A stretch of DNA of 64,000 nucleotides from a virus. Below, piece by piece: positions 1-64,000 of this stretch. The position numbers and the translations under genes were made by a program. Position 1 is the first letter of the stretch; each line of letters opens with the position of its first letter. The stretch lies in IMG/VR virus record IMGVR_UViG_3300030019_000003, positions 124,001-188,000 of that record; one strand, given 5' to 3'. The notes under the pieces are model-generated. The model had not been told where the DNA came from, searched no databases, and saw only the letters and a list, made by a program, of their open reading frames with translations.

Positions 1-261
1 GTTCCGACTGTTATCTTTAGAAAGGATAGTGTTGGAATGACATTTATGCTAAAAGATTTATTCGATAAAAAAGTTATAGAGGATAATACTAACTTTAGTA
101 TCGTTATACCATCAGGCATAAGTGTCATTGGTTCTTTTAGAATTGGTAGTTCAGGTACTGCATTTGATTTTTCAGACGTACCTGATAAAAAGATTGTGAT
201 GTCGGGTGGCGGACGTATATGCAATATAAAAACAAGAAAGTTATTTAACTTAACATTATAA
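1..261 (+). CDS. Unknown protein, 5' end outside window
   Basis: The reading frame is open from the first base of the window, so the gene starts upstream; 86 codons are visible. An internal ATG at 37 has no good ribosome site and is probably not the start. The visible part has no motif I recognise. It ends 15 bases before the next gene and is probably co-transcribed with it. Confidence 0.65.
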   Translation, partial: VPTVIFRKDSVGMTFMLKDLFDKKVIEDNTNFSIVIPSGISVIGSFRIGSSGTAFDFSDVPDKKIVMSGGGRICNIKTRKLFNLTL

Positions 262-276
262 AAGAAGGAAAATAGT

Positions 277-753
277 ATGGAGTTTTTTATTCAAATGTTA
301 CCAGTAATACTAATATCGTCTGGTATGGCTTATTTTGTGCAATGGTATTTTAACCATAAGCAGTTAGTGTCTGACTTAGAAGATCTAGATAAAGAACTTC
401 CACTACCGACAGCTATTATGAAAAGTTTGGAACGTAATCTAATACGCACACTTGTAAATGTTAACGAACTTATTAATACAGGAAAAATAGCTGAAGCCAC
501 AAAATTACTTTGTGAAACATGTTCTAGTGGTTGTGGCTCTAAAGCTACTTTTGAGTATGCGTTTTCAGCAGTGACGCTTGCTAGGAATGTGTCATCTTTT
601 AAAGACCGGTGGGATTACGTTATCATGGTTTTCAAGATCTATAAGAATCTAAATGGTGATGGTGATCAAAATACCAATCTAGACATACCTGATGTTAGCC
701 CTAAAGATTTAATAAAACAATGTGGGATTAACTTAAAGCTAGTAACGAGATAA
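277..753 (+). CDS. Unknown protein with N-terminal membrane anchor
   Basis: 158 residues. The start follows an AAGGAAA ribosome site. Residues 4-24 form one hydrophobic segment, then a long mostly helical region follows, so the protein is probably anchored in the inner membrane with its body on one side. There are cysteines near the middle (C-E-T-C and C-G-S spacing), which could be structural. It sits in a tight run with the genes at 1 and 760. I do not recognise a family. Confidence 0.7.
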   Translation: MEFFIQMLPVILISSGMAYFVQWYFNHKQLVSDLEDLDKELPLPTAIMKSLERNLIRTLVNVNELINTGKIAEATKLLCETCSSGCGSKATFEYAFSAVTLARNVSSFKDRWDYVIMVFKIYKNLNGDGDQNTNLDIPDVSPKDLIKQCGINLKLVTR

Positions 754-759
754 AGGAAA

Positions 760-1308
760 ATGATGAGAAATGACGGAAAGACCTATATCAATATAGGTAA
801 AGACGCTAAAACAGATTTAGGTAAAACACTTTGGCTGTATGCCGGTTTAAAGAAACAAATCACGTATGTTGATGAACAGGGCAAGAAGTTTAAGTTCATG
901 TCTTTAGGAGGCCTTTATGAGTATCTACGAGTACTTAATGTTATTAAGACATATAACTTTGAAGGTGTGCCGTTAGCTATTCTAGAAATGCTTGATGGTT
1001 TGAAAGAATCAAAAGGATTTAATAGTTTAGCCGTTGGTACTTCTATTATTCGTAAACTGGTTGAAACCAGACGATATACCCTAATAGATTTTCAAAAAGA
1101 TTCTGCTGCTAGGGCAAGTGTACTTACTGCTATGGTAGACACTTTGAACAACCAACCTAAATTGGTAAAAGCACTTGTTGAAAACACTTTACCATTAGGT
1201 TCTTTTAGGGTTATTGGGTATACATCTATATATCCAAATGTATCTGAAGCATGGGTTAGCGAAAATTGGAATAAAGCACTTGAGATTGTTAATTCCAATA
1301 AAAATTAA
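760..1308 (+). CDS. Unknown soluble protein
   Basis: 182 residues, starting at one of two adjacent ATG codons (760 or 763) after AAAGGAAA. It has no membrane segment or recognised motif. It is the last gene before the large gene-free region; its stop codon is followed almost at once by the promoter-like motif of the noncoding RNA, with no terminator hairpin between them, so transcription may run on into the RNA. Confidence 0.7.
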   Translation: MMRNDGKTYINIGKDAKTDLGKTLWLYAGLKKQITYVDEQGKKFKFMSLGGLYEYLRVLNVIKTYNFEGVPLAILEMLDGLKESKGFNSLAVGTSIIRKLVETRRYTLIDFQKDSAARASVLTAMVDTLNNQPKLVKALVENTLPLGSFRVIGYTSIYPNVSEAWVSENWNKALEIVNSNKN

Positions 1309-1311
1309 CAC

Positions 1312-1320
1312 CATATTATT
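1312..1320 (+). promoter_or_regulatory. Promoter-like motif (CATATTATT) ahead of the noncoding RNA
   Basis: CATATTATT followed by AAAAATGTAG. The same core plus an AT-K-TA tail occurs ahead of eight protein-coding units in this window (7304, 13419, 15714, 21096, 32335, 35351, 43343, 63088). Here no coding sequence follows for almost 1 kb, so it would drive the structured RNA. The function is inferred from recurrence and position. Confidence 0.5.
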
Positions 1321-2202
1321 AAAAATGTAGGGGCAATAGGGTGCAGTCTTAACCGACTGATACCTAGAGTAGCATAAACTACATAACCGGCAGGGATCAC
1401 ACCGTAGCTACCGTAAGGTAGTCTAGAAGTTATTTTTTAACAGGTCACTATTATATTGAGAATAAAAAATAACCGCTTAACAAAATTAGCGATTACTCTT
1501 CTCAGTTGGTTTATAACGGTCGCCCCCGGCCGTATAACTGACACCAGGTGATACATAATGCCCAGCAGGTTATGTATCGATAACAGTAATAGCTGTTATA
1601 CCTACCACTGCTGCAAACCTACTGCATGACAAAAAATCCGACAAATCGTTAGCAGTATTGGGAACACGCATGCAGAGAGTCGGTAATCGTTATGCGTGTT
1701 AAACTTGGTGCCATAATGGGTTTTCACATGCAACATGTGAAAAAGCTTAGCTTTTCGCCTGACTTTAAGTCATATCGCGATGTGATGCAAGCAGCTTAGA
1801 CTAACGTCTCGGCAAGCCGGTAAACCGGAGGGTGGGATTGGCAAAAAGACTAATATTAAAAGTACGATGTTACTAATAATTACTAATGGAATGCTGTATA
1901 TGTTGCAAACAGTTTGACTTAGTCTAGCGGCCAATGGTCGTTATGTCCACATCGGAGTTACTAGTTAAGCAGCCGCCAAGCGCAACCATAGGTTGGTATG
2001 CTAAAACACGTATATTATTAATAAACTAAAAAAAGGATATTAGTAATACATTAGCTATACTAAGCGTCGAAGACTGATAATATTTGCGTAGGCCACGTAG
2101 GTATTGTCAGTTTATTTTATATGGGTCGAGATGACCCACCTCTTTCGCAGTAATCGTTCACACACTCTGTAACTACTTCACGCACTAGTGCGTGAAGTAG
2201 TT
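1321..2202 (+). ncRNA. Large structured noncoding RNA, about 880 bases (GOLLD/ROOL-like class candidate)
   Basis: No reading frame of useful length exists here, but the + strand is dense in stems. Seen directly: 1344-1348/1355-1359; 1407-1412/1417-1422 with a GUAA tetraloop; a perfect 10-bp stem 1429-1438/1464-1473; 1502-1507/1536-1541 enclosing 1516-1519/1530-1533; a perfect 9-bp stem 1550-1558/1570-1578; 1580-1586/1593-1599; a perfect 9-bp stem 1663-1671/1692-1700; a perfect 10-bp stem 1721-1730/1734-1743; 1817-1820/1825-1828; 1983-1987/1991-1995; a 10-bp stem with one G-U pair around 2073-2082/2102-2111; 2122-2127/2133-2138. A terminator hairpin ends it. GC content is visibly higher than in the flanks. 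Giant ornate RNAs of this size (GOLLD, ROOL) are known from phages; assignment to either is inference, and it could be a new class. Group I and II intron cores, tmRNA and RNase P signatures were not found. Confidence 0.75.
2171..2202 (+). terminator. Intrinsic terminator of the noncoding RNA
   Basis: A perfect 16-bp inverted repeat (AACTACTTCACGCACT and its complement) is followed by a U-rich run reaching about 2225. It ends the structured RNA and separates it from the gene at 2288. Confidence 0.85.
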
Positions 2203-2287
2203 ATATTTATATTTTCATTTTTTTATAAAGATACATTATAAAAGTAATACTATAGCAAAGCTATATAAAGAAAATGAGGAGAATAAA

Positions 2288-2833
2288 ATGGATTACGCAC
2301 TCTATGAAAGAATGTTTAATGTTGTAAATGCTAGACTATTTACAAACCCTGCAGATAAGAGTTTACGCGGAAATGATCTAGCAAATGAGATTAGTTTTCA
2401 TATTTCAAATATGATTAATACTATTACAGGTAACTCGTTATTAACACAAAATAACAGAATGGACTGTATCAAAATAGTAATGGATAGACTTACAACACAA
2501 TACGAGCTTTCTAAAAGAATACTTTCATTGTTCGATGGTGAGACTATTACTATTGCTGATGTTAACAATGAAGTCTATGGCGATATAGTTGTTAACATCA
2601 TTATGGACAGGTTGGAGACAACTAAACAACATGAAAAGATCAGTAGTGCTTATCTACCGTTAAAAGTCTTTTTAAGTACAAATAAGTTAACTGTCGATGC
2701 TGAAGTTTCTCCTAGAGAAACATCATATCAAATATTTCTAGCTAATCCTGAATATGAAGCGTTGATTTGTAAACTTATAGCAGAGATCATCATGTCAAAA
2801 TCAGTTGCTGAGAGCATAAAGTTTACGTGGTAA
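2288..2833 (+). CDS. Unknown soluble protein
   Basis: 181 residues, start supported by GAGGAG eight bases upstream. Predominantly helical, acidic and without membrane segments; no motif recognised. It is the first gene after the noncoding RNA and its terminator. The short leader 2226-2287 contains a small hairpin (TATAGC/GCTATA) but none of the ATATTATT promoter motif, so its promoter is not identified. Confidence 0.75.
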   Translation: MDYALYERMFNVVNARLFTNPADKSLRGNDLANEISFHISNMINTITGNSLLTQNNRMDCIKIVMDRLTTQYELSKRILSLFDGETITIADVNNEVYGDIVVNIIMDRLETTKQHEKISSAYLPLKVFLSTNKLTVDAEVSPRETSYQIFLANPEYEALICKLIAEIIMSKSVAESIKFTW

Positions 2834-2861
2834 TAAAATTATAAAAATTAAGGAGTATCCT

Positions 2862-3278
2862 ATGAATGAGTCTAAAAGGTCAAATGAGTTTCAAGTTGGC
2901 TTGATGCTAACAATTAACATAGTTTTTATGTTAGGTTTTTCAACATTAACTCTATTAGCTAAACTAGCTGATAGTTTTGACGTTATGAATTTATTATCAC
3001 TTTTAACGCTAATCGTGTTTCTTTTAAACAGCGGTAGTTTTTACAGTTGTTTCAACTCAGCGCCTTATGGGTTTAAATATATCGTATTTTTGAATTATGG
3101 TATGTTTATCACTATCATAATGTCCGTTTTAGCTATAGCATACACTGTAGTTAATCCTGTTATACTGTTAATGATATTTATAGTGTCATTAGCCTTTACG
3201 CTCTTTATAGTAATTGGTGCTGTATTTCATTATGCTAAAGAGCATTTAAAAAATAAACGCAGTGGGAGAATATTATGA
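2862..3278 (+). CDS. Multi-pass membrane protein
   Basis: 138 residues with four hydrophobic segments at roughly 14-36, 45-65, 72-96 and 99-124, and a basic C-terminal tail (KEHLKNKRSG). It should sit in the inner membrane with the basic tail in the cytoplasm. The start follows AAGGAG. It overlaps the next gene by four bases (ATGA), implying translational coupling. Phage membrane proteins like this can serve lysis, superinfection exclusion or membrane remodelling; the sequence does not say which. Confidence 0.75.
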   Translation: MNESKRSNEFQVGLMLTINIVFMLGFSTLTLLAKLADSFDVMNLLSLLTLIVFLLNSGSFYSCFNSAPYGFKYIVFLNYGMFITIIMSVLAIAYTVVNPVILLMIFIVSLAFTLFIVIGAVFHYAKEHLKNKRSGRIL

Positions 3279-3733
3279 AAGAGATGATTGATATAACACC
3301 TGATATAGGAGTGTTTGTGATTACAACAAATGTTGCTAGGGAGGCTGGGTATGTTAAAATCAAAGGTAAAATCTTCATGCTTTTTAGACTTGTTAAAAAG
3401 CATGAATGTTCTAAAGTTGAAAGTTTCAGTCTTACGCTGTATGATAGTAAAACAAACACAACAAGTCCGTTACATCATGACGTAGTGGAAGGGTTTGATG
3501 GAGATCTAATCATCGTGCGCTGGTGTGTAAATGGTCCAATTGCTGGATACGATAAATTGATTATTAATGTTAATGAGTGTATCCATGTTATGAATTTATT
3601 CTTCCCACCTATAACAGTTATAACTGCATACGAGATGGACGAGTACAACACATTGTCACGAGGATACGTATCTATATATACAGGGGATATGTACAAATCA
3701 CATTCATCTAGTGGCACACCATTACTAGACTAA
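3275..3733 (+). CDS. Unknown soluble protein
   Basis: 152 residues, coupled to the upstream membrane protein by a four-base ATGA overlap. The composition suggests a compact beta-rich domain. No catalytic motif recognised. The coupling suggests it works with, or in fixed ratio to, the membrane protein. Confidence 0.7.
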   Translation: MKEMIDITPDIGVFVITTNVAREAGYVKIKGKIFMLFRLVKKHECSKVESFSLTLYDSKTNTTSPLHHDVVEGFDGDLIIVRWCVNGPIAGYDKLIINVNECIHVMNLFFPPITVITAYEMDEYNTLSRGYVSIYTGDMYKSHSSSGTPLLD

Positions 3734-3736
3734 AAG

Positions 3737-3892
3737 ATGCGTACCCTAGTAATACTAGTTATAATCACTATGGTTGCTATAGCTGTGTTTTTAGAAATAC
3801 TTTGTAGTACGGGTAATAGTGGTGATAATGTAACTGATAAGCATGATACAATGTCTGAGGTAGTTGTTATCAAACATGTTATTAAAAATTAA
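3737..3892 (+). CDS. Small single-span membrane protein
   Basis: 51 residues. ATG lies three bases after the preceding stop, in a tight operon. Residues 3-22 form one hydrophobic helix, followed by a short polar tail (S-T-G-N-S-G-D...). A cysteine at residue 23 follows the helix, but the preceding residues (E-I-L) fit a lipobox poorly. The next gene starts 12 bases after the stop with its own AAAGGAA. It could be a small spanin-like or inner-membrane accessory protein; that is a guess. Confidence 0.55.
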   Translation: MRTLVILVIITMVAIAVFLEILCSTGNSGDNVTDKHDTMSEVVVIKHVIKN

Positions 3893-3903
3893 AAGGAATT
3901 CCT

Positions 3904-6900
3904 ATGAAAAGCATTATTGAAAAAATGAGAGAGCAATTAGCCAGTGGCGCCAGTATTGGCTCTAAAAAAATAGCCATATCCATAAAACCTATACCTATGG
4001 AATCTTTAGAAGATTTAGGTAAAATGTGGGCTGTTGGTATTAAAGTAGGAAGATCTAAAAGAGTACCCTACAGTATGAAACCGCGAGAGATTAGTGATCT
4101 CATAAATATCGATGTCATAAAAGTGAGCAGTCAGTATACGGGTATAAGTACTTATATTAATTCTGTGCTATACAACGCAACTGAATCTAGCGCACATGAA
4201 CCGGTAGACACGGAATCGCTTAAAGAACGAGATATGCTGGATGATGTTCTCGGGTATTTTATCATACTATCTGCTTTAAAAGAAGATATTGAAGACGCCG
4301 CTGTACGCTCATCAATTGCAGGTGATGACATTAATATGCTATTCTGCAGGATAAACGCTGTGAAAGATTTCTATAGCCTTAAAGAACCTATAAAATTAGA
4401 GGCCTCACATTTAGAATATAGTGCGATTCACAGATTATCTTGGAAGACACCGTGCGGCAAACATTTATTTTTAGGAGATGTAAGTGACGATAGTATTAGC
4501 GGCTTTGAGGAAATGGGCGGTATAGATCTCATTATCTTGCAAAATGAAAATGAGATAGCTAAGAAAGTTGAAGAATCAACCACTACCGATAGTAAATCTA
4601 AGATACAAACTATCATAGATAAGATCGGTACAAATGCTGATAGAGGTAACCCTAACACTATCAGTATACGTTTTTACCTTAAAGGTGAGAATGTAGGCAC
4701 ACTTACAAGTGAGGAACTTGAGATTGCTGTTATTCTAAATGAAAAAATAGTGATAACAAATACCGACACCACGATGCATGATTTTACTTTGCTTATAGAC
4801 TATGTTTCAAAAATTATTAATGCGGAAATTGTTATAAATAATGTCGCATTTGATAAAAGATCATTTGGTATTGAATGCGGTGCTTTACCAGATAGTATTA
4901 AAGCAAATGTAAAAGGTCTTTATTTAATTTACAGATACTACTTCGGCGGCAAATATGGCTTTCAACTTTGTCCTACGAATTCGACGATGAAAATTCTTAA
5001 GGACTATTTTGGAGGGAGATCATATCATCCGGCGGCTGCATCGAAATTGGCTAGCGATGGGTATATGTGCCTGTTGGCAAGTTGTGTGTTTAAGGATACT
5101 GTCTCATTAGCAGTTGATATTGATAAACAAAGATCATACAAGGTACCCTACACAGATTTATACTTAGATATTGCCAATGGATCCTACAGGCTACATTTAG
5201 CAACAATAAGTTTAGAAGATTCAGAAAGTATTCGTGACCTTTATAACGATCTTCTTGTAAAAGGTATAGCGACTCTTAGTGACTTAATCCATATTACTAA
5301 AGAGCCTGTAGCGACGACATTTAAAGAACTTACCGGTATAGCTGAAATTAGCGACTGGAAGAAAACAGGTGATGAAGAAAATGTTGTTACAACACTAAAA
5401 GCTATAACAGAAGCGATATCAGTGCTTCTTGATGATAGTGTTAGTGACGATGGAAGCTTTACAACACACTCTTTAGATACACTTTATACAGCATTTAGTG
5501 GAATAATTGGTGACAGTGTTGTTGCCGAATATAATCGTCTGCCAGTGATGGTTCTAATTGTAGACAAAGTCAATGCGAATAGTTCTATAGTAGATCTTAA
5601 GTCTATTAAGTACATGATTGGTGATCCTAACGTCATACATCAGTGTGAACTTATATACGAGCACCCTTTTACAAAACAGATTAGGATTAATGAGTATTGT
5701 ATCCACTCAAATGTTTTGCCTAAGCACAATATTTATTTGTGTCAGGCTAACCGTATGTGTAATTCGTCAAAAGAAATTGCTAAAACGTTGGCTGAATCTT
5801 TAGCTGAAAGAAAACAACCTAAAAAAGAAGGAGAGAAAAGTATGGAAAATACCGCTAACCCTACTTCAGGAAATGTGCTGAATCATGAGACTGAAAAAGT
5901 TTCTATAATTAGGGATGACGTTAAAAGGCGCGTTGAAAACAATGTTATTCCACTGCTAAAAAACTTGGACGGTGATGCCGAAAGTGTTGCTGATACACTA
6001 AGTGATGTTTTAACACTGATGCGTGAAATTGCTGAAAGCGGAAAAGAAAGCTGTGCATCTTATAAGGTAGCAGTAGCTCAGATTAGGATTCTAAATTTAT
6101 TAAAGGAAGCCAGTCATACTGATATGTTTAGGATTATAGATATGGCTATTGCTATTAATGTTGTTGATGGCGAAAATAAACAGCTATTTCGATATGCCAC
6201 CACCGTACAATGTGTAAACCTACCGCGAATAAGTCGTGCCAGTTCAAAACGTTTACAGCATCTTGTGTTATTTCCTAAAAACTACATCATTGATATGCCA
6301 AATATCGGTGTTGCGAAGTTTGCGTTAAATTTGTTTACTGAAACACAGCAAACTACCTCAGATGGATCTACTGGATTTATGCCGACAGCGGATAAAAACG
6401 GGTTTGTTTCTACTGGCTATCCCGATATGCCACCAGTATATGGTAATCCTGGTTTTAATTTTGGAGGTTTTTATAATATTGGTAAGCAGTATCCTGATTA
6501 TAAAGCTGAAGATAAACAGGTATTCGATCGATTTAAATGTGCTAATACGTCTGGCGGTAAGATGTATGATATTCTAGAAGCAAAGCGTATGGAATTATTC
6601 GTACAGATGGAAAAATCATTAAGGGGCACTTCTGATAACTTTCGAAATTTAGCTGCTAATTACGATACTCTAGTTTCTAAGGTCGATACGCTACAAAAAC
6701 GTATAGATGTTTTAGAAAATGGTACTGCTGTTAAGAAGAGTTCTAAAAAAGAGACTGCTGAATTGTTAAAGTATTATGATAGTATTGCTATGCACGTCGG
6801 AAATATCCTGACGAGATATGGTTTAGACTATATTAGTAAACAAAATTCAGTAAGGCAACAAGGTGATAAAGATTTTGGTACGACCATACCCGATATTTTC

Positions 6901-7248
6901 TGTAATCTTAACCTAGAGAATATTGGTAGAGATGGCACTATGATGAAATTAGAGTTTGGCGATGATTATAGTACTAACACTCGTGAGTTCATGAGTCTAG
7001 TATTTTATAAAGCTGGACATCGTGTTGTAGAGTACTCTTATACAAATGGTAATATCTGCGTAGATGCTGTTTTAAATTTGGTACGATATCTAAAACACTA
7101 TTATGGTGGTCTTATTGCAGAAGCGTACAGCGTTTTTAATACTGTTACCGTGAACAGGCCATTCATAACTACTGAAAAAGTGTTGGATGATGTGAATTTA
7201 AAATTTTATATTCCTGTGACTTTTATAGGAACAGGGGTTAGATTTTAA
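3904..7248 (+). CDS. Large protein of unknown function, 1114 residues
   Basis: Start follows AAAAGGAATTCCT. The protein has two parts: residues 1-640, mixed alpha/beta, and a C-terminal half after a lysine/glutamate-rich linker (about 630-650). The C-terminal half holds a glycine, proline and aromatic-rich patch near 820-870, a coiled-coil-like helix near 900-945 and a compact end. No enzymatic motif was recognised; the size and position among late genes favour a virion component. Inside the frame, GAAGGAGAG precedes an in-frame ATG at 5842, which could initiate a separate ~468-residue C-terminal protein. A strong terminator follows the stop. Confidence 0.8.
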   Translation: MKSIIEKMREQLASGASIGSKKIAISIKPIPMESLEDLGKMWAVGIKVGRSKRVPYSMKPREISDLINIDVIKVSSQYTGISTYINSVLYNATESSAHEPVDTESLKERDMLDDVLGYFIILSALKEDIEDAAVRSSIAGDDINMLFCRINAVKDFYSLKEPIKLEASHLEYSAIHRLSWKTPCGKHLFLGDVSDDSISGFEEMGGIDLIILQNENEIAKKVEESTTTDSKSKIQTIIDKIGTNADRGNPNTISIRFYLKGENVGTLTSEELEIAVILNEKIVITNTDTTMHDFTLLIDYVSKIINAEIVINNVAFDKRSFGIECGALPDSIKANVKGLYLIYRYYFGGKYGFQLCPTNSTMKILKDYFGGRSYHPAAASKLASDGYMCLLASCVFKDTVSLAVDIDKQRSYKVPYTDLYLDIANGSYRLHLATISLEDSESIRDLYNDLLVKGIATLSDLIHITKEPVATTFKELTGIAEISDWKKTGDEENVVTTLKAITEAISVLLDDSVSDDGSFTTHSLDTLYTAFSGIIGDSVVAEYNRLPVMVLIVDKVNANSSIVDLKSIKYMIGDPNVIHQCELIYEHPFTKQIRINEYCIHSNVLPKHNIYLCQANRMCNSSKEIAKTLAESLAERKQPKKEGEKSMENTANPTSGNVLNHETEKVSIIRDDVKRRVENNVIPLLKNLDGDAESVADTLSDVLTLMREIAESGKESCASYKVAVAQIRILNLLKEASHTDMFRIIDMAIAINVVDGENKQLFRYATTVQCVNLPRISRASSKRLQHLVLFPKNYIIDMPNIGVAKFALNLFTETQQTTSDGSTGFMPTADKNGFVSTGYPDMPPVYGNPGFNFGGFYNIGKQYPDYKAEDKQVFDRFKCANTSGGKMYDILEAKRMELFVQMEKSLRGTSDNFRNLAANYDTLVSKVDTLQKRIDVLENGTAVKKSSKKETAELLKYYDSIAMHVGNILTRYGLDYISKQNSVRQQGDKDFGTTIPDIFCNLNLENIGRDGTMMKLEFGDDYSTNTREFMSLVFYKAGHRVVEYSYTNGNICVDAVLNLVRYLKHYYGGLIAEAYSVFNTVTVNRPFITTEKVLDDVNLKFYIPVTFIGTGVRF

Positions 7249-7253
7249 AATAG

Positions 7254-7286
7254 TACTAACACAGACCTATTAGGTCTGTGTTAGTA
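7254..7286 (+). terminator. Terminator hairpin
   Basis: A perfect 15-bp stem (TACTAACACAGACCT and its complement) with a 3-base loop lies six bases after the stop of the 1114-residue gene. The following U-run is weak (ATCTAGTTTCGTTT). Confidence 0.8.
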
Positions 7287-7303
7287 TCTAGTTTCGTTTA
7301 AGA

Positions 7304-7395
7304 ACATATTATTTAATTAATAACGAACAAGTACGTTAGTAATTGTGAGTTAAACTAATAACCTATAACTAGTTTACTAGTTAAGTTACATTTAT
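7304..7395 (+). promoter_or_regulatory. Duplicated leader: promoter-like motif plus hairpin, copy 1
   Basis: It begins with ACATATTATT and continues as a stretch almost identical to 35351-35441: 55 identical bases, two differences, then 23 more identical bases. It contains a 7-bp repeat AACTAGT-TT-ACTAGTT nested inside an outer stem (around 7350-7364 with 7384-7392). Relative to copy 2, changes occur in both outer arms together, as expected for a conserved RNA hairpin. Copy 2 precedes an unrelated gene, so this is a regulatory cassette, not coding homology. Confidence 0.6.
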
Positions 7396-7415
7396 AAAAT
7401 TCAAGGAGATGTCTC

Positions 7416-7451
7416 ATGTATAAGAAGCTAACATGCAAAAGAAACATATAA
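7416..7451 (+). CDS. Possible 11-codon leader peptide (overlaps next gene)
   Basis: ATG at 7416 lies at ideal distance from AAGGAG (7404-7409) and opens an 11-codon frame, MYKKLTCKRNI, that ends inside the next gene, whose own ATG (7433) lacks a ribosome site. Either the leader couples translation into the next gene, or a base has been lost and the real start is 7416 in a shifted frame. Expression is unproven. Confidence 0.4.
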   Translation: MYKKLTCKRNI

Positions 7452-7897
7452 GAGGTACCACTATAAATAACATACTAATTGATAACACAATTAATATAAG
7501 CTATAGGCCTTACGATGTTTTGATGGCTAAGAAAGTAGAAAAACTACCAACAGAATATGTCGATAAAATACTAAACACCTATAACCAACTTTATGGTATA
7601 GGCGATCTTGAAAAAGTATTTTATTATAAACTAAGAAAAATGAAAGTTATCCATAAGGTAAGCTCTTCAGCTTTTCTTCCTGCTATGCTATTAGACCTTA
7701 ATTCTCCTAACGACATAATGGTCTATATCATGGTTTTATTAAATTACTACGATACTGAAAAACGACCAGCGTCAGTGTATGGTATTCTTAAGAATCTATT
7801 TCCTAACGGGTACTACTCACAAGTAACTAACCAGACTATCGTTGACACTATACGCCACACAGGCTATGCTAGATATGGTAAGATTTTTTTAATTTAA
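7433..7897 (+). CDS. Unknown protein
   Basis: 154 residues. The frame is closed upstream at 7421, so ATG 7433 is the first possible start, yet the only good ribosome site serves the 11-codon frame at 7416. The protein is basic at its N-terminus and helical after that; no motif was recognised. It is followed by the terminase-like gene at 7909 in the same unit. Confidence 0.65.
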   Translation: MQKKHIRGTTINNILIDNTINISYRPYDVLMAKKVEKLPTEYVDKILNTYNQLYGIGDLEKVFYYKLRKMKVIHKVSSSAFLPAMLLDLNSPNDIMVYIMVLLNYYDTEKRPASVYGILKNLFPNGYYSQVTNQTIVDTIRHTGYARYGKIFLI

Positions 7898-7908
7898 AGG
7901 ATAATCCT

Positions 7909-8715
7909 ATGTTTACAAAATACGGTACTAATGTTACAGATTTCTTAAAGACGGCTAAAACCTTAAATGTCAATACTGACTTCATACACAAAATAGCTAA
8001 TTGTGATATAGAGGGTATTCCTCATTATGATGATGAGTTCTCTGCAGAAATTGTTTCAGAATGTTCTGAGAATCCATGGTACTATTTTAGAGAAGTAAAT
8101 AACTTTAATGTACCAACCTGTGAAGATGTTTTACATCTCGCACTTTTGATTAAGGGCTACGATACTCTTAGGTTAGGCAGAAGAGGTGTATTGAATACAA
8201 GTATACCAGCTTATATTCATTATGTGCTAAAATACACAGACATCATTAACAATATTGCTTTCGTAACTAACAATATGGATTTTGTTAAGAAACCGTTAGA
8301 GGTATTTCAAAATTTACAAGAAGCAGATATTCAAAATCATGTAACGATGTTAGAATGCCCTGGTTATGTTAGTAATGAATATACTGGTAGATGCTGCAGA
8401 ATAGGACAACTTGACTGGTTATTGGTAGGGGCTAAATACAGTATCGGTGTTGCCGATCTAACATTAGCTAATCCATTCACAGTTGCTACTATGCTTGAGA
8501 ATCTTATATCAGCTGTTAAAACTTCTGATGATAAAACACAATTTTCTAAAAGAGTTGTGCTCTATAAGGATATTGATCCGACAGAACACGATCTCTGCCT
8601 TAGTCAAGCATTAGATTCACTAGGTGGGTATTATGACAACATGGTTTTTGAACGTCATGATCTTTATAAGTTGTTAGAAAAAGAACCTACTGAAAAAATG
8701 CTATGCATTATTTAA
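7909..8715 (+). CDS. Terminase-ATPase-like protein without a P-loop (pseudo-TerL)
   Basis: 268 residues. Residues 51-63 read ECSENPWYYFREV, almost the same as ECSENPWYFFREV at residues 73-85 of this phage's terminase large subunit. About 35 residues on, where the terminase has QTGKS, this protein has GRRGVLNTS: the lysine is lost. Later, ECPGYVSNEYTGR lines up with the terminase coupling segment TTTPGYISTDSGK. There is no nuclease domain. This looks like an ATPase-domain paralogue that can no longer hydrolyse ATP. It may regulate or scaffold the packaging motor, or have been recruited elsewhere. The alignment is by eye. Confidence 0.6.
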   Translation: MFTKYGTNVTDFLKTAKTLNVNTDFIHKIANCDIEGIPHYDDEFSAEIVSECSENPWYYFREVNNFNVPTCEDVLHLALLIKGYDTLRLGRRGVLNTSIPAYIHYVLKYTDIINNIAFVTNNMDFVKKPLEVFQNLQEADIQNHVTMLECPGYVSNEYTGRCCRIGQLDWLLVGAKYSIGVADLTLANPFTVATMLENLISAVKTSDDKTQFSKRVVLYKDIDPTEHDLCLSQALDSLGGYYDNMVFERHDLYKLLEKEPTEKMLCII

Positions 8716-8750
8716 GTACTTATGAATTAAAATAAACAAAAGGTTAAAAA

Positions 8751-9140
8751 ATGAAGTTAGAATTAAAAGTTATGGGGGAGATTATAACATATGACTTGAA
8801 AACTCCCGAGGAAGCATGGGCGTGTCTTACCGGTATCGGTAAGACTGTAAAAGAACATCTTGGTAGATTCGCTATTGGTGAGTATACTTTAGGTAAAGTG
8901 TTTTTAAGGTTAGATATGAAGACACAGCACTATAACGGTGCTACGGAAAATGACAAGATTGCCGTTTGTAGCATCGAAGCTTTTAATATTACTTATAAAA
9001 CCAGTGAAGAATCAAAACCTTCTACGAAACGTTTTAGGGTAGGCGAAGTACAAACACTTGAATCTGTCATGGGTGCTTTCAAAGTTGCAGATCAATTTGC
9101 GAAAGATATTGATCGTAGTTTTAAACTACTTGTAGAGTAA
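8751..9140 (+). CDS. Unknown small protein
   Basis: 129 residues after AAAAGG. Mixed beta/alpha composition, with a lysine-rich segment near 85-98. No family recognised. It lies between the pseudo-terminase and the gene at 9155 on one transcript. Confidence 0.7.
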   Translation: MKLELKVMGEIITYDLKTPEEAWACLTGIGKTVKEHLGRFAIGEYTLGKVFLRLDMKTQHYNGATENDKIAVCSIEAFNITYKTSEESKPSTKRFRVGEVQTLESVMGAFKVADQFAKDIDRSFKLLVE

Positions 9141-9154
9141 AAAAGGATAATACG

Positions 9155-9562
9155 ATGGCCACTAAAAAAGTTACTGATGGCCTGATGCAGCTAATTAATG
9201 AATTAGAATCCAAAACACATCAGAAAAGTAAAACAGTAGGCGCGCTCATACTACCATCCGATACTAAGGTTTTAACAACAAGTGAGATAAAATCTATCGC
9301 TGAGCTAAAACCTGACAATGGCAATAAACCTAAGGTTCATTCTGAAATGGGGGCTATTGAAAAAATGGCCTTCGAGCAGTTTAGAAAAAACATGGAGGAT
9401 ATAGACGAGAAACAAAAGAGAGATACTTTTGTTCTTGAATATGTCTCAAAACAATATGTCTACCTTGATAGTGCGATTGATCTAGAGATTTACATAAAGA
9501 AACAAGTTGCAAATGGCATTGAAGTCTATAACGCAATTAGAAAAGAATTAGATGCTAATTAG
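9155..9562 (+). CDS. Unknown small charged protein
   Basis: 135 residues, start after AAAAGGAT. Highly charged and helix-rich with a possible coiled coil around 65-90. Last gene of its unit; it faces the terminase gene across a shared bidirectional terminator. The size and position would suit a terminase small subunit or packaging accessory, but nothing in the sequence proves that. Confidence 0.65.
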   Translation: MATKKVTDGLMQLINELESKTHQKSKTVGALILPSDTKVLTTSEIKSIAELKPDNGNKPKVHSEMGAIEKMAFEQFRKNMEDIDEKQKRDTFVLEYVSKQYVYLDSAIDLEIYIKKQVANGIEVYNAIRKELDAN

Positions 9563-9569
9563 AAAGTAA

Positions 9570-9603
9570 TAACAGAAGAGTAGCAACCGCTACTCTTCTG
9601 TTA
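9570..9603. terminator. Bidirectional terminator between convergent units
   Basis: A 15-bp perfect stem (TAACAGAAGAGTAGC and its complement) with AACC loop lies between the plus-strand unit ending at 9562 and the terminase ending at 9634. T-runs lie on both outer sides, strongest as the run of T after 9606 for the plus strand. Confidence 0.85.
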
Positions 9604-9620
9604 CCTTATTTTTTTTTATT

Positions 9621-9632
9621 CTGTTCACCGAA
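9621..9632 (-). repeat. Post-stop element TTCGGTGAACAG
   Basis: This 12-mer starts one base after the terminase stop codon on the minus strand. The same 12-mer follows the stops of the genes ending at 43277 (plus) and 43635 (minus). It can fold as a GTTC-GGT-GAAC mini-hairpin and, in both minus-strand copies, is followed by an A-rich run. Confidence 0.6.
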
Positions 9633-9633
9633 C

Positions 9634-11019
9634 TTAAGCAGCTCTACGTTTATCTAATTCTATTTTTTCTAATAGAGTATCAATATTAAGAGTATCTAAA
9701 GAAGATGGGTCTAATATGTTATAAAGATACTGTATCTTATTTTTAGATTTAGCTACTAAACCAAGATGCTTAATAAGTTTCATTTCACTAGCAAGTCTTT
9801 CTATCTCTGTACGAATACGTATTTGATCTTCACGTTTACGTACTGCATCCATACCGCCAGCTTCTTCTACTTGGGTAGCTTTAACTGTTGTTAAGGTATT
9901 ATTAGGATTTAAACCATAGAATGATTTGTTAGAAGCCTCTGTCAAGAACCAGTATGGTAATAACCAAGCAACAACCATATCATCATGGCTATCAGAAGCA
10001 TGGTCTATTCTACCATTTTTAGATCGTAACCCTATAATCTGATTAATCAATCCGTTATCTCTTACAGTGTTACCTGTGTACTTAGTAGACGCCATAAAGG
10101 CTGCACCATAAAGTTTATCCCTTGCTTGTCTACCTGCCCCAGATGTTGCAAATCCAAACATGCTTCGATATTTGACATAGACGTTACTTTCTCTACGTAG
10201 CATACTAACATTAACAACTTCATTAAGATACTGTTTATTTACCATGCAGTCATTAACAACCCAGTTAAAGATACGTTTAAACGGATCAATAGTGTGCATT
10301 GGTAATATACGTAGTAAGTTATCAATGATCATAACACCACTAGATCTTCTTTCAGGAACTAGTATAGTATTATTGTATTTTATTAACAAGTCACCTATAA
10401 ACTCTGAGAATACGATAAGGTTAGTTTCATTATAGATACCTGTTGCGATAGTCTCACCTGATGATGCGTCTCTTATGATCATAGCAATATCATCTTTATT
10501 AACAGCATCAGAAGTATCTAGACCTACTATAAGTTTACGTGTTGGTAATCCAGCTTTAACTTCTTGTTCAGAAACATACCAGTTAGTGATATAACCACTT
10601 TTAGATAGTTCGGTATACTCAACTTTAGATTGTGATTTTTGAATATCCTCAATAACCTCTTTTGATAAAGGTGAAACATCTGAACCTTTAGCCCATAGGT
10701 TAAGGAAGTCTGCTCCGGCATTCTCACCTTTTGACATAGCCTCACTAATTTTCTCTTTTAACCACGCATCGGTATAACCTAATTGTCTATGGTTATATTC
10801 TAATAGTACTCTTAGTTCACCTGTAGGGCTATTTTTACATATAACAGATTTAAGAGCTTCAAGATCTTCAACATCAAAAAGTAACTCAGACCATCGCATA
10901 CTTTTAAGGTATAATTCTTCATAAGCAAACTTACCAGAATCAGTACTAATATACCCGGGGGTTGTTGTAAAAATATTGCCATAAGGAGCGTTAGCTGCTT
11001 TAGCAGAGTCTCTAGCCGC
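9634..11019 (-). CDS. terL: Terminase large subunit, second exon (coupling motif and nuclease domain)
   Basis: The frame opens at about 11019 with A-A-R-D-S-A-K-A-A-N-A-P and continues for 461 codons, the C-terminal part of the DNA-packaging motor. The coupling motif FTTTPGY is near its start. The RNase H-fold nuclease follows with the usual three acidic sites: GLDTSDAVNKDD, the glutamate of ILVPERRSSG, and SHDDMVVAWL. Joined to the first exon it gives a protein of about 710 residues, normal for large phages. The ATG at 10899 is internal and not a real start. The exact splice point is ambiguous because GGCGGC occurs at both boundaries. Confidence 0.85.
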   Translation of the reverse strand, partial: AARDSAKAANAPYGNIFTTTPGYISTDSGKFAYEELYLKSMRWSELLFDVEDLEALKSVICKNSPTGELRVLLEYNHRQLGYTDAWLKEKISEAMSKGENAGADFLNLWAKGSDVSPLSKEVIEDIQKSQSKVEYTELSKSGYITNWYVSEQEVKAGLPTRKLIVGLDTSDAVNKDDIAMIIRDASSGETIATGIYNETNLIVFSEFIGDLLIKYNNTILVPERRSSGVMIIDNLLRILPMHTIDPFKRIFNWVVNDCMVNKQYLNEVVNVSMLRRESNVYVKYRSMFGFATSGAGRQARDKLYGAAFMASTKYTGNTVRDNGLINQIIGLRSKNGRIDHASDSHDDMVVAWLLPYWFLTEASNKSFYGLNPNNTLTTVKATQVEEAGGMDAVRKREDQIRIRTEIERLASEMKLIKHLGLVAKSKNKIQYLYNILDPSSLDTLNIDTLLEKIELDKRRAA

Positions 11020-11446
11020 CTTGAATATTCAATGGGTTCGTTAGACCACATCCGCACCTCTATGTGCAGCTCACACTTTCATGTGACGATCAGGCTATCT
11101 CATCCTGAAAGGGCTTTCGCCGAATAGATCATATCTTTATCTTATATTTACTTAAGATAAACTTCGTTTCGATTTAAGGGATTTCATACCCGCCCACTTG
11201 GGCCCTACACCAATAACTGGTTGATCGTTGAGCACATCCCGTATATCACTTATGATACTTAGGGGCTTCGCTGCGTTGGTCGCCCAATCCTATTAAGTTT
11301 TTACTGTCCCGTTATGAATCATTACTCTAACGGTGTTATAGTATCTTTCGATCTATAAGTAGTATTAATAGGCTCTAAGGGGTTCTCCGCAATTAGAAGT
11401 TTTTGCTATATAGTGTCACCACTATATGGGGCACAGGCGGTTTTTA
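11020..11446 (-). ncRNA. Group I intron in the terminase gene, no internal ORF
   Basis: About 430 bases separate two terminase exons and carry stops in the terminase frame. On the minus strand the conserved core is visible in order: P/Q-like AATTGCGGAGAACCCC (about 11377-11392), R-like GTGCTCAACGATC (about 11223-11235), S-like AAGATATGATC (about 11127-11137), then a GCGAAAGC hairpin typical of P9. GGCGG at the end of exon 1 can pair with CCGCC just inside the intron (P1-like). It has no endonuclease frame, so it is either a remnant or moved by an endonuclease encoded elsewhere. It interrupts the gene between Walker B and the coupling motif. Confidence 0.85.
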
Positions 11447-12199
11447 GGCCGCCATTTTACCCTGGGCTGGAAGCATAGCTGGGATGGTTATGTCGGCATA
11501 ATTAATATAAGCAATCTCATCTACTTGGTTCGTTGGGAATGTCATACCACGTCCAACATTATAAGCTGATTTAGGATTGTTCTGCGCCACTGATGTTATG
11601 TATTGTGTATTATTAGAATTAACCGTTATCTTCTCAGTGTTATTCGTATCTGTTTTAGATCTCAACTGTAGCATAGCTGGGAGCTCACTCATGATGTCTT
11701 TGATACGTTTAACGTTGTTGACTCGCAGAGTATCATCTTTGGTCAGCAAGTTGATGCTAGAGCGTACAGACCCTACTGAAAGTAACCACACCATAAGAAT
11801 ATCTGTTGATACTGATTTACCAGTTTGTCGAGGTTGTATTAGTAATGTAGTCACATGATTAAAATATAACCAGTATAATGAAATGTTACCACGATTAGCT
11901 CTTAACACAACACCTTTTTCAACACCTTGTGCTGGAACTCTAACTACTTCTCTAAAGAAGTACCAAGGATTCTCAGAACACTCATCTACTATAAGAATAA
12001 TCTCTTCAACTGAAAGATCATCTGAATGGGGGTCAACCCCTTGAAGAGCTGGATTATGTAATGCTAAACAAAAGGCACAGTTCTTTATACCCATCTTGTG
12101 CATTTTGACAGCATACATTTTAAAAGAGTCATTAGTTGTCTTTAAGTCGGCTATGGCTCCAGGATGTTTATTAACCCAGTCGTTTAAATATAATATCAT
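11447..12199 (-). CDS. terL: Terminase large subunit, first exon (ATPase domain)
   Basis: Start ATG at 12199 follows GGGAGGATTAATA; the longer frame to 12217 has no better site. Residues 72-85 are DECSENPWYFFREV, a usual N-terminal terminase signature. Walker A is QPRQTGKS at about 122-129, and Walker B is probably the V-D-E in TNQVDEIAY near 235. The exon ends at G-K-M-A-A just before a stop that lies in the intron, so unspliced message would give a truncated ATPase domain of about 250 residues. It lies head-to-head with the nuclease gene at 12286. Confidence 0.9.
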
Positions 12200-12285
12200 T
12201 ATTAATCCTCCCGACACTATATTTTTTTATATAAGTCATATAATTTTTTAATAGACGTATTTTGCCTGAGTGTAAGGAGAAAGAC

Positions 12286-13416
12286 ATGGCTAAAGAACTG
12301 TTTAATTATATAGCGATTGGCGACATACATTTTGGTCACACTAATACAACAACAGAACATATTATAGAAAGTTTTAACCAATGGTTTAAAACCTATATGA
12401 GCACAATACTAAAAACAAATGCTATCTTTTTAGAAGGAGATGTGTTTGATAAGCTATTAGGCAATAGTAGTACTGATTATATACTTGCTATGGAATGGCT
12501 ATATAACTTAGCCATATTTTGTTCTAAACATAAAATAAAGTTAAGAATATTAAGAGGTACTTTATCTCATGATTGGAATCAACTTAGACTAGTAGAAAAG
12601 ACATTTTTAAAACTTAAAACTGAACTTGATTTTAAATATATTCAAACTTTACATATAGAGCATATGTCTGATTTTAATATTGATGTACTGTATGTTCCTG
12701 ATGAGTATAAACATGACGCATCTGATACTTTTAAAGATGTTCAAGCCTTGCTGGTTGAAAAAGGTTTAACCAGTGTTGATATTGCTATTATGCATGGTAA
12801 CTTTAGTTATCAGTTACCTATTAAGACTGTCACTGCTCATGATGAAAATAGCTATCTTAACATTGTTAAGTATTATATTACTATTAATCATATTCATACT
12901 TCTAGTATTTTCGATAGAATCATAGCACCAGGTAGTTTTGATAGATTAGCTCATGGTGAAGAAGAAGATAAAGGTTGTGTTCACATTACATTATTTAAAG
13001 ACGGTAGTAAACGTTTTAGTTTTTTAAAAAATACCTTAAGTAAAATCTATAAAACAATTAACTGTTTTGATCTTTCACTCGATGATATCTTTAGTAAGAT
13101 AGATAAGGGAGTTAGAAAGTTACCTTTGAATTCTTTTATAAGGCTTAAGATAAATTCAGATACAAGACTTAGTAAGAACGTAGAAGACTTTACTAAAAAG
13201 TATGAGTTTTATACTTTTAAAATTGAATCTGAAAAAGATAAGGGCTTAACGAATGGTAGTAATATTACTGATATAGAAATACCGTTAGAAAGTTTTCATA
13301 TTACCCCTGAGAATATAGAAGAATTACTACTAGAGGAGTTACGTAAACAAACATTATCAGAAATTGAACTTGATACGGCAATAGAGGAGTTAAGGCGAGC
13401 TATTGAAAAACTTTAA
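12286..13416 (+). CDS. SbcD/Mre11-like metallophosphoesterase (T4 gp47-like)
   Basis: 376 residues. ATG 12286 follows TGTAAGGAG; an in-frame TTG at 12262 is less likely. The metallophosphoesterase motifs appear in order: GDIHFGH (12-18), EGDVFDK (about 52-58), RGTLSHD, MHGNF, and NHIHTS in place of the usual GHxH. These coordinate the two metal ions used to process DNA ends. The family works with an SMC-like ATPase (SbcC/gp46), which is not in this window. The C-terminal third is charged and helical, the usual partner-binding part. Its likely role is recombination-dependent replication and repair. Confidence 0.85.
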   Translation: MAKELFNYIAIGDIHFGHTNTTTEHIIESFNQWFKTYMSTILKTNAIFLEGDVFDKLLGNSSTDYILAMEWLYNLAIFCSKHKIKLRILRGTLSHDWNQLRLVEKTFLKLKTELDFKYIQTLHIEHMSDFNIDVLYVPDEYKHDASDTFKDVQALLVEKGLTSVDIAIMHGNFSYQLPIKTVTAHDENSYLNIVKYYITINHIHTSSIFDRIIAPGSFDRLAHGEEEDKGCVHITLFKDGSKRFSFLKNTLSKIYKTINCFDLSLDDIFSKIDKGVRKLPLNSFIRLKINSDTRLSKNVEDFTKKYEFYTFKIESEKDKGLTNGSNITDIEIPLESFHITPENIEELLLEELRKQTLSEIELDTAIEELRRAIEKL

Positions 13417-13418
13417 CA

Positions 13419-13428
13419 ATATATTATT
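13419..13428 (+). promoter_or_regulatory. Promoter-like ATATATTATT motif
   Basis: ATATATTATT followed by AATGTAG, 26 bases before the start at 13454. It matches the motif ahead of other units and would serve the three small membrane-protein genes that follow. No terminator separates it from the nuclease gene. Confidence 0.45.
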
Positions 13429-13453
13429 AATGTAGTAACTAAAGGAGAATCCT

Positions 13454-13678
13454 ATGATAAACAAATACGAGAAATTGGCGGAGGCCATAGTTAAATTTAA
13501 ACCTGAGAAGATTACGACCTTTAAACCTGTTTATTGGTGTATAGTTCTATTTTGGTTTATAGCTATAATTGTTTTTGTTTTTATACCTTATATATGTATT
13601 ATAAGTTATGAAAATATTGAGATGACAACACGTAGTAAAAAAGAAGATTCTGACGAGTATGAGAATCATGTTTGCTAG
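13454..13678 (+). CDS. Small single-span membrane protein
   Basis: 74 residues after AAAGGAGAATCCT. Residues 27-52 form one hydrophobic helix; the N-terminal part is basic and the C-terminal tail acidic (S-K-K-E-D-S-D-E-Y-E-N-H-V-C). First of three consecutive tiny membrane proteins. No family recognised. Confidence 0.7.
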   Translation: MINKYEKLAEAIVKFKPEKITTFKPVYWCIVLFWFIAIIVFVFIPYICIISYENIEMTTRSKKEDSDEYENHVC

Positions 13679-13711
13679 TAATAAAATATGTTTACAAGGG
13701 AACAACCTATT

Positions 13712-13903
13712 ATGAACGATATAGACACTAGTAGCGCAGCTATTGATGCTGTTGGTTTAGATATGCTAACGACAGTGTTGGGATTAACTCTTCTTCTTAT
13801 TTTTGTTGTGTCTGGATATGCTGTGCACCATATACCTATTGGTAAAAAAGATATTGAAAAGCTCAGAGCTATTAAAAAGATATTCGGAAAGCATGATGTA
13901 TAG
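13712..13903 (+). CDS. Small single-span membrane protein
   Basis: 63 residues. ATG 13712 has AAGGGA at the right distance; the upstream ATG at 13688 does not. Residues about 18-40 are hydrophobic, followed by a basic C-terminus with lysines. The last codons overlap the next gene. No family recognised. Confidence 0.65.
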   Translation: MNDIDTSSAAIDAVGLDMLTTVLGLTLLLIFVVSGYAVHHIPIGKKDIEKLRAIKKIFGKHDV

Positions 13904-14054
13904 TAGCAGTATGTTCATGACCTATATTATTTTAACGTTATGCACTGTAGGTGGCATAGCAGGTTTGATTTTATATATAAAAGCCTATGCCGAGTATCGC
14001 AAGAATTTGGAAGATATAATGAAAGAAGATGATTATTTAGACTTTAGGTGGTAA
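13893..14054 (+). CDS. Small single-span membrane protein
   Basis: About 53 residues from ATG 13893 (or 13896), overlapping the end of the preceding gene by 11 bases, with GGAAA upstream. Residues about 7-31 are hydrophobic; the tail is acidic (E-D-I-M-K-E-D-D-Y-L-D). Overlap and similar layout suggest that the three small membrane proteins act together. Confidence 0.6.
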   Translation: MMYSSSMFMTYIILTLCTVGGIAGLILYIKAYAEYRKNLEDIMKEDDYLDFRW

Positions 14055-14057
14055 ACT

Positions 14058-14903
14058 ATGTCCATTAGAATAGTACTTACTGATAGAACAATGAGTTCGT
14101 TTCCAGTATCTATTGGTACTGGATTAATGTTAGAGTCACTCTTTAATCCTACACAAGCGAGGTACGATGATAAGAGAGAGATTCCTAAAAAGATTAAGCT
14201 TGATGACTACGGGTATCATGTTTATAACATATATACATTGGCTAGAAACATACTATCCGCAACTCCGAGTAAAGAAAAAAATGATCTCTTAAAAGATCAC
14301 TATTTTTTAGATATTCTATTTGACGAGATGTTTGTATTAGAATCACTTTACGCAACTACAAAATGTGATATTGTGTTTTTCTTACCCGATTACACCAAAG
14401 TGTGTCAAGCCCTTAACAATGGTAAAGAGTACACGCAAACAAAAGATTATCAGTTATATGGTACCATGTTAGCATTGTTTAAGAAAGTTACATTTTCTAA
14501 AGATCTAACATTGATAAGAGATACCTTTACACTTCCTAAGTTTGATAAGAAAACGTTGATAACAACAAACTATCCAACAGATCTATTAAACAAAGTTGGT
14601 AATTTGGCATTAATGGAGTCACATACCGGTAAGTTAAAAGAACGATCAGAATGGTATACTAAGTATCACAAGTTAGGTTCTAAGCCTATGTATTTACTAC
14701 CATTTATGGAAGAGTTACTGTATATACTAGGAGAAGGTAATCTTATCTATCCAGTGACATTATCTTTAAGATATCTTTTATTAGCTATAGCTGAGAAAGA
14801 GCATTGGACAACCCGAACAACTCATGATAAAATTATTCATGATTTTAAGAAAAATTCATTAGAACTGTATAATTTGATCATAGGGTATAAAAAAGTTTAT
14901 TAG
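14058..14903 (+). CDS. Unknown soluble protein
   Basis: 281 residues, starting three bases after the previous stop with AGGTGG as ribosome site. Helix-rich, no membrane segment, no recognised motif. It lies between the small membrane proteins and the possible single-strand DNA-binding protein. Confidence 0.75.
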   Translation: MSIRIVLTDRTMSSFPVSIGTGLMLESLFNPTQARYDDKREIPKKIKLDDYGYHVYNIYTLARNILSATPSKEKNDLLKDHYFLDILFDEMFVLESLYATTKCDIVFFLPDYTKVCQALNNGKEYTQTKDYQLYGTMLALFKKVTFSKDLTLIRDTFTLPKFDKKTLITTNYPTDLLNKVGNLALMESHTGKLKERSEWYTKYHKLGSKPMYLLPFMEELLYILGEGNLIYPVTLSLRYLLLAIAEKEHWTTRTTHDKIIHDFKKNSLELYNLIIGYKKVY

Positions 14904-14948
14904 TCTATGAGCTATAATGTTATATAATAAAAAACGAAAGGATTTATA

Positions 14949-15668
14949 ATGGCTGATAATATCACCGTACCCGATAAGAAAACAGTATCGCTCATTAAGT
15001 TTATGAAGTTTGGTTTGACAACCTCTGTAGGAGAAGATGACTTTGGTAGATTGGAGTGGTCTATTAGAGAAGGATTCCCAAGAATCACTGTTTATACAAC
15101 TAACAAAAAAGGAGAAGACGGTAGAATCGGTTATGAAGCGATCATAACAGCTCCTTTTGATTTTGTAACTTTCTTTAGTTTCTTCAAAAAGATCCGTAAA
15201 GTCATTATCAGTGATGGTAAAGCAGAATGTAAGATAGATTGTTTAAACTATCGCTATGATGCTAATAATGAGCGCACCAATGAAAAATATGTTCAAGCAA
15301 CTGTCGGTGTTTTTAAAGATGACCATGGTAAGATCTTTATTTATGTCCACGCTACCGATAAGTCACAATTAACATTTGAGATACGCCCAAGACCTTTTTT
15401 CAATCATTATGACGAAGAGGGTAATCTTGTTAAAGATATACGTGTTATTAACAAAGAGTATGCCCTAAGTTATATCTCAGTTATTGAAAAGCTTATGGCC
15501 GAGCATGTTAAAAATGAGCATGTTAGAGAAATCAAATTAGACCCACCACAAGGTCGACAAAAACAAACACCGGTTATTAAACCAGTTGAACAACCCGCTC
15601 CAAAACCAGCCCCTGTTAAACCTACTATAGAGATTACAGAGGGAATTGATTTAGACAATCTCATATAG
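14949..15668 (+). CDS. Possible single-strand DNA-binding protein
   Basis: 239 residues after AAAGGATT. Residues 1-180 are beta-rich and basic with many aromatic residues. A proline/lysine-rich linker (about 195-225) follows, and the protein ends in a short acidic tail, EITEGIDLDNLI. A compact domain, flexible linker and acidic tip is the layout of phage and bacterial SSB proteins, but I see no sequence-level match, so this is a layout argument. The window has no other SSB candidate although it holds helicase, RecA-like and nuclease genes. Confidence 0.4.
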   Translation: MADNITVPDKKTVSLIKFMKFGLTTSVGEDDFGRLEWSIREGFPRITVYTTNKKGEDGRIGYEAIITAPFDFVTFFSFFKKIRKVIISDGKAECKIDCLNYRYDANNERTNEKYVQATVGVFKDDHGKIFIYVHATDKSQLTFEIRPRPFFNHYDEEGNLVKDIRVINKEYALSYISVIEKLMAEHVKNEHVREIKLDPPQGRQKQTPVIKPVEQPAPKPAPVKPTIEITEGIDLDNLI

Positions 15669-15690
15669 GTGTTAGATAACTCTAACACCT
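15667..15690 (+). terminator. Intrinsic terminator overlapping the stop codon
   Basis: A 10-bp stem AGGTGTTAGA/TCTAACACCT with loop TAAC begins at the stop codon of the preceding gene and is followed by CCTACTTTCATTTTTTTT. Confidence 0.85.
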
Positions 15691-15713
15691 CCTACTTTCA
15701 TTTTTTTTCAACA

Positions 15714-15723
15714 ACATATTATT
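15714..15723 (+). promoter_or_regulatory. Promoter-like ACATATTATT motif
   Basis: ACATATTATT followed by CATTTATAC. It lies 24 bases after a terminator and about 70 bases ahead of the GTG start at 15790, so it is well placed to begin a new unit covering 15790-20165. Confidence 0.5.
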
Positions 15724-15789
15724 CATTTATACGGGCTATTACGATTGCAAGGTAATAACTGTATCACACCAGAAAAAAGGGGAGCACAC

Positions 15790-17352
15790 GTGTTCGCATT
15801 AGACACTCTCAACGCAAAAGGTGATATAATCGTTAATGTGAGTTATGGTACTAATGAAGTTCTATCATTTGTTATAAGTGGTGTTATTTCTAAGAAGACT
15901 AAAAACTCGATTGATGAGCATACTGTTTATGCGCTAGTAAACGCATATGTCGATTATAAAGGTGATGGTTTTAAGAGCGATCTTTACACCACACTTTCAG
16001 AGTCTTATCATACGGCTAAGAAAAGTATGTTCGTTAACGGATTACATCCGTTACCATTACATATGGCTCATAACGTTCTTGATCTATTTGATCTATTAGA
16101 TGTCTTTAATTTTGTTAAGAGTATTTTTAAACTCTCTCCTCCTAGCAATTTAAAAGATACGTTTGATGTTCAATTGGAACAGGACAAACAGGCTACACGT
16201 ATTCAAACATACTTAAAAGATGACTATCTCGAATTAGCATCACTAGCACTTATTGTTAAAGTGGTATTTTTACCAATAGCCGAATATGGATTGGTAAAGA
16301 ATTCTGATATTCGTAATAACCATCTTGAATATGTCCTATTTGAATTTATAAAAACTCATAGGATTTTTAACACACCCCCTATGGAGAAATTACTTGGTCT
16401 TGTTACAAAGTCTGTTGAGAATCCTTCTAATAAGGAAGAGACAATAGATATTAGTATCATAGAGAATCAGATATCCCGTAAAGAGATACCTGTCTATCTA
16501 CTTTCTATTGTTGTTTTACAACGTTTAACAATAGCATCTATTATTAATGATGATCATACTGATAACTTAATCACCAAGGTGTTTAATTATGTCAATGGAG
16601 AGTTAAACGGTAGAGATGATATGAGTAAGACAATTCGTGATAGAAAGTTTGGTAATGATGGCGCTGATGATGTTGAATCGTTTCTAGAGTTAATACGTGT
16701 TCCAGTTGCCTTGTCTTCAGGAGCTGAAGAAGAACTGTGCTGGGCATTAGAATCTATAGACATCATTATGAAACAACTTCCTACTAAGATTCACGATGTT
16801 CTTGATGATGATGCACTACGAGATGGTGAGCAATTCGTTAAGGCTTTTAATAATGGAAATATTGCAGATATTCAGGTAGAGTTACTGGGTATATTATTTA
16901 AATCTGTTATTGATCCTAGAGGTTTACAATACGTTACACGTAATTGTATTATGAATCTTATGGCTATAGGTTTTGCTTATCTATGGGGTATGGGTTTTAA
17001 ACACCTAGCTTTATTATTAATCTCTATGAGAGATCTTACTATAGGTGGGGATATTCATAGTATTAATAATGTTGTAGGTCGTGAAAGATTAACAAAAGAG
17101 ATCAAAGATGGGTTGGATATAATATCTCCTAACAAGAGACCTATCAATGACACAACAGCACAAAATATACAAGAAGAGTGGATAAACTCTGCGTCGCTTA
17201 AGCTAACACAACATTTATGGTTGCAAGTAGCAAGTGACGAGTATGTGATTAGTGCGTTAGGTAGTAAGAACTATCGTAATCTGTTAACCTCTGGTATCAG
17301 GGTACAATTAGCAGAGATGATAATTAAAAATGAGGAGCTTTCCTATGTTTAA
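15790..17352 (+). CDS. Unknown protein, probable virion component
   Basis: 520 residues from GTG 15790, which has AAAAGGGGAG upstream. The in-frame TTG at 15745 would leave hardly any leader after the promoter-like motif. Helix-rich, no membrane segments, no catalytic motif recognised. It overlaps the next gene by eight bases and heads a three-gene unit of medium-size proteins, which suggests structural or morphogenesis roles; that is inference. Confidence 0.7.
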   Translation: MFALDTLNAKGDIIVNVSYGTNEVLSFVISGVISKKTKNSIDEHTVYALVNAYVDYKGDGFKSDLYTTLSESYHTAKKSMFVNGLHPLPLHMAHNVLDLFDLLDVFNFVKSIFKLSPPSNLKDTFDVQLEQDKQATRIQTYLKDDYLELASLALIVKVVFLPIAEYGLVKNSDIRNNHLEYVLFEFIKTHRIFNTPPMEKLLGLVTKSVENPSNKEETIDISIIENQISRKEIPVYLLSIVVLQRLTIASIINDDHTDNLITKVFNYVNGELNGRDDMSKTIRDRKFGNDGADDVESFLELIRVPVALSSGAEEELCWALESIDIIMKQLPTKIHDVLDDDALRDGEQFVKAFNNGNIADIQVELLGILFKSVIDPRGLQYVTRNCIMNLMAIGFAYLWGMGFKHLALLLISMRDLTIGGDIHSINNVVGRERLTKEIKDGLDIISPNKRPINDTTAQNIQEEWINSASLKLTQHLWLQVASDEYVISALGSKNYRNLLTSGIRVQLAEMIIKNEELSYV

Positions 17353-18829
17353 TGGTGGAAATAATGGAGGATATACATATCCGGGACAAAGCATGTCTAG
17401 AGTATCAATACCTAACCTTATCGTTGTTGATACCGAGATGCCGTATAAACCATGTTATCAACGTACCTATGACATTAATGTCAATCACGGTACATTGAAT
17501 CAACTTGAAAATGCTTTATCTGGAGCAGGTGTAAAAACAGGTAGACCTATATCTGAATCATTGCTACTAGCAAATGCTCCAGATATCATGAATATCGCTG
17601 CAGCCCCTGGTAAACAAATATTGATACCAAATGGTTGGGATACTAAACGTTTTCGATGGGTTATGTTGGCTATTGAGACTTTAGACAGTGACACGCTTTA
17701 TCATTATATTCAAGGGTATACTGATCATTCAGAAGTATCTTTTAATCGTAATCTTGATCCGCGTACAACTTTCTATATTAATACTATAACAACCATTAAG
17801 AAAACAGAAGACTTTACAAGACCAGGTGTCTATGATTATCAGTTGATGTCCACGTATAATGTTATCACCGATGTTATGGGATCTTCAGGATTTCAACCTG
17901 CCAACATTACTGATAGGGATAGTCTTATTAGACCACAAGATGTTTATGATACCTTGTCACAACAGGCTATAGCACATGAACATGGTATTCCTGATAGTAT
18001 CGATGGCTCAAGCATCATAGCGCCAGGTATGGCAACTACCAGTCGAAAGAGTAATAACAACCCGATATCCCATTTGACAGCTACGCTTAATGCTGGTGTA
18101 AGAGGTAAGTTATTATCACGATCATCCAGTGACCCTGCTTCATTATATTGTGAGGCATCAGGCTCACTTACAGAATGGTCAATTGCAAGAAATGGTTTTA
18201 TCAGTGCTTTGTACAAAGCTACAGGTATAGTTTCGTCTACATCATTTACACTTGCAGATATTGAACAACTCTCTCCAGGTATTAAGTTAGATGTATTTAC
18301 AAATCAACAAGTAAAAGCAGTTAATGCTCCTGGATTTGGAACGAGTTATGAAACTGAGTCTGATTTACACGGTATGGATATTACAACATCCGTAGCCTTA
18401 ACAGCTATGAATGTTATTAATGGATATGCCGCTGAATCATTCTTAAGAGTAGCTGGTATTTCTTTATCTGTTGTTAATGGTGTTGCGAATGTGCTACCTA
18501 CAGCAGCTCCACAGTTTTTATTACCTATTCCAGATGTTAGATTGCAAGAGATGCTAATCGAGCAGTTTAGAATCAAGGTAGAGACACATGCCAGTGCGAT
18601 GTTGACACAGAATTATAGCTATGATTTAGAGCTCCATTATTTTATGGATATGTATACGGATACATTGATTCGTTTAAGTATTAATCATGGTTATGAACAA
18701 GTATTTAGACTAGCAACTTTTGCAGATAGTTTATTTACCCCGGTGATCACATCAGGTTTTCAAAGAGGTAACCTATTAGATTCTTATAATACATTAGTAG
18801 ATAGAACTTTAGGTGTAATGGTTTATTAA
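17345..18829 (+). CDS. Unknown protein, probable virion structural protein
   Basis: 494 residues from ATG 17345, with GAGGAG upstream inside the end of the previous gene; an earlier in-frame codon at 17330 is less likely. The N-terminus is glycine/asparagine/tyrosine-rich and flexible. The rest is beta-rich with long Ser/Thr/Asn/Pro stretches and no charge clusters, the composition of tail or capsid-associated proteins. No named family recognised. Confidence 0.7.
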   Translation: MFNGGNNGGYTYPGQSMSRVSIPNLIVVDTEMPYKPCYQRTYDINVNHGTLNQLENALSGAGVKTGRPISESLLLANAPDIMNIAAAPGKQILIPNGWDTKRFRWVMLAIETLDSDTLYHYIQGYTDHSEVSFNRNLDPRTTFYINTITTIKKTEDFTRPGVYDYQLMSTYNVITDVMGSSGFQPANITDRDSLIRPQDVYDTLSQQAIAHEHGIPDSIDGSSIIAPGMATTSRKSNNNPISHLTATLNAGVRGKLLSRSSSDPASLYCEASGSLTEWSIARNGFISALYKATGIVSSTSFTLADIEQLSPGIKLDVFTNQQVKAVNAPGFGTSYETESDLHGMDITTSVALTAMNVINGYAAESFLRVAGISLSVVNGVANVLPTAAPQFLLPIPDVRLQEMLIEQFRIKVETHASAMLTQNYSYDLELHYFMDMYTDTLIRLSINHGYEQVFRLATFADSLFTPVITSGFQRGNLLDSYNTLVDRTLGVMVY

Positions 18830-18845
18830 TAAAGAGGAGGAAGAA

Positions 18846-20165
18846 ATGACAGATAAAATAGTTAATTTTTATAAAAGAATTATAACAGGTATCGGCTTTA
18901 GTTATGATGAAGAGAATTACATCAGGATGGGTACAGATCCAAAAGTATCTTCTATCTTTATCATGGATGGTAAATCGCTGGTACTTCCGACACAAGATCA
19001 TATCAGAACATCGACACAAGTAAAAGAGAATGGTGAAATAGATGTCGTTAAGATTCTCTATAACCCTATGTATGAAAACGCTGTTAGGATTGACAGCCCA
19101 AGTCTTATTATTACGAAACGCGCTGCTGAAAGTAAGTTAGGAGTAGCTCTTGCAACAGCAGGATCGTTACTTCTTACGATCGCTGAGAATGATAAACTTC
19201 ATGACAAGCTAAGTCTGGATGTAAGTAAGTTTTTATCCAGTCTTACTGAAGATGATGATGGCGGTAAAAGAAAATTAGTAGACAAGAAGTCTGTTGATAC
19301 ATGGATCAAAATGTGTAATCTCGCTATCTCTGGTGAAACACGTATCATTTCTATGTATGTTGCTAAGGCAGGTAAATATAAAGATATCAAGTACAATCGA
19401 TTATCAAAACTTGATTCACCTTTGTACGCACTATTGAAAACAGCTACGCCAGATACGAGTATCTATACTCTTAAGTTAAGACCAAAAGATATTAAGAGTT
19501 TTAATCTTATCTTTAAGTATCTCTTACCAGATCTTGAAGAAGACGGTACGATCAGTAGTGGTAGTAATGATAAAGAGTGCCCTGCTTTTATATCATTGAT
19601 GCAATTGTATCTTAGCGTATCGGGATGGCTTAATAAGATCATTACGGATATGGCTAATATTAATGAAGAGAAAGTGGACGAGGGTAAAATAACTATTGAT
19701 GTTACAGCGAAAGAACTAGAAAATCTTAGTATCTATCATGGTGAATTAAAACTTATCCCTAATGAAGCAACAGCTTCTAGACCAGTATTAATAACAACAC
19801 CCCCGGCTGCAGAAACATTAACACGTGGTATTCAACCTATGGTTGCAGCAAGAGTTCCTTTGGAACCTAGACCATTGGTAGAACCTACTATTCCGGTAAC
19901 AGGAAATCCTGATAAAGATTTCTTAAATCGTATGTATGGTAATCGTGGTCCAGATGTTAGAGTTGCTGTTCCTCAGGCTAATGCTTATCAAGGTATGCCT
20001 GGTTTTGGTTATGCTAATACGCAGCAACTGCAACAACCACAACAAGGTGGTTTTGGTTACAGTAGTACACAAAAAACAGGAGGATTTGGCAATAGTAACC
20101 CTAATAGCGCTTATGCTAATCCGTTTGGTAACAATGCCCCACAGCAGGGAAGATCAAGATTTTAA
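18846..20165 (+). CDS. Unknown protein with Q/N/G-rich C-terminal tail
   Basis: 439 residues after AGAGGAGGAAG. Residues 1-310 look globular. Then come a proline-rich linker (about 310-350) and a tail of about 90 residues rich in Gln, Asn, Gly, Phe and Tyr, ending in GRSRF. The layout resembles the gene at 35474, where the low-complexity part is nearer the N-terminus. Such tails are flexible or phase-separating; the role is unknown. Last gene of its unit, ending at a strong terminator. Confidence 0.7.
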   Translation: MTDKIVNFYKRIITGIGFSYDEENYIRMGTDPKVSSIFIMDGKSLVLPTQDHIRTSTQVKENGEIDVVKILYNPMYENAVRIDSPSLIITKRAAESKLGVALATAGSLLLTIAENDKLHDKLSLDVSKFLSSLTEDDDGGKRKLVDKKSVDTWIKMCNLAISGETRIISMYVAKAGKYKDIKYNRLSKLDSPLYALLKTATPDTSIYTLKLRPKDIKSFNLIFKYLLPDLEEDGTISSGSNDKECPAFISLMQLYLSVSGWLNKIITDMANINEEKVDEGKITIDVTAKELENLSIYHGELKLIPNEATASRPVLITTPPAAETLTRGIQPMVAARVPLEPRPLVEPTIPVTGNPDKDFLNRMYGNRGPDVRVAVPQANAYQGMPGFGYANTQQLQQPQQGGFGYSSTQKTGGFGNSNPNSAYANPFGNNAPQQGRSRF

Positions 20166-20170
20166 AACAG

Positions 20171-20204
20171 TAACAACTAGAACCTATATAGGTTCTAGTT
20201 GTTA
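20171..20204. terminator. Bidirectional terminator, perfect palindrome
   Basis: A 34-base perfect palindrome (17-bp arms, starting TAACAACTAGAACCTA) sits between convergent genes, followed on the plus strand by TTTATTTTTTA. Confidence 0.9.
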
Positions 20205-20217
20205 TAATGTTTATTTT

Positions 20218-20544
20218 TTAATAAGTCTTTTTGAATAATCGAACATAGTCATTGATAACATCATTGTCAAGAATGATAAAAGTGACTTTATCGCCATTAT
20301 AATCTTGTGAACACTTATAGCCATTAGCAACCATATTAGGATAAATAGAATCCAAAGGTACATTTAGAATTACTTTAAATAACCCGTATAAGTCTCCAAT
20401 ATACATATTGGCAATTGATGGTGTTACCGTTAATGTTGTAGCGGTATGGTTATTTTTAAGAGTTTGTATAATACTGTTATACTTGCTAATGAGTTCAGAG
20501 TCAACAGCGGTGTTGGGTATCATAGTAGAAATGTTATAACTCAC
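20218..20544 (-). CDS. Unknown small protein
   Basis: 108 residues from GTG 20544, with GGGAGGT upstream. A lone minus-strand gene between plus-strand units, ending at a shared terminator. Mixed composition, no motif recognised. It is divergent from 20614; the 69 bases between must hold both promoters. Confidence 0.65.
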   Translation of the reverse strand: MSYNISTMIPNTAVDSELISKYNSIIQTLKNNHTATTLTVTPSIANMYIGDLYGLFKVILNVPLDSIYPNMVANGYKCSQDYNGDKVTFIILDNDVINDYVRLFKKTY

Positions 20545-20613
20545 CTATTGTACCTCCCATGTGTTATTTTTTAAAAACAGATGCTTAAATAGAATTTCAA
20601 AAAAGGATATCGT

Positions 20614-21078
20614 ATGCTATCACAAGAGTACATAGAATTTATTAATAGCCTTCTAAATAACTCATTTAATCAAATTAAAATAGAAGATGATCCTATTAAT
20701 ATATACGTTAGAAGACTCTATCAATACATGCACGCCTACAGAGTTGCGACTGCTGAGGACGAAGAAGATTTTGAAAATGAATCATTACTATTCAGAGATC
20801 GCAATTTAAAAACCTGTAGAAAGGTATATGTAGCTCCCGTTTGGAGTCTCTTTAATATGAACAGTATTATCAAGTTTAAAGAGTTCATAGTAGAGGAAGT
20901 TAATACTAAAAAACTTATTCTCGATAACTATGCTATCCTATTACCAAATTTAGAAACTAAAGTCTTTTCTCCTAAGGATTCTATTATTTTGGATAATAAT
21001 AAACTTAAAAATATTGATAAGAAAACAGATAAGGTTATAATGGAAATGCTTAAAACTATTAAACCTTTTCTGGTATAG
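20614..21078 (+). CDS. Unknown small protein
   Basis: 154 residues after AAAAGGAT. Helical and charged, with an acidic run (E-D-E-E-D-F-E-N-E) near residues 48-56. No motif recognised. It precedes the promoter-like motif of the RNA polymerase unit without a clear terminator between them. Confidence 0.7.
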   Translation: MLSQEYIEFINSLLNNSFNQIKIEDDPINIYVRRLYQYMHAYRVATAEDEEDFENESLLFRDRNLKTCRKVYVAPVWSLFNMNSIIKFKEFIVEEVNTKKLILDNYAILLPNLETKVFSPKDSIILDNNKLKNIDKKTDKVIMEMLKTIKPFLV

Positions 21079-21095
21079 TTCAGTGTTTTCTAACG

Positions 21096-21105
21096 ATATA
21101 TTATT
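21096..21105 (+). promoter_or_regulatory. Promoter-like ATATATTATT motif of the RNA polymerase unit
   Basis: ATATATTATT preceded by TAACG and followed by TATGTATGC, about 34 bases ahead of the GTG at 21139. It shares ACG-ATATATTATT with the copy at 32335. Confidence 0.5.
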
Positions 21106-21138
21106 TATGTATGCAAACAAATAATAAAAGGGGTAACC

Positions 21139-21318
21139 GTGAATGATACTTTAAAAATAGATGGTAAAAATAATGATCCTGGTAACCTAAGATGGGTTCC
21201 CAGAGATGAGGCTGTTCTTAATGAGATGTTGGTAACTGAAAGACGTAAAGGTAATAAGATTTTCCATAAGATTTGGGATAAGATTACTAACGCACTAAAA
21301 AAGAAAGGAAACAAATGA
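21139..21318 (+). CDS. Small basic protein coupled to RNA polymerase beta part
   Basis: 59 residues from GTG 21139 with AAAGGGG upstream; the stop overlaps the polymerase start (ATGA). Basic and lysine-rich at the C-terminus (A-L-K-K-K-G-N-K). No family recognised. Translational coupling to a polymerase subunit suggests an accessory role, or that it merely delivers ribosomes to the larger gene. Confidence 0.55.
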   Translation: MNDTLKIDGKNNDPGNLRWVPRDEAVLNEMLVTERRKGNKIFHKIWDKITNALKKKGNK

Positions 21319-23579
21319 CCGATGGAGTAACATCATCAGGTATACCTTATAATACACTCTTTGAAGATTTTCCAAGAGTTTTAGAAGTGGATCCTGATTT
21401 AGAGGTTAGGGAGGAGTTACTAAGCTTCCATGCTATGAATGGTAGTGTTGCTGAAAACTCATCAAGTCGTATGTTTATGTACTCTGCGCATGTTGCCCAG
21501 ATGCTAGCTATTATACATGGCGAAACGTCTATATGGCAATCCGGATTAGAGTCGCAATTCTCTAAAAATACTTTCTCGTGTAAAGCTAAAAATGATTGTA
21601 CCGTTCTAAGAGTTGTTTCGCGTTATAATGGTAATAGCAGCGATTATGCCAAGGGTCTTACAGAAGTAGTAGTCTTTGTTGTTGATAATGAAACAGGTGA
21701 GATAGATTTCATTAAGGTACCCTATTACCATACGTTACATCAGTATTTTGGTTTTAAATACATGTGGAATAAGGGTATCGTTAATGATCTTACAAAAGGG
21801 CTAAGACTTAAAAAAGGTACGGTGCTAGCTGACTCACCAACAGTCGGACCTAACGATACGTATAACTATGGTGTTAATGCTAACATAGCCCTTATGAGGC
21901 TACCAGAGACCGCAGAGGATGGTGTTATCATATCAGAGTCACTTTCTAATAAGTTAGTTTATAAGATCTTTGAAAGAAGAGTTATCAATTGTGGCGCAGA
22001 AAAGATTCCTCTTAATATCTATGGTGATGAAAATGAGTATAAAGCATTTCCAGAGATAGGTCAAAAGGTTAATACAGATAGTGTACTTATGGCGGTTCGC
22101 ACCTATGATGAAGCATTAGCTCCAGCATTATTTACCAAGAAAGCATTGATGGAATATGATCCACAATTCGATGAACCTTTCTATGTAAAAGGTCCTGGAA
22201 AAGATGAAGTTATTAACGGATTTGAGGTAACCTCAGGAACTGTGGTCGATGTAATTTCCTATTTTAACCCTAAATTCAAGAAGAGTATGTTCACAGGTGT
22301 AGCAGATGATGCTACAAAATATATTAATGGTTATAAGAAATACCATGAAGATATTATTGGTGCCTATGAGGATATTAAGAAAGAATACAGATCAGTCTAC
22401 GGTGATAATAATCTTAAACTTTCTGAAAGATTACACCGACAGATTATTAACAGTTATGCTATTGCAAATCCGGATGGTAACAAGATAGGATACTGTTTTA
22501 GAAAAGACAATCTTGATATTATACGTATTGAAATTGTAGTCGAATATACCGTCAGAGCAAAGGTGGGTTCAAAAATTTCTGATATGGCTGGATCCAAAGG
22601 TGTTATAGTACAAGTTAAACCAGACCATGAGATGCCAGTGGACATCTATGGTGAAAAAGCCCAAATTTTAATGGACCCGAGTGCTGTGGTTTCACGTATG
22701 AATATGGGAAGACTATATGGTGTCTATTTTAATGCCTCATCAAGGCACACCAAGTCATTAATTACTAACTGGTTGTATGCAGAAAAAACAAATTTCCCTA
22801 CTAGTAATTTAGACGCAATTCCTATTACTAAAGATATCGTTCTTAAACCTTTAAATCAGTATTCGGATGCTGTAATAAATACTGCATTTGATATTGCTGT
22901 AGGATTTACTGCTGTGTTTGGTACAGAACAATTTGAAGGTTATAGGGCGATAACAGATAGAGCCTCTAAAGAAAATATTCTTAAAGATATTGTTACTAAA
23001 GAGTTATTTTTCTATTACAGAGCTGGTAGCAAACGTAAACGTTATCAGGTTGCGTATGGTATTGAAAGTGCTATTTATAAACCTATACGCGATAGAGTTA
23101 AGTTTATTATGTATGGTAAAGAGTATATTAGTAAAAAACCTATAAGAATAGCACCACAGTATACTATCTTGTTAGGTAAAACTGCTGATAACTTCTTATC
23201 TACAGCATCTGCTAAGACTAATCACTTTGGTCTAGGTGTTGGTATCCCTAGTCATCAGAGACATCGTAATCCGTTTAAAGATACGGCAGTTAAAAATGAA
23301 TCTGAAACTGAAGGACGCTTGTTCGTATCTTTTGCGCCACCACAGTTTGTTGCTGAAATAAACGATAGAGCTAATAAAGATATCAACCGTTATATCTACG
23401 GTAAACTATTAAGAACTCCTAAGCCTACTAATGTAGGGCAGCTTATTGATAGGTCTGTTATACCTTATGGTAATAATTCAGCATTACAAGTAATAGAGTC
23501 GGTATTTAACTGTGCCGGAGTTGGTATTTCTTATGTAAGAGACAGCGCTGTTATACATGAGAATAAAGAAGGTGTATAA
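21315..23579 (+). CDS. Phage multisubunit RNA polymerase, beta C-terminal part
   Basis: 754 residues. Near the N-terminus, N-S-S-S-R-M-F-M-Y-S-A-H-V-A-Q resembles the beta segment NRALMGSNMQRQ. At about 416-430, KVGSKISDMAGSKGV matches the double-psi barrel lysine motif, and MDPSAVVSRMNMGRLYG (about 454-470) matches the NPLGVPSRMNIGQ region. The end resembles the beta clamp. This is the C-terminal half of a beta subunit, split as in phiKZ-like phages, where such polymerases transcribe phage genes independently of the host enzyme. The N-terminal half is probably 33624-35348. A short hairpin overlaps the stop codon. Confidence 0.88.
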   Translation: MTDGVTSSGIPYNTLFEDFPRVLEVDPDLEVREELLSFHAMNGSVAENSSSRMFMYSAHVAQMLAIIHGETSIWQSGLESQFSKNTFSCKAKNDCTVLRVVSRYNGNSSDYAKGLTEVVVFVVDNETGEIDFIKVPYYHTLHQYFGFKYMWNKGIVNDLTKGLRLKKGTVLADSPTVGPNDTYNYGVNANIALMRLPETAEDGVIISESLSNKLVYKIFERRVINCGAEKIPLNIYGDENEYKAFPEIGQKVNTDSVLMAVRTYDEALAPALFTKKALMEYDPQFDEPFYVKGPGKDEVINGFEVTSGTVVDVISYFNPKFKKSMFTGVADDATKYINGYKKYHEDIIGAYEDIKKEYRSVYGDNNLKLSERLHRQIINSYAIANPDGNKIGYCFRKDNLDIIRIEIVVEYTVRAKVGSKISDMAGSKGVIVQVKPDHEMPVDIYGEKAQILMDPSAVVSRMNMGRLYGVYFNASSRHTKSLITNWLYAEKTNFPTSNLDAIPITKDIVLKPLNQYSDAVINTAFDIAVGFTAVFGTEQFEGYRAITDRASKENILKDIVTKELFFYYRAGSKRKRYQVAYGIESAIYKPIRDRVKFIMYGKEYISKKPIRIAPQYTILLGKTADNFLSTASAKTNHFGLGVGIPSHQRHRNPFKDTAVKNESETEGRLFVSFAPPQFVAEINDRANKDINRYIYGKLLRTPKPTNVGQLIDRSVIPYGNNSALQVIESVFNCAGVGISYVRDSAVIHENKEGV

Positions 23580-23597
23580 GGGAATTTCCCTTATACA
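23573..23597 (+). terminator. Hairpin overlapping the polymerase stop codon
   Basis: An 11-bp stem TGTATAAGGGA/TCCCTTATACA with loop ATT includes the TAA stop. The U-tract after it is weak, so it may only partly terminate or may protect the message end; the next gene starts 19 bases later. Confidence 0.6.
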
Positions 23598-23616
23598 TTA
23601 TTCATGAGGATGGGTA

Positions 23617-24204
23617 ATGAATTTAACACGACGAATATCCTATGGCGAGATACTCGAATGTATCCAGTCTTCAAAATATAAAGAGTCTTGTGATATTACC
23701 ATAGACAAAATCCCAGAGAGTTTTTTAGACTTAACAGGACGTACACATAATAATCATTTGTATCTACGTTATCTTGGTGTTAACAGTAACTATTATCCTC
23801 TATGGCTTATAGAGTGTCAGCGTTGCTTTAAACTCTCTATTATAGTGTATGTTGACGATCGTGTAACAGAGACAGGTAAGTGTAGTAAGTGTCGTTCTAG
23901 TAAGTTCTATAATTCTACAGATAAGTTTTATAAAATCTGGAATCAGCTCTATCGTAAAGTTACTGATCCTAAACATAGGTTTTATGCTAATTCGGGTGGA
24001 AATGGTTATACCATAGATCCTAGTTGGAGTGACTATCTTGTTTTTAAAAAAGATATGTTTAAAAGTTATAGCAAAGGACTAGTACTAACTGTTATAGGTA
24101 GGTCTAAGCATTTTTCTAAGAAGACAGCAAAATGGACAGAACCTGTTTATAACATTAATGCTAAGAATGCTAAAGAAATTAGAGGGAGGGGTACTAAAGT
24201 ATGA
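23617..24204 (+). CDS. HNH/AP2-family-like DNA-binding protein (possible homing endonuclease)
   Basis: 195 residues after ATGAGGATGGG. It has two C-x-x-C pairs (C-Q-R-C near 69, C-S-K-C near 90), suggesting a zinc ribbon. Then W-N-Q-L-Y-R-K-V-T-D-P-K-H-R-F-Y, a G-G-N-G-Y segment and W-S-D-Y-L-V-F-K-K-D-M follow. This order matches the phage homing-endonuclease family with W..M..RC..P.H..Y..YGGRGI...W..F...F..DM. Several canonical residues differ, so activity is uncertain. It sits directly after a polymerase gene, as does the HNH gene at 62656. Confidence 0.5.
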   Translation: MNLTRRISYGEILECIQSSKYKESCDITIDKIPESFLDLTGRTHNNHLYLRYLGVNSNYYPLWLIECQRCFKLSIIVYVDDRVTETGKCSKCRSSKFYNSTDKFYKIWNQLYRKVTDPKHRFYANSGGNGYTIDPSWSDYLVFKKDMFKSYSKGLVLTVIGRSKHFSKKTAKWTEPVYNINAKNAKEIRGRGTKV

Positions 24205-25097
24205 ATTATGATCTTAAATATCTGGTAAGTCGCCCTGTTAAACTTCCAGTAGATATTGCGATTACTATTGGTGAATCATGCGGTACAACTGCTTGTAAGA
24301 TAACATACGGTGAACCTATTGTTTCTATAGACACAACAGATACATTTGTTGTTTCTGACATCGTTGATATCATAGCAAGTTTTAACAAGGTCTCGTTAAC
24401 AAATGATGTAACCGAATGTCTTGATAAGGCAATGATGTCATTTTTAAGAACGCACACTACTGGTAATACAATACTTGTAACAGGTAATCCTAAAAAGATC
24501 TCACTGGCTGACAAAACGTACACAACAGAATTGATAGCAAGTTCTACTACTGTGAAAGAACATCTCTATCTTAAAAGTAAAATGCTCTTTGATCTTAAAT
24601 CAAAAGGTATTAAACTATTAAATTCTATTCGTGATCTTGATGATTCTTCTACATTCGGATATTATAAATATCTTGTAAGTGTATATGCGGGCAAAATCAT
24701 AGATCATCCTACAAAATTAGATACCGAACCCGGGAAGATTAGGATAGATGTTTTTAACGAAAAGAATAAAAAAGATATAATAAAAATATCTTTTCAAAAG
24801 GTTAATAAGAAATATATATTCATGACCATCGTTATTAATAATATCAAAAAGGTTACTGAACGATATTTATTTCCTATTCCAGAGGAATATGGTTATGTCA
24901 CAGGATATCACGAAGCTACACAGGTAATTATTAGACATATAAAAGAAAATGTAGCAATACTGATGTCACAAGGGATCATAGATCCTTTAAAATATAATCA
25001 TATCCCAGGTGAAGTGTATCTACGGGATAACGTAGCCTTTATCGAAAATGAGTTAAGACGAAGTAATGTAGATAAATTTATTTTATGTTGTAAATAA
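24201..25097 (+). CDS. Unknown protein
   Basis: 298 residues, starting at an ATGA overlap with the preceding gene and an AGGGAGGGG ribosome site. Beta-rich N-terminal half and lysine-rich second half; no membrane segment. No family recognised. Confidence 0.7.
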   Translation: MNYDLKYLVSRPVKLPVDIAITIGESCGTTACKITYGEPIVSIDTTDTFVVSDIVDIIASFNKVSLTNDVTECLDKAMMSFLRTHTTGNTILVTGNPKKISLADKTYTTELIASSTTVKEHLYLKSKMLFDLKSKGIKLLNSIRDLDDSSTFGYYKYLVSVYAGKIIDHPTKLDTEPGKIRIDVFNEKNKKDIIKISFQKVNKKYIFMTIVINNIKKVTERYLFPIPEEYGYVTGYHEATQVIIRHIKENVAILMSQGIIDPLKYNHIPGEVYLRDNVAFIENELRRSNVDKFILCCK

Positions 25098-25105
25098 GGA
25101 GCTAT

Positions 25106-25582
25106 ATGCGTGAATTTGTAAATCTGTCACCTTACCTTATCACTATTAATGATAAAGTATATGACCCGGCGCAAACACTAACAGTTGCAGAGGTATTGAC
25201 TATTCTTGATGATAACAATATCAACTATGCTAAAAAGAATGCTGATGAAAAAGTCTTCATAGTTGATAATGAAGTCTATTGCCGTATACAAGCCTTTTCA
25301 TTAGCAACTAGGCATGTTAAGGTTCTACCAGCGTCTATTTTTATTAATGTACCTAATGCTGATAAATACAAAATAACACCCGTAGCAGTTATTAACATTA
25401 CCGATAATGATGTGAAAACTGAAACAGGTGCTCTTTGTAAAGCAAAGATAACTAAAACAGAGGCGCATAATCTTATTCTTAATCATACGGATAAGACCTA
25501 TTGGGGTCATATTAGCGAGGCTGAATATGAGGCTATGCCAGTTAAGCGTAAACGATTCTACATTACTATATCAAACCTTTAG
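25106..25582 (+). CDS. Unknown small protein
   Basis: 158 residues after AAGGAG. Mixed beta-rich composition and no recognised motif. It lies in a run of closely spaced genes from 23617 to 27045 that probably share one transcript. Confidence 0.7.
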   Translation: MREFVNLSPYLITINDKVYDPAQTLTVAEVLTILDDNNINYAKKNADEKVFIVDNEVYCRIQAFSLATRHVKVLPASIFINVPNADKYKITPVAVINITDNDVKTETGALCKAKITKTEAHNLILNHTDKTYWGHISEAEYEAMPVKRKRFYITISNL

Positions 25583-25591
25583 GAAAAAACA

Positions 25592-26023
25592 ATGAACCAA
25601 GAAATAATGACACCAGAACATGCGGAAGCTATGAAAGAAACCTATACAAAAATCTTAGATGCTGCAGGTGATACCAGTGTCTTTACAGCAGCACCAGATG
25701 AAGTAGAGGCATTCTTACCGGCTATCGCAGATACGATAGAAGTTGAGCGCAAGCATGAGCAAATGGCGGTATCAAGTGTTGATGCAGGTTCTAACAGACT
25801 TGTTATACAAACACGTAAGAAACGTAAACAACTTGAACATCAAAAGTTCGTAGTTGAAAGGGCTAAAGCTAGAGGTATTAAACCTAAAGAAATCGTTGAG
25901 AGCATCATGCGAAAAGAAGATCCTGTTATTAACAAGATTCGATCTGAACAAGCTGAAAGAGAAAAAGCTGCTCGAAGGGCTAAAGCTAAAGCTGCTAAGA
26001 AGTCTAAGCAACGTAACCGGTAA
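25592..26023 (+). CDS. Small protein with strongly basic C-terminal helix
   Basis: 143 residues after TAGGAAAAAAC. The N-terminal half is acidic; residues about 70-143 are a continuous charged helix ending in a lysine/arginine/alanine-rich tail (R-R-A-K-A-K-A-A-K-K-S-K-Q-R-N-R). The tail could bind nucleic acid or ribosomes. No family recognised. Confidence 0.65.
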   Translation: MNQEIMTPEHAEAMKETYTKILDAAGDTSVFTAAPDEVEAFLPAIADTIEVERKHEQMAVSSVDAGSNRLVIQTRKKRKQLEHQKFVVERAKARGIKPKEIVESIMRKEDPVINKIRSEQAEREKAARRAKAKAAKKSKQRNR

Positions 26024-26068
26024 ACGGCTATGTTTGTTTGTTTAAGAAAACTATTATTAGGATTTGCT

Positions 26069-26578
26069 ATGGTGGTGTTAAATAAAATAAGAGATCGTAG
26101 CTTTAAAAAACTTATTGAGAATATTAATAGTTCAAAATTTGAGTTTAGAGTACTAACTCTGAGTGATATTTTATCCCTAAGGCTAATGCTAGTTGTGTAT
26201 AATGATCTTGATTCAACACGGCTATCAATACTTTTAATGCTAGCTAAGAAAGATGACCACCCTTATAAATTGGTAATCGATCTTCAACGTATGCTAACGT
26301 TATGCATTAATAACGATCATTTTGATGCTGCTAAAAAATGGGTTGCACTTACTGAATGTCTTACGCAAGAAAAACTTCTTACTATCGGTTCGATACACGC
26401 ATTTAATTACGTGCCAGCTACTGATGATGATACCTGTACCGCTGCCGCGCATGACTTTCATTCTGAGGCGTATAAGCAAGAAGCTATTAATAACATTATA
26501 GCAACTTATACCTATAGTGGTATGCTTATGGATGAAGCTATTAGTACTATAAAAAAGGAATACTTGTGGGAAAAATAA
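26069..26578 (+). CDS. Unknown protein
   Basis: 169 residues from ATG 26069, which has TTAGGAT upstream; the frame extends back to 26030 without a better site. Helical; one D-D-D segment near residue 125. It overlaps the next gene by 13 bases, implying coupled translation. No motif recognised. Confidence 0.65.
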   Translation: MVVLNKIRDRSFKKLIENINSSKFEFRVLTLSDILSLRLMLVVYNDLDSTRLSILLMLAKKDDHPYKLVIDLQRMLTLCINNDHFDAAKKWVALTECLTQEKLLTIGSIHAFNYVPATDDDTCTAAAHDFHSEAYKQEAINNIIATYTYSGMLMDEAISTIKKEYLWEK

Positions 26579-27045
26579 AATACAGAACAAAAGAATCATT
26601 GTATATCAATACCAGTAAACCAACGATTGATTTAGGGGCTAAAAGCATTGCTGCGTTGCCTGTTAAATTCTCACTGTTTGAAATGATAGTATCCAGGCTA
26701 AAAGGTGACCGTGATTATTTTATAACAAACAAAACCGGTTTAAGAGCATGGCTTAATAAGTGGTTTAAAAATCTTGTTTTTATAGAGGATATTGTCTCTG
26801 TAGAAAATAACCCGATCATCAATTGTTCTGGTAAAGATATCCATTTTAGAGTAATCGCTAAAAGAGACAAGAACGGGCATATTTATACTTGTGTTAAGAC
26901 GAGTAAGAAAAGCAGGTTTAAATCGATTCTAGAGCTTGCTAGCGCACACTCTGAGGGTAAATTGGTAGTTATGAATGATAGGTATTCCAGAGGATGGGAT
27001 AAACATATTGGGGACAAATACGTCCATATTAAAGATTTCTTTTAA
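26566..27045 (+). CDS. Unknown basic protein
   Basis: 159 residues from GTG 26566 with AAAAAAGGAA upstream, inside the end of the preceding gene. Rich in lysine and arginine over the whole length; nucleic acid binding is possible. Last gene of its run, ending at a hairpin. Confidence 0.65.
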   Translation: MGKIKYRTKESLYINTSKPTIDLGAKSIAALPVKFSLFEMIVSRLKGDRDYFITNKTGLRAWLNKWFKNLVFIEDIVSVENNPIINCSGKDIHFRVIAKRDKNGHIYTCVKTSKKSRFKSILELASAHSEGKLVVMNDRYSRGWDKHIGDKYVHIKDFF

Positions 27046-27048
27046 AAG

Positions 27049-27076
27049 CTATAGAAGGGGTACGTCCCTTCTATAG
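27049..27076 (+). terminator. Terminator hairpin
   Basis: An 11-bp stem CTATAGAAGGG/CCCTTCTATAG starts four bases after the stop; a T-run follows about 15 bases later (27091-27097). Confidence 0.7.
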
Positions 27077-27134
27077 TAATACTATAGTGTTATTTTTTTG
27101 ATTTAAAGGAATATAAAAAATAAAAAGGAATACT

Positions 27135-27629
27135 ATGAAGGTATTATGTTACGAAGATTTATCACAAGAACTATTAACCTTTTACGGTCAATACCCTGAT
27201 AGTATAGCAGCGTTAGCAGAATGGGTTACTAAACCCGATATGGAATTATTCCCTATGATCTATACCGCATGCAATTTATTTAAAAGTAAGAGTACTGCAA
27301 ATGAGTTTTATGTCTATAGAGGAATGTTAAAAGTTAAAACTAATCAAGACCATATGACTATCACTCCTTACAGTAAAGTAGGCGACGTACTTTCTTATGA
27401 AAATAAAGCTAACCCACTTAGTTTTACAACAGATATAAGTGTTGCAACTCAGTATGGCGATATGATTGTAGCTAGTCTACTAGATACGGGCACTTATGAT
27501 ATACTAGAGTTAACAGATGAACTTATGTATCTTATAAGTTTAAAAAATAAAGTACTCGAACCTTTTACAGAAAAAGAAATCATTCTTGTGCCTGCTTATA
27601 ATATCATTTATAGAATACTTAAAATATAA
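27135..27629 (+). CDS. Candidate mono-ADP-ribosyltransferase
   Basis: 164 residues, ATG after AAAAGGAAT. The three catalytic blocks of arginine-specific (R-S-E) ADP-ribosyltransferases appear in order: Y-R-G with R62, S-F-T-T at 96-99 followed by V-A-T-Q-Y-G, and E-K-E at 146-148. The size suits a minimal catalytic domain. In T4, Alt and ModA modify host RNA polymerase and other proteins with ADP-ribose or RNA; a similar host-takeover role is plausible here but not shown. Flanked by terminators on both sides, it is a single-gene unit, as expected for an independently timed early gene. Confidence 0.6.
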   Translation: MKVLCYEDLSQELLTFYGQYPDSIAALAEWVTKPDMELFPMIYTACNLFKSKSTANEFYVYRGMLKVKTNQDHMTITPYSKVGDVLSYENKANPLSFTTDISVATQYGDMIVASLLDTGTYDILELTDELMYLISLKNKVLEPFTEKEIILVPAYNIIYRILKI

Positions 27630-27660
27630 CACTACAAGGACATTGTCCTTGTAGTGTTAT
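27626..27660. terminator. Bidirectional terminator overlapping the stop codon
   Basis: A perfect 15-bp stem ATAACACTACAAGGA/TCCTTGTAGTGTTAT with a 5-base loop lies between convergent genes, with a T-run (27670-27677) on the plus side. Confidence 0.85.
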
Positions 27661-27682
27661 ACCAACATTATTTTTTTAATAG

Positions 27683-29209
27683 TTAAATATCAAAACCATC
27701 TAGGTCGTCACCATTTTCACCTGATTCAGTATCTGGGTTATTAATTGTTTCCATAATCGGCATATCCCTATCTTTAGGAAAGTTAAGAATAGCATATTTA
27801 TATTTATCATCTACGGAACCTGGTCTACGATGTTTATCCCAGCCTATAGTTAAAACAGGTTTACGATTAATATAAGCTTTGTGAATATAAAAACCAGCAT
27901 CCCAAATCTGATCTAAACGTTTACTAAGTTCAGAATATCCTTTACCAGCTATCTCTTTAACAAAGTTAAGATCGCTCACAACATTTTGTCGTGTAAGCTG
28001 CTTAGCCTCTGTGGAAAGTTGATGTGGGCTTATGAAAAGGATCCCTCGAGCAGAAAAAAAGTTTCTGACACGATTAAATAAATCATGTAAGTCGCTACCG
28101 GTTGATCCAGAATTAACACATCCTATTGTAGGAAGTTTTGCTAAGTAGTCTGTAATACATGTTAAGATCTCATAGCCCATAGATTCTAATTTAAGAACAA
28201 GATTGAACATATGCTTATATGTCCATTCTGATGGATTGATTCTATAGTACTTTACATGCCATCCCTTAGCCCCTAGACGCTCTTTAACATATGTAGCCAT
28301 CTCTTCTTTACTAATAGTACTAATATCAGGTTTAAAGCCGTTCTCGTTGTTAAATAGATAGAGGTAAACAAAGTTAATAATAATCTCCGCATCATCTTCT
28401 AAACTTAAGAATAATAATAGAGGTTTTTTAGTTTTATCTTTTAAGAATGTAAAAGGGTCATTCTTAGTAGGAATTTGTGCTGACAAGGTTTGTGCCAAAC
28501 CAGATTTATAATTATGCTGTAGTGCCTGGTAGATTATAAATTCACCTAGTCTCCATCCACCTCTAAACATACGATTTAATTCTTTAAATCCTGTTACGAT
28601 AAGACCGCCCGCTTCATTAATCTTTTTAACTTTAACCATCATCTTACTAACTTCTTCGACGTCGCCAACGTCCATCTCATCTACGATACCAGGATCTTTA
28701 GATTTTGTAGGTGTTGAGAGAGCTTCTATATTAGTAGCAAGTTGTGTTAGAAAGTCATAGAGTGAAACATCTTCTAACCCTTGTCTTAAAGAGATAGTAG
28801 ATTTTGTTAATAACATAAGAGCTTGTTGCTCTTTAAAAAATAAGTCTAGTTGATTTCTTAAGCTAATGATGTTACGTTTCATACCTGGAACAGAAAGTTC
28901 GGTGTTCAGCGTTTTTTCAATTGCCGCAAAGGTAGTATCTTTTTCTCTTAATGCTAAACGTAATGCGTCTATAAGAGCTGTTTTATCAATTGTCTCAGGG
29001 TTCGTTAATATGCCTAATAATATTTTCTTAACGTCTTCTAATATTTGGTTATCGCCACCAATGATGTTTTTGCTATAACCATCTTTTTGAAGATTTATAA
29101 TTGTTTTAACAAGAGCTTTACTATTGTCAATGTCGCTTTCACCTGACTCTCTTTCACGGTATAAAAGTACAATACATTTCAATAGTGTTTCTAGTTTTGA
29201 GTTACCCAT
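27683..29209 (-). CDS. Replicative DNA helicase, DnaB/gp41-like
   Basis: 508 residues from ATG 29209, with AAAAGG upstream; the longer frame to 29476 runs into the divergent gene. The N-terminal ~200 residues are helical. The RecA-type motor follows: GFKELNRMFRGGWRLGEF, then a Walker A position reading Q-A-L-Q-H-N-Y-K-S-G, in which the glycine before the lysine is replaced; L-F-L-S-L-E-D-D; Walker B-like I-L-T-C-I-T-D-Y; and I-S-P-H-Q-L-S-T in the position of the DnaB SQL motif. The order is that of hexameric replication helicases. The unusual P-loop keeps K-S. Confidence 0.75.
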   Translation of the reverse strand: MGNSKLETLLKCIVLLYRERESGESDIDNSKALVKTIINLQKDGYSKNIIGGDNQILEDVKKILLGILTNPETIDKTALIDALRLALREKDTTFAAIEKTLNTELSVPGMKRNIISLRNQLDLFFKEQQALMLLTKSTISLRQGLEDVSLYDFLTQLATNIEALSTPTKSKDPGIVDEMDVGDVEEVSKMMVKVKKINEAGGLIVTGFKELNRMFRGGWRLGEFIIYQALQHNYKSGLAQTLSAQIPTKNDPFTFLKDKTKKPLLLFLSLEDDAEIIINFVYLYLFNNENGFKPDISTISKEEMATYVKERLGAKGWHVKYYRINPSEWTYKHMFNLVLKLESMGYEILTCITDYLAKLPTIGCVNSGSTGSDLHDLFNRVRNFFSARGILFISPHQLSTEAKQLTRQNVVSDLNFVKEIAGKGYSELSKRLDQIWDAGFYIHKAYINRKPVLTIGWDKHRRPGSVDDKYKYAILNFPKDRDMPIMETINNPDTESGENGDDLDGFDI

Positions 29210-29309
29210 CCATGAACCTTTTAGAAATATTCTATTAAATACCCTCAGTGTAAAGTTTTTTATGAAACAACTCTTAAATAGAATTAAAATTAAAATAAGG
29301 AGAAACGAT

Positions 29310-29969
29310 GTGAAAACCGTATCAGAAAACGGTGTACTATTGGTTAGCATACCAGAGTACATCCATAAAACTTTAGATAGTAAAGGTGTGTCGCTGGCCA
29401 TGCTAGGGGATAAGTTAGGCACACTTACCAGACTTAATGACGATAATAAATCTGCTTTAAGACAGGCTGCTATCACAGAGTTCTATAACTTTTTGAAAGA
29501 TCAACTTTCTCTTTCAGACATTAACGACCTATTAATATGCAATAGTTTAGTTGATGACATTTTCTATGGTACATCTTCCAGTATTGGTAGTAAGCCAACT
29601 ACTTATGCCCCTGTTAAGATTCCTGACGTAACCTCTTATGCCTTTAGTAACCTTATGCGCATATTTGAAAATAATAGTATAAGAGATGGCCAAGCAGATT
29701 TTATTAACTACATGAGTAACAAAGATGTCGATCTTAACGGTATTATAATGAATAATGACCACACTAAGGTGGTTGAGCTTGTTAAGACTCAATACGTCTT
29801 ATTTGTTATTATTAAGTCAGGGTTTACGAATATTATAAGATTTAAGAATACAAACTTCGTTTCTTACTTTAGAAAACTTACTTTGAATTCGATGTTTAAT
29901 GCTTACGGTGACGCACTGACCACAAATCATGCTTTATTTCTAAGCTACCTAAGATTAACGGGTAACTAG
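29310..29969 (+). CDS. Unknown protein divergent from the helicase
   Basis: 219 residues from GTG 29310, which has AATAAGGAG upstream; a longer in-frame extension back to 29124 lies inside the helicase gene and is unlikely. Helical, with no motif recognised. It is divergent from the helicase across about 100 bases that hold both promoters. Confidence 0.65.
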   Translation: MKTVSENGVLLVSIPEYIHKTLDSKGVSLAMLGDKLGTLTRLNDDNKSALRQAAITEFYNFLKDQLSLSDINDLLICNSLVDDIFYGTSSSIGSKPTTYAPVKIPDVTSYAFSNLMRIFENNSIRDGQADFINYMSNKDVDLNGIIMNNDHTKVVELVKTQYVLFVIIKSGFTNIIRFKNTNFVSYFRKLTLNSMFNAYGDALTTNHALFLSYLRLTGN

Positions 29970-29993
29970 TTATAGTTACAAAAAAGATTAATG

Positions 29994-30040
29994 TTTTATA
30001 TATGATACCGTTCATATATAAAAACTAGATACTGTCTAGT
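29994..30040 (+). promoter_or_regulatory. Two hairpins in the capsid gene leader
   Basis: A 12-bp AT stem (TTTTATATATGA/TCATATATAAAA) is directly followed by a 6-bp stem (ACTAGA/TCTAGT). They lie 37-80 bases ahead of the capsid start, just downstream of a gene without a visible terminator. They could stabilise or process the abundant capsid message, or the AT palindrome could be the promoter. Confidence 0.45.
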
Positions 30041-30076
30041 ACTTAATAATAACAAAAAAAAAACAAGGAGTTAATT

Positions 30077-32266
30077 ATGGCAATCTTTGCAGATGGCGAT
30101 AAATGCGCAAGACTATATACAAGTTTTTCAAAATCTTTTACACAAAAAGGCTTAGCAGGAAAACAAGCACTAACCTCTACAGGTCAAACACTCTCAAGTG
30201 AGAGTCTTACAGATGCTGAGAAAACAAATGCTATTTCAATTGGCGATGGCATTAGCGAAACTATTAAACAAGTTCTTTCTGCTGAAGGTCTTTATACACC
30301 AGGCGATGTTTCACATGAAAAAGGCTTACAAGCTGCAACAATGATTGCTAAACTTGGTAGCTTTGATGTTTATAAAAATGTTGCTGGTACAAAAGCAGCT
30401 TCAGCTAACGCTGGTGTTGTTACATCTGAACAACTTGGTTACAATTCAGGTACTGTTTTTGGTTCACTAGGTAATGAGGCTTATTCTGAGCAAGAGTATG
30501 ACAACAGTCTTTACTACTCTATCATGTTTAACTATGCTGTCGTACGCCAAGAAGACCTTATTGAAGCATTCTTCCCTACTATCGTCATTGATCCTGCACA
30601 AACTGCTATCGAAGTCGAGATCAGCCTTCTTAGCTATATGAAAGACTTTGTACATCCTCTTGATGGTTCACCTATCGAAGATACGATGGAAAAAGACTAT
30701 GTTATCAAAACGCTTTACTCTGAAAAATGGCTTGCAAGTAACAACCTTAAAATCGTTCCTGTTCTTAAAGCTGAAACAGCTGCAAGATTCATGACAGACC
30801 TTACTGTTGTTGATAGTTCAGGTTATGAGACAGTTGATACAGCTCCGTTACTTGTTAACCAAGATCACAACCTTATCTCATTGAGTGCAACTGATCTTAT
30901 GCTAGATCGTGGTATCATGGATAGATCTGATTACCTTGACAAAACACTTAAAGTTAAAAACATTTATGTTAAAGTTACAAGTGTTGATGGTACAGGTGCA
31001 GATGTTTCTGAAACATTCCGTATCCCGTTAAGTATTTACCTTGCTTCTAACTTCATGCCTGTTCAACAAGGTGAAGTAAGACGTTACCAATTGAATTTTG
31101 AGACAAATGATATCATCCTTGATAGCACTTTGAAAACAGCTAAAAACTCTATCTCAAATATCTTTAAAACGTTACTTGCTGCAAATGCCGTTAAACTACA
31201 TGTATCACTTTCTGGTAAAGTTGATTTACGTACAGGTACTATGAGTGTTGCTCCGATCAAAACTGAATTGTACAAAGTGTACGATACTGTTGGTAATGAA
31301 ATTTCTAAAAAAGATCCTTCATATGCTACGATCCTTGCTGGTTTCAAATCAATCGAAGTTACAGCTTATGATCCTGAAGCATATAGAACCAATGAGAACA
31401 CAAGAACTCCAGGTGTTTATTTAACATCTGATGTTGTTAAACATGCTTACCAAGTTCCATTCTTATCAGACACAAGTATTCTTGGACCTGAAGTAAAAAT
31501 CGGTGGTAACCTTTCTGATCTTAGCACTATTTCTTCTGTTATCGTTTCTACAGGCGCTAGACAATCACTTGCTGGTTTCAAACGTTTGAAAGACACTGCA
31601 ACTGAATTGAGTTATATTGCTAAATATGGTATCAGTGCAAATGCAAGTATTACAGGTATCGGTAGATATTTTGTAAACCCTTACTTTATTGCTGCGCAAA
31701 TCAATGTTAACGAATCTGTTGACAGTATGTCTTCAAGTGATCGTTTTGAAGATGTATCTGCTATGCTTAGAAATAAACTTCGTGATGCAGCTATGGAAAT
31801 GGCTCTTAACTCTAACTATTATGTTGCGTACAGAACACTTCGTCCAGGTAAACCACTTCGTGTTGTTATCGGTACAGGTGCAAGAACAAAAATGTATATC
31901 ATGGGTAAAAACAACGAAGACGTTATCAAACTTTCAGATGAGATTGAAGCATATGTATATGCTACTCCATACTCTGAGCTTGAAGGCGTTGTCTATATGT
32001 CATTTGCTACAGATGAAGGTTCTAAAGATTCTAAAATGGATCCATTTAACTTTGGTAACACAATCTGGTCACCATCATTTGTTGTTGATGTTAAGAAACA
32101 AACAAACGGTGCAAATAACCGTCTTATCTCTAACGTTCCTCGTTATGCGCATATCGTTAACCTTCCAGTTCTTTACTATGCAGAGATTTCTGACTTTGGT
32201 AGTGTTCTTGGTAAAGTTAGCAAAAATGTTAACATTCTTGGTACTGTTGAAATCGAACAAAAATAA
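30077..32266 (+). CDS. Major capsid protein, phiKZ-like
   Basis: 729 residues after AAGGAG. The segment around residues 150-175, N-Y-A-V-V-R-Q-E-D-L-I-E-A-F-F-P-T, matches the conserved core region of jumbo-phage capsid proteins; the length also fits. The gene stands out by codon use: CTT, GGT, GTT and AAA dominate, and rarer codons seen in the neighbours are avoided, as expected for the most abundant virion protein. Phages of this group often process the N-terminus during head maturation; a site cannot be placed here. Its own hairpin leader and a very strong terminator make it a single-gene unit. Confidence 0.85.
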   Translation: MAIFADGDKCARLYTSFSKSFTQKGLAGKQALTSTGQTLSSESLTDAEKTNAISIGDGISETIKQVLSAEGLYTPGDVSHEKGLQAATMIAKLGSFDVYKNVAGTKAASANAGVVTSEQLGYNSGTVFGSLGNEAYSEQEYDNSLYYSIMFNYAVVRQEDLIEAFFPTIVIDPAQTAIEVEISLLSYMKDFVHPLDGSPIEDTMEKDYVIKTLYSEKWLASNNLKIVPVLKAETAARFMTDLTVVDSSGYETVDTAPLLVNQDHNLISLSATDLMLDRGIMDRSDYLDKTLKVKNIYVKVTSVDGTGADVSETFRIPLSIYLASNFMPVQQGEVRRYQLNFETNDIILDSTLKTAKNSISNIFKTLLAANAVKLHVSLSGKVDLRTGTMSVAPIKTELYKVYDTVGNEISKKDPSYATILAGFKSIEVTAYDPEAYRTNENTRTPGVYLTSDVVKHAYQVPFLSDTSILGPEVKIGGNLSDLSTISSVIVSTGARQSLAGFKRLKDTATELSYIAKYGISANASITGIGRYFVNPYFIAAQINVNESVDSMSSSDRFEDVSAMLRNKLRDAAMEMALNSNYYVAYRTLRPGKPLRVVIGTGARTKMYIMGKNNEDVIKLSDEIEAYVYATPYSELEGVVYMSFATDEGSKDSKMDPFNFGNTIWSPSFVVDVKKQTNGANNRLISNVPRYAHIVNLPVLYYAEISDFGSVLGKVSKNVNILGTVEIEQK

Positions 32267-32275
32267 TACGTCCTT

Positions 32276-32311
32276 ACTACACCTACCTGGAGCAATCCAG
32301 GTAGGTGTAGT
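32276..32311 (+). terminator. Strong terminator after the capsid gene
   Basis: A perfect 16-bp stem ACTACACCTACCTGGA/TCCAGGTAGGTGTAGT with a GCAA tetraloop is followed by TAGTACTTTCGTTTTTTC. Confidence 0.9.
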
Positions 32312-32334
32312 AGTACTTTCGTTTTTTCTTAACG

Positions 32335-32344
32335 ATATATTATT
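32335..32344 (+). promoter_or_regulatory. Promoter-like ATATATTATT motif
   Basis: AACGATATATTATT followed by CATTTAGAA, directly after the capsid terminator and 34 bases before the start at 32378. It would drive 32378-35348. Confidence 0.5.
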
Positions 32345-32377
32345 CATTTAGAAATCTGTGTAATAAAAAGGTTGGTT

Positions 32378-33607
32378 ATGGCTATAAAACTACATGATGT
32401 AGGAGTTACAGATGTCATTGACGATGAAAAACCGTACAGTGACCTTATCTTCTGCGGTGGACCAAATTTATTAAATAACCCTACTGGGTTAAATAGCATA
32501 ATAGACGATCCTGAGTATAGACACCCAGATCGTACTAGATATGTATTTACAAATATGGGAAATGATATCTATATGTTAGATGCTAACAATATAGTATCTC
32601 CTGTACGATACAAACACTCTCTTACAAATATGGGAGTTATTAGTATATTAGAAAAGACCTTTAATATAAAGAGTCTTGAAAAGGGTATTTTCGTAGTTGA
32701 CTACATTCATATGTACAATACGCCTAATACCAAATATGCACCTATTTTAGATTACTATATGTCCTCGGACAATGTTGAGATTAGTAGTAAAGAAAAAGAA
32801 AAACTATTAAAATTACTAACTCAAAAAGTAGGTAGGCAATATGCTTCCAAAATGACCATTAGACTTATAAACTTTATTCCTGCCTCAGCACTAGATGAAT
32901 ATAATTATGTTTATTCTAAAGCAGTAGGTTTATGTTTTACAAATGGGGAATTGACAGAAGCCTTTACACACCCTTCTAGCAAACATTACACAGAATGCTA
33001 TAAGGAAGTAACGGATAAACACAGAAATGTGATCGTTATAGACATTGTTAACAATGAAAAAGATACATCATACTTTATGAAAATAGGTAATCAAATTACA
33101 CGGGTATTATCTAGACAAGATCCAACTGCTAAATCGGGATGTACAGTTGTAATCAAAAAGAATGGTAGTAAAGGTATAACTAAAAAAGTTCCATTATCAG
33201 ATACTCGATCACTAGGTGTTTATAAAACACATGATGAAGCCTATGCTGCTGGTGATATTAGTCTTATGAATGAAAAAGAGAAAATAGAGATAGAAAAACA
33301 AAAGATCAAAAATGAAATGGAGAAATTAAAAACCGATATTGAATTATATCGCTTGAAAGCTAAAGTTGAATTTAACACAAATGAACAAAAATTACAAATG
33401 AGTATATTAGATATGAGAAGTAAGCTTTTATCTATCAAAGCGGAGGAGATAAAAGTAGTTCTTGGTATCAAGCAGGCTAACAGTAAATACTATGCTGAGT
33501 TATCGTATATGTATAAGAAACAAGAGATAGAAATAACAAAAGCAGGTATGGATTTAGCAGTTAAAGTAATAACAGTGTTTCAAAGTATCTATAAGTTATT
33601 TAAGTAA
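32378..33607 (+). CDS. Unknown protein with C-terminal coiled coil
   Basis: 409 residues from ATG 32378 after AAAAAGG. Residues 1-285 look globular; about 290-370 form a long charged helix with heptad-like spacing (E-K-E-K-I-E-I-E-K-Q-K-I-K...). A final hydrophobic segment near 385-405 may be amphipathic. It is co-transcribed with the polymerase beta N-terminal part. No family recognised. Confidence 0.7.
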   Translation: MAIKLHDVGVTDVIDDEKPYSDLIFCGGPNLLNNPTGLNSIIDDPEYRHPDRTRYVFTNMGNDIYMLDANNIVSPVRYKHSLTNMGVISILEKTFNIKSLEKGIFVVDYIHMYNTPNTKYAPILDYYMSSDNVEISSKEKEKLLKLLTQKVGRQYASKMTIRLINFIPASALDEYNYVYSKAVGLCFTNGELTEAFTHPSSKHYTECYKEVTDKHRNVIVIDIVNNEKDTSYFMKIGNQITRVLSRQDPTAKSGCTVVIKKNGSKGITKKVPLSDTRSLGVYKTHDEAYAAGDISLMNEKEKIEIEKQKIKNEMEKLKTDIELYRLKAKVEFNTNEQKLQMSILDMRSKLLSIKAEEIKVVLGIKQANSKYYAELSYMYKKQEIEITKAGMDLAVKVITVFQSIYKLFK

Positions 33608-33623
33608 CCATGGGGAGGAAAAT

Positions 33624-35348
33624 GTGAACGATATACTGGCTAGAATTATATCTACTACGGCGCCTAAGTTTAATACCAACATAACAGATGGTACTGCAGG
33701 TGAGATACTTAAGGGTATACCTGATTTTCTAGATGATCTTTTTAGAAGAACCATCGCAGATATTGGTGTGACGATACCACTTTCGTATAAAGGGTATAGA
33801 AGATTAACTCCTAAAGAAGAGTTTACACGATCTTTATTAAATAACAGTAATAAGACTATCTTGGATCTTGCAGAGTCTGATTTCTATATGATTGAATTTC
33901 TGTTTGAATACGATGGAAGAGTTATCGTTAAACCGCTATATTTACCTTTTGCTGGCGATGGTAATATTATGCGTATTAGCAATACTCCATACATTGTTGT
34001 TCCCGTATTATCCGATACCGTTATTTCTCCTTCCTATAATGAGATATTTGTCAGGTTGCTGATTGACAAGTTTAATATCATAGGACAACTTAGAACCTTT
34101 ATTATTAATGGTGAGAAAGTACCAGGTCAAGTAGTTTACAGTAAGATTATGAAAGGAACACCTGTTGGTGATAAGATAGGAAAACCCGTTACACCTGTTT
34201 CACTTTATCTATTAGGTAAATATGGTTTTGCTAAGGTACTTAGAAAATACTGTAATATTACTGATTTCATAGTTACTAATGAAAATGTCGATCATCTTCG
34301 TGAAACACATAATGTGTATGAGTCAACAGGATTAAAACCTATTAACCTTATCACACCAGGTTATGCACCTCATGATATTAAGATTTGTATACCTATGAAG
34401 TATGAGCCTACAACATTCTTAAATAACTTCATCTTTGGAATCTTGTATGTCTTTGATATACTTCCTAAAACAGCAGATGAATTCCTCTATCTTCTTAACG
34501 GTCGTGAGATTGATGGTAGGGTATACCCCCCTAATGTTAAGGATGAAATATATATCCATTGGAGAACTATCCTGGGTAGATTATCCTATCGCGACATGTT
34601 CTCTATTATGAGAATCACAACAGATGTTAAAGACCACTTCAACTCTTTAGATACCTATCTTGATAACTTTAATAAAATAAAGTTACAGAACAATGGTATC
34701 ATGGTAAATGATTTTTACGATATGCTACATTATATCATGTTGAACTTTGATACATTGTTACTAACAAGTAAAGAATACAGCAGTGATATTCAAAATAGGT
34801 ATATTGATATCACTTACTATATGACGAACGATATCATCATCGCATTTAACAAGTTGATACAAATGATCAAGCGCAGATCATCTCGTAAATCTATCGTATC
34901 TGAAAAAGAGATTCTTAAGATCTTTAAAGATGAATTAAAGAGTAAAATTATTTATGGTCTTATTAGCAGCAAGCAAGGACTTAATATTAGTATATCACCT
35001 GCTGATTATGTGGGCGATATTAAGTACATGAAGTGTACTTCCTTATTGCAAGATCAAAACAGAGGTAATGGAGTAAGAGTTAACAGCAACAACTCCTTCC
35101 CAGAAAATACAAGAACTCTAAGAGGTCCAGATCTCTATCTTGGATCAGTTTATTTCTTACGAAAGTCTTGTCCATCTCCTCGATTTGAATTTAATCTTTA
35201 TTTAGATTATGACATCCATACTGGTAAGATTAACATGCCAGAAGATATTAAAAGAGCTGTGGATAAGCTTGATAAATTATTATCAGGTAAAGTTGTCAAT
35301 GATAACATACCACTTCTTGAATCGGATGAAGTTATCGGAGAAGATTAA
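33624..35348 (+). CDS. Probable phage RNA polymerase beta N-terminal part
   Basis: 574 residues from GTG 33624 with GGGGAGGA upstream. Three segments line up by eye with bacterial beta: R-T-F-I-I-N-G-E-K-V-P-G-Q with the FIINGTERVIVSQ segment; I-Q-N-R-Y-I-D-I-T-Y-Y-M with the GNRRVRSVGEL segment; and P-D-L-Y-L-G-S-V-Y-F-L-R-K-S-C-P-S-P with VHPTHYGRVCPIETPEG near the end. The protein stops where the phage beta is expected to be split, so it should pair with the C-terminal part at 21315 or an equivalent for a second polymerase. Match is weaker than for 21315. Confidence 0.6.
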   Translation: MNDILARIISTTAPKFNTNITDGTAGEILKGIPDFLDDLFRRTIADIGVTIPLSYKGYRRLTPKEEFTRSLLNNSNKTILDLAESDFYMIEFLFEYDGRVIVKPLYLPFAGDGNIMRISNTPYIVVPVLSDTVISPSYNEIFVRLLIDKFNIIGQLRTFIINGEKVPGQVVYSKIMKGTPVGDKIGKPVTPVSLYLLGKYGFAKVLRKYCNITDFIVTNENVDHLRETHNVYESTGLKPINLITPGYAPHDIKICIPMKYEPTTFLNNFIFGILYVFDILPKTADEFLYLLNGREIDGRVYPPNVKDEIYIHWRTILGRLSYRDMFSIMRITTDVKDHFNSLDTYLDNFNKIKLQNNGIMVNDFYDMLHYIMLNFDTLLLTSKEYSSDIQNRYIDITYYMTNDIIIAFNKLIQMIKRRSSRKSIVSEKEILKIFKDELKSKIIYGLISSKQGLNISISPADYVGDIKYMKCTSLLQDQNRGNGVRVNSNNSFPENTRTLRGPDLYLGSVYFLRKSCPSPRFEFNLYLDYDIHTGKINMPEDIKRAVDKLDKLLSGKVVNDNIPLLESDEVIGED

Positions 35349-35350
35349 AA

Positions 35351-35441
35351 ACATATTATTTAATTAATAACGAACAAGTACGTTAGTAATTGTGAGTTAA
35401 ACTAGCAACCTATAACTAGTTTACTAGTTGCTGGTTAACTA
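35351..35441 (+). promoter_or_regulatory. Duplicated leader: promoter-like motif plus hairpin, copy 2
   Basis: Near-identical to 7304-7395. It begins with ACATATTATT, two bases after the preceding stop. The outer stem is stronger here (CTAGCAAC pairing with GTTGCTGG, extended by GTTAA/TTAAC), enclosing the AACTAGT/ACTAGTT repeat. It precedes the gene at 35474. Confidence 0.6.
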
Positions 35442-35473
35442 TAAAAATAAATAAAAACCCAAAGGAAGTAAAC

Positions 35474-36946
35474 ATGTCGAACATAGGTACGGCTCCATTA
35501 GAAAATCGTATAATGGAAATTGAAAGAGCTCTACGTGGCATCTACGTAGATTGTAATCAGGCACGAGCTGATATTAGGAATTATGGTAGAAACATAGTTC
35601 CTTTATTAAACGAGGCCAGAGCAATTGATTCACAGTTAGGGGCATACGGTTATCCTCCTATCGTAAGTCTTCCTGATTTTGAATATATCAAATATCTTTC
35701 GAGTATTTTCCCAGAGAACCAGAATATGTATCCGCAACAACAACAGTACCCAATGCAGTCTGTTGGCGGTGGATACATGCAGCCACAAGTAAGAGCACCA
35801 CAACCACAGGTAACACTTCCTACCCTAGGTGGTGGGTATGCTATGGGTGGTACAAGTTCTCCTGTAGATTCTACAGATAGATTTGATAAATATGCCCAAG
35901 CTCGTCAGAATGTTATTAACCCAACTGCGGCAGCCATACCAGATCCATTTGATGGATTTGGGAACACAACAACTACTCCAGTAGCTGCTCCTAAGGCTGA
36001 GACTAAACCAGTTTATAAACCTTTTGATGGTAGTGAGTATCCATTGATGTTAGCATCAGGTTTAACAGCTGTTCTTGATAAAGATATTGGTAACTATATC
36101 AAATACGATGTGGTTGGTAAGTCTAAAATTGAAGGTAGAATGAGTGATGATATTTATACTATCAAAAACTTTACCATCTCCAGTACTGACAGAACATCCA
36201 GTTTACAATGTATGTGTGCTACAGAGTGTCCTAAGACATTGGTAACGACGGTGCCAAATATTAAGCGTTTTTATGTTGATAAAGGGTATGTTGATATTTC
36301 AGACATTCTTAAGCTCATTGACTACGCTAATGATCAAACAGTGTATGATATCGATACGTTATCTACCATGATGCACATGCTGTACGAAATACGTGCTACC
36401 GCATTTGCTACATTGGGCAGCTGGGTTGAAGACAAATTGGTTATTAAGTTCATTAACCATATGTTATTCTCTGCAGTACTTAAAAACAATATGACTATTA
36501 ATTCTGACTTTGTTAGTGTTACAGATAACCTTGAAGTTTTAAAGACTAGACTTATTGATAACACTAAGATTAAACCAGCGATTACTGCTCACAATGCTGA
36601 AACATTTGGCATCTTAGCTAAATATGTTTTTAACCTGATAGGTAATATGACCGTAGAAGAGGAAGAGGACTATCTCTATTTAGAACTTTCTGAGCCATTA
36701 ACTTTTATTGGTATTACGGATGACTATTTAGCATCTGATATTACATCTATCGAAAAAGGTCAGGCATGGTTAGTACGCGCTGATAGTTATCCAGAGTTAT
36801 TTAAATTGTTGGATATTGTTTATAACCTATCAGATATTTTCAAAGCAACGCGTACGGCAACTATTTACACGCTAGATGAAAAACAAAATGATGTACGTTA
36901 CACCGTTTACAAAGATATTAATGGTAATTTTGTTATTGTAAAATAA
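35474..36946 (+). CDS. Unknown protein with P/Q-rich linker
   Basis: 490 residues after AAAGGAAG. Residues 1-80 are helical; 85-180 form a low-complexity linker rich in Gln, Pro, Gly and Tyr; residues 190-490 are globular. It resembles 18846-20165 in having a Q/P/G-rich disordered part but shows no clear sequence homology. It is likely a virion or morphogenesis protein, given the neighbouring capsid and portal. Expressed from the duplicated leader. Confidence 0.7.
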   Translation: MSNIGTAPLENRIMEIERALRGIYVDCNQARADIRNYGRNIVPLLNEARAIDSQLGAYGYPPIVSLPDFEYIKYLSSIFPENQNMYPQQQQYPMQSVGGGYMQPQVRAPQPQVTLPTLGGGYAMGGTSSPVDSTDRFDKYAQARQNVINPTAAAIPDPFDGFGNTTTTPVAAPKAETKPVYKPFDGSEYPLMLASGLTAVLDKDIGNYIKYDVVGKSKIEGRMSDDIYTIKNFTISSTDRTSSLQCMCATECPKTLVTTVPNIKRFYVDKGYVDISDILKLIDYANDQTVYDIDTLSTMMHMLYEIRATAFATLGSWVEDKLVIKFINHMLFSAVLKNNMTINSDFVSVTDNLEVLKTRLIDNTKIKPAITAHNAETFGILAKYVFNLIGNMTVEEEEDYLYLELSEPLTFIGITDDYLASDITSIEKGQAWLVRADSYPELFKLLDIVYNLSDIFKATRTATIYTLDEKQNDVRYTVYKDINGNFVIVK

Positions 36947-36956
36947 GGAGAGTCCT

Positions 36957-37769
36957 GTGGAATCTTTACACGAAAAAGGCCGGATCGTTGTAGTTGACCC
37001 TATTAATAGGGTCCCGTTTCTTAAAGCTATGTTAGCTGAATTTCCTAAGATGGATGACCTCTGGGCAGATGTTATTCAATGTCATACGATGTATGGCAGG
37101 AAAGTATATTTTGAAGGCTTAACTGCTGCTGATGGAACTTATTTTATCAACAAACTTTTTAACGATGCAACGTCTATGTTAGACTTGCGTGAAAAACTTT
37201 ATCATAGTATCAAAGATCCTATCCTATTAAAAGAGATAGATGGATTTCTGACAGTAGCTTTTAACAATTTATCAACACGTATCAACCCTGATAAAACAGT
37301 AAAAGCTGCAAGTTTGTTAACGGATCTTGATTCTATCCTAGGTACTATAGAACATGTTCCAAGTAATGAATACAGTAATATTTGTTCGTTTGCTTTAGAT
37401 TCTCTTTTCGAGTATCTTAAAGTATCTTCAGATGAAGTCATGACTGAATTATTTGGAGATGATTCTTGCGATGGTTACAATATCATCTCAGATGATCTAG
37501 AAATCATTTGGTTACCTATCTTTACACTTGAGACACTTGTGGTGCTTAATAAGCAAGAAAGTATTGATTCTATCAATACTCATATTCGATACAAGAAACC
37601 AGATTTTAAATGGTTTGATGCTATCAATGATGTTTTCAATAATGAAAACTTTAATCACAACTTTAAGAAAACACGTACATGTCGCATCTTTATTAATGAT
37701 CCGTATGTAGGTGTTAAAGATTATAAGCTGCATATAAGCAAAGTTGGAAAGCCTGTACTTTTTACGTAA
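36957..37769 (+). CDS. Unknown protein
   Basis: 270 residues from GTG 36957 with AAGGAGAG upstream. Helical, acidic centre, no motif recognised. Second gene of the unit that begins at 35474, converging on the portal gene. Confidence 0.7.
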   Translation: MESLHEKGRIVVVDPINRVPFLKAMLAEFPKMDDLWADVIQCHTMYGRKVYFEGLTAADGTYFINKLFNDATSMLDLREKLYHSIKDPILLKEIDGFLTVAFNNLSTRINPDKTVKAASLLTDLDSILGTIEHVPSNEYSNICSFALDSLFEYLKVSSDEVMTELFGDDSCDGYNIISDDLEIIWLPIFTLETLVVLNKQESIDSINTHIRYKKPDFKWFDAINDVFNNENFNHNFKKTRTCRIFINDPYVGVKDYKLHISKVGKPVLFT

Positions 37770-37779
37770 AAAAATACAA

Positions 37780-37813
37780 CTACACCTATAGCCACATGGC
37801 TATAGGTGTAGTA
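37780..37813. terminator. Bidirectional terminator
   Basis: A perfect 15-bp stem ACTACACCTATAGCC/GGCTATAGGTGTAGT with loop ACAT lies between the gene ending at 37769 and the portal. An A-run upstream supplies U residues for the minus-strand transcript, and T-rich sequence follows on the plus side. Confidence 0.85.
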
Positions 37814-37825
37814 TGTTCTTATTCT

Positions 37826-40789
37826 TTATTTTTTAGCATCTTCTTTAGCTTTGTCTTCTTCTTCTTTTTTCTTCTTAGCCTCATCATCTGCTTTTTTCTT
37901 TTCTTCTTCTTCCTTAGCTTTTTTATCAGCTTCGGCTTTATCATCTACTTCTTTATCCGTAGTTGCATCTGAGTTTTCATCTGTAGTCTCTTCAGGAGCT
38001 TCTTCTGCCTTTTCAGGTTCAGGCTCATCTTCCGTACCGGTATCAGTTGTGTCTGGTTCTTCAGAAGTACCTTCTTCTACAGGTTCATCGGTAGATTCTT
38101 CACTTCCTTCATCTGGTGTAGCTTCCGGTTCTTCTGCGGTATCATTTTCATCACCACCGAAATTATCACTGAAGTCATCACTGCCACCTATATCTCCACC
38201 ATTAGTATCAGTGTCAGTATCGCTACCTTCTTCACCTCCACCAGATGTCTCACCATAAGTATCTTCAGTATCACTAGCACCATCTGCAGGAGCACTCACT
38301 TTTTCCATCTTGATATCAAGTTTTGTTGTCATCTTTTGTAATTCACCAAGGAACGGAACAATAGAGTCACCAAGATTTTTCATAAAGGATGTGAAGTTAC
38401 CAAATGCATTAAAGACATAACCATTAGTATCATCTTTAATAATAAATTCTGATAACTCTGGCATATAGTCATTATCGGCCATCCATTTACGAATCATAAC
38501 TGCTTTTAATACACCTTTAATAATATCAATCTTACCACCTACAGCACCAATAAGTTCTGAACCCATAACTTCAGCTGGGAACATAATATCAATGTTCTCT
38601 TCTAGTGCTGTTTTAAAGGACTGGAAGGCATCGTGGAGTGTTTGAGCTTCAGTTGTCTCTGGAGATGGTAGTTCAGTCTTTATTTCGCTTATGATAATAT
38701 CTATTAACGCATCTAATAAGTCGTCATCTTTTAAATTCTTAATACTACCAACACTATCTTCATTTAGTATATCACGATCGTCATTATTTTTACCAACAGA
38801 ACGAACATGTTTTTTAATCTCAGCAAGCTGTGCTTTTAAAAGTATTTTTAATTTATCTTTAAAAGCGTAATCATTCTTACAAAGTTTTCTGACATGTTTT
38901 GTTACCATAATCATTAGTCTGGTTTGTAACTGTTTTGTTTGTTTAGCAAACAATAAGTTCTTAGCAACAACAGAGGTTGCAAAATCTGAACTATACCCTG
39001 ATTCTACGATTTCAGGTGTTAAGCCGTATGCTAAGTAGATCATTGTTCTAACAGATTCATCTGTACTATCATCAGGTATAACTTTGCTACCACCTTCATT
39101 AGAGATATCTAATGACATGTTAGGTAACCCAGCAGCTTCACCTTTAGGATCAATAATGATACCTGCAGATTGTCCCCACGCTACAAGATCATTAATATTT
39201 GATAAACCAAAAGGTGCAGTACTCGCACGTGTCTTAATATACTCTGATCTAACCATATCAATAGTACCCTGAGGATCAGTATCATTCTCATCAAGATCAA
39301 TAGATATTTTGGTAGTCGTTGTACTGTTCTTAATAGATGCTAGTACTTTTGTAAATAATAAGATAGAACGTATAGAGTGTAACATAGCTGTTTTCTCTAT
39401 AAGAGATTTACCTGTTCCATTCTCTCTATAATCAAAAGCATAGAACGCCATATTTTCAGCTGGGATGTAAACTAATTTTGTACGTTTAGATCTCAAAGCT
39501 CTAAAGAACATTACTCTATAGATATCCGTATTATCTCTGATTGTAGCAAGTGAATCATACCCACCTTTTTCAATTGCTTTACGAATAGCATCATCAACAA
39601 CACGATTATAGATTTCTTCAATGTTCTTAATAGTTGGTTCTTTAGAAGTAATACCTACCAAAGCTGACTTAGCTCTGTTAATAACACTGTTCTCTGTAGC
39701 TTGTAACATATTCGTTCGCATCATATTAGACATCTGATCTTCATTATATTCAGTTGTTGTTCTAATAGGAGAACCTTTCTCATCAAGCATTGCAAAGAAT
39801 CCTATTTGTTTTGTAGGATCGTTAATAACGTATAATGGTATCAGTGACTCAACAGGTATTTTAAATACCATGGCTTTACCAATAGATTTTCTATCTGTTA
39901 GATCATCTGGGGTAATAGATACAAACTCTTTAAACTCATCACCATCATTAATCCTGAATAAACTATAAAGTTCATCATAAACAGGTTGTACGTTAAAATC
40001 AATAGACTCTTTACTTAACTCTTGTTCACGTTTTTCATACGCTCTAGCCGGTTTAAACATGATTGTTTTATCATCAGTGATGTCAAACATAAGATCATCA
40101 GTAGTAAATTTTACATTAGCACCTTTGTCCTCTAATGAGACACCGTCTTTTTTATAAGCAAGACGTGTTACTGAAGATGCCAGTTCACTTTCTGTATATT
40201 CAAAAGAAAGATTTTCCGTAGAAACATGTTTAATTTCTGGATCAGGATCTATTAACTTTCTATCCTCTCCTGATAATTTCTTGTAGTTATCCATATTGAC
40301 TTTACCATCAGTCTTAATGGCATCGGTACCATTAATAAGCATATCGACTGCGGCCTCTGATACAATTACTTGTGCCCATGAACCTTTTGTAAAATAAGCT
40401 TCTCTTAAGATATCGGTTAGCATTTCTTCAAAGTTAAATTCTTTATTTAAATATTTCTCAGTAAGAGAAGCGATCGAAGATTTTAAATCATCGGGTAAGT
40501 TAACTGTTGATAAAGAATATGATATAGTTGTTGATAACAAGTTATTAGGAGATAAGATACTAGCGGTGATGATTTGTATACATTTTTCAATATCTGGAAA
40601 TAATTCTGTAATGTTATCATTGTTTTTTATCTTGTCAATATTATGACGTATCACACCTTGATAATCCACTGTTCTCGCCGGAACGGTCATTTCTCTGGCG
40701 CTAACGTTCAATTTAGTGATTATGGCGGCAGTTCCTAGATCGCCCTTTTCTAACTTAGGTATCAAACCTTTATTTGTATTCATATTCAT
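37826..40789 (-). CDS. Portal protein, jumbo-phage type
   Basis: 987 residues from ATG 40789 (TTAAGG upstream); the frame reaches further upstream but overlaps the divergent gene. The middle carries portal-like features: a conserved segment I-P-A-E-N-M-A-F-Y-A-F-D-Y followed by G-T-G-K-S-L-I-E and a long helix, then G-L-T-P-E-I-V-E-S-G-Y-S-S-D-F-A-T. It forms the ring at the capsid vertex through which the terminase pumps DNA. The last ~150 residues are low complexity: first acidic (D/E/T/S/G), then alternating lysine and glutamate, ending D-A-K-K. Such a tail is unusual for portals and may bind scaffold or be removed on maturation. Confidence 0.75.
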   Translation of the reverse strand: MNMNTNKGLIPKLEKGDLGTAAIITKLNVSAREMTVPARTVDYQGVIRHNIDKIKNNDNITELFPDIEKCIQIITASILSPNNLLSTTISYSLSTVNLPDDLKSSIASLTEKYLNKEFNFEEMLTDILREAYFTKGSWAQVIVSEAAVDMLINGTDAIKTDGKVNMDNYKKLSGEDRKLIDPDPEIKHVSTENLSFEYTESELASSVTRLAYKKDGVSLEDKGANVKFTTDDLMFDITDDKTIMFKPARAYEKREQELSKESIDFNVQPVYDELYSLFRINDGDEFKEFVSITPDDLTDRKSIGKAMVFKIPVESLIPLYVINDPTKQIGFFAMLDEKGSPIRTTTEYNEDQMSNMMRTNMLQATENSVINRAKSALVGITSKEPTIKNIEEIYNRVVDDAIRKAIEKGGYDSLATIRDNTDIYRVMFFRALRSKRTKLVYIPAENMAFYAFDYRENGTGKSLIEKTAMLHSIRSILLFTKVLASIKNSTTTTKISIDLDENDTDPQGTIDMVRSEYIKTRASTAPFGLSNINDLVAWGQSAGIIIDPKGEAAGLPNMSLDISNEGGSKVIPDDSTDESVRTMIYLAYGLTPEIVESGYSSDFATSVVAKNLLFAKQTKQLQTRLMIMVTKHVRKLCKNDYAFKDKLKILLKAQLAEIKKHVRSVGKNNDDRDILNEDSVGSIKNLKDDDLLDALIDIIISEIKTELPSPETTEAQTLHDAFQSFKTALEENIDIMFPAEVMGSELIGAVGGKIDIIKGVLKAVMIRKWMADNDYMPELSEFIIKDDTNGYVFNAFGNFTSFMKNLGDSIVPFLGELQKMTTKLDIKMEKVSAPADGASDTEDTYGETSGGGEEGSDTDTDTNGGDIGGSDDFSDNFGGDENDTAEEPEATPDEGSEESTDEPVEEGTSEEPDTTDTGTEDEPEPEKAEEAPEETTDENSDATTDKEVDDKAEADKKAKEEEEKKKADDEAKKKKEEEDKAKEDAKK

Positions 40790-40791
40790 TA

Positions 40792-40799
40792 CCTTAAGG
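40792..40799. promoter_or_regulatory. Palindrome CCTTAAGG supplying both ribosome sites of divergent genes
   Basis: CCTTAAGG lies between divergent starts that are only 16 bases apart (40789 minus, 40806 plus). Read on each strand it gives AAGG at working distance from each ATG. No promoter fits between them, so each transcript must begin inside the other gene. Confidence 0.7.
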
Positions 40800-40805
40800 A
40801 TTAAG

Positions 40806-43277
40806 ATGTTCAGTACTCTTGACGAATACAATGAGAAACTCTTGTATCTCACTAATTCCCTAAATATAAAATTAATAGATGTAGCTGCAGCTATGAATAA
40901 TGGGGTTGTTGCTGCTGGATATTCCATCCCTGATAATAAAGAGGAATGGAAATACTTTTTAAATATTTCTGGTCAAAGACATATTACCAATAGCGATGTT
41001 AAAATAACCATTATAGAAACATCTGAAGTAGTTTCTCTTACTAAAGAAATATTAGTAAAATACCCTTATACAAAATCAGAATTGTTAAAACAAGATAAGT
41101 ATTATATCAATCTTACAGAAGCATATCCTAATGATACTTTATTTATTAAAGGGTGTATGTACCCTTGTGATATATCTGCAGCAGTAGCTGCTGATGAGGG
41201 AACTATACTTTCTTATGATACTAATCTGGTAGAAGTTTCTGAATATACCCTAATTTCTGATTTAGAGGGTTATGTTCAACGTTTTCTAAAACGTTGGAAT
41301 GTCAAAGCATATACTATTGTTGATGGGCTTTATCTATCAGGTTTAATAGCAGTACTCTATGCTAATATACCGCCACAAATTACAGCAATACGTGTAAGTA
41401 AGATAAACACTGCTGAAGTACATAGTTTCTTTTTAGAACATTTCTTTCGTTCTAATCTTAATCTGTGGGATGATGTACAGGTACTTAAGCCACAAACGAT
41501 CTATTGGTTATACCGAAATCTAAAATACTTAAGAAAAAACTTAGGTAAACAAAAGACATTAGACCTCATACTAACAAAAGTATTTGATACTAACAGTTAT
41601 GGTGTTGGAACGTATAATATAAAGATACCAGATCAGTTAGTTAATACTAACTTTATAAATGATCCAACAGTCCCGTATTTTAAACGACAAGATCCTATCG
41701 TTGTTAGTGAAGGTCTTAATAAATCATTTACAACAGATAACTCTGAAACATTAACACTACCTGAGTTTATAACATTAGAAGAAACTAGAAGTGTTAATAT
41801 GGATATAGTTCCAACAACAGATATTATAACCTTTGATACAAGTATCTTACAAAATAACTTAAAGTATCAAAGACACAACACTGTTAAAACAAAAGCTATT
41901 ACCGTTAGTACTATTAAACTTTTTGATAGTAAGAATGTTGACATCTTAGAGCTTATCCTTTATTACTGGGCACATGCTGTTAAGAATGATAGTTATAACA
42001 CAGTTGTTGACTATACAGAACCTAATACAGTTTCTATAAGTGCTGATACGTTAATAGATTATACGGATCCTAATAGTAATCAGTTCTTCACATTGACACC
42101 TAGACAAGGTTTATTGTTTTTAATTAAGCAACTATTGTTTATAACTGGTAATACAAGTTTACCATTATCAACTTTAAATTATGCTGTATTATCAACAGAT
42201 ACAGATCGTTTTGATACTGTTGTCAAGAACTCTTATCACGATGGGTATACTGAAACATTCGTACCTTTTATTAAGGATGCCCTACCAAAAGACATGGGTG
42301 ATATGAATAGTGTTTTAGAATTCAACACCTATCTTACTAAAGTGATGGACTACCATGGTTTAGTATGGACACTTGATAGTAATAGTGAAAATGCTCTTGT
42401 AAGTATGAATATTAAAAATATCATGGGTAAGATGTTATTATCCGATACTTTTGATTTAACAACAGCCGGTAAATCATTAACAATTGATGAGCTTATTCTT
42501 AAAGAGAATAAAACCTATACGATGACAAATAACTTTAATGTTTATAACTCTATGACTGTTTTAATAAAAGCATTTACGGGTATAGATATTGATCCTTATT
42601 TAAATATTAGAGATAGGCTAACATGTCTTACGAATATTCTTAATAAGTTAACATCGTATACAGTACAGTGTATTAAGCCTGATGCTGTTAAAGATGAAAT
42701 TCCTGTATACTACAATAACATACAGAACGTTCGTGCAATTAACGGCCTTGTAGCGTGTTTAGATGCCGATCTAACTCCTCTAGAATTAAACTATGTCCAT
42801 ATTAAGGCAATAGCCAATGATTTTAGAGACAGACTTACATTTTTTAGTTATATCACTAATCCGTTAGCAGGGATGTGTTCTAAACCTATTTCAGGATATG
42901 CCGTTATTGATGATACCGTTAATGAGTTTGAGATAGAGACGAGCACACCAGCTACAAGAATAAGTGTTATGGATAAAGTTATCTGTGATGCTAAGTATGT
43001 TAATTACAAAGACCAATTCTTAATAGGAATAACCAGTGAAGTCTATCCTAATGAGAAATTTATAGGTAATGTTGTTGCTAGCTCTGAGGTCCCTATAGAC
43101 GCAGTAGCAAGTTTTAGTACAACTAGCCCTGATACAAGAGTTATTGTCTCTAAGGACCAGCTAGAGGGTCTAGCTGTTGTTATAGAGGATGATGATTTTG
43201 AAATCTATCAACCGTCTCCTATTAGAGATATAGTTGTCTCTGATATTGAAACAATTTATACTGTAGAAAAGCCATAG
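40806..43277 (+). CDS. Large unknown protein, probable virion component
   Basis: 823 residues from ATG 40806. Beta-rich, with many Thr, Ser, Asn and Tyr and few charge clusters, no membrane segments and no catalytic motif recognised; composition suits a structural protein. Divergent from the portal, which supports a head or neck role by context only. The post-stop element and a 15-bp terminator follow. Confidence 0.7.
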   Translation: MFSTLDEYNEKLLYLTNSLNIKLIDVAAAMNNGVVAAGYSIPDNKEEWKYFLNISGQRHITNSDVKITIIETSEVVSLTKEILVKYPYTKSELLKQDKYYINLTEAYPNDTLFIKGCMYPCDISAAVAADEGTILSYDTNLVEVSEYTLISDLEGYVQRFLKRWNVKAYTIVDGLYLSGLIAVLYANIPPQITAIRVSKINTAEVHSFFLEHFFRSNLNLWDDVQVLKPQTIYWLYRNLKYLRKNLGKQKTLDLILTKVFDTNSYGVGTYNIKIPDQLVNTNFINDPTVPYFKRQDPIVVSEGLNKSFTTDNSETLTLPEFITLEETRSVNMDIVPTTDIITFDTSILQNNLKYQRHNTVKTKAITVSTIKLFDSKNVDILELILYYWAHAVKNDSYNTVVDYTEPNTVSISADTLIDYTDPNSNQFFTLTPRQGLLFLIKQLLFITGNTSLPLSTLNYAVLSTDTDRFDTVVKNSYHDGYTETFVPFIKDALPKDMGDMNSVLEFNTYLTKVMDYHGLVWTLDSNSENALVSMNIKNIMGKMLLSDTFDLTTAGKSLTIDELILKENKTYTMTNNFNVYNSMTVLIKAFTGIDIDPYLNIRDRLTCLTNILNKLTSYTVQCIKPDAVKDEIPVYYNNIQNVRAINGLVACLDADLTPLELNYVHIKAIANDFRDRLTFFSYITNPLAGMCSKPISGYAVIDDTVNEFEIETSTPATRISVMDKVICDAKYVNYKDQFLIGITSEVYPNEKFIGNVVASSEVPIDAVASFSTTSPDTRVIVSKDQLEGLAVVIEDDDFEIYQPSPIRDIVVSDIETIYTVEKP

Positions 43278-43289
43278 TTCGGTGAACAG
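43278..43289 (+). repeat. Post-stop element TTCGGTGAACAG
   Basis: It directly follows the TAG stop of the 823-residue gene. Identical copies follow the stops at 9634 and 43635 on the minus strand. Confidence 0.6.
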
Positions 43290-43321
43290 ATAACACTAAC
43301 CAGAAAGGTTAGTGTTATCTG
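43287..43321 (+). terminator. Terminator hairpin
   Basis: A perfect 15-bp stem CAGATAACACTAACC/GGTTAGTGTTATCTG with loop AGAAA overlaps the end of the post-stop element and is followed by TATTTCCAATGTTTTTT. Confidence 0.85.
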
Positions 43322-43342
43322 TATTTCCAATGTTTTTTAAGA

Positions 43343-43352
43343 ATATATTATA
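43343..43352 (+). promoter_or_regulatory. Promoter-like ATATATTATA motif
   Basis: ATATATTATA followed by ATATTGTAA, 20 bases after a terminator and about 53 bases before the small gene at 43405. A looser match to the ATATTATT motif. Confidence 0.4.
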
Positions 43353-43404
43353 ATATTGTAAATGAGTCGAAATTATTTACAAAAAACATCTTAAGGAGTA
43401 ATCC

Positions 43405-43560
43405 ATGTTGCCAAGTATCAAAGGTTCTAGTGTCTTAGAAAATGCTATTGCAAAATCGCTTAATGCCAAGATTGATCAGATTGAAAAATCTGAAAGAGTC
43501 TCACGTGTCGCAGGGTTAGTAGTTATTGCTACTATCCTTATATTCTTATTCGTATTATGA
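43405..43560 (+). CDS. Small tail-anchored membrane protein
   Basis: 51 residues after TAAGGAG. A polar helical N-terminal part (residues 1-32) and a hydrophobic C-terminal helix (about 34-51), so it should be anchored by its tail with the body in the cytoplasm. A single-gene unit between two terminators with its own promoter-like motif, implying deliberate expression. No family recognised. Confidence 0.65.
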   Translation: MLPSIKGSSVLENAIAKSLNAKIDQIEKSERVSRVAGLVVIATILIFLFVL

Positions 43561-43563
43561 TAT

Positions 43564-43598
43564 AAGATACAGGATGGGTATTACCCATCCTGTATCTT
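43564..43598. terminator. Bidirectional terminator
   Basis: A 15-bp stem AAGATACAGGATGGG/CCCATCCTGTATCTT with a 5-base loop, followed on the plus side by TATTATTATTTTTTTTT; it serves the convergent genes ending at 43560 and 43635. Confidence 0.85.
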
Positions 43599-43620
43599 TA
43601 TTATTATTTTTTTTTTATTT

Positions 43621-43632
43621 CTGTTCACCGAA
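43621..43632 (-). repeat. Post-stop element TTCGGTGAACAG
   Basis: It begins two bases after the stop of the minus-strand gene at 43635 and is followed by an A-rich run, the same arrangement as after the terminase gene. Confidence 0.6.
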
Positions 43633-43634
43633 CA

Positions 43635-44315
43635 TTATCGTTCTAGTACATTTGCTTTAATATGCATCGCTTGAAAATAAGTTTCTAATGTTTTACCACT
43701 GGTAACACCTGAAGAATAATTTCTTAGATCAGCTTGTGAAGCCTCACCAGTATTGAATAACATACTAACTAAGGCATTACCTTCACCTTCATCACCACCA
43801 CGAGTTTTCATAAGCTCAACGATACTTTCATCGAACCCTTGACCTATTAGGATATATAGCTCTGGTCCTGTTAGTTTTGAAGATTTAGAATCTCCCGTTA
43901 CTTGTCCTGTTAAAGAATCTATTTTTTTATAATCTGTTGGTATTGATATCTTCTTCGTTAACAGCTGCGCTACTCTACGAATAGGTAGTAACAATACTAG
44001 TGACTCATGAGGTATAGTGTAACCTGGCAAGTCTTCAGTTTCACTTACTGATAATTTTTGAAAGAAACTATAGCCAAGTTCTTTAGCTATCTTAGTATTA
44101 TTCTCAACACTAATCTTACCTTCAGTATCAGTAGGGACTATAACTGATAAGGTAATCTTATCATTTTCTAGATCTTTCATAAAGACATCAAATTGCTCAT
44201 CTGACATTTTAGAAAATACCTGTTTCTCATAAAGCTCAGATGTAAACGTACTTCCAGTTATTTTTGTAATATACATTAACGCCATATCTTGTACTTTTTT
44301 ACGTGCTGCATTCAT
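43635..44315 (-). CDS. RNA polymerase beta clamp-like protein (tentative)
   Basis: 226 residues from ATG 44315 (AAAAGG upstream). The second half lines up by eye, almost without gaps, with the C-terminal clamp of bacterial beta. L-L-L-P-I-R-R-V fits YMLKLHHL. K-L-T-G-P-E-L-Y-I-L-I-G-Q-G fits RFGEMEVWALEAYG. S-I-V-E-L-M-K-T-R-G-G-D fits TLQEMLTIKSDD, and the end, T-L-E-T-Y-F-Q-A-M-H-I-K-A-N-V-L-E, fits the VLLKEIRSLGINIELE terminus. Since 21315 already carries a clamp region, this would belong to a second (virion) polymerase or be a free-standing paralogue. It could also be unrelated. Confidence 0.4.
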   Translation of the reverse strand: MNAARKKVQDMALMYITKITGSTFTSELYEKQVFSKMSDEQFDVFMKDLENDKITLSVIVPTDTEGKISVENNTKIAKELGYSFFQKLSVSETEDLPGYTIPHESLVLLLPIRRVAQLLTKKISIPTDYKKIDSLTGQVTGDSKSSKLTGPELYILIGQGFDESIVELMKTRGGDEGEGNALVSMLFNTGEASQADLRNYSSGVTSGKTLETYFQAMHIKANVLER

Positions 44316-44331
44316 ATCATAACCTTTTAGT

Positions 44332-44359
44332 TATGTAGTAGGGAATTCCCTACTACATA
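44332..44359 (-). other. Intercistronic hairpin overlapping a stop codon
   Basis: A perfect 28-base palindrome (TATGTAGTAGGGAA arms) includes the stop codon of the upstream minus-strand gene (44353) and ends about 17 bases before the start at 44315. There is no U-run, so it is more likely a partial terminator, processing or stability element than a full terminator. Confidence 0.55.
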
Positions 44360-45201
44360 CCATATTCAATATAAAGATTTCTATCACCTGGTTTGATTAA
44401 ACCGATGTTAAATGTTTTGTGTTGCACTGGAGAATATCCATAAACTTGATAAGGCGCTACATAAACATCTGATGTATCTGTAATAAAATCAGATACTTTT
44501 CCAAGTTTAATAAGTACACGTGGGCGAGTTTCACCACGCATTATGAATGTCTGATTGGAACCTGTTTGTTCAAAAAGATTGGTATCCCTATAGGCACTAT
44601 CAGGATCAGTACCTTGTAGTGTTACAAGTAACGTGGTTGTGATTGAATTCTCAATACCATCTGGTAATTCCATATGAGTCTGTGCTGTAACAAGGTTACC
44701 CTCATTAATGAACTTATCATTGTCATCGATATTGGTAATATTAAGAATAGTGCCAACCATATCAATAAGGTTATCTTTAACAATCATACTATCACTGTTT
44801 CTAAAGAATGAAATCTCAGATATAAATAGAAAATCTGAGAACTTTCTATCGTAAACAACCATACCGCCTGAACTCATAATAGGATTGATAACATCACCCA
44901 CACGAATAAATCTTTTCTTATTGGCATTGCGTTTCTCGTACACTTCGTCACAGATGAAAGTTTCGTAATCTACATTACCAAGTTTAACAGGCACAGGGGT
45001 GTTAACTGTTTTATAAACAAATCGTGATAGTTCAGCATCATCAATTGTCATAAATGGTCTACCTGCTTTTAAAGAAAATCTTAAAACTATTTTTGATACC
45101 TTACGCTCATACGTACCATCAGCATTTTTAACAGTGTTGTATACGGTAGCATACCTGTCTTCTAATTTGTCAGCATAATCATTTACTATTTTTACAGCCA
45201 T
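44353..45201 (-). CDS. Unknown protein, probable virion component
   Basis: 282 residues from ATG 45201 after AGGATAT. Beta-rich with no membrane segment; ends in Y-I-E-Y-G-M. No family recognised. It is part of the minus-strand run 43635-47280. Confidence 0.7.
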   Translation of the reverse strand: MAVKIVNDYADKLEDRYATVYNTVKNADGTYERKVSKIVLRFSLKAGRPFMTIDDAELSRFVYKTVNTPVPVKLGNVDYETFICDEVYEKRNANKKRFIRVGDVINPIMSSGGMVVYDRKFSDFLFISEISFFRNSDSMIVKDNLIDMVGTILNITNIDDNDKFINEGNLVTAQTHMELPDGIENSITTTLLVTLQGTDPDSAYRDTNLFEQTGSNQTFIMRGETRPRVLIKLGKVSDFITDTSDVYVAPYQVYGYSPVQHKTFNIGLIKPGDRNLYIEYGM

Positions 45202-45210
45202 TGTTATATC

Positions 45211-45657
45211 CTAAGCTAAAGTTTCATAAACTCTGTTATGTTTAAAGAATCCGCATACTCGTGAGTAAATACGTTCAAGCCAAGACATAACATCGCCATC
45301 ATTAAAAAACTCTAAAAAGATGGGTAATACAGAATTTCCAGATCTGCTTACGTATCTTAGAGAGATTAATCTAAAGTGTCTATTAATAATACAGCGCTGC
45401 ACATCACTTGATTTATCCTTAATTGCTATAATAGAAGGATCGGATGTAAAGGCCTTGATAGCCTCTGGCATAGCAGCAACTTTAAAGCATCTTACAATTA
45501 AATCATATACGTCAACATCATTAACATCTTTTGGAGCAAAATAACGCTCCACGCCTTCAGCAATAGGTTTTCGTCCGGAACCATTTACTAATTTTAATCC
45601 GGCTTTCTTAGCTTCTTCCCTAACATCAACCGGGACTGAGGGTTTATTACTTCTCAT
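45211..45657 (-). CDS. Unknown small protein
   Basis: 148 residues with AAAGGAAG upstream; the start overlaps the preceding stop by four bases (ATGA). Basic N-terminus, helical C-terminal half with aromatic residues. No motif recognised. Confidence 0.7.
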   Translation of the reverse strand: MRSNKPSVPVDVREEAKKAGLKLVNGSGRKPIAEGVERYFAPKDVNDVDVYDLIVRCFKVAAMPEAIKAFTSDPSIIAIKDKSSDVQRCIINRHFRLISLRYVSRSGNSVLPIFLEFFNDGDVMSWLERIYSRVCGFFKHNRVYETLA

Positions 45658-45851
45658 AACACTTCCTTTTCTTCTTTTATTTTTTCTTCAATACAGGATA
45701 TTATTGTTACATTATTTTTGGGATAGTCATTTTTAAATTCCATTACAGCATAATCTTTAGCTTCCTCTTCTGAAGAAGCTATCTTTACTATATGTTTATC
45801 CCCTAATGATTTTACATCACTTCTTAGCAACAGGTTGTACAAACTTAGCAT
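45654..45851 (-). CDS. Unknown very small protein
   Basis: 65 residues from ATG 45851 with AAGGAG upstream, starting inside the last 35 bases of the RecA-like gene and ending in an ATGA overlap with the next. Acidic/basic helical C-terminus (E-E-K-I-K-E-E-K-E). The overlaps at both ends support real coupled translation. Confidence 0.6.
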   Translation of the reverse strand: MLSLYNLLLRSDVKSLGDKHIVKIASSEEEAKDYAVMEFKNDYPKNNVTIISCIEEKIKEEKEVL

Positions 45852-47280
45852 ATTGCTCCTTCACCGTCTTGTCTTCATTAAGAAAATAAGGAAAGTATAA
45901 ACCTTTACGCATTTTCAGTAAATCAACGCTACTTAGGTATGGTACCGGATTATCATATTGATTAATAGTCCAATATTCACGTGTTTGCAATAGCATATTC
46001 CAATCATAACCTTGCGCTTTAAGATCGTCATAAAGTTCTTTAGGCGTACAGAGTAAACCGATACGTTCTATTTCAGATTTATAAATACTGATCTGAAACA
46101 ATTCAGATGTAATATTAAGAGCTCTTCGTAATAGCGCATTGTTATCAATCTTTTCACGTACCGTTGTTCTGCTTAACGTTACATCTGGTAAAAGATCTAA
46201 GCTGTAATACTTATCATTACCGCCAATACCATACCTACCATTTTCTTTAATGTTGTGAAACTCGGACAATGCTGGCATCACACCATCTGTTTGCGATACG
46301 ACTAAAGTAATAGTACAACCACTTACACCTGTTTTACTTCTTAGAACACTAAGTCTAACCGTATTAAGATCAGTATCATTATGGTCGGTAGGGCCATTAG
46401 GATACTCAGGACCTTTAGTACCTTGATTCTTAAGTACAGAAGCGGTATGAGCAAACCAACCGTTTGTTAATAAAAATGTAAACTTACTACTAACACCTTT
46501 TAAAGCATCCCCTGTCTTAAGAAACTGAAGTTGTCTTGTCGGTTGATTATAAGCAGCAGGACCTGTAGCCATGTCTACTTTAGTACCAATATGTGCCGTC
46601 ATTAGCAGACATGTGTTTGACGAGTCTGTTAGTCGTGGTAATGTTGACATCCATTTTGTTTTAAACTTGCTTTGCTGTAAAGCATAAGTATTTGTATCCG
46701 ATTTATCAATATCCTTTTCTAACATAATAGCGGTACTGGATGCTTCAAATTCAGTAATACTGTCAACTGCTGTAAAGCTTGGTATATAGGTTACCAACTC
46801 TTTTTTAGTATAAGGATCTGTAAAAGCTTGATACACCATTTTGCTATTTTTATCTTTAAGCTTTTCTTTAATATACTCTCCAAAAATATTAGCAAACTCA
46901 TCTGCGAACATATGACCTTTATCGGTTACTGTCCATGCTGCTTCGGCTCCTGTGATAATCTCAGGAGGTAGATTAGGAAATCTAGCAGCTAATGTTTCTA
47001 AACGACTTAAGGATGTATTGTTTTCAGTGTCATAGGTTAGCATAACTGTTTTCATTGCTTCAAAAATTCTATTTGCTGCCTGTAACATCATGTATTGTAT
47101 AATAGTGCTTTTAAAGCTATTACCAGGACCAACAACAGCTGTTACTTGTCCTAAGCCGCCATTGATAATTGTCTCGCCTCTCTTACCTATAATAAACGAC
47201 GCTGTAGGTATATCTAGCAAAGCGCCAATGTTAATTAAAATCTTTGGGGTTGTCTTTTCTTGTACGTTAAAACCTACCAT
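45817..47280 (-). CDS. RecA/UvsX-like recombinase-family ATPase
   Basis: 487 residues from ATG 47280 (AAGGATG upstream). Walker A is GPGNSFKST at 51-59, with phenylalanine in place of the usual glycine before the lysine. M-L-T-Y-D-T-E-N-N follows, as in the RecA strand ending in the catalytic glutamate region, and then Walker B-like T-A-V-D-S-I-T-E. L-L-M-T-A-H-I-G-T resembles the strand that ends in the gamma-phosphate sensor. The C-terminal ~150 residues are phage-specific. The expected role is strand exchange in recombination-dependent replication. The altered P-loop matches a similar loss in the helicase. Confidence 0.7.
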   Translation of the reverse strand: MVGFNVQEKTTPKILINIGALLDIPTASFIIGKRGETIINGGLGQVTAVVGPGNSFKSTIIQYMMLQAANRIFEAMKTVMLTYDTENNTSLSRLETLAARFPNLPPEIITGAEAAWTVTDKGHMFADEFANIFGEYIKEKLKDKNSKMVYQAFTDPYTKKELVTYIPSFTAVDSITEFEASSTAIMLEKDIDKSDTNTYALQQSKFKTKWMSTLPRLTDSSNTCLLMTAHIGTKVDMATGPAAYNQPTRQLQFLKTGDALKGVSSKFTFLLTNGWFAHTASVLKNQGTKGPEYPNGPTDHNDTDLNTVRLSVLRSKTGVSGCTITLVVSQTDGVMPALSEFHNIKENGRYGIGGNDKYYSLDLLPDVTLSRTTVREKIDNNALLRRALNITSELFQISIYKSEIERIGLLCTPKELYDDLKAQGYDWNMLLQTREYWTINQYDNPVPYLSSVDLLKMRKGLYFPYFLNEDKTVKEQYAKFVQPVAKK

Positions 47281-47318
47281 TTTTCATCCTTACTATATAT
47301 TCTATCTAAAAACGTGTT

Positions 47319-47342
47319 TATAAAATATTGCCAGTTAATTGA
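47319..47342 (+). promoter_or_regulatory. Second promoter-like motif, copy 1 (TATAAAATATTG...)
   Basis: A 24-base stretch beginning TATAAAATATTG and ending CAGTTAATTGA differs at one base from 50894-50917. Both lie about 30 bases before a plus-strand start and opposite a divergent minus-strand gene. It resembles a T4-type late promoter box or a sigma-70 -35/-10 pair. Confidence 0.45.
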
Positions 47343-47370
47343 CTAAATACCCTAATTAAGGAAGATACCC

Positions 47371-48300
47371 ATGAATAAAGAACTAGCTGTTGAACATGCT
47401 GAAATCATCGAAAGTCTTAATGACATTAAAAAACACGGTGAATTCATGTCAACAATCGCACATGAAGATTTAGCTTCTGTTTTGGTTAGTATTAAACAGT
47501 ACTTTACTAAATTCATTCCAAATGTTGCTAAAGCATTTGCGGAAAATGCTGATAGATTAACAAAGTTTGATAAAGATCATTACAATAGTTTTATCAGACA
47601 GATCTATGAAATTGAAACAGATATTAAGAAAATTGCAGAGGTTCCTTATAGCTCTGTAATGGATGTTAAAGTACCTGTCATGCTAGGTATGAAACAAAAC
47701 CTACTCACCACAGCTAGCGAGCTTAAGAAAGCATCAACAGTTATCAATGATAATCTAAGAGTACTCCTAGAATATACTGACATCTTTATTTCACTTGTAT
47801 TGTCAAATGAAGATTTTAGAACAGCTTCTCGTGTTAACTATGCTATGTTGTATCAACGTTATCGCGAAGATCATAAGGGTAACCCTTTAACAGCTGATAA
47901 GATCTATGGTATTACCTATGAGCTAGAGGCTATTGTAGATAAACTTATTGACCCTAAGAATCATAGCGATCAAAGATTTATTAAGGAACTTGTTCCTAAT
48001 ATTAATAGTCTTTACTTCGTACAAGCAGATATACTAGAAGCTGCTAAAGGTACAACATTTGCAGATACTGAAAATATTCAAACTGAAGTAACAAAATTAT
48101 CAGAACGCGCTGATGTACTTTATGATGTTATCACAACGGATACAGAGTTTAAAATTAATAAAGCCTTGATCAATGAGTTAGCAGGTGTACTAGAAGATAG
48201 CGGTAGAGCTATTACTTCTGCAGTGACCCTATGGCACATTATGAATCAAACGGCAACCACATTAAAATTTACTGTTGACACTATCAAACGTTTTAAATAG
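47371..48300 (+). CDS. Unknown helical protein
   Basis: 309 residues after AAGGAAG. Almost entirely helical with charged heptad-like stretches; no membrane segment, no catalytic motif. Single-gene unit with its own promoter-like repeat and terminator. Could be structural or scaffold-like; not recognised. Confidence 0.7.
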   Translation: MNKELAVEHAEIIESLNDIKKHGEFMSTIAHEDLASVLVSIKQYFTKFIPNVAKAFAENADRLTKFDKDHYNSFIRQIYEIETDIKKIAEVPYSSVMDVKVPVMLGMKQNLLTTASELKKASTVINDNLRVLLEYTDIFISLVLSNEDFRTASRVNYAMLYQRYREDHKGNPLTADKIYGITYELEAIVDKLIDPKNHSDQRFIKELVPNINSLYFVQADILEAAKGTTFADTENIQTEVTKLSERADVLYDVITTDTEFKINKALINELAGVLEDSGRAITSAVTLWHIMNQTATTLKFTVDTIKRFK

Positions 48301-48330
48301 TATAACACAGGGATATCCCTGTGTTATACT
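48299..48330. terminator. Bidirectional terminator, perfect palindrome
   Basis: A 32-base palindrome (16-bp arms starting AGTATAACACAGGGAT) begins in the stop codon of the plus-strand gene and touches the end of the RNase H gene; TTTTTT follows on the plus side. Confidence 0.85.
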
Positions 48331-49819
48331 AAGATTTTTTACCTTTAGGTTTAGCACCTTGTAATAGAACGTTGTTATTATAGAAATTACACCATATAGA
48401 AATATCACCTGTTGTTCTACAGTCTATAAGGATATAATAGTTCAATAGGTTATCACCTACTTTTTTAATTACCAACATAACCTTTGGTTCAAGATCTTCT
48501 ATTTGTTTAAAATGGTCTCGAGTGATACAATCTTTACCTAAGAACACAGGGAACTTAATAATATTACCATCAAGATCAACATCCATAAGCATGAATGATT
48601 CTTTGTTAGTAATGTTTATAACGTTCTTACCTTTTTCATTTACGGTAAAGATTTTATCCGTTATATCAATATACTCTCTAAGAGGTTTTTCTTTATTTAG
48701 TTTAGAGTATTCGTCAACAATGTCATAGAGCAACACTGTTCTCTCTACAGCACTGTTAGCTAAACCTGGAGGGCGTATTGCTTTAACAACTGTTTCTTCA
48801 TCTCTGAACTTTAAAGCTGTAAAGTAATTATCAAAGTTATACATCTTCTCTTTAAAGAGTTCATGTAAGGTTCTGACATTTCTACTGTATAAAACATCAA
48901 GATCAATCGTTGAAATTAAAGCAGTTGGTCTTAACTTTTGAGTATACCATGAAATAACATCCTCTATTAAAGGTTGTTTGGTTTTTAAAGAAACCAATCC
49001 AAAGATAGCCTCATGTGATGCCCTACCTGGTTCAATATCCTTCTTATACTCCATAACACTATAGATAGCTCTTTCATCTTTTAAAGTAGTTATACCCATA
49101 AAGTATAAGTTACTAAATCTTAAGAAAGGATGCCTGTCTTCTGTACCTGGTGCGTAATACTTTTTAGCAGGACTAATTTTAAAATCAACCTCAGTTATAT
49201 TTTTATAACTGTACATTCTAGCCATAACGGCCATCCTGTCCGCATTGTTATTACCTAAAGATATAGAATGACCTTTAACCTTAACAAGATCTAGTTCTAT
49301 ATCTCTTACTTTGACTTCTCTCACAACTGTCCGCATCAATTCAACATAATCTAAATTCTTTTTAATACGATCTCTCCACGCAACTGCATCATAATTCTTA
49401 ACTGCATTATAAACAGCTATAGCGTACTCGCTGTCTAACTTTATGGTTATTTTTTTAATATCAAGATCTGTTATTTTTAATAACTCCATAAGTGTCAATG
49501 TTACAGCTTGGAGCTCTCCAGTATTATTAGTACCTGTCCCTTCAAAAGAATAACAGGCGTTAATATAGTGTGTTGGTGTAACATCTTGATATGGTTCTCG
49601 TTCTAGTTCATCTTTAAAAACATATCCTATATTTGTAACAGCATAATTAGTAGGTCTATTAGCTGTTTTCTTACCTAAAGATGACAATGGATAAACATAT
49701 CCATGAACACCAGAGCCCCAAAAACCAGGATTGGACGGACCACAACTTCCATCAGTGTAAGCCACGACGGCATATTCCTCAGCACTACTTATGGTTTCAG
49801 TATTTTTAATTTTACTCAT
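48329..49819 (-). CDS. RNase HI-domain protein with C-terminal extension
   Basis: About 496 residues from ATG 49819 (AGAGGAT upstream; ATG 49825 is an alternative). Residues 15-215 are an RNase HI domain with T-D-G-S (D23), T-G-E-L-Q-A-V (E102), K-L-D-S-E (D129) and K-G-H-S...N-N-N-A-D-R-M (final Asp), the catalytic set that cuts RNA in RNA-DNA hybrids, used in primer removal. The remaining ~280 residues match nothing I know. The frame is open upstream of the ATG into the end of the homing endonuclease, and a degenerate copy of this N-terminus lies at 50726-50854, so the 5' end was rebuilt after endonuclease insertion. Confidence 0.8.
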   Translation of the reverse strand: MSKIKNTETISSAEEYAVVAYTDGSCGPSNPGFWGSGVHGYVYPLSSLGKKTANRPTNYAVTNIGYVFKDELEREPYQDVTPTHYINACYSFEGTGTNNTGELQAVTLTLMELLKITDLDIKKITIKLDSEYAIAVYNAVKNYDAVAWRDRIKKNLDYVELMRTVVREVKVRDIELDLVKVKGHSISLGNNNADRMAVMARMYSYKNITEVDFKISPAKKYYAPGTEDRHPFLRFSNLYFMGITTLKDERAIYSVMEYKKDIEPGRASHEAIFGLVSLKTKQPLIEDVISWYTQKLRPTALISTIDLDVLYSRNVRTLHELFKEKMYNFDNYFTALKFRDEETVVKAIRPPGLANSAVERTVLLYDIVDEYSKLNKEKPLREYIDITDKIFTVNEKGKNVINITNKESFMLMDVDLDGNIIKFPVFLGKDCITRDHFKQIEDLEPKVMLVIKKVGDNLLNYYILIDCRTTGDISIWCNFYNNNVLLQGAKPKGKKS

Positions 49820-49899
49820 CAACATATCCTCTATTTGATTAAATTCTTTATACGAAATTCTTAACAGCTTGTAGCCATTATCTAAAGCTATTTTATTTT

Positions 49900-50712
49900 T
49901 TATAGCATCTCTTTTTTGTATGTTTTTTTAAGTTCTTCAATACCACCCCAACTGTTGTGCTTAAAATGTTGCCGTCCGTCATATTCAATAAGCAAGTTAT
50001 AATCTGGTAAATAAAAATCGTAACTATACCTGAATGGAACTATCTTGTATTGTCTAACAAATCTTATATTTTTAAAAGATAGCAATATATCTAGCTTATC
50101 CTCTCCTTTAGAATTTGTTTTACACCACGGGCAGCCAGCGCCCTGTAAATGCGAACTTGCATTTTGCTCAAAATCACCATGTTCTAAACATGTTATAATG
50201 ATCTTATTGCAATCTCCGGTATAGATTATGTTATCGTAATAATATCTTTCACCGTGTACATTTTTAGCGTCTGCTATAAATTGATCTTTAGTTTTTAATT
50301 TTAACTTACTTACATATTCCTCGCCACATTTTCTACACCCGTGACCGCTCATATGTAACTTCGGGCTTTGCATAAAATAACCGTGCTTGAAACATCTTAT
50401 TTTAACAGGGGTTACTCTATTTATAAAGTCTATTTCGGCATATCCGTATCTATCGCCGTGGGTTATTTTAGCTCTTTCTAGAAAAGATTCTTTCGTGACC
50501 TCTGTTTTCCCACCACACGTAAAACAACCTCTTCCTTGTATATGCGCGTACGCCTTTTGCTCAAAAGCGCCGTGCATGGGACATATGATTATAACTTTAT
50601 CATGTGCCCTAGTGTATATTGTTTTACTGTAGTCATATTTATTATTATGTATAAAATTAGCTCTTTTTATAAATAACTTTGTTCTATCCAAGTGAATTCC
50701 TTTCGCGTACAC
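49900..50712 (-). CDS. Homing endonuclease with zinc-finger repeats (EDxHD/Vsr-like), probably frameshifted
   Basis: About 270 residues; the likely start is TTG 50691 after AAAGGA. It has three repeats of H-G-x-F-x-Q...G-x-G-C-x-x-C, zinc-binding DNA-recognition modules, then a nuclease end F-Y-L-P-D-Y-N-L-L-I-E-Y-D-G-R-Q-H. The frame stops at Y-K-K-E-M-L. One base over, from the A6 run at 49912-49917, the expected family ending continues: K-R-D-A-I-K-N...N-G-Y-K-L-L-R-I-S-Y-K-E-F. That frame then runs without a stop into RNase H. Either a frameshift mutation, slippage on the A-run, or a sequencing error. It is inserted in the RNase H gene. Confidence 0.75.
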   Translation of the reverse strand: MYAKGIHLDRTKLFIKRANFIHNNKYDYSKTIYTRAHDKVIIICPMHGAFEQKAYAHIQGRGCFTCGGKTEVTKESFLERAKITHGDRYGYAEIDFINRVTPVKIRCFKHGYFMQSPKLHMSGHGCRKCGEEYVSKLKLKTKDQFIADAKNVHGERYYYDNIIYTGDCNKIIITCLEHGDFEQNASSHLQGAGCPWCKTNSKGEDKLDILLSFKNIRFVRQYKIVPFRYSYDFYLPDYNLLIEYDGRQHFKHNSWGGIEELKKTYKKEML

Positions 50713-50725
50713 AGCTGTGTGTATG

Positions 50726-50854
50726 TTAAGTATTATCAGTGTGCGACATTAAGAAATAATAAGATTTAAATTTGGGATTTGCTGAACCATCACTGTAGCA
50801 GATTACAGCGTATTCTTCTGGAGCAGTTTCTTCCACTATTTTCTTAGAAGCCAT
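50726..50854 (-). pseudogene. Orphaned 5' fragment of the RNase H gene
   Basis: A 42-codon frame from ATG 50854 (AAGGAT upstream). Its residues A-S-K-K-I-V-E-E-T-A-P-E-E-Y-A-V-I-C-Y-S-D-G-S-A-N-P parallel the intact RNase H start S-K-I-K-N-T-E-T-I-S-S-A-E-E-Y-A-V-V-A-Y-T-D-G-S. After N-P the similarity ends, and a stop follows at 50726. This is the original N-terminus left upstream when the endonuclease segment arrived. Confidence 0.75.
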
Positions 50855-50893
50855 GATTTTATCCTTAAATCTATTTCTATTAAATACCCCTAA

Positions 50894-50917
50894 TATAAAA
50901 TATTGACAGTTAATTGA
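50894..50917 (+). promoter_or_regulatory. Second promoter-like motif, copy 2 (TATAAAATATTG...)
   Basis: It differs at one base from 47319-47342 and lies 21 bases before the start at 50939. It contains TTGACA. TAAATACCC occurs just upstream (50881) and also at 29236 and 47344. Confidence 0.45.
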
Positions 50918-50938
50918 ATATCACAGTAAAGGCTGGCT

Positions 50939-51448
50939 ATGAATGAAGAAATTGATACACTTGCAGTGCAGGAAGAAAACCCAGTTCCCGAGCCTACTGG
51001 CGAAACTGGAAATTTAAATAATAAAGATAGTGGATTTTTAACCACTAAAGACCAACAAATGTTGGATAAATCAATCGACTTAAGATTCAAAATAGTGGAT
51101 AACTTTTTTAAGGATGGTGACCCTACAGATAACCGAGATATCAGAGTTATAAATGAACTATTGACAGGTGTTGATGCGAGTATCCATAAGAGAGCTGAAT
51201 CACGATTAAAGTACACTTCTGTTAATAATACAGGTAAGCTTGTTGACATCGCTATAGCTACATTAAAAGCTAAGCGTAGTGGTAAAGTAGATGATCTTAT
51301 GCTACTTACAGGTACTGGAACTATTCCTAACATAACAGATGACATTATTGATGTTGAAATTGTTCACGGTGAACTAGAGCTTAATCCTGATCCATTAGAT
51401 ATTGAGGACTTTGTTAATAACGCACAATTACCTAAGGATCTACTATGA
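50939..51448 (+). CDS. Unknown acidic protein
   Basis: 169 residues; the leader holds AGTAAAGG. Flexible acidic/proline-rich N-terminus (E-E-N-P-V-P-E-P-T-G-E-T-G), helical middle and acidic C-terminus. It overlaps the next gene by four bases. The layout is compatible with a terminase small subunit or regulator; no evidence beyond composition. Confidence 0.65.
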   Translation: MNEEIDTLAVQEENPVPEPTGETGNLNNKDSGFLTTKDQQMLDKSIDLRFKIVDNFFKDGDPTDNRDIRVINELLTGVDASIHKRAESRLKYTSVNNTGKLVDIAIATLKAKRSGKVDDLMLLTGTGTIPNITDDIIDVEIVHGELELNPDPLDIEDFVNNAQLPKDLL

Positions 51449-52257
51449 CCATTAATGGACAGCGTACTATGTACGGTATACATGTTGAGTTAAGCAGGCT
51501 TTTAGGGAAAGAATACACGCCATTAGCAAATACAACTCTAAATGAAAAATTTGATATTATTCCTAATATTGAGTTAGCAGACTCGTTATATCCAACATTA
51601 GGTTATTATGCCATAGGTGTCGGCGGTGATCCTATTATTGTAGGCAACCCTGGGTATACTTATTCTAAACATTCTCCCGTAGATGCAGCTTTGTTTAAGC
51701 ATGTCCCATTTTTAATGCGAACACTTACCAATGATCTTAGTAATGATGAGCGCAGTGCCTACAGATTAAGAGTTATAGAAACTATTAACAATGTAGATTA
51801 TGCTTGTTATTATTTAAAAGCTATACCCTTAATAGAACTAAGGGATTATTTCTATAAAATAGTAACCGTTAATGATGAGACAGTACTTCGTGTTTTTACA
51901 ACAGATACAGATAAATTATTAAACCCTGTCCCTCAAACACGATCAGTAGATACAACAGACATTACAACTTCTAACTATGTTACTAACATAGCTAAACTAA
52001 AATTTGCTTTAACATTAACAGAGATGGAAGATTTAAAAACAGTTTTTAGTTTAAGAGGTATAAGTGAATTAAAAATCACTGAGATAGGATTAGTTATGGG
52101 TATAGATCAAACACAAGCAGACGGACTACCTGAGCTAGCAGTAGCGCAAATATCTCACCATGTAGAAGTATCATTAGATCTTGCAGTACAACTGGCTAAT
52201 GCTGAGAGTATTGTACGTGCTATTGAAATAGGTGGCAGTGAGCCGCTCTTACTATGA
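51445..52257 (+). CDS. Unknown protein
   Basis: 270 residues, translationally coupled on both sides by ATGA overlaps (51445 and 52254). Mixed alpha/beta, no motif recognised. Tight coupling to a RuvC-like resolvase suggests shared timing. Confidence 0.7.
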   Translation: MTINGQRTMYGIHVELSRLLGKEYTPLANTTLNEKFDIIPNIELADSLYPTLGYYAIGVGGDPIIVGNPGYTYSKHSPVDAALFKHVPFLMRTLTNDLSNDERSAYRLRVIETINNVDYACYYLKAIPLIELRDYFYKIVTVNDETVLRVFTTDTDKLLNPVPQTRSVDTTDITTSNYVTNIAKLKFALTLTEMEDLKTVFSLRGISELKITEIGLVMGIDQTQADGLPELAVAQISHHVEVSLDLAVQLANAESIVRAIEIGGSEPLLL

Positions 52258-52853
52258 ACACATTTAAGTTACTTGCTATTGATCCTGGTAAGAATATTGG
52301 TGTTACCGTCCTAACGGTACGTGTTGACGAATTTATACCTTTTAATAAAATGAAAGCTCATGATGGCGTGCCTGTAAGTGTTTCTTTTACAATAGTAAAT
52401 ATTGAGACACATTACATAGGATTAGATAATCTCATACCTCGTGATGCAGTAGATAAGCAACTAGCGAGAATAGGTATACTCCAACAGGTTATGGGTAACA
52501 TAATGAGTTATTTTCAACCTGATGTTTTAGCTATTGAAGAAGCTTTCTTAAATGTAAATTATGCTACTGCTGTAATGCAGCTATCACAATACTTATCAGT
52601 TATCTTAAACGCAGCTATCAATGCCAACCCTTATATCAAACTCTTTAGATATTCTCCTAAGAGTATTAAAAGTGGTTTTGGTGCTGGTGGTGGAGCTAAT
52701 AAGGATGACATGTTAACCAGAATTTCAACGATTACAGAATACACTTCTATGGTTGATATTACTAAGTTAACAGAACATGAGATAGACTCTATGGCTATTG
52801 CTCATGTTGCGCTTTCTGAAATACGTAACTATCCATTTTTGTTATACACATGA
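52254..52853 (+). CDS. RuvC-like Holliday junction resolvase
   Basis: 199 residues. RNase H-fold resolvase motifs appear in order: L-L-A-I-D-P-G-K-N-I-G with D10, L-A-I-E-E-A-F near 95, a glycine-rich basic segment G-F-G-A-G-G-G-A-N-K-D-D-M near 141-153, and H-E-I-D-S-M-A-I-A at the end. The size and order match RuvC and its phage relatives, which cut branched DNA. In this phage it would resolve replication and recombination intermediates before packaging. Last gene of a three-gene coupled unit. Confidence 0.8.
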   Translation: MNTFKLLAIDPGKNIGVTVLTVRVDEFIPFNKMKAHDGVPVSVSFTIVNIETHYIGLDNLIPRDAVDKQLARIGILQQVMGNIMSYFQPDVLAIEEAFLNVNYATAVMQLSQYLSVILNAAINANPYIKLFRYSPKSIKSGFGAGGGANKDDMLTRISTITEYTSMVDITKLTEHEIDSMAIAHVALSEIRNYPFLLYT

Positions 52854-52876
52854 CTCTTGTGAGTCATGTGTATAAC
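52841..52876 (+). terminator. Terminator overlapping the resolvase end
   Basis: A perfect 16-bp stem GTTATACACATGACTC/GAGTCATGTGTATAAC with loop TTGT starts inside the last codons and is followed by TTTT. Confidence 0.85.
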
Positions 52877-52913
52877 TTTTGGTATTTTGTCTTATTAATG
52901 AAAAGGAGTACAT

Positions 52914-53405
52914 ATGGGTATATATTCCAGTATTAAGAAAGTATTTAAAACCATTGGCTACGCCACTAATATTAAGAAACCTAATTCCTTAATAGAGAAA
53001 CTAGAACGTTTAAAAACTATTGATTTTTACCCCTATTCCGGCATCTACAGAGGGGTTATGATTAACAGTATCTTTGACAACATTATTACCTATACCTATA
53101 AACTAGATATTCTTTCTAGAGCTGATTATACAAAACATCATTATCGAGGGAATATTAATAATGAGATTATGAAAACAATAAATGTTACAGAATGGTTTTG
53201 TAATAGAAATAGCCTATTAAAAGATCCTGTTAGGGATCTACATAAATGGATAGATCTTGCTGCATCTTTTATAGAGCTGCACAGTAAGATGAGGTTGGAA
53301 TCTGATAACGATCTTGAAAGAAAGAATTTTATTATTTTTCAAACATATATCATTAACATAGAGCATATCACAGAGGTTCTATTAAGTATACATGATTCAC
53401 ACTAA
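52914..53405 (+). CDS. Unknown small protein
   Basis: 163 residues after AAAAGGAG. Helical and tyrosine-rich, basic near the N-terminus. No motif recognised. First of four genes running to 55038. Confidence 0.7.
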   Translation: MGIYSSIKKVFKTIGYATNIKKPNSLIEKLERLKTIDFYPYSGIYRGVMINSIFDNIITYTYKLDILSRADYTKHHYRGNINNEIMKTINVTEWFCNRNSLLKDPVRDLHKWIDLAASFIELHSKMRLESDNDLERKNFIIFQTYIINIEHITEVLLSIHDSH

Positions 53406-53437
53406 GTGCTGAAAGTATTAACCGAGAAGGAGGACGT

Positions 53438-53908
53438 ATGGCGTCTGAATTTATTATAGATAAGGTTCCTGTTAGCAACACTGCTAACGGTGCTTTAAGT
53501 TTGTTGTTCCGTAAGTTCTTAAAGACGGGCAATTTAGTACGAGGTGTACCTTATCTCGTGGAGCGTTATCTTGCAAAGAAACGTAAAGAGAAGTCCTTAT
53601 CAACAGCTGAGAATGTTAAGACAGTGTCAAGTGCAACACTGTATAAAAACATTTTAGCTCCTGAGATGACTTGGAAGACTTTTTTAGATCTTATTATCAA
53701 TTTCTATGGTGCTGATAGAATTGAAGTATCTATAAAAGTATATAACCCATCCTATACGGTTAAACCTATCATAACAACAATACTGATAGATGGTAATGGT
53801 ATTGAGGATGACGAGTTACTAAATGATGGTGAGTTTGAATTGAAGAAGTCAGCTTTACTAGACGCACTAAAAGAAAATAGAGTTAAAGAGGAGAAGACGG
53901 ATGGATGA
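53438..53908 (+). CDS. Unknown small protein
   Basis: 156 residues after GAAGGAGGA. A basic segment (K-K-R-K-E-K) near residue 50 and an acidic C-terminal part. The end overlaps the next gene by eight bases. No motif recognised. Confidence 0.7.
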   Translation: MASEFIIDKVPVSNTANGALSLLFRKFLKTGNLVRGVPYLVERYLAKKRKEKSLSTAENVKTVSSATLYKNILAPEMTWKTFLDLIINFYGADRIEVSIKVYNPSYTVKPIITTILIDGNGIEDDELLNDGEFELKKSALLDALKENRVKEEKTDG

Positions 53909-54458
53909 GATAACTGTATATGATCGATGTAAAGCAGCCTTTAGAGAACTAGTCTCATTGCATGTTAATGGTGCTGATTTTAGAATTAAGATAAAACTGG
54001 ATGGTGTTGATACCACACAGGGTCATCGTAAGCTATCTGAGTTATCAGAGATATTTGATATTATTAATGAAAAATATACATCAAGTATCCTATCAGTAAC
54101 AAGTCTAGGCAGTATCTCTGGAATAGCAGATATTGATATAAGAACTCTTCTCGATGATCTTATGTGCAGATATGCGTTATTGCTACGTATGCACCATGTT
54201 CGTTTTGAGGATTATCGTGTTCTTGTTAAAGATATAGGTTTTCTCTCTAAGAACACTGTTCTTGAGAAAGCCACATCCTCTAACTATGTTATAGCCAATG
54301 AGGCTAATGTTGTAAATGCTTTAGATGCCACGCAAGCAGCAAACTTACAGTACTATTGTTTAATTCTATTATTCAGCCTCTTTATAAATTACGGTAAAAA
54401 TGTCATTAATGAAATCACTAACACCGAAGGGATCACGAATGAAAAACAACAAAAATGA
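53901..54458 (+). CDS. Unknown protein
   Basis: 185 residues with GAGGAG upstream inside the previous gene. Helical; one hydrophobic stretch near 150-165 that could be a membrane or core helix. The end overlaps the next gene by 20 bases. No motif recognised. Confidence 0.7.
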   Translation: MDEITVYDRCKAAFRELVSLHVNGADFRIKIKLDGVDTTQGHRKLSELSEIFDIINEKYTSSILSVTSLGSISGIADIDIRTLLDDLMCRYALLLRMHHVRFEDYRVLVKDIGFLSKNTVLEKATSSNYVIANEANVVNALDATQAANLQYYCLILLFSLFINYGKNVINEITNTEGITNEKQQK

Positions 54459-55038
54459 TATGCTACAACCTGTTATGGTTAAAACAGAAGCGCATATTAA
54501 TATCAATAGCCGATCAACTACTGACTTAGGTAAACGTTTATGTTACAGCTATCCTTTTGCTATAAAAACGATTTGTGGTCCTGCTGGCAGTATTCGTAAC
54601 TTTATAGACTTTCTTTGTAAAGAAGGTTATCCGGCTGAACTTTTACCTAAAACCAGAATGACTAAAGATGATATTCTTCGTGTTCCTAAACTTCCTAAAC
54701 GTGTTAATAATTATCTCGCTATCTTAGCTTATATACTTACACAACGTATACTACAGGATAAACGATTGCAAGTAAGTATGAAATCCAATACACTACCTTA
54801 TACGAGTTATCGTGAAACTCGTAAAGAGACTTTGTTCAACTCTGTTATTGAACTTAGTATTCCAGATGTGAAGATGTGGAAGTATGTGTTTGTTGTTAAT
54901 AAGATCGATGAACTTGTTAAAGCAGATAACTTTAACAAAGCTACTGCTAACGCTCTTGTAGAGAGCTGCATGAAAGACCCTACGTCTAAACTCTTTAAAG
55001 GTACCAATATAGAGAACCTCGTTAACGATGAGAAATAA
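54439..55038 (+). CDS. Unknown basic protein
   Basis: 199 residues from ATG 54439, which has GAAGGGA upstream; the frame reaches back to 54400 but without a better site. Rich in lysine and arginine through the middle, suggesting nucleic acid or membrane-surface contact. No family recognised. It ends at a terminator shared with the convergent giant gene. Confidence 0.7.
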   Translation: MKNNKNDMLQPVMVKTEAHININSRSTTDLGKRLCYSYPFAIKTICGPAGSIRNFIDFLCKEGYPAELLPKTRMTKDDILRVPKLPKRVNNYLAILAYILTQRILQDKRLQVSMKSNTLPYTSYRETRKETLFNSVIELSIPDVKMWKYVFVVNKIDELVKADNFNKATANALVESCMKDPTSKLFKGTNIENLVNDEK

Positions 55039-55039
55039 G

Positions 55040-55071
55040 CTACAGAGACTGGGATATCCCAGTCTCTGTAG
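55040..55071. terminator. Bidirectional terminator, perfect palindrome
   Basis: A 32-base palindrome (16-bp arms starting CTACAGAGACTGGGAT) two bases after one stop and two bases before the other, separating convergent genes. No long T-run on the plus side. Confidence 0.75.
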
Positions 55072-55072
55072 T

Positions 55073-58000
55073 CTACCACGTTGTTTTTCTTTTTAAATTC
55101 ACAGCAGGTGTTCCCATATCTGTAGACATCGGTTGCTTGCTAGTATTATTAACCGGAGTATTTCCAGTCTCAGAAGTATTACCATTGTCGCTATTCATAG
55201 ACAATGTTTTATTTAATAAAGAAGCATTACTTGCAACTAACTGTTCTAGTAAATTAACCATCTTAGTTTGTGTATCTAACGATCTTGTTAATGTTCCACT
55301 AATCGTTTTAAGATTACTGTTACTATCTCCTGCTATTTCTAATTTAGCCACATCTGATTTAGCATTAAATGTCGTATCAGGTGTTTGCGTTTTATTAACA
55401 GCATCTGCTATTCCTGCTGTAGGTGAACTTGGATTAACCGTAGGAACATCTGTTATAGGAGCACTTGTATTGCCAGCAGGTTTACCAGCACCTGCGTCAC
55501 TAGGAACAGGCGGTGTACTAGAAGTAGGAGCAGTATCAGTATTATTCGTACTACTTCCTGCGTCGCTTGGTGTAGGAGTGGTTGGTCCAACTGGAGTATT
55601 GCCATTAACATCACTCGTTGTACTATTAGTATCACTTGTATTGTTAGCAGGTTGTGCACCTGGACTAAATCCATATTCAGAAGCACGCGATACTAATCTA
55701 CTCTCTAGTTCAGTATAGATCTCACTAATCGATCTGGCTCGGCCTTTACCTTTATTAGTGTAAAATATGCTATCATTGGCTTTTGCTTCTTTAGGCATCA
55801 TATCTGCGCCAATAGCATCAGGAGGGGCTTTTAAGAATTTAGTTGCTCCACCCGCTCCTAAAAAGTGTGCCAAGTATAAATCGGTAACATTAGGATTAGG
55901 CTTAACCTTCTCTATGACCTTAGCATTTTCTTTAAGGAACTCTGCTCCCATTGTAGCATTTGCTTCTGCATTAAAAGGTGAGGTTGATTTATCAATTCCA
56001 TACTTGCTACCGTATTTCTGTAACATAGTAGCCCAGGTACTATTTAAAAATTGAAATAGTCCTGATGCCGAAGAGGTTCCAGCTTTATCATTAGGATTTA
56101 ATCCCGACTCTATAGCAGCAAAAGTTTTTAATATGTTGGCATTAACACCTGTTTTTAAAGCTACCCCGTCTAACATTTCTAGAATCTTAGACTTGTCACC
56201 TTTAACAGCATTATTATTGAAACTACCTGTACTAAAAAAGTTACCAACCCCAGATTTAACAGAATCATAAGCCGAGCTAGCTTTATCAGCTATATTACTA
56301 GCGGTTTCTTTAACACTTGTTTTGGCAGAATCGTAAGCAGCCCCGGCTTTACTTTTAAAGCTAGTCATATAGTCCTTAACTTTATCATAATAGGATTGCT
56401 TATCTTTTTCTTTCTTATCCTTCTCACTTTGAGGGCTGCTAACATTATCTTTACCATTACCACCGTTAGCACCTGATGGATCTTTATACTTAACGTCTAG
56501 ATCTTCATCTGGTTTTATAGGATTGCCATTTTCGTCTAAGATAGGATCACTAGGGTCATCTATATTAAAACCAAAATAATGTTCTGTAATAGCACCTGAT
56601 AATGTTAAGTTGTCTGAAGCCATTAGTTTTGTTATAGAAAAGATGTCATAGGCTATCATAGCTTGACCTAAGAATGGTACCATTCTAGCTGTAATCTTAG
56701 CAGTCATAACGGCTGCTAGTCTACCGCCAGCAATGGTTCCTAACTTCTTAATGATTTTACCTTTTATAGATTCCATCATTGTTAATAACTTTGTAGGTTT
56801 CAGTTTTGCTAATAACCCGCCAGCCTCAGCTCCTGCTTCTCCTACTTTCAATGCAGCACCACCGGCTTCGGCTACTTTAACACCGGTGCTACCCGCTTTA
56901 CTCATAACCTCACCTGCGCCAGTTACACCTTTATAAGCACCATAAGCCCCCATGACACCACCAGCAACAGCAGTACCTGCTTTACCAGCAAAACCTAATA
57001 CACTTCCAGCACCTTTAAGTAGCCCTGGTAAGAATTTACCAAATAGTGCAGGGAGTAACTTAATAACACCCCATATACTCGCACCTATCGTAAATATTTT
57101 ACCCATAGCTCCTGTTAATAAAGGAAGAGCCATTTTTAATAAGTCAAATATACCCGAGCTATCTTTAGTAAGACCTGCTGTCTTAATAGCCGTATCTGAA
57201 GCTTTAGGTTTCTTACCAAATATTCCTAGCCTATCTCTCCAGTCTCCATCGCGCTTACCACTACCGTCTCTATCAAAGGGATTTTTGGTATCTTTATTCT
57301 TATCTTTAGTCGGCTTTTTAACTTTAGGTTCCTCTTCAGTATCATCAGGGGCATTACCTCCAAAACCTAACATAAGACTAAGAATACTTCCAATACCACC
57401 AACAGTACCTTTGGCTGCCTTGTATCCAAATTTACCTAACTTGCCAATACCTCTTAAAACAGCAGGTACCTTTCCAACAGCTTTAGGGACATTTCCTATT
57501 ATCTTTTTATCAAGCCCTCTAAGTTGTTTCATTTTATCGGACATAAGAATATTGCCAATACCCTTAGCACCTTTCCAACCATACTTAGCAGCAAAGTAAG
57601 GAATCTTAAAGGCTGTCTTAATACCTGTTTTAGCTAACCCGGCAGCACCATGGAATAATTTACTATCCAGACCACGAGCACTACTAAACGCATTCTTAAT
57701 ATTGGTTTTAGCTTGTCTTTTTCTAAAGGCCATAAAGTCTTTCTTAATATCAAAGCCTGTGTTTTCTGCCCAGGTTTTAAAATCTTTAATATACCCCGCT
57801 TGATACTCAGGACTTTTAAAGAACTCTTCTTTAAGCTGATCAACTTCTTCAGGTTTAGTAACCTTAACCTTTTTAAATTTATCTTTAGCTGCTTTAAGTA
57901 TCGGTTCTTCTTTCTTAACTTCTTCAGACTGTTCTTTTATAACGGTCTTAGTAAATTCATTCATATCGATATCTTGACTAATACCTTGAGCTTCCATCCA

Positions 58001-60463
58001 TGTTTTAAAGTCAGTAATGGTTTTATTTTTAAACTCATTACTTCCAAAAAACTCAGCACGAAAGTTTCTTAATTTGCTAAAGTCAAATTTAGGTCTATCA
58101 ATATACCTTTCTTTAATCTGTGAGAATAATCCAGTTTTTGGAGTAGTCTCTGGTTTTTTAACTTCTGGTTCAACAAGTTTCTCAATCTCATCTTGTTTAT
58201 ACCCTAATCCAGATAACCACTCTCCTAATGTTTTAGCATTGCCAAATTTATAAGCATCACTTGAGAAGAACGCCTCACGTAGGGATGTTCTGTTATTAGT
58301 ATCTGTAGCGTGTTTAGTACGTCTAGATTTTATTCTATCCAATAACCTATCACCTACAGTTGCTTGTTCTGCAACTTCTGGGCCAGTATTTAAAAATCCA
58401 CGTGCTGATTTAAGACCTTTTGTTATCTTACCATTCACAGTATTCTTTTTGGCATCTTCTTTAGCTTTAAGCTCAGCACGGTATTTTAATTCATTCTCGG
58501 TATCATAATTACTGATGTCGCCTATAGAATTTTTAAGTAACTCTTTTGTACTGTCCTGATTATACTTATAACCATCTGTACGAACATCAAACCCCATCGC
58601 ACCTAATCGTGTACCTACATCATTATATCCTAAATCATGTAGTTTACTTAAGGTAGCGTTAATATTAGGTATACCACTTTTGATACCTTTTAAATCATAA
58701 TGTATATAATCTAAATAGGAAGGATCTTCTTTGCCTTGATCAAGCATCTTAGTAATAGCAGAGGTTAGTTTATTTTTTAGTCTTCCTGTAAAGTTAACTA
58801 AAAATCTCTCTGAGACTAATGAGGATGGGGCTATAGACCCACCTGCTGTAAAATAAGACATCAAGCCTTTTTTAATACTTGTTTTCTCATTAGCACTAAG
58901 TTTAAGACCACCATCTGTTTCTAGTTTATTAATAAAACTTTCCATAGCCGGCGTAACATTTCTATTAACCGTTAATGCGATGTCTCTTTTTATATTATCA
59001 ACCATACCATCTGAGGTTGTAAACTTATTACGAGTATGATCATAATACAATTCGTGTTTATCAGGAGTTGAATCTTTTAGACGTAATGATTTAATCTCAC
59101 CGTAGATCTTACTTAATAATCCAGGTATAACCTTAACAACTGAATTCTTGGTTTTAACATCAAATTGTGCCGCATCATTAAGATTTTCAGTATTAAAATT
59201 AAGAGTATGCGTCCTATTTGGATTACTAAGATCGGCGAGTGTTCCAAAGATTCCTCTTTTAGCACCGGCAAGTAGACCATCACCTTTTGCAGAATAGGCT
59301 TGATTCTTGAAAAATTCATTAACATCCATACCCGCATTCTTAGCACCATAAACGGCTCTCTTGCCTAGATTAGTTTTACCTAGTTTATTGCCTGCTATAT
59401 TAGCCAGTTTATCTCTAGCAAACTGCCCGGCCATTTGACCAGCCATAAAACCTTTACCACCCATCATAGAGGAAGCATCATTAAGACCTTCACCCATCTC
59501 AGCCATATCACCGACACCACTTATGCCGTCTTTAAAGTTTTCAGCTGTTTCAGTAATAGTAGACATTAGGTTACGTTTTAAAGCCATCAACGGATTAATA
59601 TCAGAATAGAATAGATCTGTCACACCTTGACGTGATCTGTTCATCACAGATTCTTTTAATAACTCTGAGTTACGAGCTTTAATAACATCTGGTAATCCAG
59701 TGTTATGAATCATACTTTCAAATTGTGATTTAAAACCTATAAGACTAGATTTTAAAAGACTGAATTGTTCTTTGGCTATAAAAAGTGATTTGTACTTTAA
59801 TTCTAAATCTCTACGTTGGTATGCTGCCGTTATCTCAATATCGTATTTAAAACTTCTACCAGTATAAGATGAGATACTTGCAAGTATCTCATTAGTAGAC
59901 TTATAACGTTTTTCGTCGATACCTTCTTTAATAAGATCATCAATACGTTCTTTTTTATACTGCTCTCCGAATACTTCATTCATAGCAGTTGTAATCATTA
60001 CCGTTTCAGGATCAGGTTCATTTCTACCTCTACCTGTATCTTCAGTACCTAATTTACTTTTTATCTTTTCTATAATATTGCGTGTTAATCCAGATTTAGG
60101 GGCAATCCTATCCATTGCAGCTAAAGTGACTCTTGAAGTTTTCTTAACATCTGCAATAGAAGATTTAACTTTATCAGAAAGTTCATTATGAACAGATAGA
60201 ATATCGCTTATCTCAGAAGATAAAGATTTCGGCATCGCTTTGTTTGCTAAGTCAATTGCACCCTTAATACTAAGAGCTTCCTTACCAGCTTCTTTAAAAC
60301 CTTTTCCAACACTTTTGACAGATTTAGTAACAGCTTCTCTAGAGCCTGGTTCTGGCTCTTCAGCATCCATATCAAAAATATCGTCAAAGCCTTCTAAATC
60401 TTTCGACAGGCCTGCGTCATCGTCAATATCGAAATCTTCGATAGAGTCTTTTTTCTTCGCCAT
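55073..60463 (-). CDS. Giant virion protein with lytic transglycosylase domain (tape-measure-like)
   Basis: 1796 residues. Residues 1-700 are helical. Three repeats of an F-F-x-S...W motif lie near 725, 796 and 874. Glycine/alanine-rich hydrophobic segments are near 1105-1175 and 1245-1280. A lysozyme-like lytic transglycosylase domain lies at about 1415-1560, with F-A-A-I-E-S-G-L-N-P (catalytic Glu near 1452), S-A-S-G-L-F-Q-F and A-H-F-L-G-A-G-G-A. A Pro/Thr/Ser/Asn-rich region (about 1600-1700) precedes the end. A large helical protein with hydrophobic segments and a peptidoglycan-cutting domain is typical of tail tape-measure or injected virion proteins that open the cell wall during DNA entry. 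Confidence 0.75.
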   Translation of the reverse strand: MAKKKDSIEDFDIDDDAGLSKDLEGFDDIFDMDAEEPEPGSREAVTKSVKSVGKGFKEAGKEALSIKGAIDLANKAMPKSLSSEISDILSVHNELSDKVKSSIADVKKTSRVTLAAMDRIAPKSGLTRNIIEKIKSKLGTEDTGRGRNEPDPETVMITTAMNEVFGEQYKKERIDDLIKEGIDEKRYKSTNEILASISSYTGRSFKYDIEITAAYQRRDLELKYKSLFIAKEQFSLLKSSLIGFKSQFESMIHNTGLPDVIKARNSELLKESVMNRSRQGVTDLFYSDINPLMALKRNLMSTITETAENFKDGISGVGDMAEMGEGLNDASSMMGGKGFMAGQMAGQFARDKLANIAGNKLGKTNLGKRAVYGAKNAGMDVNEFFKNQAYSAKGDGLLAGAKRGIFGTLADLSNPNRTHTLNFNTENLNDAAQFDVKTKNSVVKVIPGLLSKIYGEIKSLRLKDSTPDKHELYYDHTRNKFTTSDGMVDNIKRDIALTVNRNVTPAMESFINKLETDGGLKLSANEKTSIKKGLMSYFTAGGSIAPSSLVSERFLVNFTGRLKNKLTSAITKMLDQGKEDPSYLDYIHYDLKGIKSGIPNINATLSKLHDLGYNDVGTRLGAMGFDVRTDGYKYNQDSTKELLKNSIGDISNYDTENELKYRAELKAKEDAKKNTVNGKITKGLKSARGFLNTGPEVAEQATVGDRLLDRIKSRRTKHATDTNNRTSLREAFFSSDAYKFGNAKTLGEWLSGLGYKQDEIEKLVEPEVKKPETTPKTGLFSQIKERYIDRPKFDFSKLRNFRAEFFGSNEFKNKTITDFKTWMEAQGISQDIDMNEFTKTVIKEQSEEVKKEEPILKAAKDKFKKVKVTKPEEVDQLKEEFFKSPEYQAGYIKDFKTWAENTGFDIKKDFMAFRKRQAKTNIKNAFSSARGLDSKLFHGAAGLAKTGIKTAFKIPYFAAKYGWKGAKGIGNILMSDKMKQLRGLDKKIIGNVPKAVGKVPAVLRGIGKLGKFGYKAAKGTVGGIGSILSLMLGFGGNAPDDTEEEPKVKKPTKDKNKDTKNPFDRDGSGKRDGDWRDRLGIFGKKPKASDTAIKTAGLTKDSSGIFDLLKMALPLLTGAMGKIFTIGASIWGVIKLLPALFGKFLPGLLKGAGSVLGFAGKAGTAVAGGVMGAYGAYKGVTGAGEVMSKAGSTGVKVAEAGGAALKVGEAGAEAGGLLAKLKPTKLLTMMESIKGKIIKKLGTIAGGRLAAVMTAKITARMVPFLGQAMIAYDIFSITKLMASDNLTLSGAITEHYFGFNIDDPSDPILDENGNPIKPDEDLDVKYKDPSGANGGNGKDNVSSPQSEKDKKEKDKQSYYDKVKDYMTSFKSKAGAAYDSAKTSVKETASNIADKASSAYDSVKSGVGNFFSTGSFNNNAVKGDKSKILEMLDGVALKTGVNANILKTFAAIESGLNPNDKAGTSSASGLFQFLNSTWATMLQKYGSKYGIDKSTSPFNAEANATMGAEFLKENAKVIEKVKPNPNVTDLYLAHFLGAGGATKFLKAPPDAIGADMMPKEAKANDSIFYTNKGKGRARSISEIYTELESRLVSRASEYGFSPGAQPANNTSDTNSTTSDVNGNTPVGPTTPTPSDAGSSTNNTDTAPTSSTPPVPSDAGAGKPAGNTSAPITDVPTVNPSSPTAGIADAVNKTQTPDTTFNAKSDVAKLEIAGDSNSNLKTISGTLTRSLDTQTKMVNLLEQLVASNASLLNKTLSMNSDNGNTSETGNTPVNNTSKQPMSTDMGTPAVNLKRKTTW

Positions 60464-60526
60464 ATGACCTCCTTAATTTCTGTGTACATGATTCCATGAA
60501 TATTAACTTAATATCAAGGAAACGTG

Positions 60527-62656
60527 ATGATATTACAGAGATTTATAAAGAATCCCAGCACATTTAACATAGAACTACTATTAGTTTTGACTCCTGAAAA
60601 CTCTAGGATGTTGAAAGAAGTAAAGAAACCTACTATATTTGAACCTAATACGCAAGTGTTTGATAAAGAAGGATTATTTTCTACAGAAATATTTGGTCCA
60701 GTTGGATCTACTATGCGTAAAGTTTTACCGGGCTATATTGATTTAGGGGTATCTGTTATTCACCCTGAGATATATGATTCTATATCACAACTTGGATCAA
60801 TTTACGCTAGCATCATGTCAGGTGAACAAAGAGTAAGATACAATAAGATTACACGTAACTTTGATCCTGTCACAGATGAGGAAGAAGGACAAACAGGTTA
60901 TAAGTATTTTCTAGATCATTACTTCGCAGGTAAGATTTCTTTTATGGAGAATGATAGTAGTAAGCGACAGTATAACTTAAAAATAGTTGAAAACGGAATG
61001 GATGTTACCAAAACGATTACTAAAATGATCGTGTTGCCAGCAGGACTTAGAGATTATACCATTAACAAGTCTGGAAGGGGTGAAGAAGACGAAGTTAATA
61101 CTCTCTATAGAAAAGTACTCGCCATTACGAGTATGGTTAAAAACACCACTCTAGATGATGATAACTTAGCACTACTTGATCCGATGCGTTTTAGATTACA
61201 GATGGCGTTTAACGAGATCTATAATCACTTTGCCGATCTTATGGATGGTAAGAATAAATTCTTACAAAGTAAATTTTCAAAACGTGCTATCATGTTTGGT
61301 ACACGTAATGTTATTACATCAACACCTAACTATATTACAGATTTAAAATCTCCGACCAAAACAGGTGTGAACCATACGATTGTTGGTATTTATCAATTTA
61401 TAAAAAGTATAACACCTATTGCTGCTAATAAGGTTATTAACATTTTTATTAGTCGATTTATGAACCCAACAACTAACACGGCAATATTAGTTAACCCCAA
61501 AACAATGAAAACTGAAATTGTTGATATTCCTGTTAAAAAGAGAGATGACTGGATATCGTTAGACGGATTAAATAATCTGTTTAATAAATTTGCACAAGAT
61601 AGTTTTAAAAGTTTACCTGTTAAGATTAATGGTTATTATCTTATGCTAATTTACGATGACGGTAAAAATGTTAAGTACTATTTTAACACCGATGATATTG
61701 ATGAAAAAACAGATAGAAAGTATATCAGGCCTATTACCTATATTGAGCTTGTTTACATGGCGATATACGATGTTAAAGATAAATACCCAGCATTCTTAAC
61801 ACGTTATCCTGTCGCTGCTCTGGGCGGTATCTATCCAAGTTATCAATACGTTAAAACAACTATAAACGGTAGAACTGTTAACTTTAGTATGGACAACATT
61901 TCTAAAACAGTTTATGAGTATCCTAAACTAGGTGATGAGTACGTTAACTCTATGTCAATTTCACAATACCATCTAAAGCGAGCTGGCGCAGATTATGATG
62001 GCGATATGATGAGCAGTAATGGGCTATTAACAGCAGAGTCTATAGCTGAAGTAAAAAGGATTCTTAATACAAAAGAATACTATATTACTCCAGACGGTGA
62101 AGCTACCTATACTATAGCTACAGATACTTTAGAATATGTTATGGCTCATTTATCAGATACTAGTCTATTATCTAAGGTATATCAATTTCAAGAGCTAACA
62201 GATTTCATACCTGTTGATAAACTTTGCACCGCTTTAACAAAAATTTATAATACTTCTTTTGGTCATAATGAAACTGTAGAAACATTTAAAAAATGGTTAG
62301 AGACACGAATATACCGAGAAGGTGATGAAGTTGATGTTGTTGCTAATGGTAAAGGTGATATATACGGATATGGTAGATACCGAGAATTTAATAAAGGTAC
62401 AGAGATTTACTCACCTCTTTCTAAAACTAAGAGATATGGTTTTATTTCAGATCTAGCCAGTGTTGTTAAAGGAACTGGTACTAAGATACTAAACCATATA
62501 TTAACCGAAGTAGATACTAAGAAAATAGATGTGATGCTTTTAGCTAGAACTGAAAGTCTTATACCTTACTATGAGAAATTTGGATTTAAAGTTGTTGATG
62601 CTAAAGGTGTCAATGTAAAGATAACTAAACCTTTGATGGTGAGGTACGCACAGTAA
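60527..62656 (+). CDS. Phage RNA polymerase beta-prime N-terminal part with C-terminal GNAT-like domain
   Basis: About 709 residues from ATG 60527 (AAGGA upstream). F-S-K-R-A-I-M-F-G-T-R-N-V-I-T matches the beta-prime LLGKRVDYSGRSVI segment. R-Y-P-V-A-A-L-G-G-I-Y-P-S matches the RAPTLHRLGIQ region, and A-D-Y-D-G-D-M-M at about 489-496 is the catalytic NADFDGDQM motif binding the active-site magnesium. After about 550 the protein departs from beta-prime: I-S-D-L-A-S-V-V-K-G-T-G-T-K-I-L and, near 680-688, P-Y-Y-E-K-F-G-F are the two landmark motifs of GNAT acetyltransferases. The remaining beta-prime half must lie outside the window. The stop overlaps the HNH gene start. Confidence 0.85.
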   Translation: MILQRFIKNPSTFNIELLLVLTPENSRMLKEVKKPTIFEPNTQVFDKEGLFSTEIFGPVGSTMRKVLPGYIDLGVSVIHPEIYDSISQLGSIYASIMSGEQRVRYNKITRNFDPVTDEEEGQTGYKYFLDHYFAGKISFMENDSSKRQYNLKIVENGMDVTKTITKMIVLPAGLRDYTINKSGRGEEDEVNTLYRKVLAITSMVKNTTLDDDNLALLDPMRFRLQMAFNEIYNHFADLMDGKNKFLQSKFSKRAIMFGTRNVITSTPNYITDLKSPTKTGVNHTIVGIYQFIKSITPIAANKVINIFISRFMNPTTNTAILVNPKTMKTEIVDIPVKKRDDWISLDGLNNLFNKFAQDSFKSLPVKINGYYLMLIYDDGKNVKYYFNTDDIDEKTDRKYIRPITYIELVYMAIYDVKDKYPAFLTRYPVAALGGIYPSYQYVKTTINGRTVNFSMDNISKTVYEYPKLGDEYVNSMSISQYHLKRAGADYDGDMMSSNGLLTAESIAEVKRILNTKEYYITPDGEATYTIATDTLEYVMAHLSDTSLLSKVYQFQELTDFIPVDKLCTALTKIYNTSFGHNETVETFKKWLETRIYREGDEVDVVANGKGDIYGYGRYREFNKGTEIYSPLSKTKRYGFISDLASVVKGTGTKILNHILTEVDTKKIDVMLLARTESLIPYYEKFGFKVVDAKGVNVKITKPLMVRYAQ

Positions 62657-63078
62657 TGGCAACGTTAGTAGAAATTGACAAACTTGATGTTAAATTTCTA
62701 AACAACCTTGATAGTGAACGTTTTGATAGGAGATATGCCTGTAACGATAGCGGACAAGTCTATTTGATTAAACAAGATGGTGGGAAGACATGGGTTGCGC
62801 AACCCATGTCACCCTTTGTCACTCGCGATGGTTATGTAGAATATGTTTTAACGTCTATAACTAAAAGAAAGATACATATACAGGCGCAACGTATCGTTGC
62901 TGGGTTATATTGTAAAAAGAAACCTGGTTGTAATTATGTTAATCATAAGAATGGTATTCGTTACGATAACCACTATAAGAATTTAGAGTGGGTTACCCAA
63001 TCTGATAATATTAAACATTCTTATAGAGTTTTAAGAACACGCTGGAATAGTAAAGCCAGTAAGTTTGAATTGTATTAA
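62656..63078 (+). CDS. HNH homing endonuclease (NUMOD/HNH_3 type)
   Basis: 140 residues, starting in the stop codon of the polymerase gene (TAATG). The core I-V-A-G-L-Y-C, V-N-H-K-N-G-I-R-Y-D-N and N-L-E-W-V-T-Q-S-D-N-I-K-H-S is the classic pattern of phage HNH nucleases; the two His and Asn residues of the fold are kept. It is likely a free-standing selfish gene targeting a related phage's polymerase locus. The tight start overlap means it is translated by ribosomes leaving the polymerase message. Confidence 0.85.
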   Translation: MATLVEIDKLDVKFLNNLDSERFDRRYACNDSGQVYLIKQDGGKTWVAQPMSPFVTRDGYVEYVLTSITKRKIHIQAQRIVAGLYCKKKPGCNYVNHKNGIRYDNHYKNLEWVTQSDNIKHSYRVLRTRWNSKASKFELY

Positions 63079-63087
63079 TTTTTGAAC

Positions 63088-63097
63088 ATATATTATT
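63088..63097 (+). promoter_or_regulatory. Promoter-like ATATATTATT motif
   Basis: GAACATATATTATT followed by AACATAG, ten bases after the HNH stop and about 28 bases before the start at 63125. Confidence 0.45.
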
Positions 63098-63124
63098 AAC
63101 ATAGAACAGCTCAAAGGAACAGTA

Positions 63125-63442
63125 ATGTCTGTGAAGTTTGTTTGTGTCGATTGTAGTGAGATTTTTGAAGCAGCCTCTATAGAGGATATTGCTTTAAGAG
63201 AAAAAAGGTGCGGCTATTGCTATAGCTGTTATATACAAAGTAAACGTTCTGGCTTAAGAGATTTACAACTACGGAAGGAAAAGGTTATACATGTTGATGA
63301 TAAGCACAAATTAAAGCATATTTTCATATGTTCAAATTGTGGTACATCGACTAAGCCACTTTCAGTTCCACCTCATAAGTGTCCAGAGTGTTTTAAAAAA
63401 GCATTTAAAAAACAAAAGGAGTGCGTCCATGTTATTATTTAG
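63125..63442 (+). CDS. Small zinc-ribbon protein
   Basis: 105 residues after AAAGGAAC. Four cysteine pairs are visible: C-V-D-C near 6-9, C-G-Y-C plus a further C near 30-36, C-S-N-C near 64-67 and C-P-E-C near 81-84, enough for two zinc ribbons. Lysine and arginine are abundant, so binding to nucleic acid or to a polymerase is plausible. It ends inside the start of the next gene. Confidence 0.65.
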   Translation: MSVKFVCVDCSEIFEAASIEDIALREKRCGYCYSCYIQSKRSGLRDLQLRKEKVIHVDDKHKLKHIFICSNCGTSTKPLSVPPHKCPECFKKAFKKQKECVHVII

Positions 63443-63737
63443 CCAATTACCGCAAGAAGAAAGAACTGAGATTACAGACACGCTGAGCGAAAGATTTACA
63501 GAGTTATTAGAACACAATGTAAAAGACTTTAAAGTTGTTTCAACAATACCAATGGGCGAAGAGACAGCCTATGATTATGAATCTGCTAGCGAATTCTTAG
63601 ATATTGAAAATCTAAGCGAATTATCAAAAGACTGCTCTATTGAAGCATTAGTAAATCTTTTGTACTATCTCAGCGAGTCTAAAAACCTTACAGTTGCTTT
63701 GAACTTTGTTCCAGGTAACTTCATCGTTCTGGAATAA
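63429..63737 (+). CDS. Unknown small acidic protein
   Basis: 102 residues from ATG 63429, with AAAAGGAG upstream; a longer frame back to 63339 lies inside the zinc-ribbon gene. Acidic and leucine-rich, with no motif recognised. It overlaps the previous gene by 14 bases. Confidence 0.65.
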   Translation: MLLFSQLPQEERTEITDTLSERFTELLEHNVKDFKVVSTIPMGEETAYDYESASEFLDIENLSELSKDCSIEALVNLLYYLSESKNLTVALNFVPGNFIVLE

Positions 63738-63742
63738 CTGCC

Positions 63743-64000
63743 ATGGTGTATGGTGATATACCTAGACCATTATCGGATACGTTTAAAAAACACATTACTG
63801 AAGCAGTTAATCGTATGGTAATGGATCAGCCAAATCTTATCATTGAGAGTGCTGAAGAAGAGGCGTTATTTAATCGTAAAGTCGCAGCTAGGTATTTAAA
63901 ACTAGCTCCGATAATGCCTTCTGGAAATGAACCTATTTATAATATTGTTTCTTCCCAACATCTTGCTGGGTTACAATATTATATCAGTACGTGTGGTGAC
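63743..64000 (+). CDS. Unknown protein, 3' end outside window
   Basis: ATG 63743 opens a frame that is still open at the window's last base (86 codons visible). It starts five bases after the preceding stop, in the same unit. No motif is visible in the part present. Confidence 0.6.
   Translation, partial: MVYGDIPRPLSDTFKKHITEAVNRMVMDQPNLIIESAEEEALFNRKVAARYLKLAPIMPSGNEPIYNIVSSQHLAGLQYYISTCGD

What the first reader, a model, noticed from the sequence alone, without database searches (positions are those of the whole stretch)
1312..2202. An ~880-base, highly structured noncoding RNA in a phage genome
Seen: a gene-free stretch with at least a dozen stems on the plus strand, several of 9-10 perfect base pairs, a GUAA tetraloop, higher GC than the flanks, a promoter-like motif at its start and a 16-bp terminator with U-run at its end. 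Known: GOLLD and ROOL are giant ornate phage RNAs of 500-900 bases that assemble into multimeric cages. Inference: this is a member, a distant relative or a new class of such RNAs. It is the strongest candidate for an undescribed system here.
Basis: partly seen in the sequence, partly recalled or inferred. Interest (0 to 1): 0.92.

Follow-up and report, generated by a model that had tools for sequence, protein, structure and literature searches.

The report
Orphan giant structured phage RNA
A jumbo virus of bacteria, distantly related to phage phiKZ, carries what looks like its own gene for an unusually long folded RNA (about 880 bases) that makes no protein; it matches no known RNA family, no relative of it could be found, and what it does is unknown.

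Summary
Window 1309-2287 is a 979-base gap with no credible ORF in a phiKZ-like jumbo phage. A predicted ~880-nt transcript (about 1326-2205) has raised GC, about a dozen stems, a GUAA tetraloop, a 19-bp stem with five G-U pairs and a 17-bp terminator.

New evidence that it is a separate transcription unit: the phage's own promoter (ATATTAT-6N, resembling the AR9 early promoter) was derived from 19 other sites in the genome. It recurs at 1313, and a second copy at 2231 serves the next gene.

Nothing in Rfam matches (GOLLD, ROOL, OLE and introns included) at E<=10. No homologue was found by BLAST, nhmmer, covariance models of two domains, or scans of viral and genome contigs. The only other copy is 100% identical. 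Against real windows of this genome the folding excess is in the top ~3%, not the z=-7 that shuffling suggests.

Best reading: a lineage-specific large structured ncRNA gene, probably early, possibly a scaffold or RNA-only particle that works like GOLLD/ROOL but is not shown to be a member of either. Function is inferred only.

The parts
1301..1328 (+). Phage-type promoter of the RNA; core ATATTAT 1313-1319, start expected about 1326 by analogy with AR9 (6N spacing)
   Evidence: Matrix trained on 19 other sites scores it 11.8; at that level or above only 1 site (14.2) lies on the minus strand among ~250 kb, and 2 at 11 or above. AR9 early consensus AAATATATATTAT-6N-G from PMC5312081. One of the weaker sites.
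1326..2205 (+). Predicted large noncoding RNA (about 880 nt)
   Evidence: ORF-free gap, fold excess, own promoter and terminator. No transcript data.
1329..2143 (+). Closing helix 1329-1333 / 2139-2143 joining the 5' and 3' ends
   Evidence: Mean pair probability 0.53; present in MFE, centroid and MEA structures
1339..1473 (+). 5' domain: hairpins 1339-1365, 1369-1382, 1405-1425 (GUAA tetraloop 1413-1416) and 1429-1473
   Evidence: Pair probabilities 0.56-1.0
1487..1692 (+). Second domain: closed by 10-bp helix 1487-1496/1683-1692, with hairpins 1505-1542, 1550-1578, 1580-1599 and 1608-1675
   Evidence: Hairpins mostly 0.66-0.98, closing helices 0.36-0.56
1704..1980 (+). Third domain: multibranched, closed by 1704-1710/1974-1980, with hairpins 1721-1743, 1794-1813, 1816-1842 and 1925-1943
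   Evidence: Hairpins 0.72-0.99, closing helices 0.3-0.7
2013..2048 (+). 11-bp hairpin with an A-rich internal loop
   Evidence: Pair probability 0.94
2071..2113 (+). 19-bp stem-loop with five G-U pairs, which would be A-C mismatches on the other strand: favours an RNA read from the + strand
   Evidence: Pair probability 0.98; window 1925-2174 z=-3.4 on + against 0.1 on -
2122..2138 (+). Hairpin UGGGUC-GAGAU-GACCCA next to the closing helix
   Evidence: Pair probability 0.95
2168..2226 (+). Intrinsic terminator: 17-bp stem 2168-2205 and a U-rich tail
   Evidence: also a perfect 34-nt palindrome 2170-2203
2221..2248 (+). Phage-type promoter of the next gene (TTTTATAAAGATACATTATAAAAGTAAT)
   Evidence: Matrix score 13.8; near-identical sites elsewhere in the genome
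760..1308 (+). Upstream neighbour, 182 aa, unknown (weak phrog_652 match); ends 18 bases before the expected RNA start
2288..2833 (+). Downstream neighbour, 181 aa, unknown

Best explanation
1326-2205 is a stand-alone gene for a large structured noncoding RNA of a phiKZ-like jumbo phage (confidence about 0.8). The phage's own RNA polymerase, most likely the injected virion enzyme since the promoter looks early, starts at about 1326, runs through three multibranched domains closed by a 5'-3' helix, and stops at the 2168-2205 terminator; the next gene then restarts from its own promoter. Inferred mechanism (about 0.3): the transcript folds into a stable globular RNA that acts as a structural scaffold or self-associating particle, working like the ornate phage RNAs GOLLD and ROOL, which form RNA-only multimers. 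Shown here: sequence anatomy, predicted folding, promoter family, terminator, absence of coding potential. Inferred: transcription, timing, multimerisation, role.
For: ORF-free 979-base gap, the longest in the held genome that no intron, tRNA or gene explains. Promoter type learned from other sites recurs at 1313 and again at 2231, either side of the RNA. Terminator and 19-bp G-U-rich stem. Fold excess above the genome's own background and larger than that of two recognised group I introns of the same genome. No match to introns, tRNAs or any other Rfam family.
Against: No homologue and so no covariation. The promoter copy is one of the weaker ones, with T at the expected +1. The fold excess without the terminator is only top ~3% of genome windows, and long-range helices have probabilities near 0.3-0.6. 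No transcript data. Nothing shows multimerisation.
Confidence: 0.4

Rival explanations
1. The region is a precursor or bundle of several shorter RNAs (for example a 5' part and a 3' part around the 2071-2113 stem), acting as sponges or decoys for a host RNA-binding protein, ribosome or nuclease rather than as one particle.
For: Independent local hairpins are better supported than the long-range helices; the 19-bp stem is itself terminator-like; phiKZ makes short UTR-derived ncRNAs (PMC8545117).
Against: A closing 5'-3' helix appears in MFE, centroid and MEA; an ATATTATT at 2012 does not score as an internal promoter (-6.4).
Confidence: 0.22
2. It is an untranslated region: a trailer of the upstream operon or a long leader of the 2288 gene, with structure serving stability or attenuation.
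For: Same strand as both neighbours, and the expected start is only 18 bases after the upstream stop codon.
Against: Promoter-type sites lie at both edges and a strong terminator lies between the RNA and the next gene; an untranslated region of this size is unusual in this compact genome.
Confidence: 0.15
3. It is not an RNA gene but decayed DNA (a dead gene or mobile element) or a DNA site such as an origin; the stems are inverted repeats.
For: The minus strand also folds better than shuffles; another locus in the genome folds more strongly; one distant relative carries IS605-like remnants whose RNA end looks loosely similar to 1388-1428.
Against: Five G-U pairs in the 19-bp stem and the + strand advantage there; raised GC; no significant protein remnants in the longest frames; the 5' covariance model finds no match in the IS605-bearing record and TnpB is not found in the genome.
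Confidence: 0.15
4. It is a highly diverged GOLLD or ROOL RNA.
For: Similar length (many GOLLD members exceed 800 nt, PMC12286853), phage location, ornate predicted fold, GNRA loop.
Against: No match to either model at E<=10; not near tRNAs; no match in relatives.
Confidence: 0.06
5. It is an RNA-guided nuclease guide (TnpB omega-RNA-like) encoded without its nuclease.
For: 1388-1428 is about 30/41 identical to the omega-RNA-like right ends of IS605-type elements in G004.
Against: nhmmer E=3.8; no match in G004 with the covariance model; no TnpB in the genome; far too long.
Confidence: 0.02

Closest known systems
GOLLD RNA (Rfam RF02032)
   Same: Phage-encoded, more than 800 nt, elaborate multibranched predicted fold, GNRA-type loop
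   Different: No covariance-model match at E<=10; not beside tRNA genes; no conserved 3' region demonstrable; multimerisation untested
ROOL RNA (Rfam RF03087)
   Same: Phage-encoded large structured RNA
   Different: No model match in this genome or 47 related records; the model is 574 positions, this RNA about 880 nt; not near a tRNA island
phiKZ UTR-derived ncRNAs (PHIKZ298 3' UTR, p40 5' UTR; PMC8545117)
   Same: Noncoding RNAs of a phage of the same broad group, hairpin-rich
   Different: 100-180 nt and thought to derive from UTRs of mRNAs; here an ~880-nt unit with its own promoter and terminator
Group I introns (Rfam RF00028), common in this phage group
   Same: Large structured RNA; several in this genome
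   Different: No match here at E<=10, whereas the genuine intron at 11070-11455 (-) in the same window scores 52 bits; flanking ORFs are complete genes, not split exons
OLE RNA and other Rfam families
   Same: Large ornate noncoding RNA
   Different: No match to OLE; in the region only low-scoring short-hairpin matches far below gathering scores

Membership tests
GOLLD | Covariance model match (RF02032) | tested here: not met
   cmscan E<=10 on 1200-2300 gives none; genome and relatives none, but no positive control rang
GOLLD | Often near or containing tRNA genes | tested here: not met
   No tRNA in the window; single tRNA-Met found elsewhere in the genome
GOLLD | Homo-14-mer cage | not testable with these tools
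   Needs native gel or cryo-EM
ROOL | Covariance model match (RF03087) | tested here: not met
   None at E<=10; none in 48 records, but no positive control rang
ROOL | Near tRNA island | tested here: not met
Group I intron | Conserved catalytic core (RF00028) inside a split gene | tested here: not met
   No match at E<=10; positive control in the same window scores 52.2 bits
Group II intron | Domain models, e.g. RF01998 | tested here: not met
TnpB omega-RNA | Associated TnpB gene and homology to omega-RNA | tested here: not met
   No PF07282 in genome, with working controls; similarity at chance level
Structured ncRNA class (any) | Covariation among divergent homologues | tested here: inconclusive
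   No divergent homologue found; only a 100% identical copy
Stand-alone phage ncRNA gene | Own promoter and terminator, no coding potential | tested here: met
   (by sequence; transcription not measured)

The most novel reading that the evidence does not exclude
A new class of giant ornate RNA, unrelated to GOLLD, ROOL and OLE, made early by the virion polymerase of a phiKZ-like phage and assembling into an RNA-only particle during host takeover.
Probability: 0.15. Interest if true: 0.85.

Novelty: new variant of a known kind. Interest (0 to 1): 0.52.

Why it matters
Only a few giant structured RNAs are known, and those of phages form RNA cages whose purpose is unknown. An unrelated one in the phiKZ lineage would show that such RNAs arose more than once and would tie them to a host-takeover stage that can be studied. 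At present it is an orphan prediction, so its value is as a well-bounded candidate for RNA-seq and structure probing.

Tried and rejected
Rfam at gathering and at E<=10: only low-scoring short-hairpin matches such as RsaJ on the antisense of the terminator. BLASTN against phages: none; a 71-base core against phages and plasmids: chance only. Exact-pattern scans of viral contigs: only the identical contig, plus two stretches of the G004 contig from the IS605-like ends. Flanking proteins: near-identical contigs only, apart from one weak 26% match.

RNA polymerase alignments gave about 100 phiKZ-like records, the nearest at 45-49% identity; none lies between that and identity. DNA, nhmmer and covariance models of the 5' and 3' domains against these: the best hits are short AT-rich stretches, a coding frame or a group I intron region, so all rejected.

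Omega-RNA reading: followed and rejected. Candidate RNAs beside tRNAs in G003 and G013: no sequence similarity to this one. Internal promoter at 2012: rejected by matrix score. Recoded reading frames: longest 112 codons (TGA read through, minus strand), not convincing. An attempt to search GOLLD under the wrong accession (RF01998) searched a group II intron model instead; repeated with RF02032.

Full report
WHAT THE GENOME IS. The window is bases 124001-188000 of a 252,159-base virus record. It encodes split beta/beta'-like RNA polymerase subunits (21315-23579, 60524-62656), a phiKZ-type major head protein (30077-32266) and other phiKZ-family proteins. Isolated phages match the polymerase at 25-29% identity, the closest metagenomic records at 45-49%. 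It is thus an isolated lineage of RNAP-encoding jumbo phages.

OBSERVATION. Between complete ORFs 760-1308 and 2288-2833 lie 979 bases with no stop-to-stop frame over 56 codons and no convincing start. GC is above the flanks. The + strand folds to -274 kcal/mol, z=-7.0 against shuffles; the - strand z=-5.5. I judged this against real sequence too: with the terminator removed the + strand excess is -39 kcal/mol, where 60 random windows of the same genome average -13.5 (sd 13.4) and two, from one locus, exceed it. Perfect Watson-Crick stems total 39 bp, reached by 4 of 280 windows. The structure is therefore real enrichment, but the shuffle z overstates it. Two recognised group I introns of this genome show a smaller excess (10900-11443 minus, -19.6; L110:5054-5568 minus, -12.4), a third (L118:4950-5684) about the same, -39.

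BOUNDARIES. Over-represented intergenic words revealed a phage promoter family, roughly TTAACnAyATATTATTyAnTTA, on the + strand only (22 sites at score 16 or more, none on the - strand). It resembles the experimentally mapped AR9 early promoter AAATATATATTAT-(6N)-G (PMC5312081), assigned there to the virion RNA polymerase. A matrix built without the RNA site scores that site 11.8. The next gene has the TATAAAGATACATTATAAAAGTA form at 2221-2248, score 13.8. Between the two lies a 17-bp terminator. The unit promoter-RNA-terminator-promoter-gene is the strongest argument for a separate RNA gene. The timing (early) is inferred from resemblance only.

ANATOMY. Helices with probabilities are: 5' domain 1339-1473 with the GUAA hairpin; domain 1487-1692; domain 1704-1980; hairpins 2013-2048, 2071-2113 and 2122-2138; a five-pair helix 1329-1333/2139-2143 that closes the whole. 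Local hairpins are well defined, long-range helices moderately. The 19-bp stem uses five G-U pairs; the stretch 1925-2174 folds well only on the + strand (z -3.4 against 0.1), which speaks for an RNA rather than a DNA palindrome.

RELATIVES. One identical contig exists. No diverged homologue turned up by BLASTN, pattern scans, nhmmer, or covariance models R1 (1336-1476) and R2 (2008-2145) in 36 records. The closest chance match led to IS605-type elements in G004 whose ends look like TnpB guide RNAs (the omega-RNA resemblance is from my own knowledge of such ends). The similarity to the window RNA is at chance level (E=3.8), the covariance model does not reproduce it and the genome has no TnpB, so I reject it. 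In the relative G003 no ORF-free gap of 350 bases or more lies at the corresponding distance from the terminase gene. The RNA is lineage-specific as far as can be seen, and covariation could not be tested.

KNOWN FAMILIES. GOLLD and ROOL are phage and prophage RNAs, often near tRNA islands, that form RNA-only cages (PMC12286853). This RNA shares size and kind with GOLLD but matches neither model and is not beside a tRNA. It may work like them; it is not shown to be one of them. Group I and II introns are excluded by model, with a group I positive control in the same window.

VERDICT. A credible, well-bounded orphan large ncRNA gene; class, function and even expression unproven. Interest is moderate: high if expression and multimerisation are shown.

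Noticed in passing
window 10900-11443 (core 11070-11455, minus strand): Group I intron (52.2 bits) splitting what looks like the terminase large subunit gene: exon ORFs 11444-12217 (terminase families) and 9634-10899, which lie about 120 bases apart in relatives.
   Followed up: yes
window, e.g. 7305, 15715, 21097, 32336, 35352, 63089, and other parts of the genome: A genome-wide phage promoter family (ATATTAT-6N), 22 strong sites, found on the + strand only; resembles AR9 early promoters.
   Followed up: partly
window ~7305-7420 and ~35352-35470: Near-identical long leader sequence after two promoters (AATTAATAACGAACAAGTACGTTAGTAATTGTGAGTTAAACTA...ACTAGTTTACTAGTT), partly shared with other promoters of the genome: a repeated 5' leader of unknown role.
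   Followed up: no
L144:13042-13620 (G013) and L123:9315-9923 minus (G003): ORF-free, GC-raised 550-600-base stretches directly upstream of tRNA genes in the two most complete near relatives; no Rfam match and no similarity to the window RNA: possible further large RNAs.
   Followed up: partly
L144:13600-15000 (G013): Dense array of tRNA genes, some with unusually long matches that suggest insertions, and some only weakly recognised by the standard model.
   Followed up: no
L172:8391-8771 (G021): Very strongly structured 381-base gap (z about -11 on +, -8.7 on -) next to the RNA polymerase beta gene of a relative; no Rfam match.
   Followed up: no
L149:1-100, L150:18050-18320, L152:850-1000 (G004): At least three IS605-like elements without a full TnpB gene, with conserved omega-RNA-like right ends and different following sequence; one sits right behind the major head gene.
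   Followed up: partly
L118:4907-5317 and L110:5054-5568 (same genome): Further group I introns in this phage: the first by Rfam, the second by alignment to intron sequences.
   Followed up: partly
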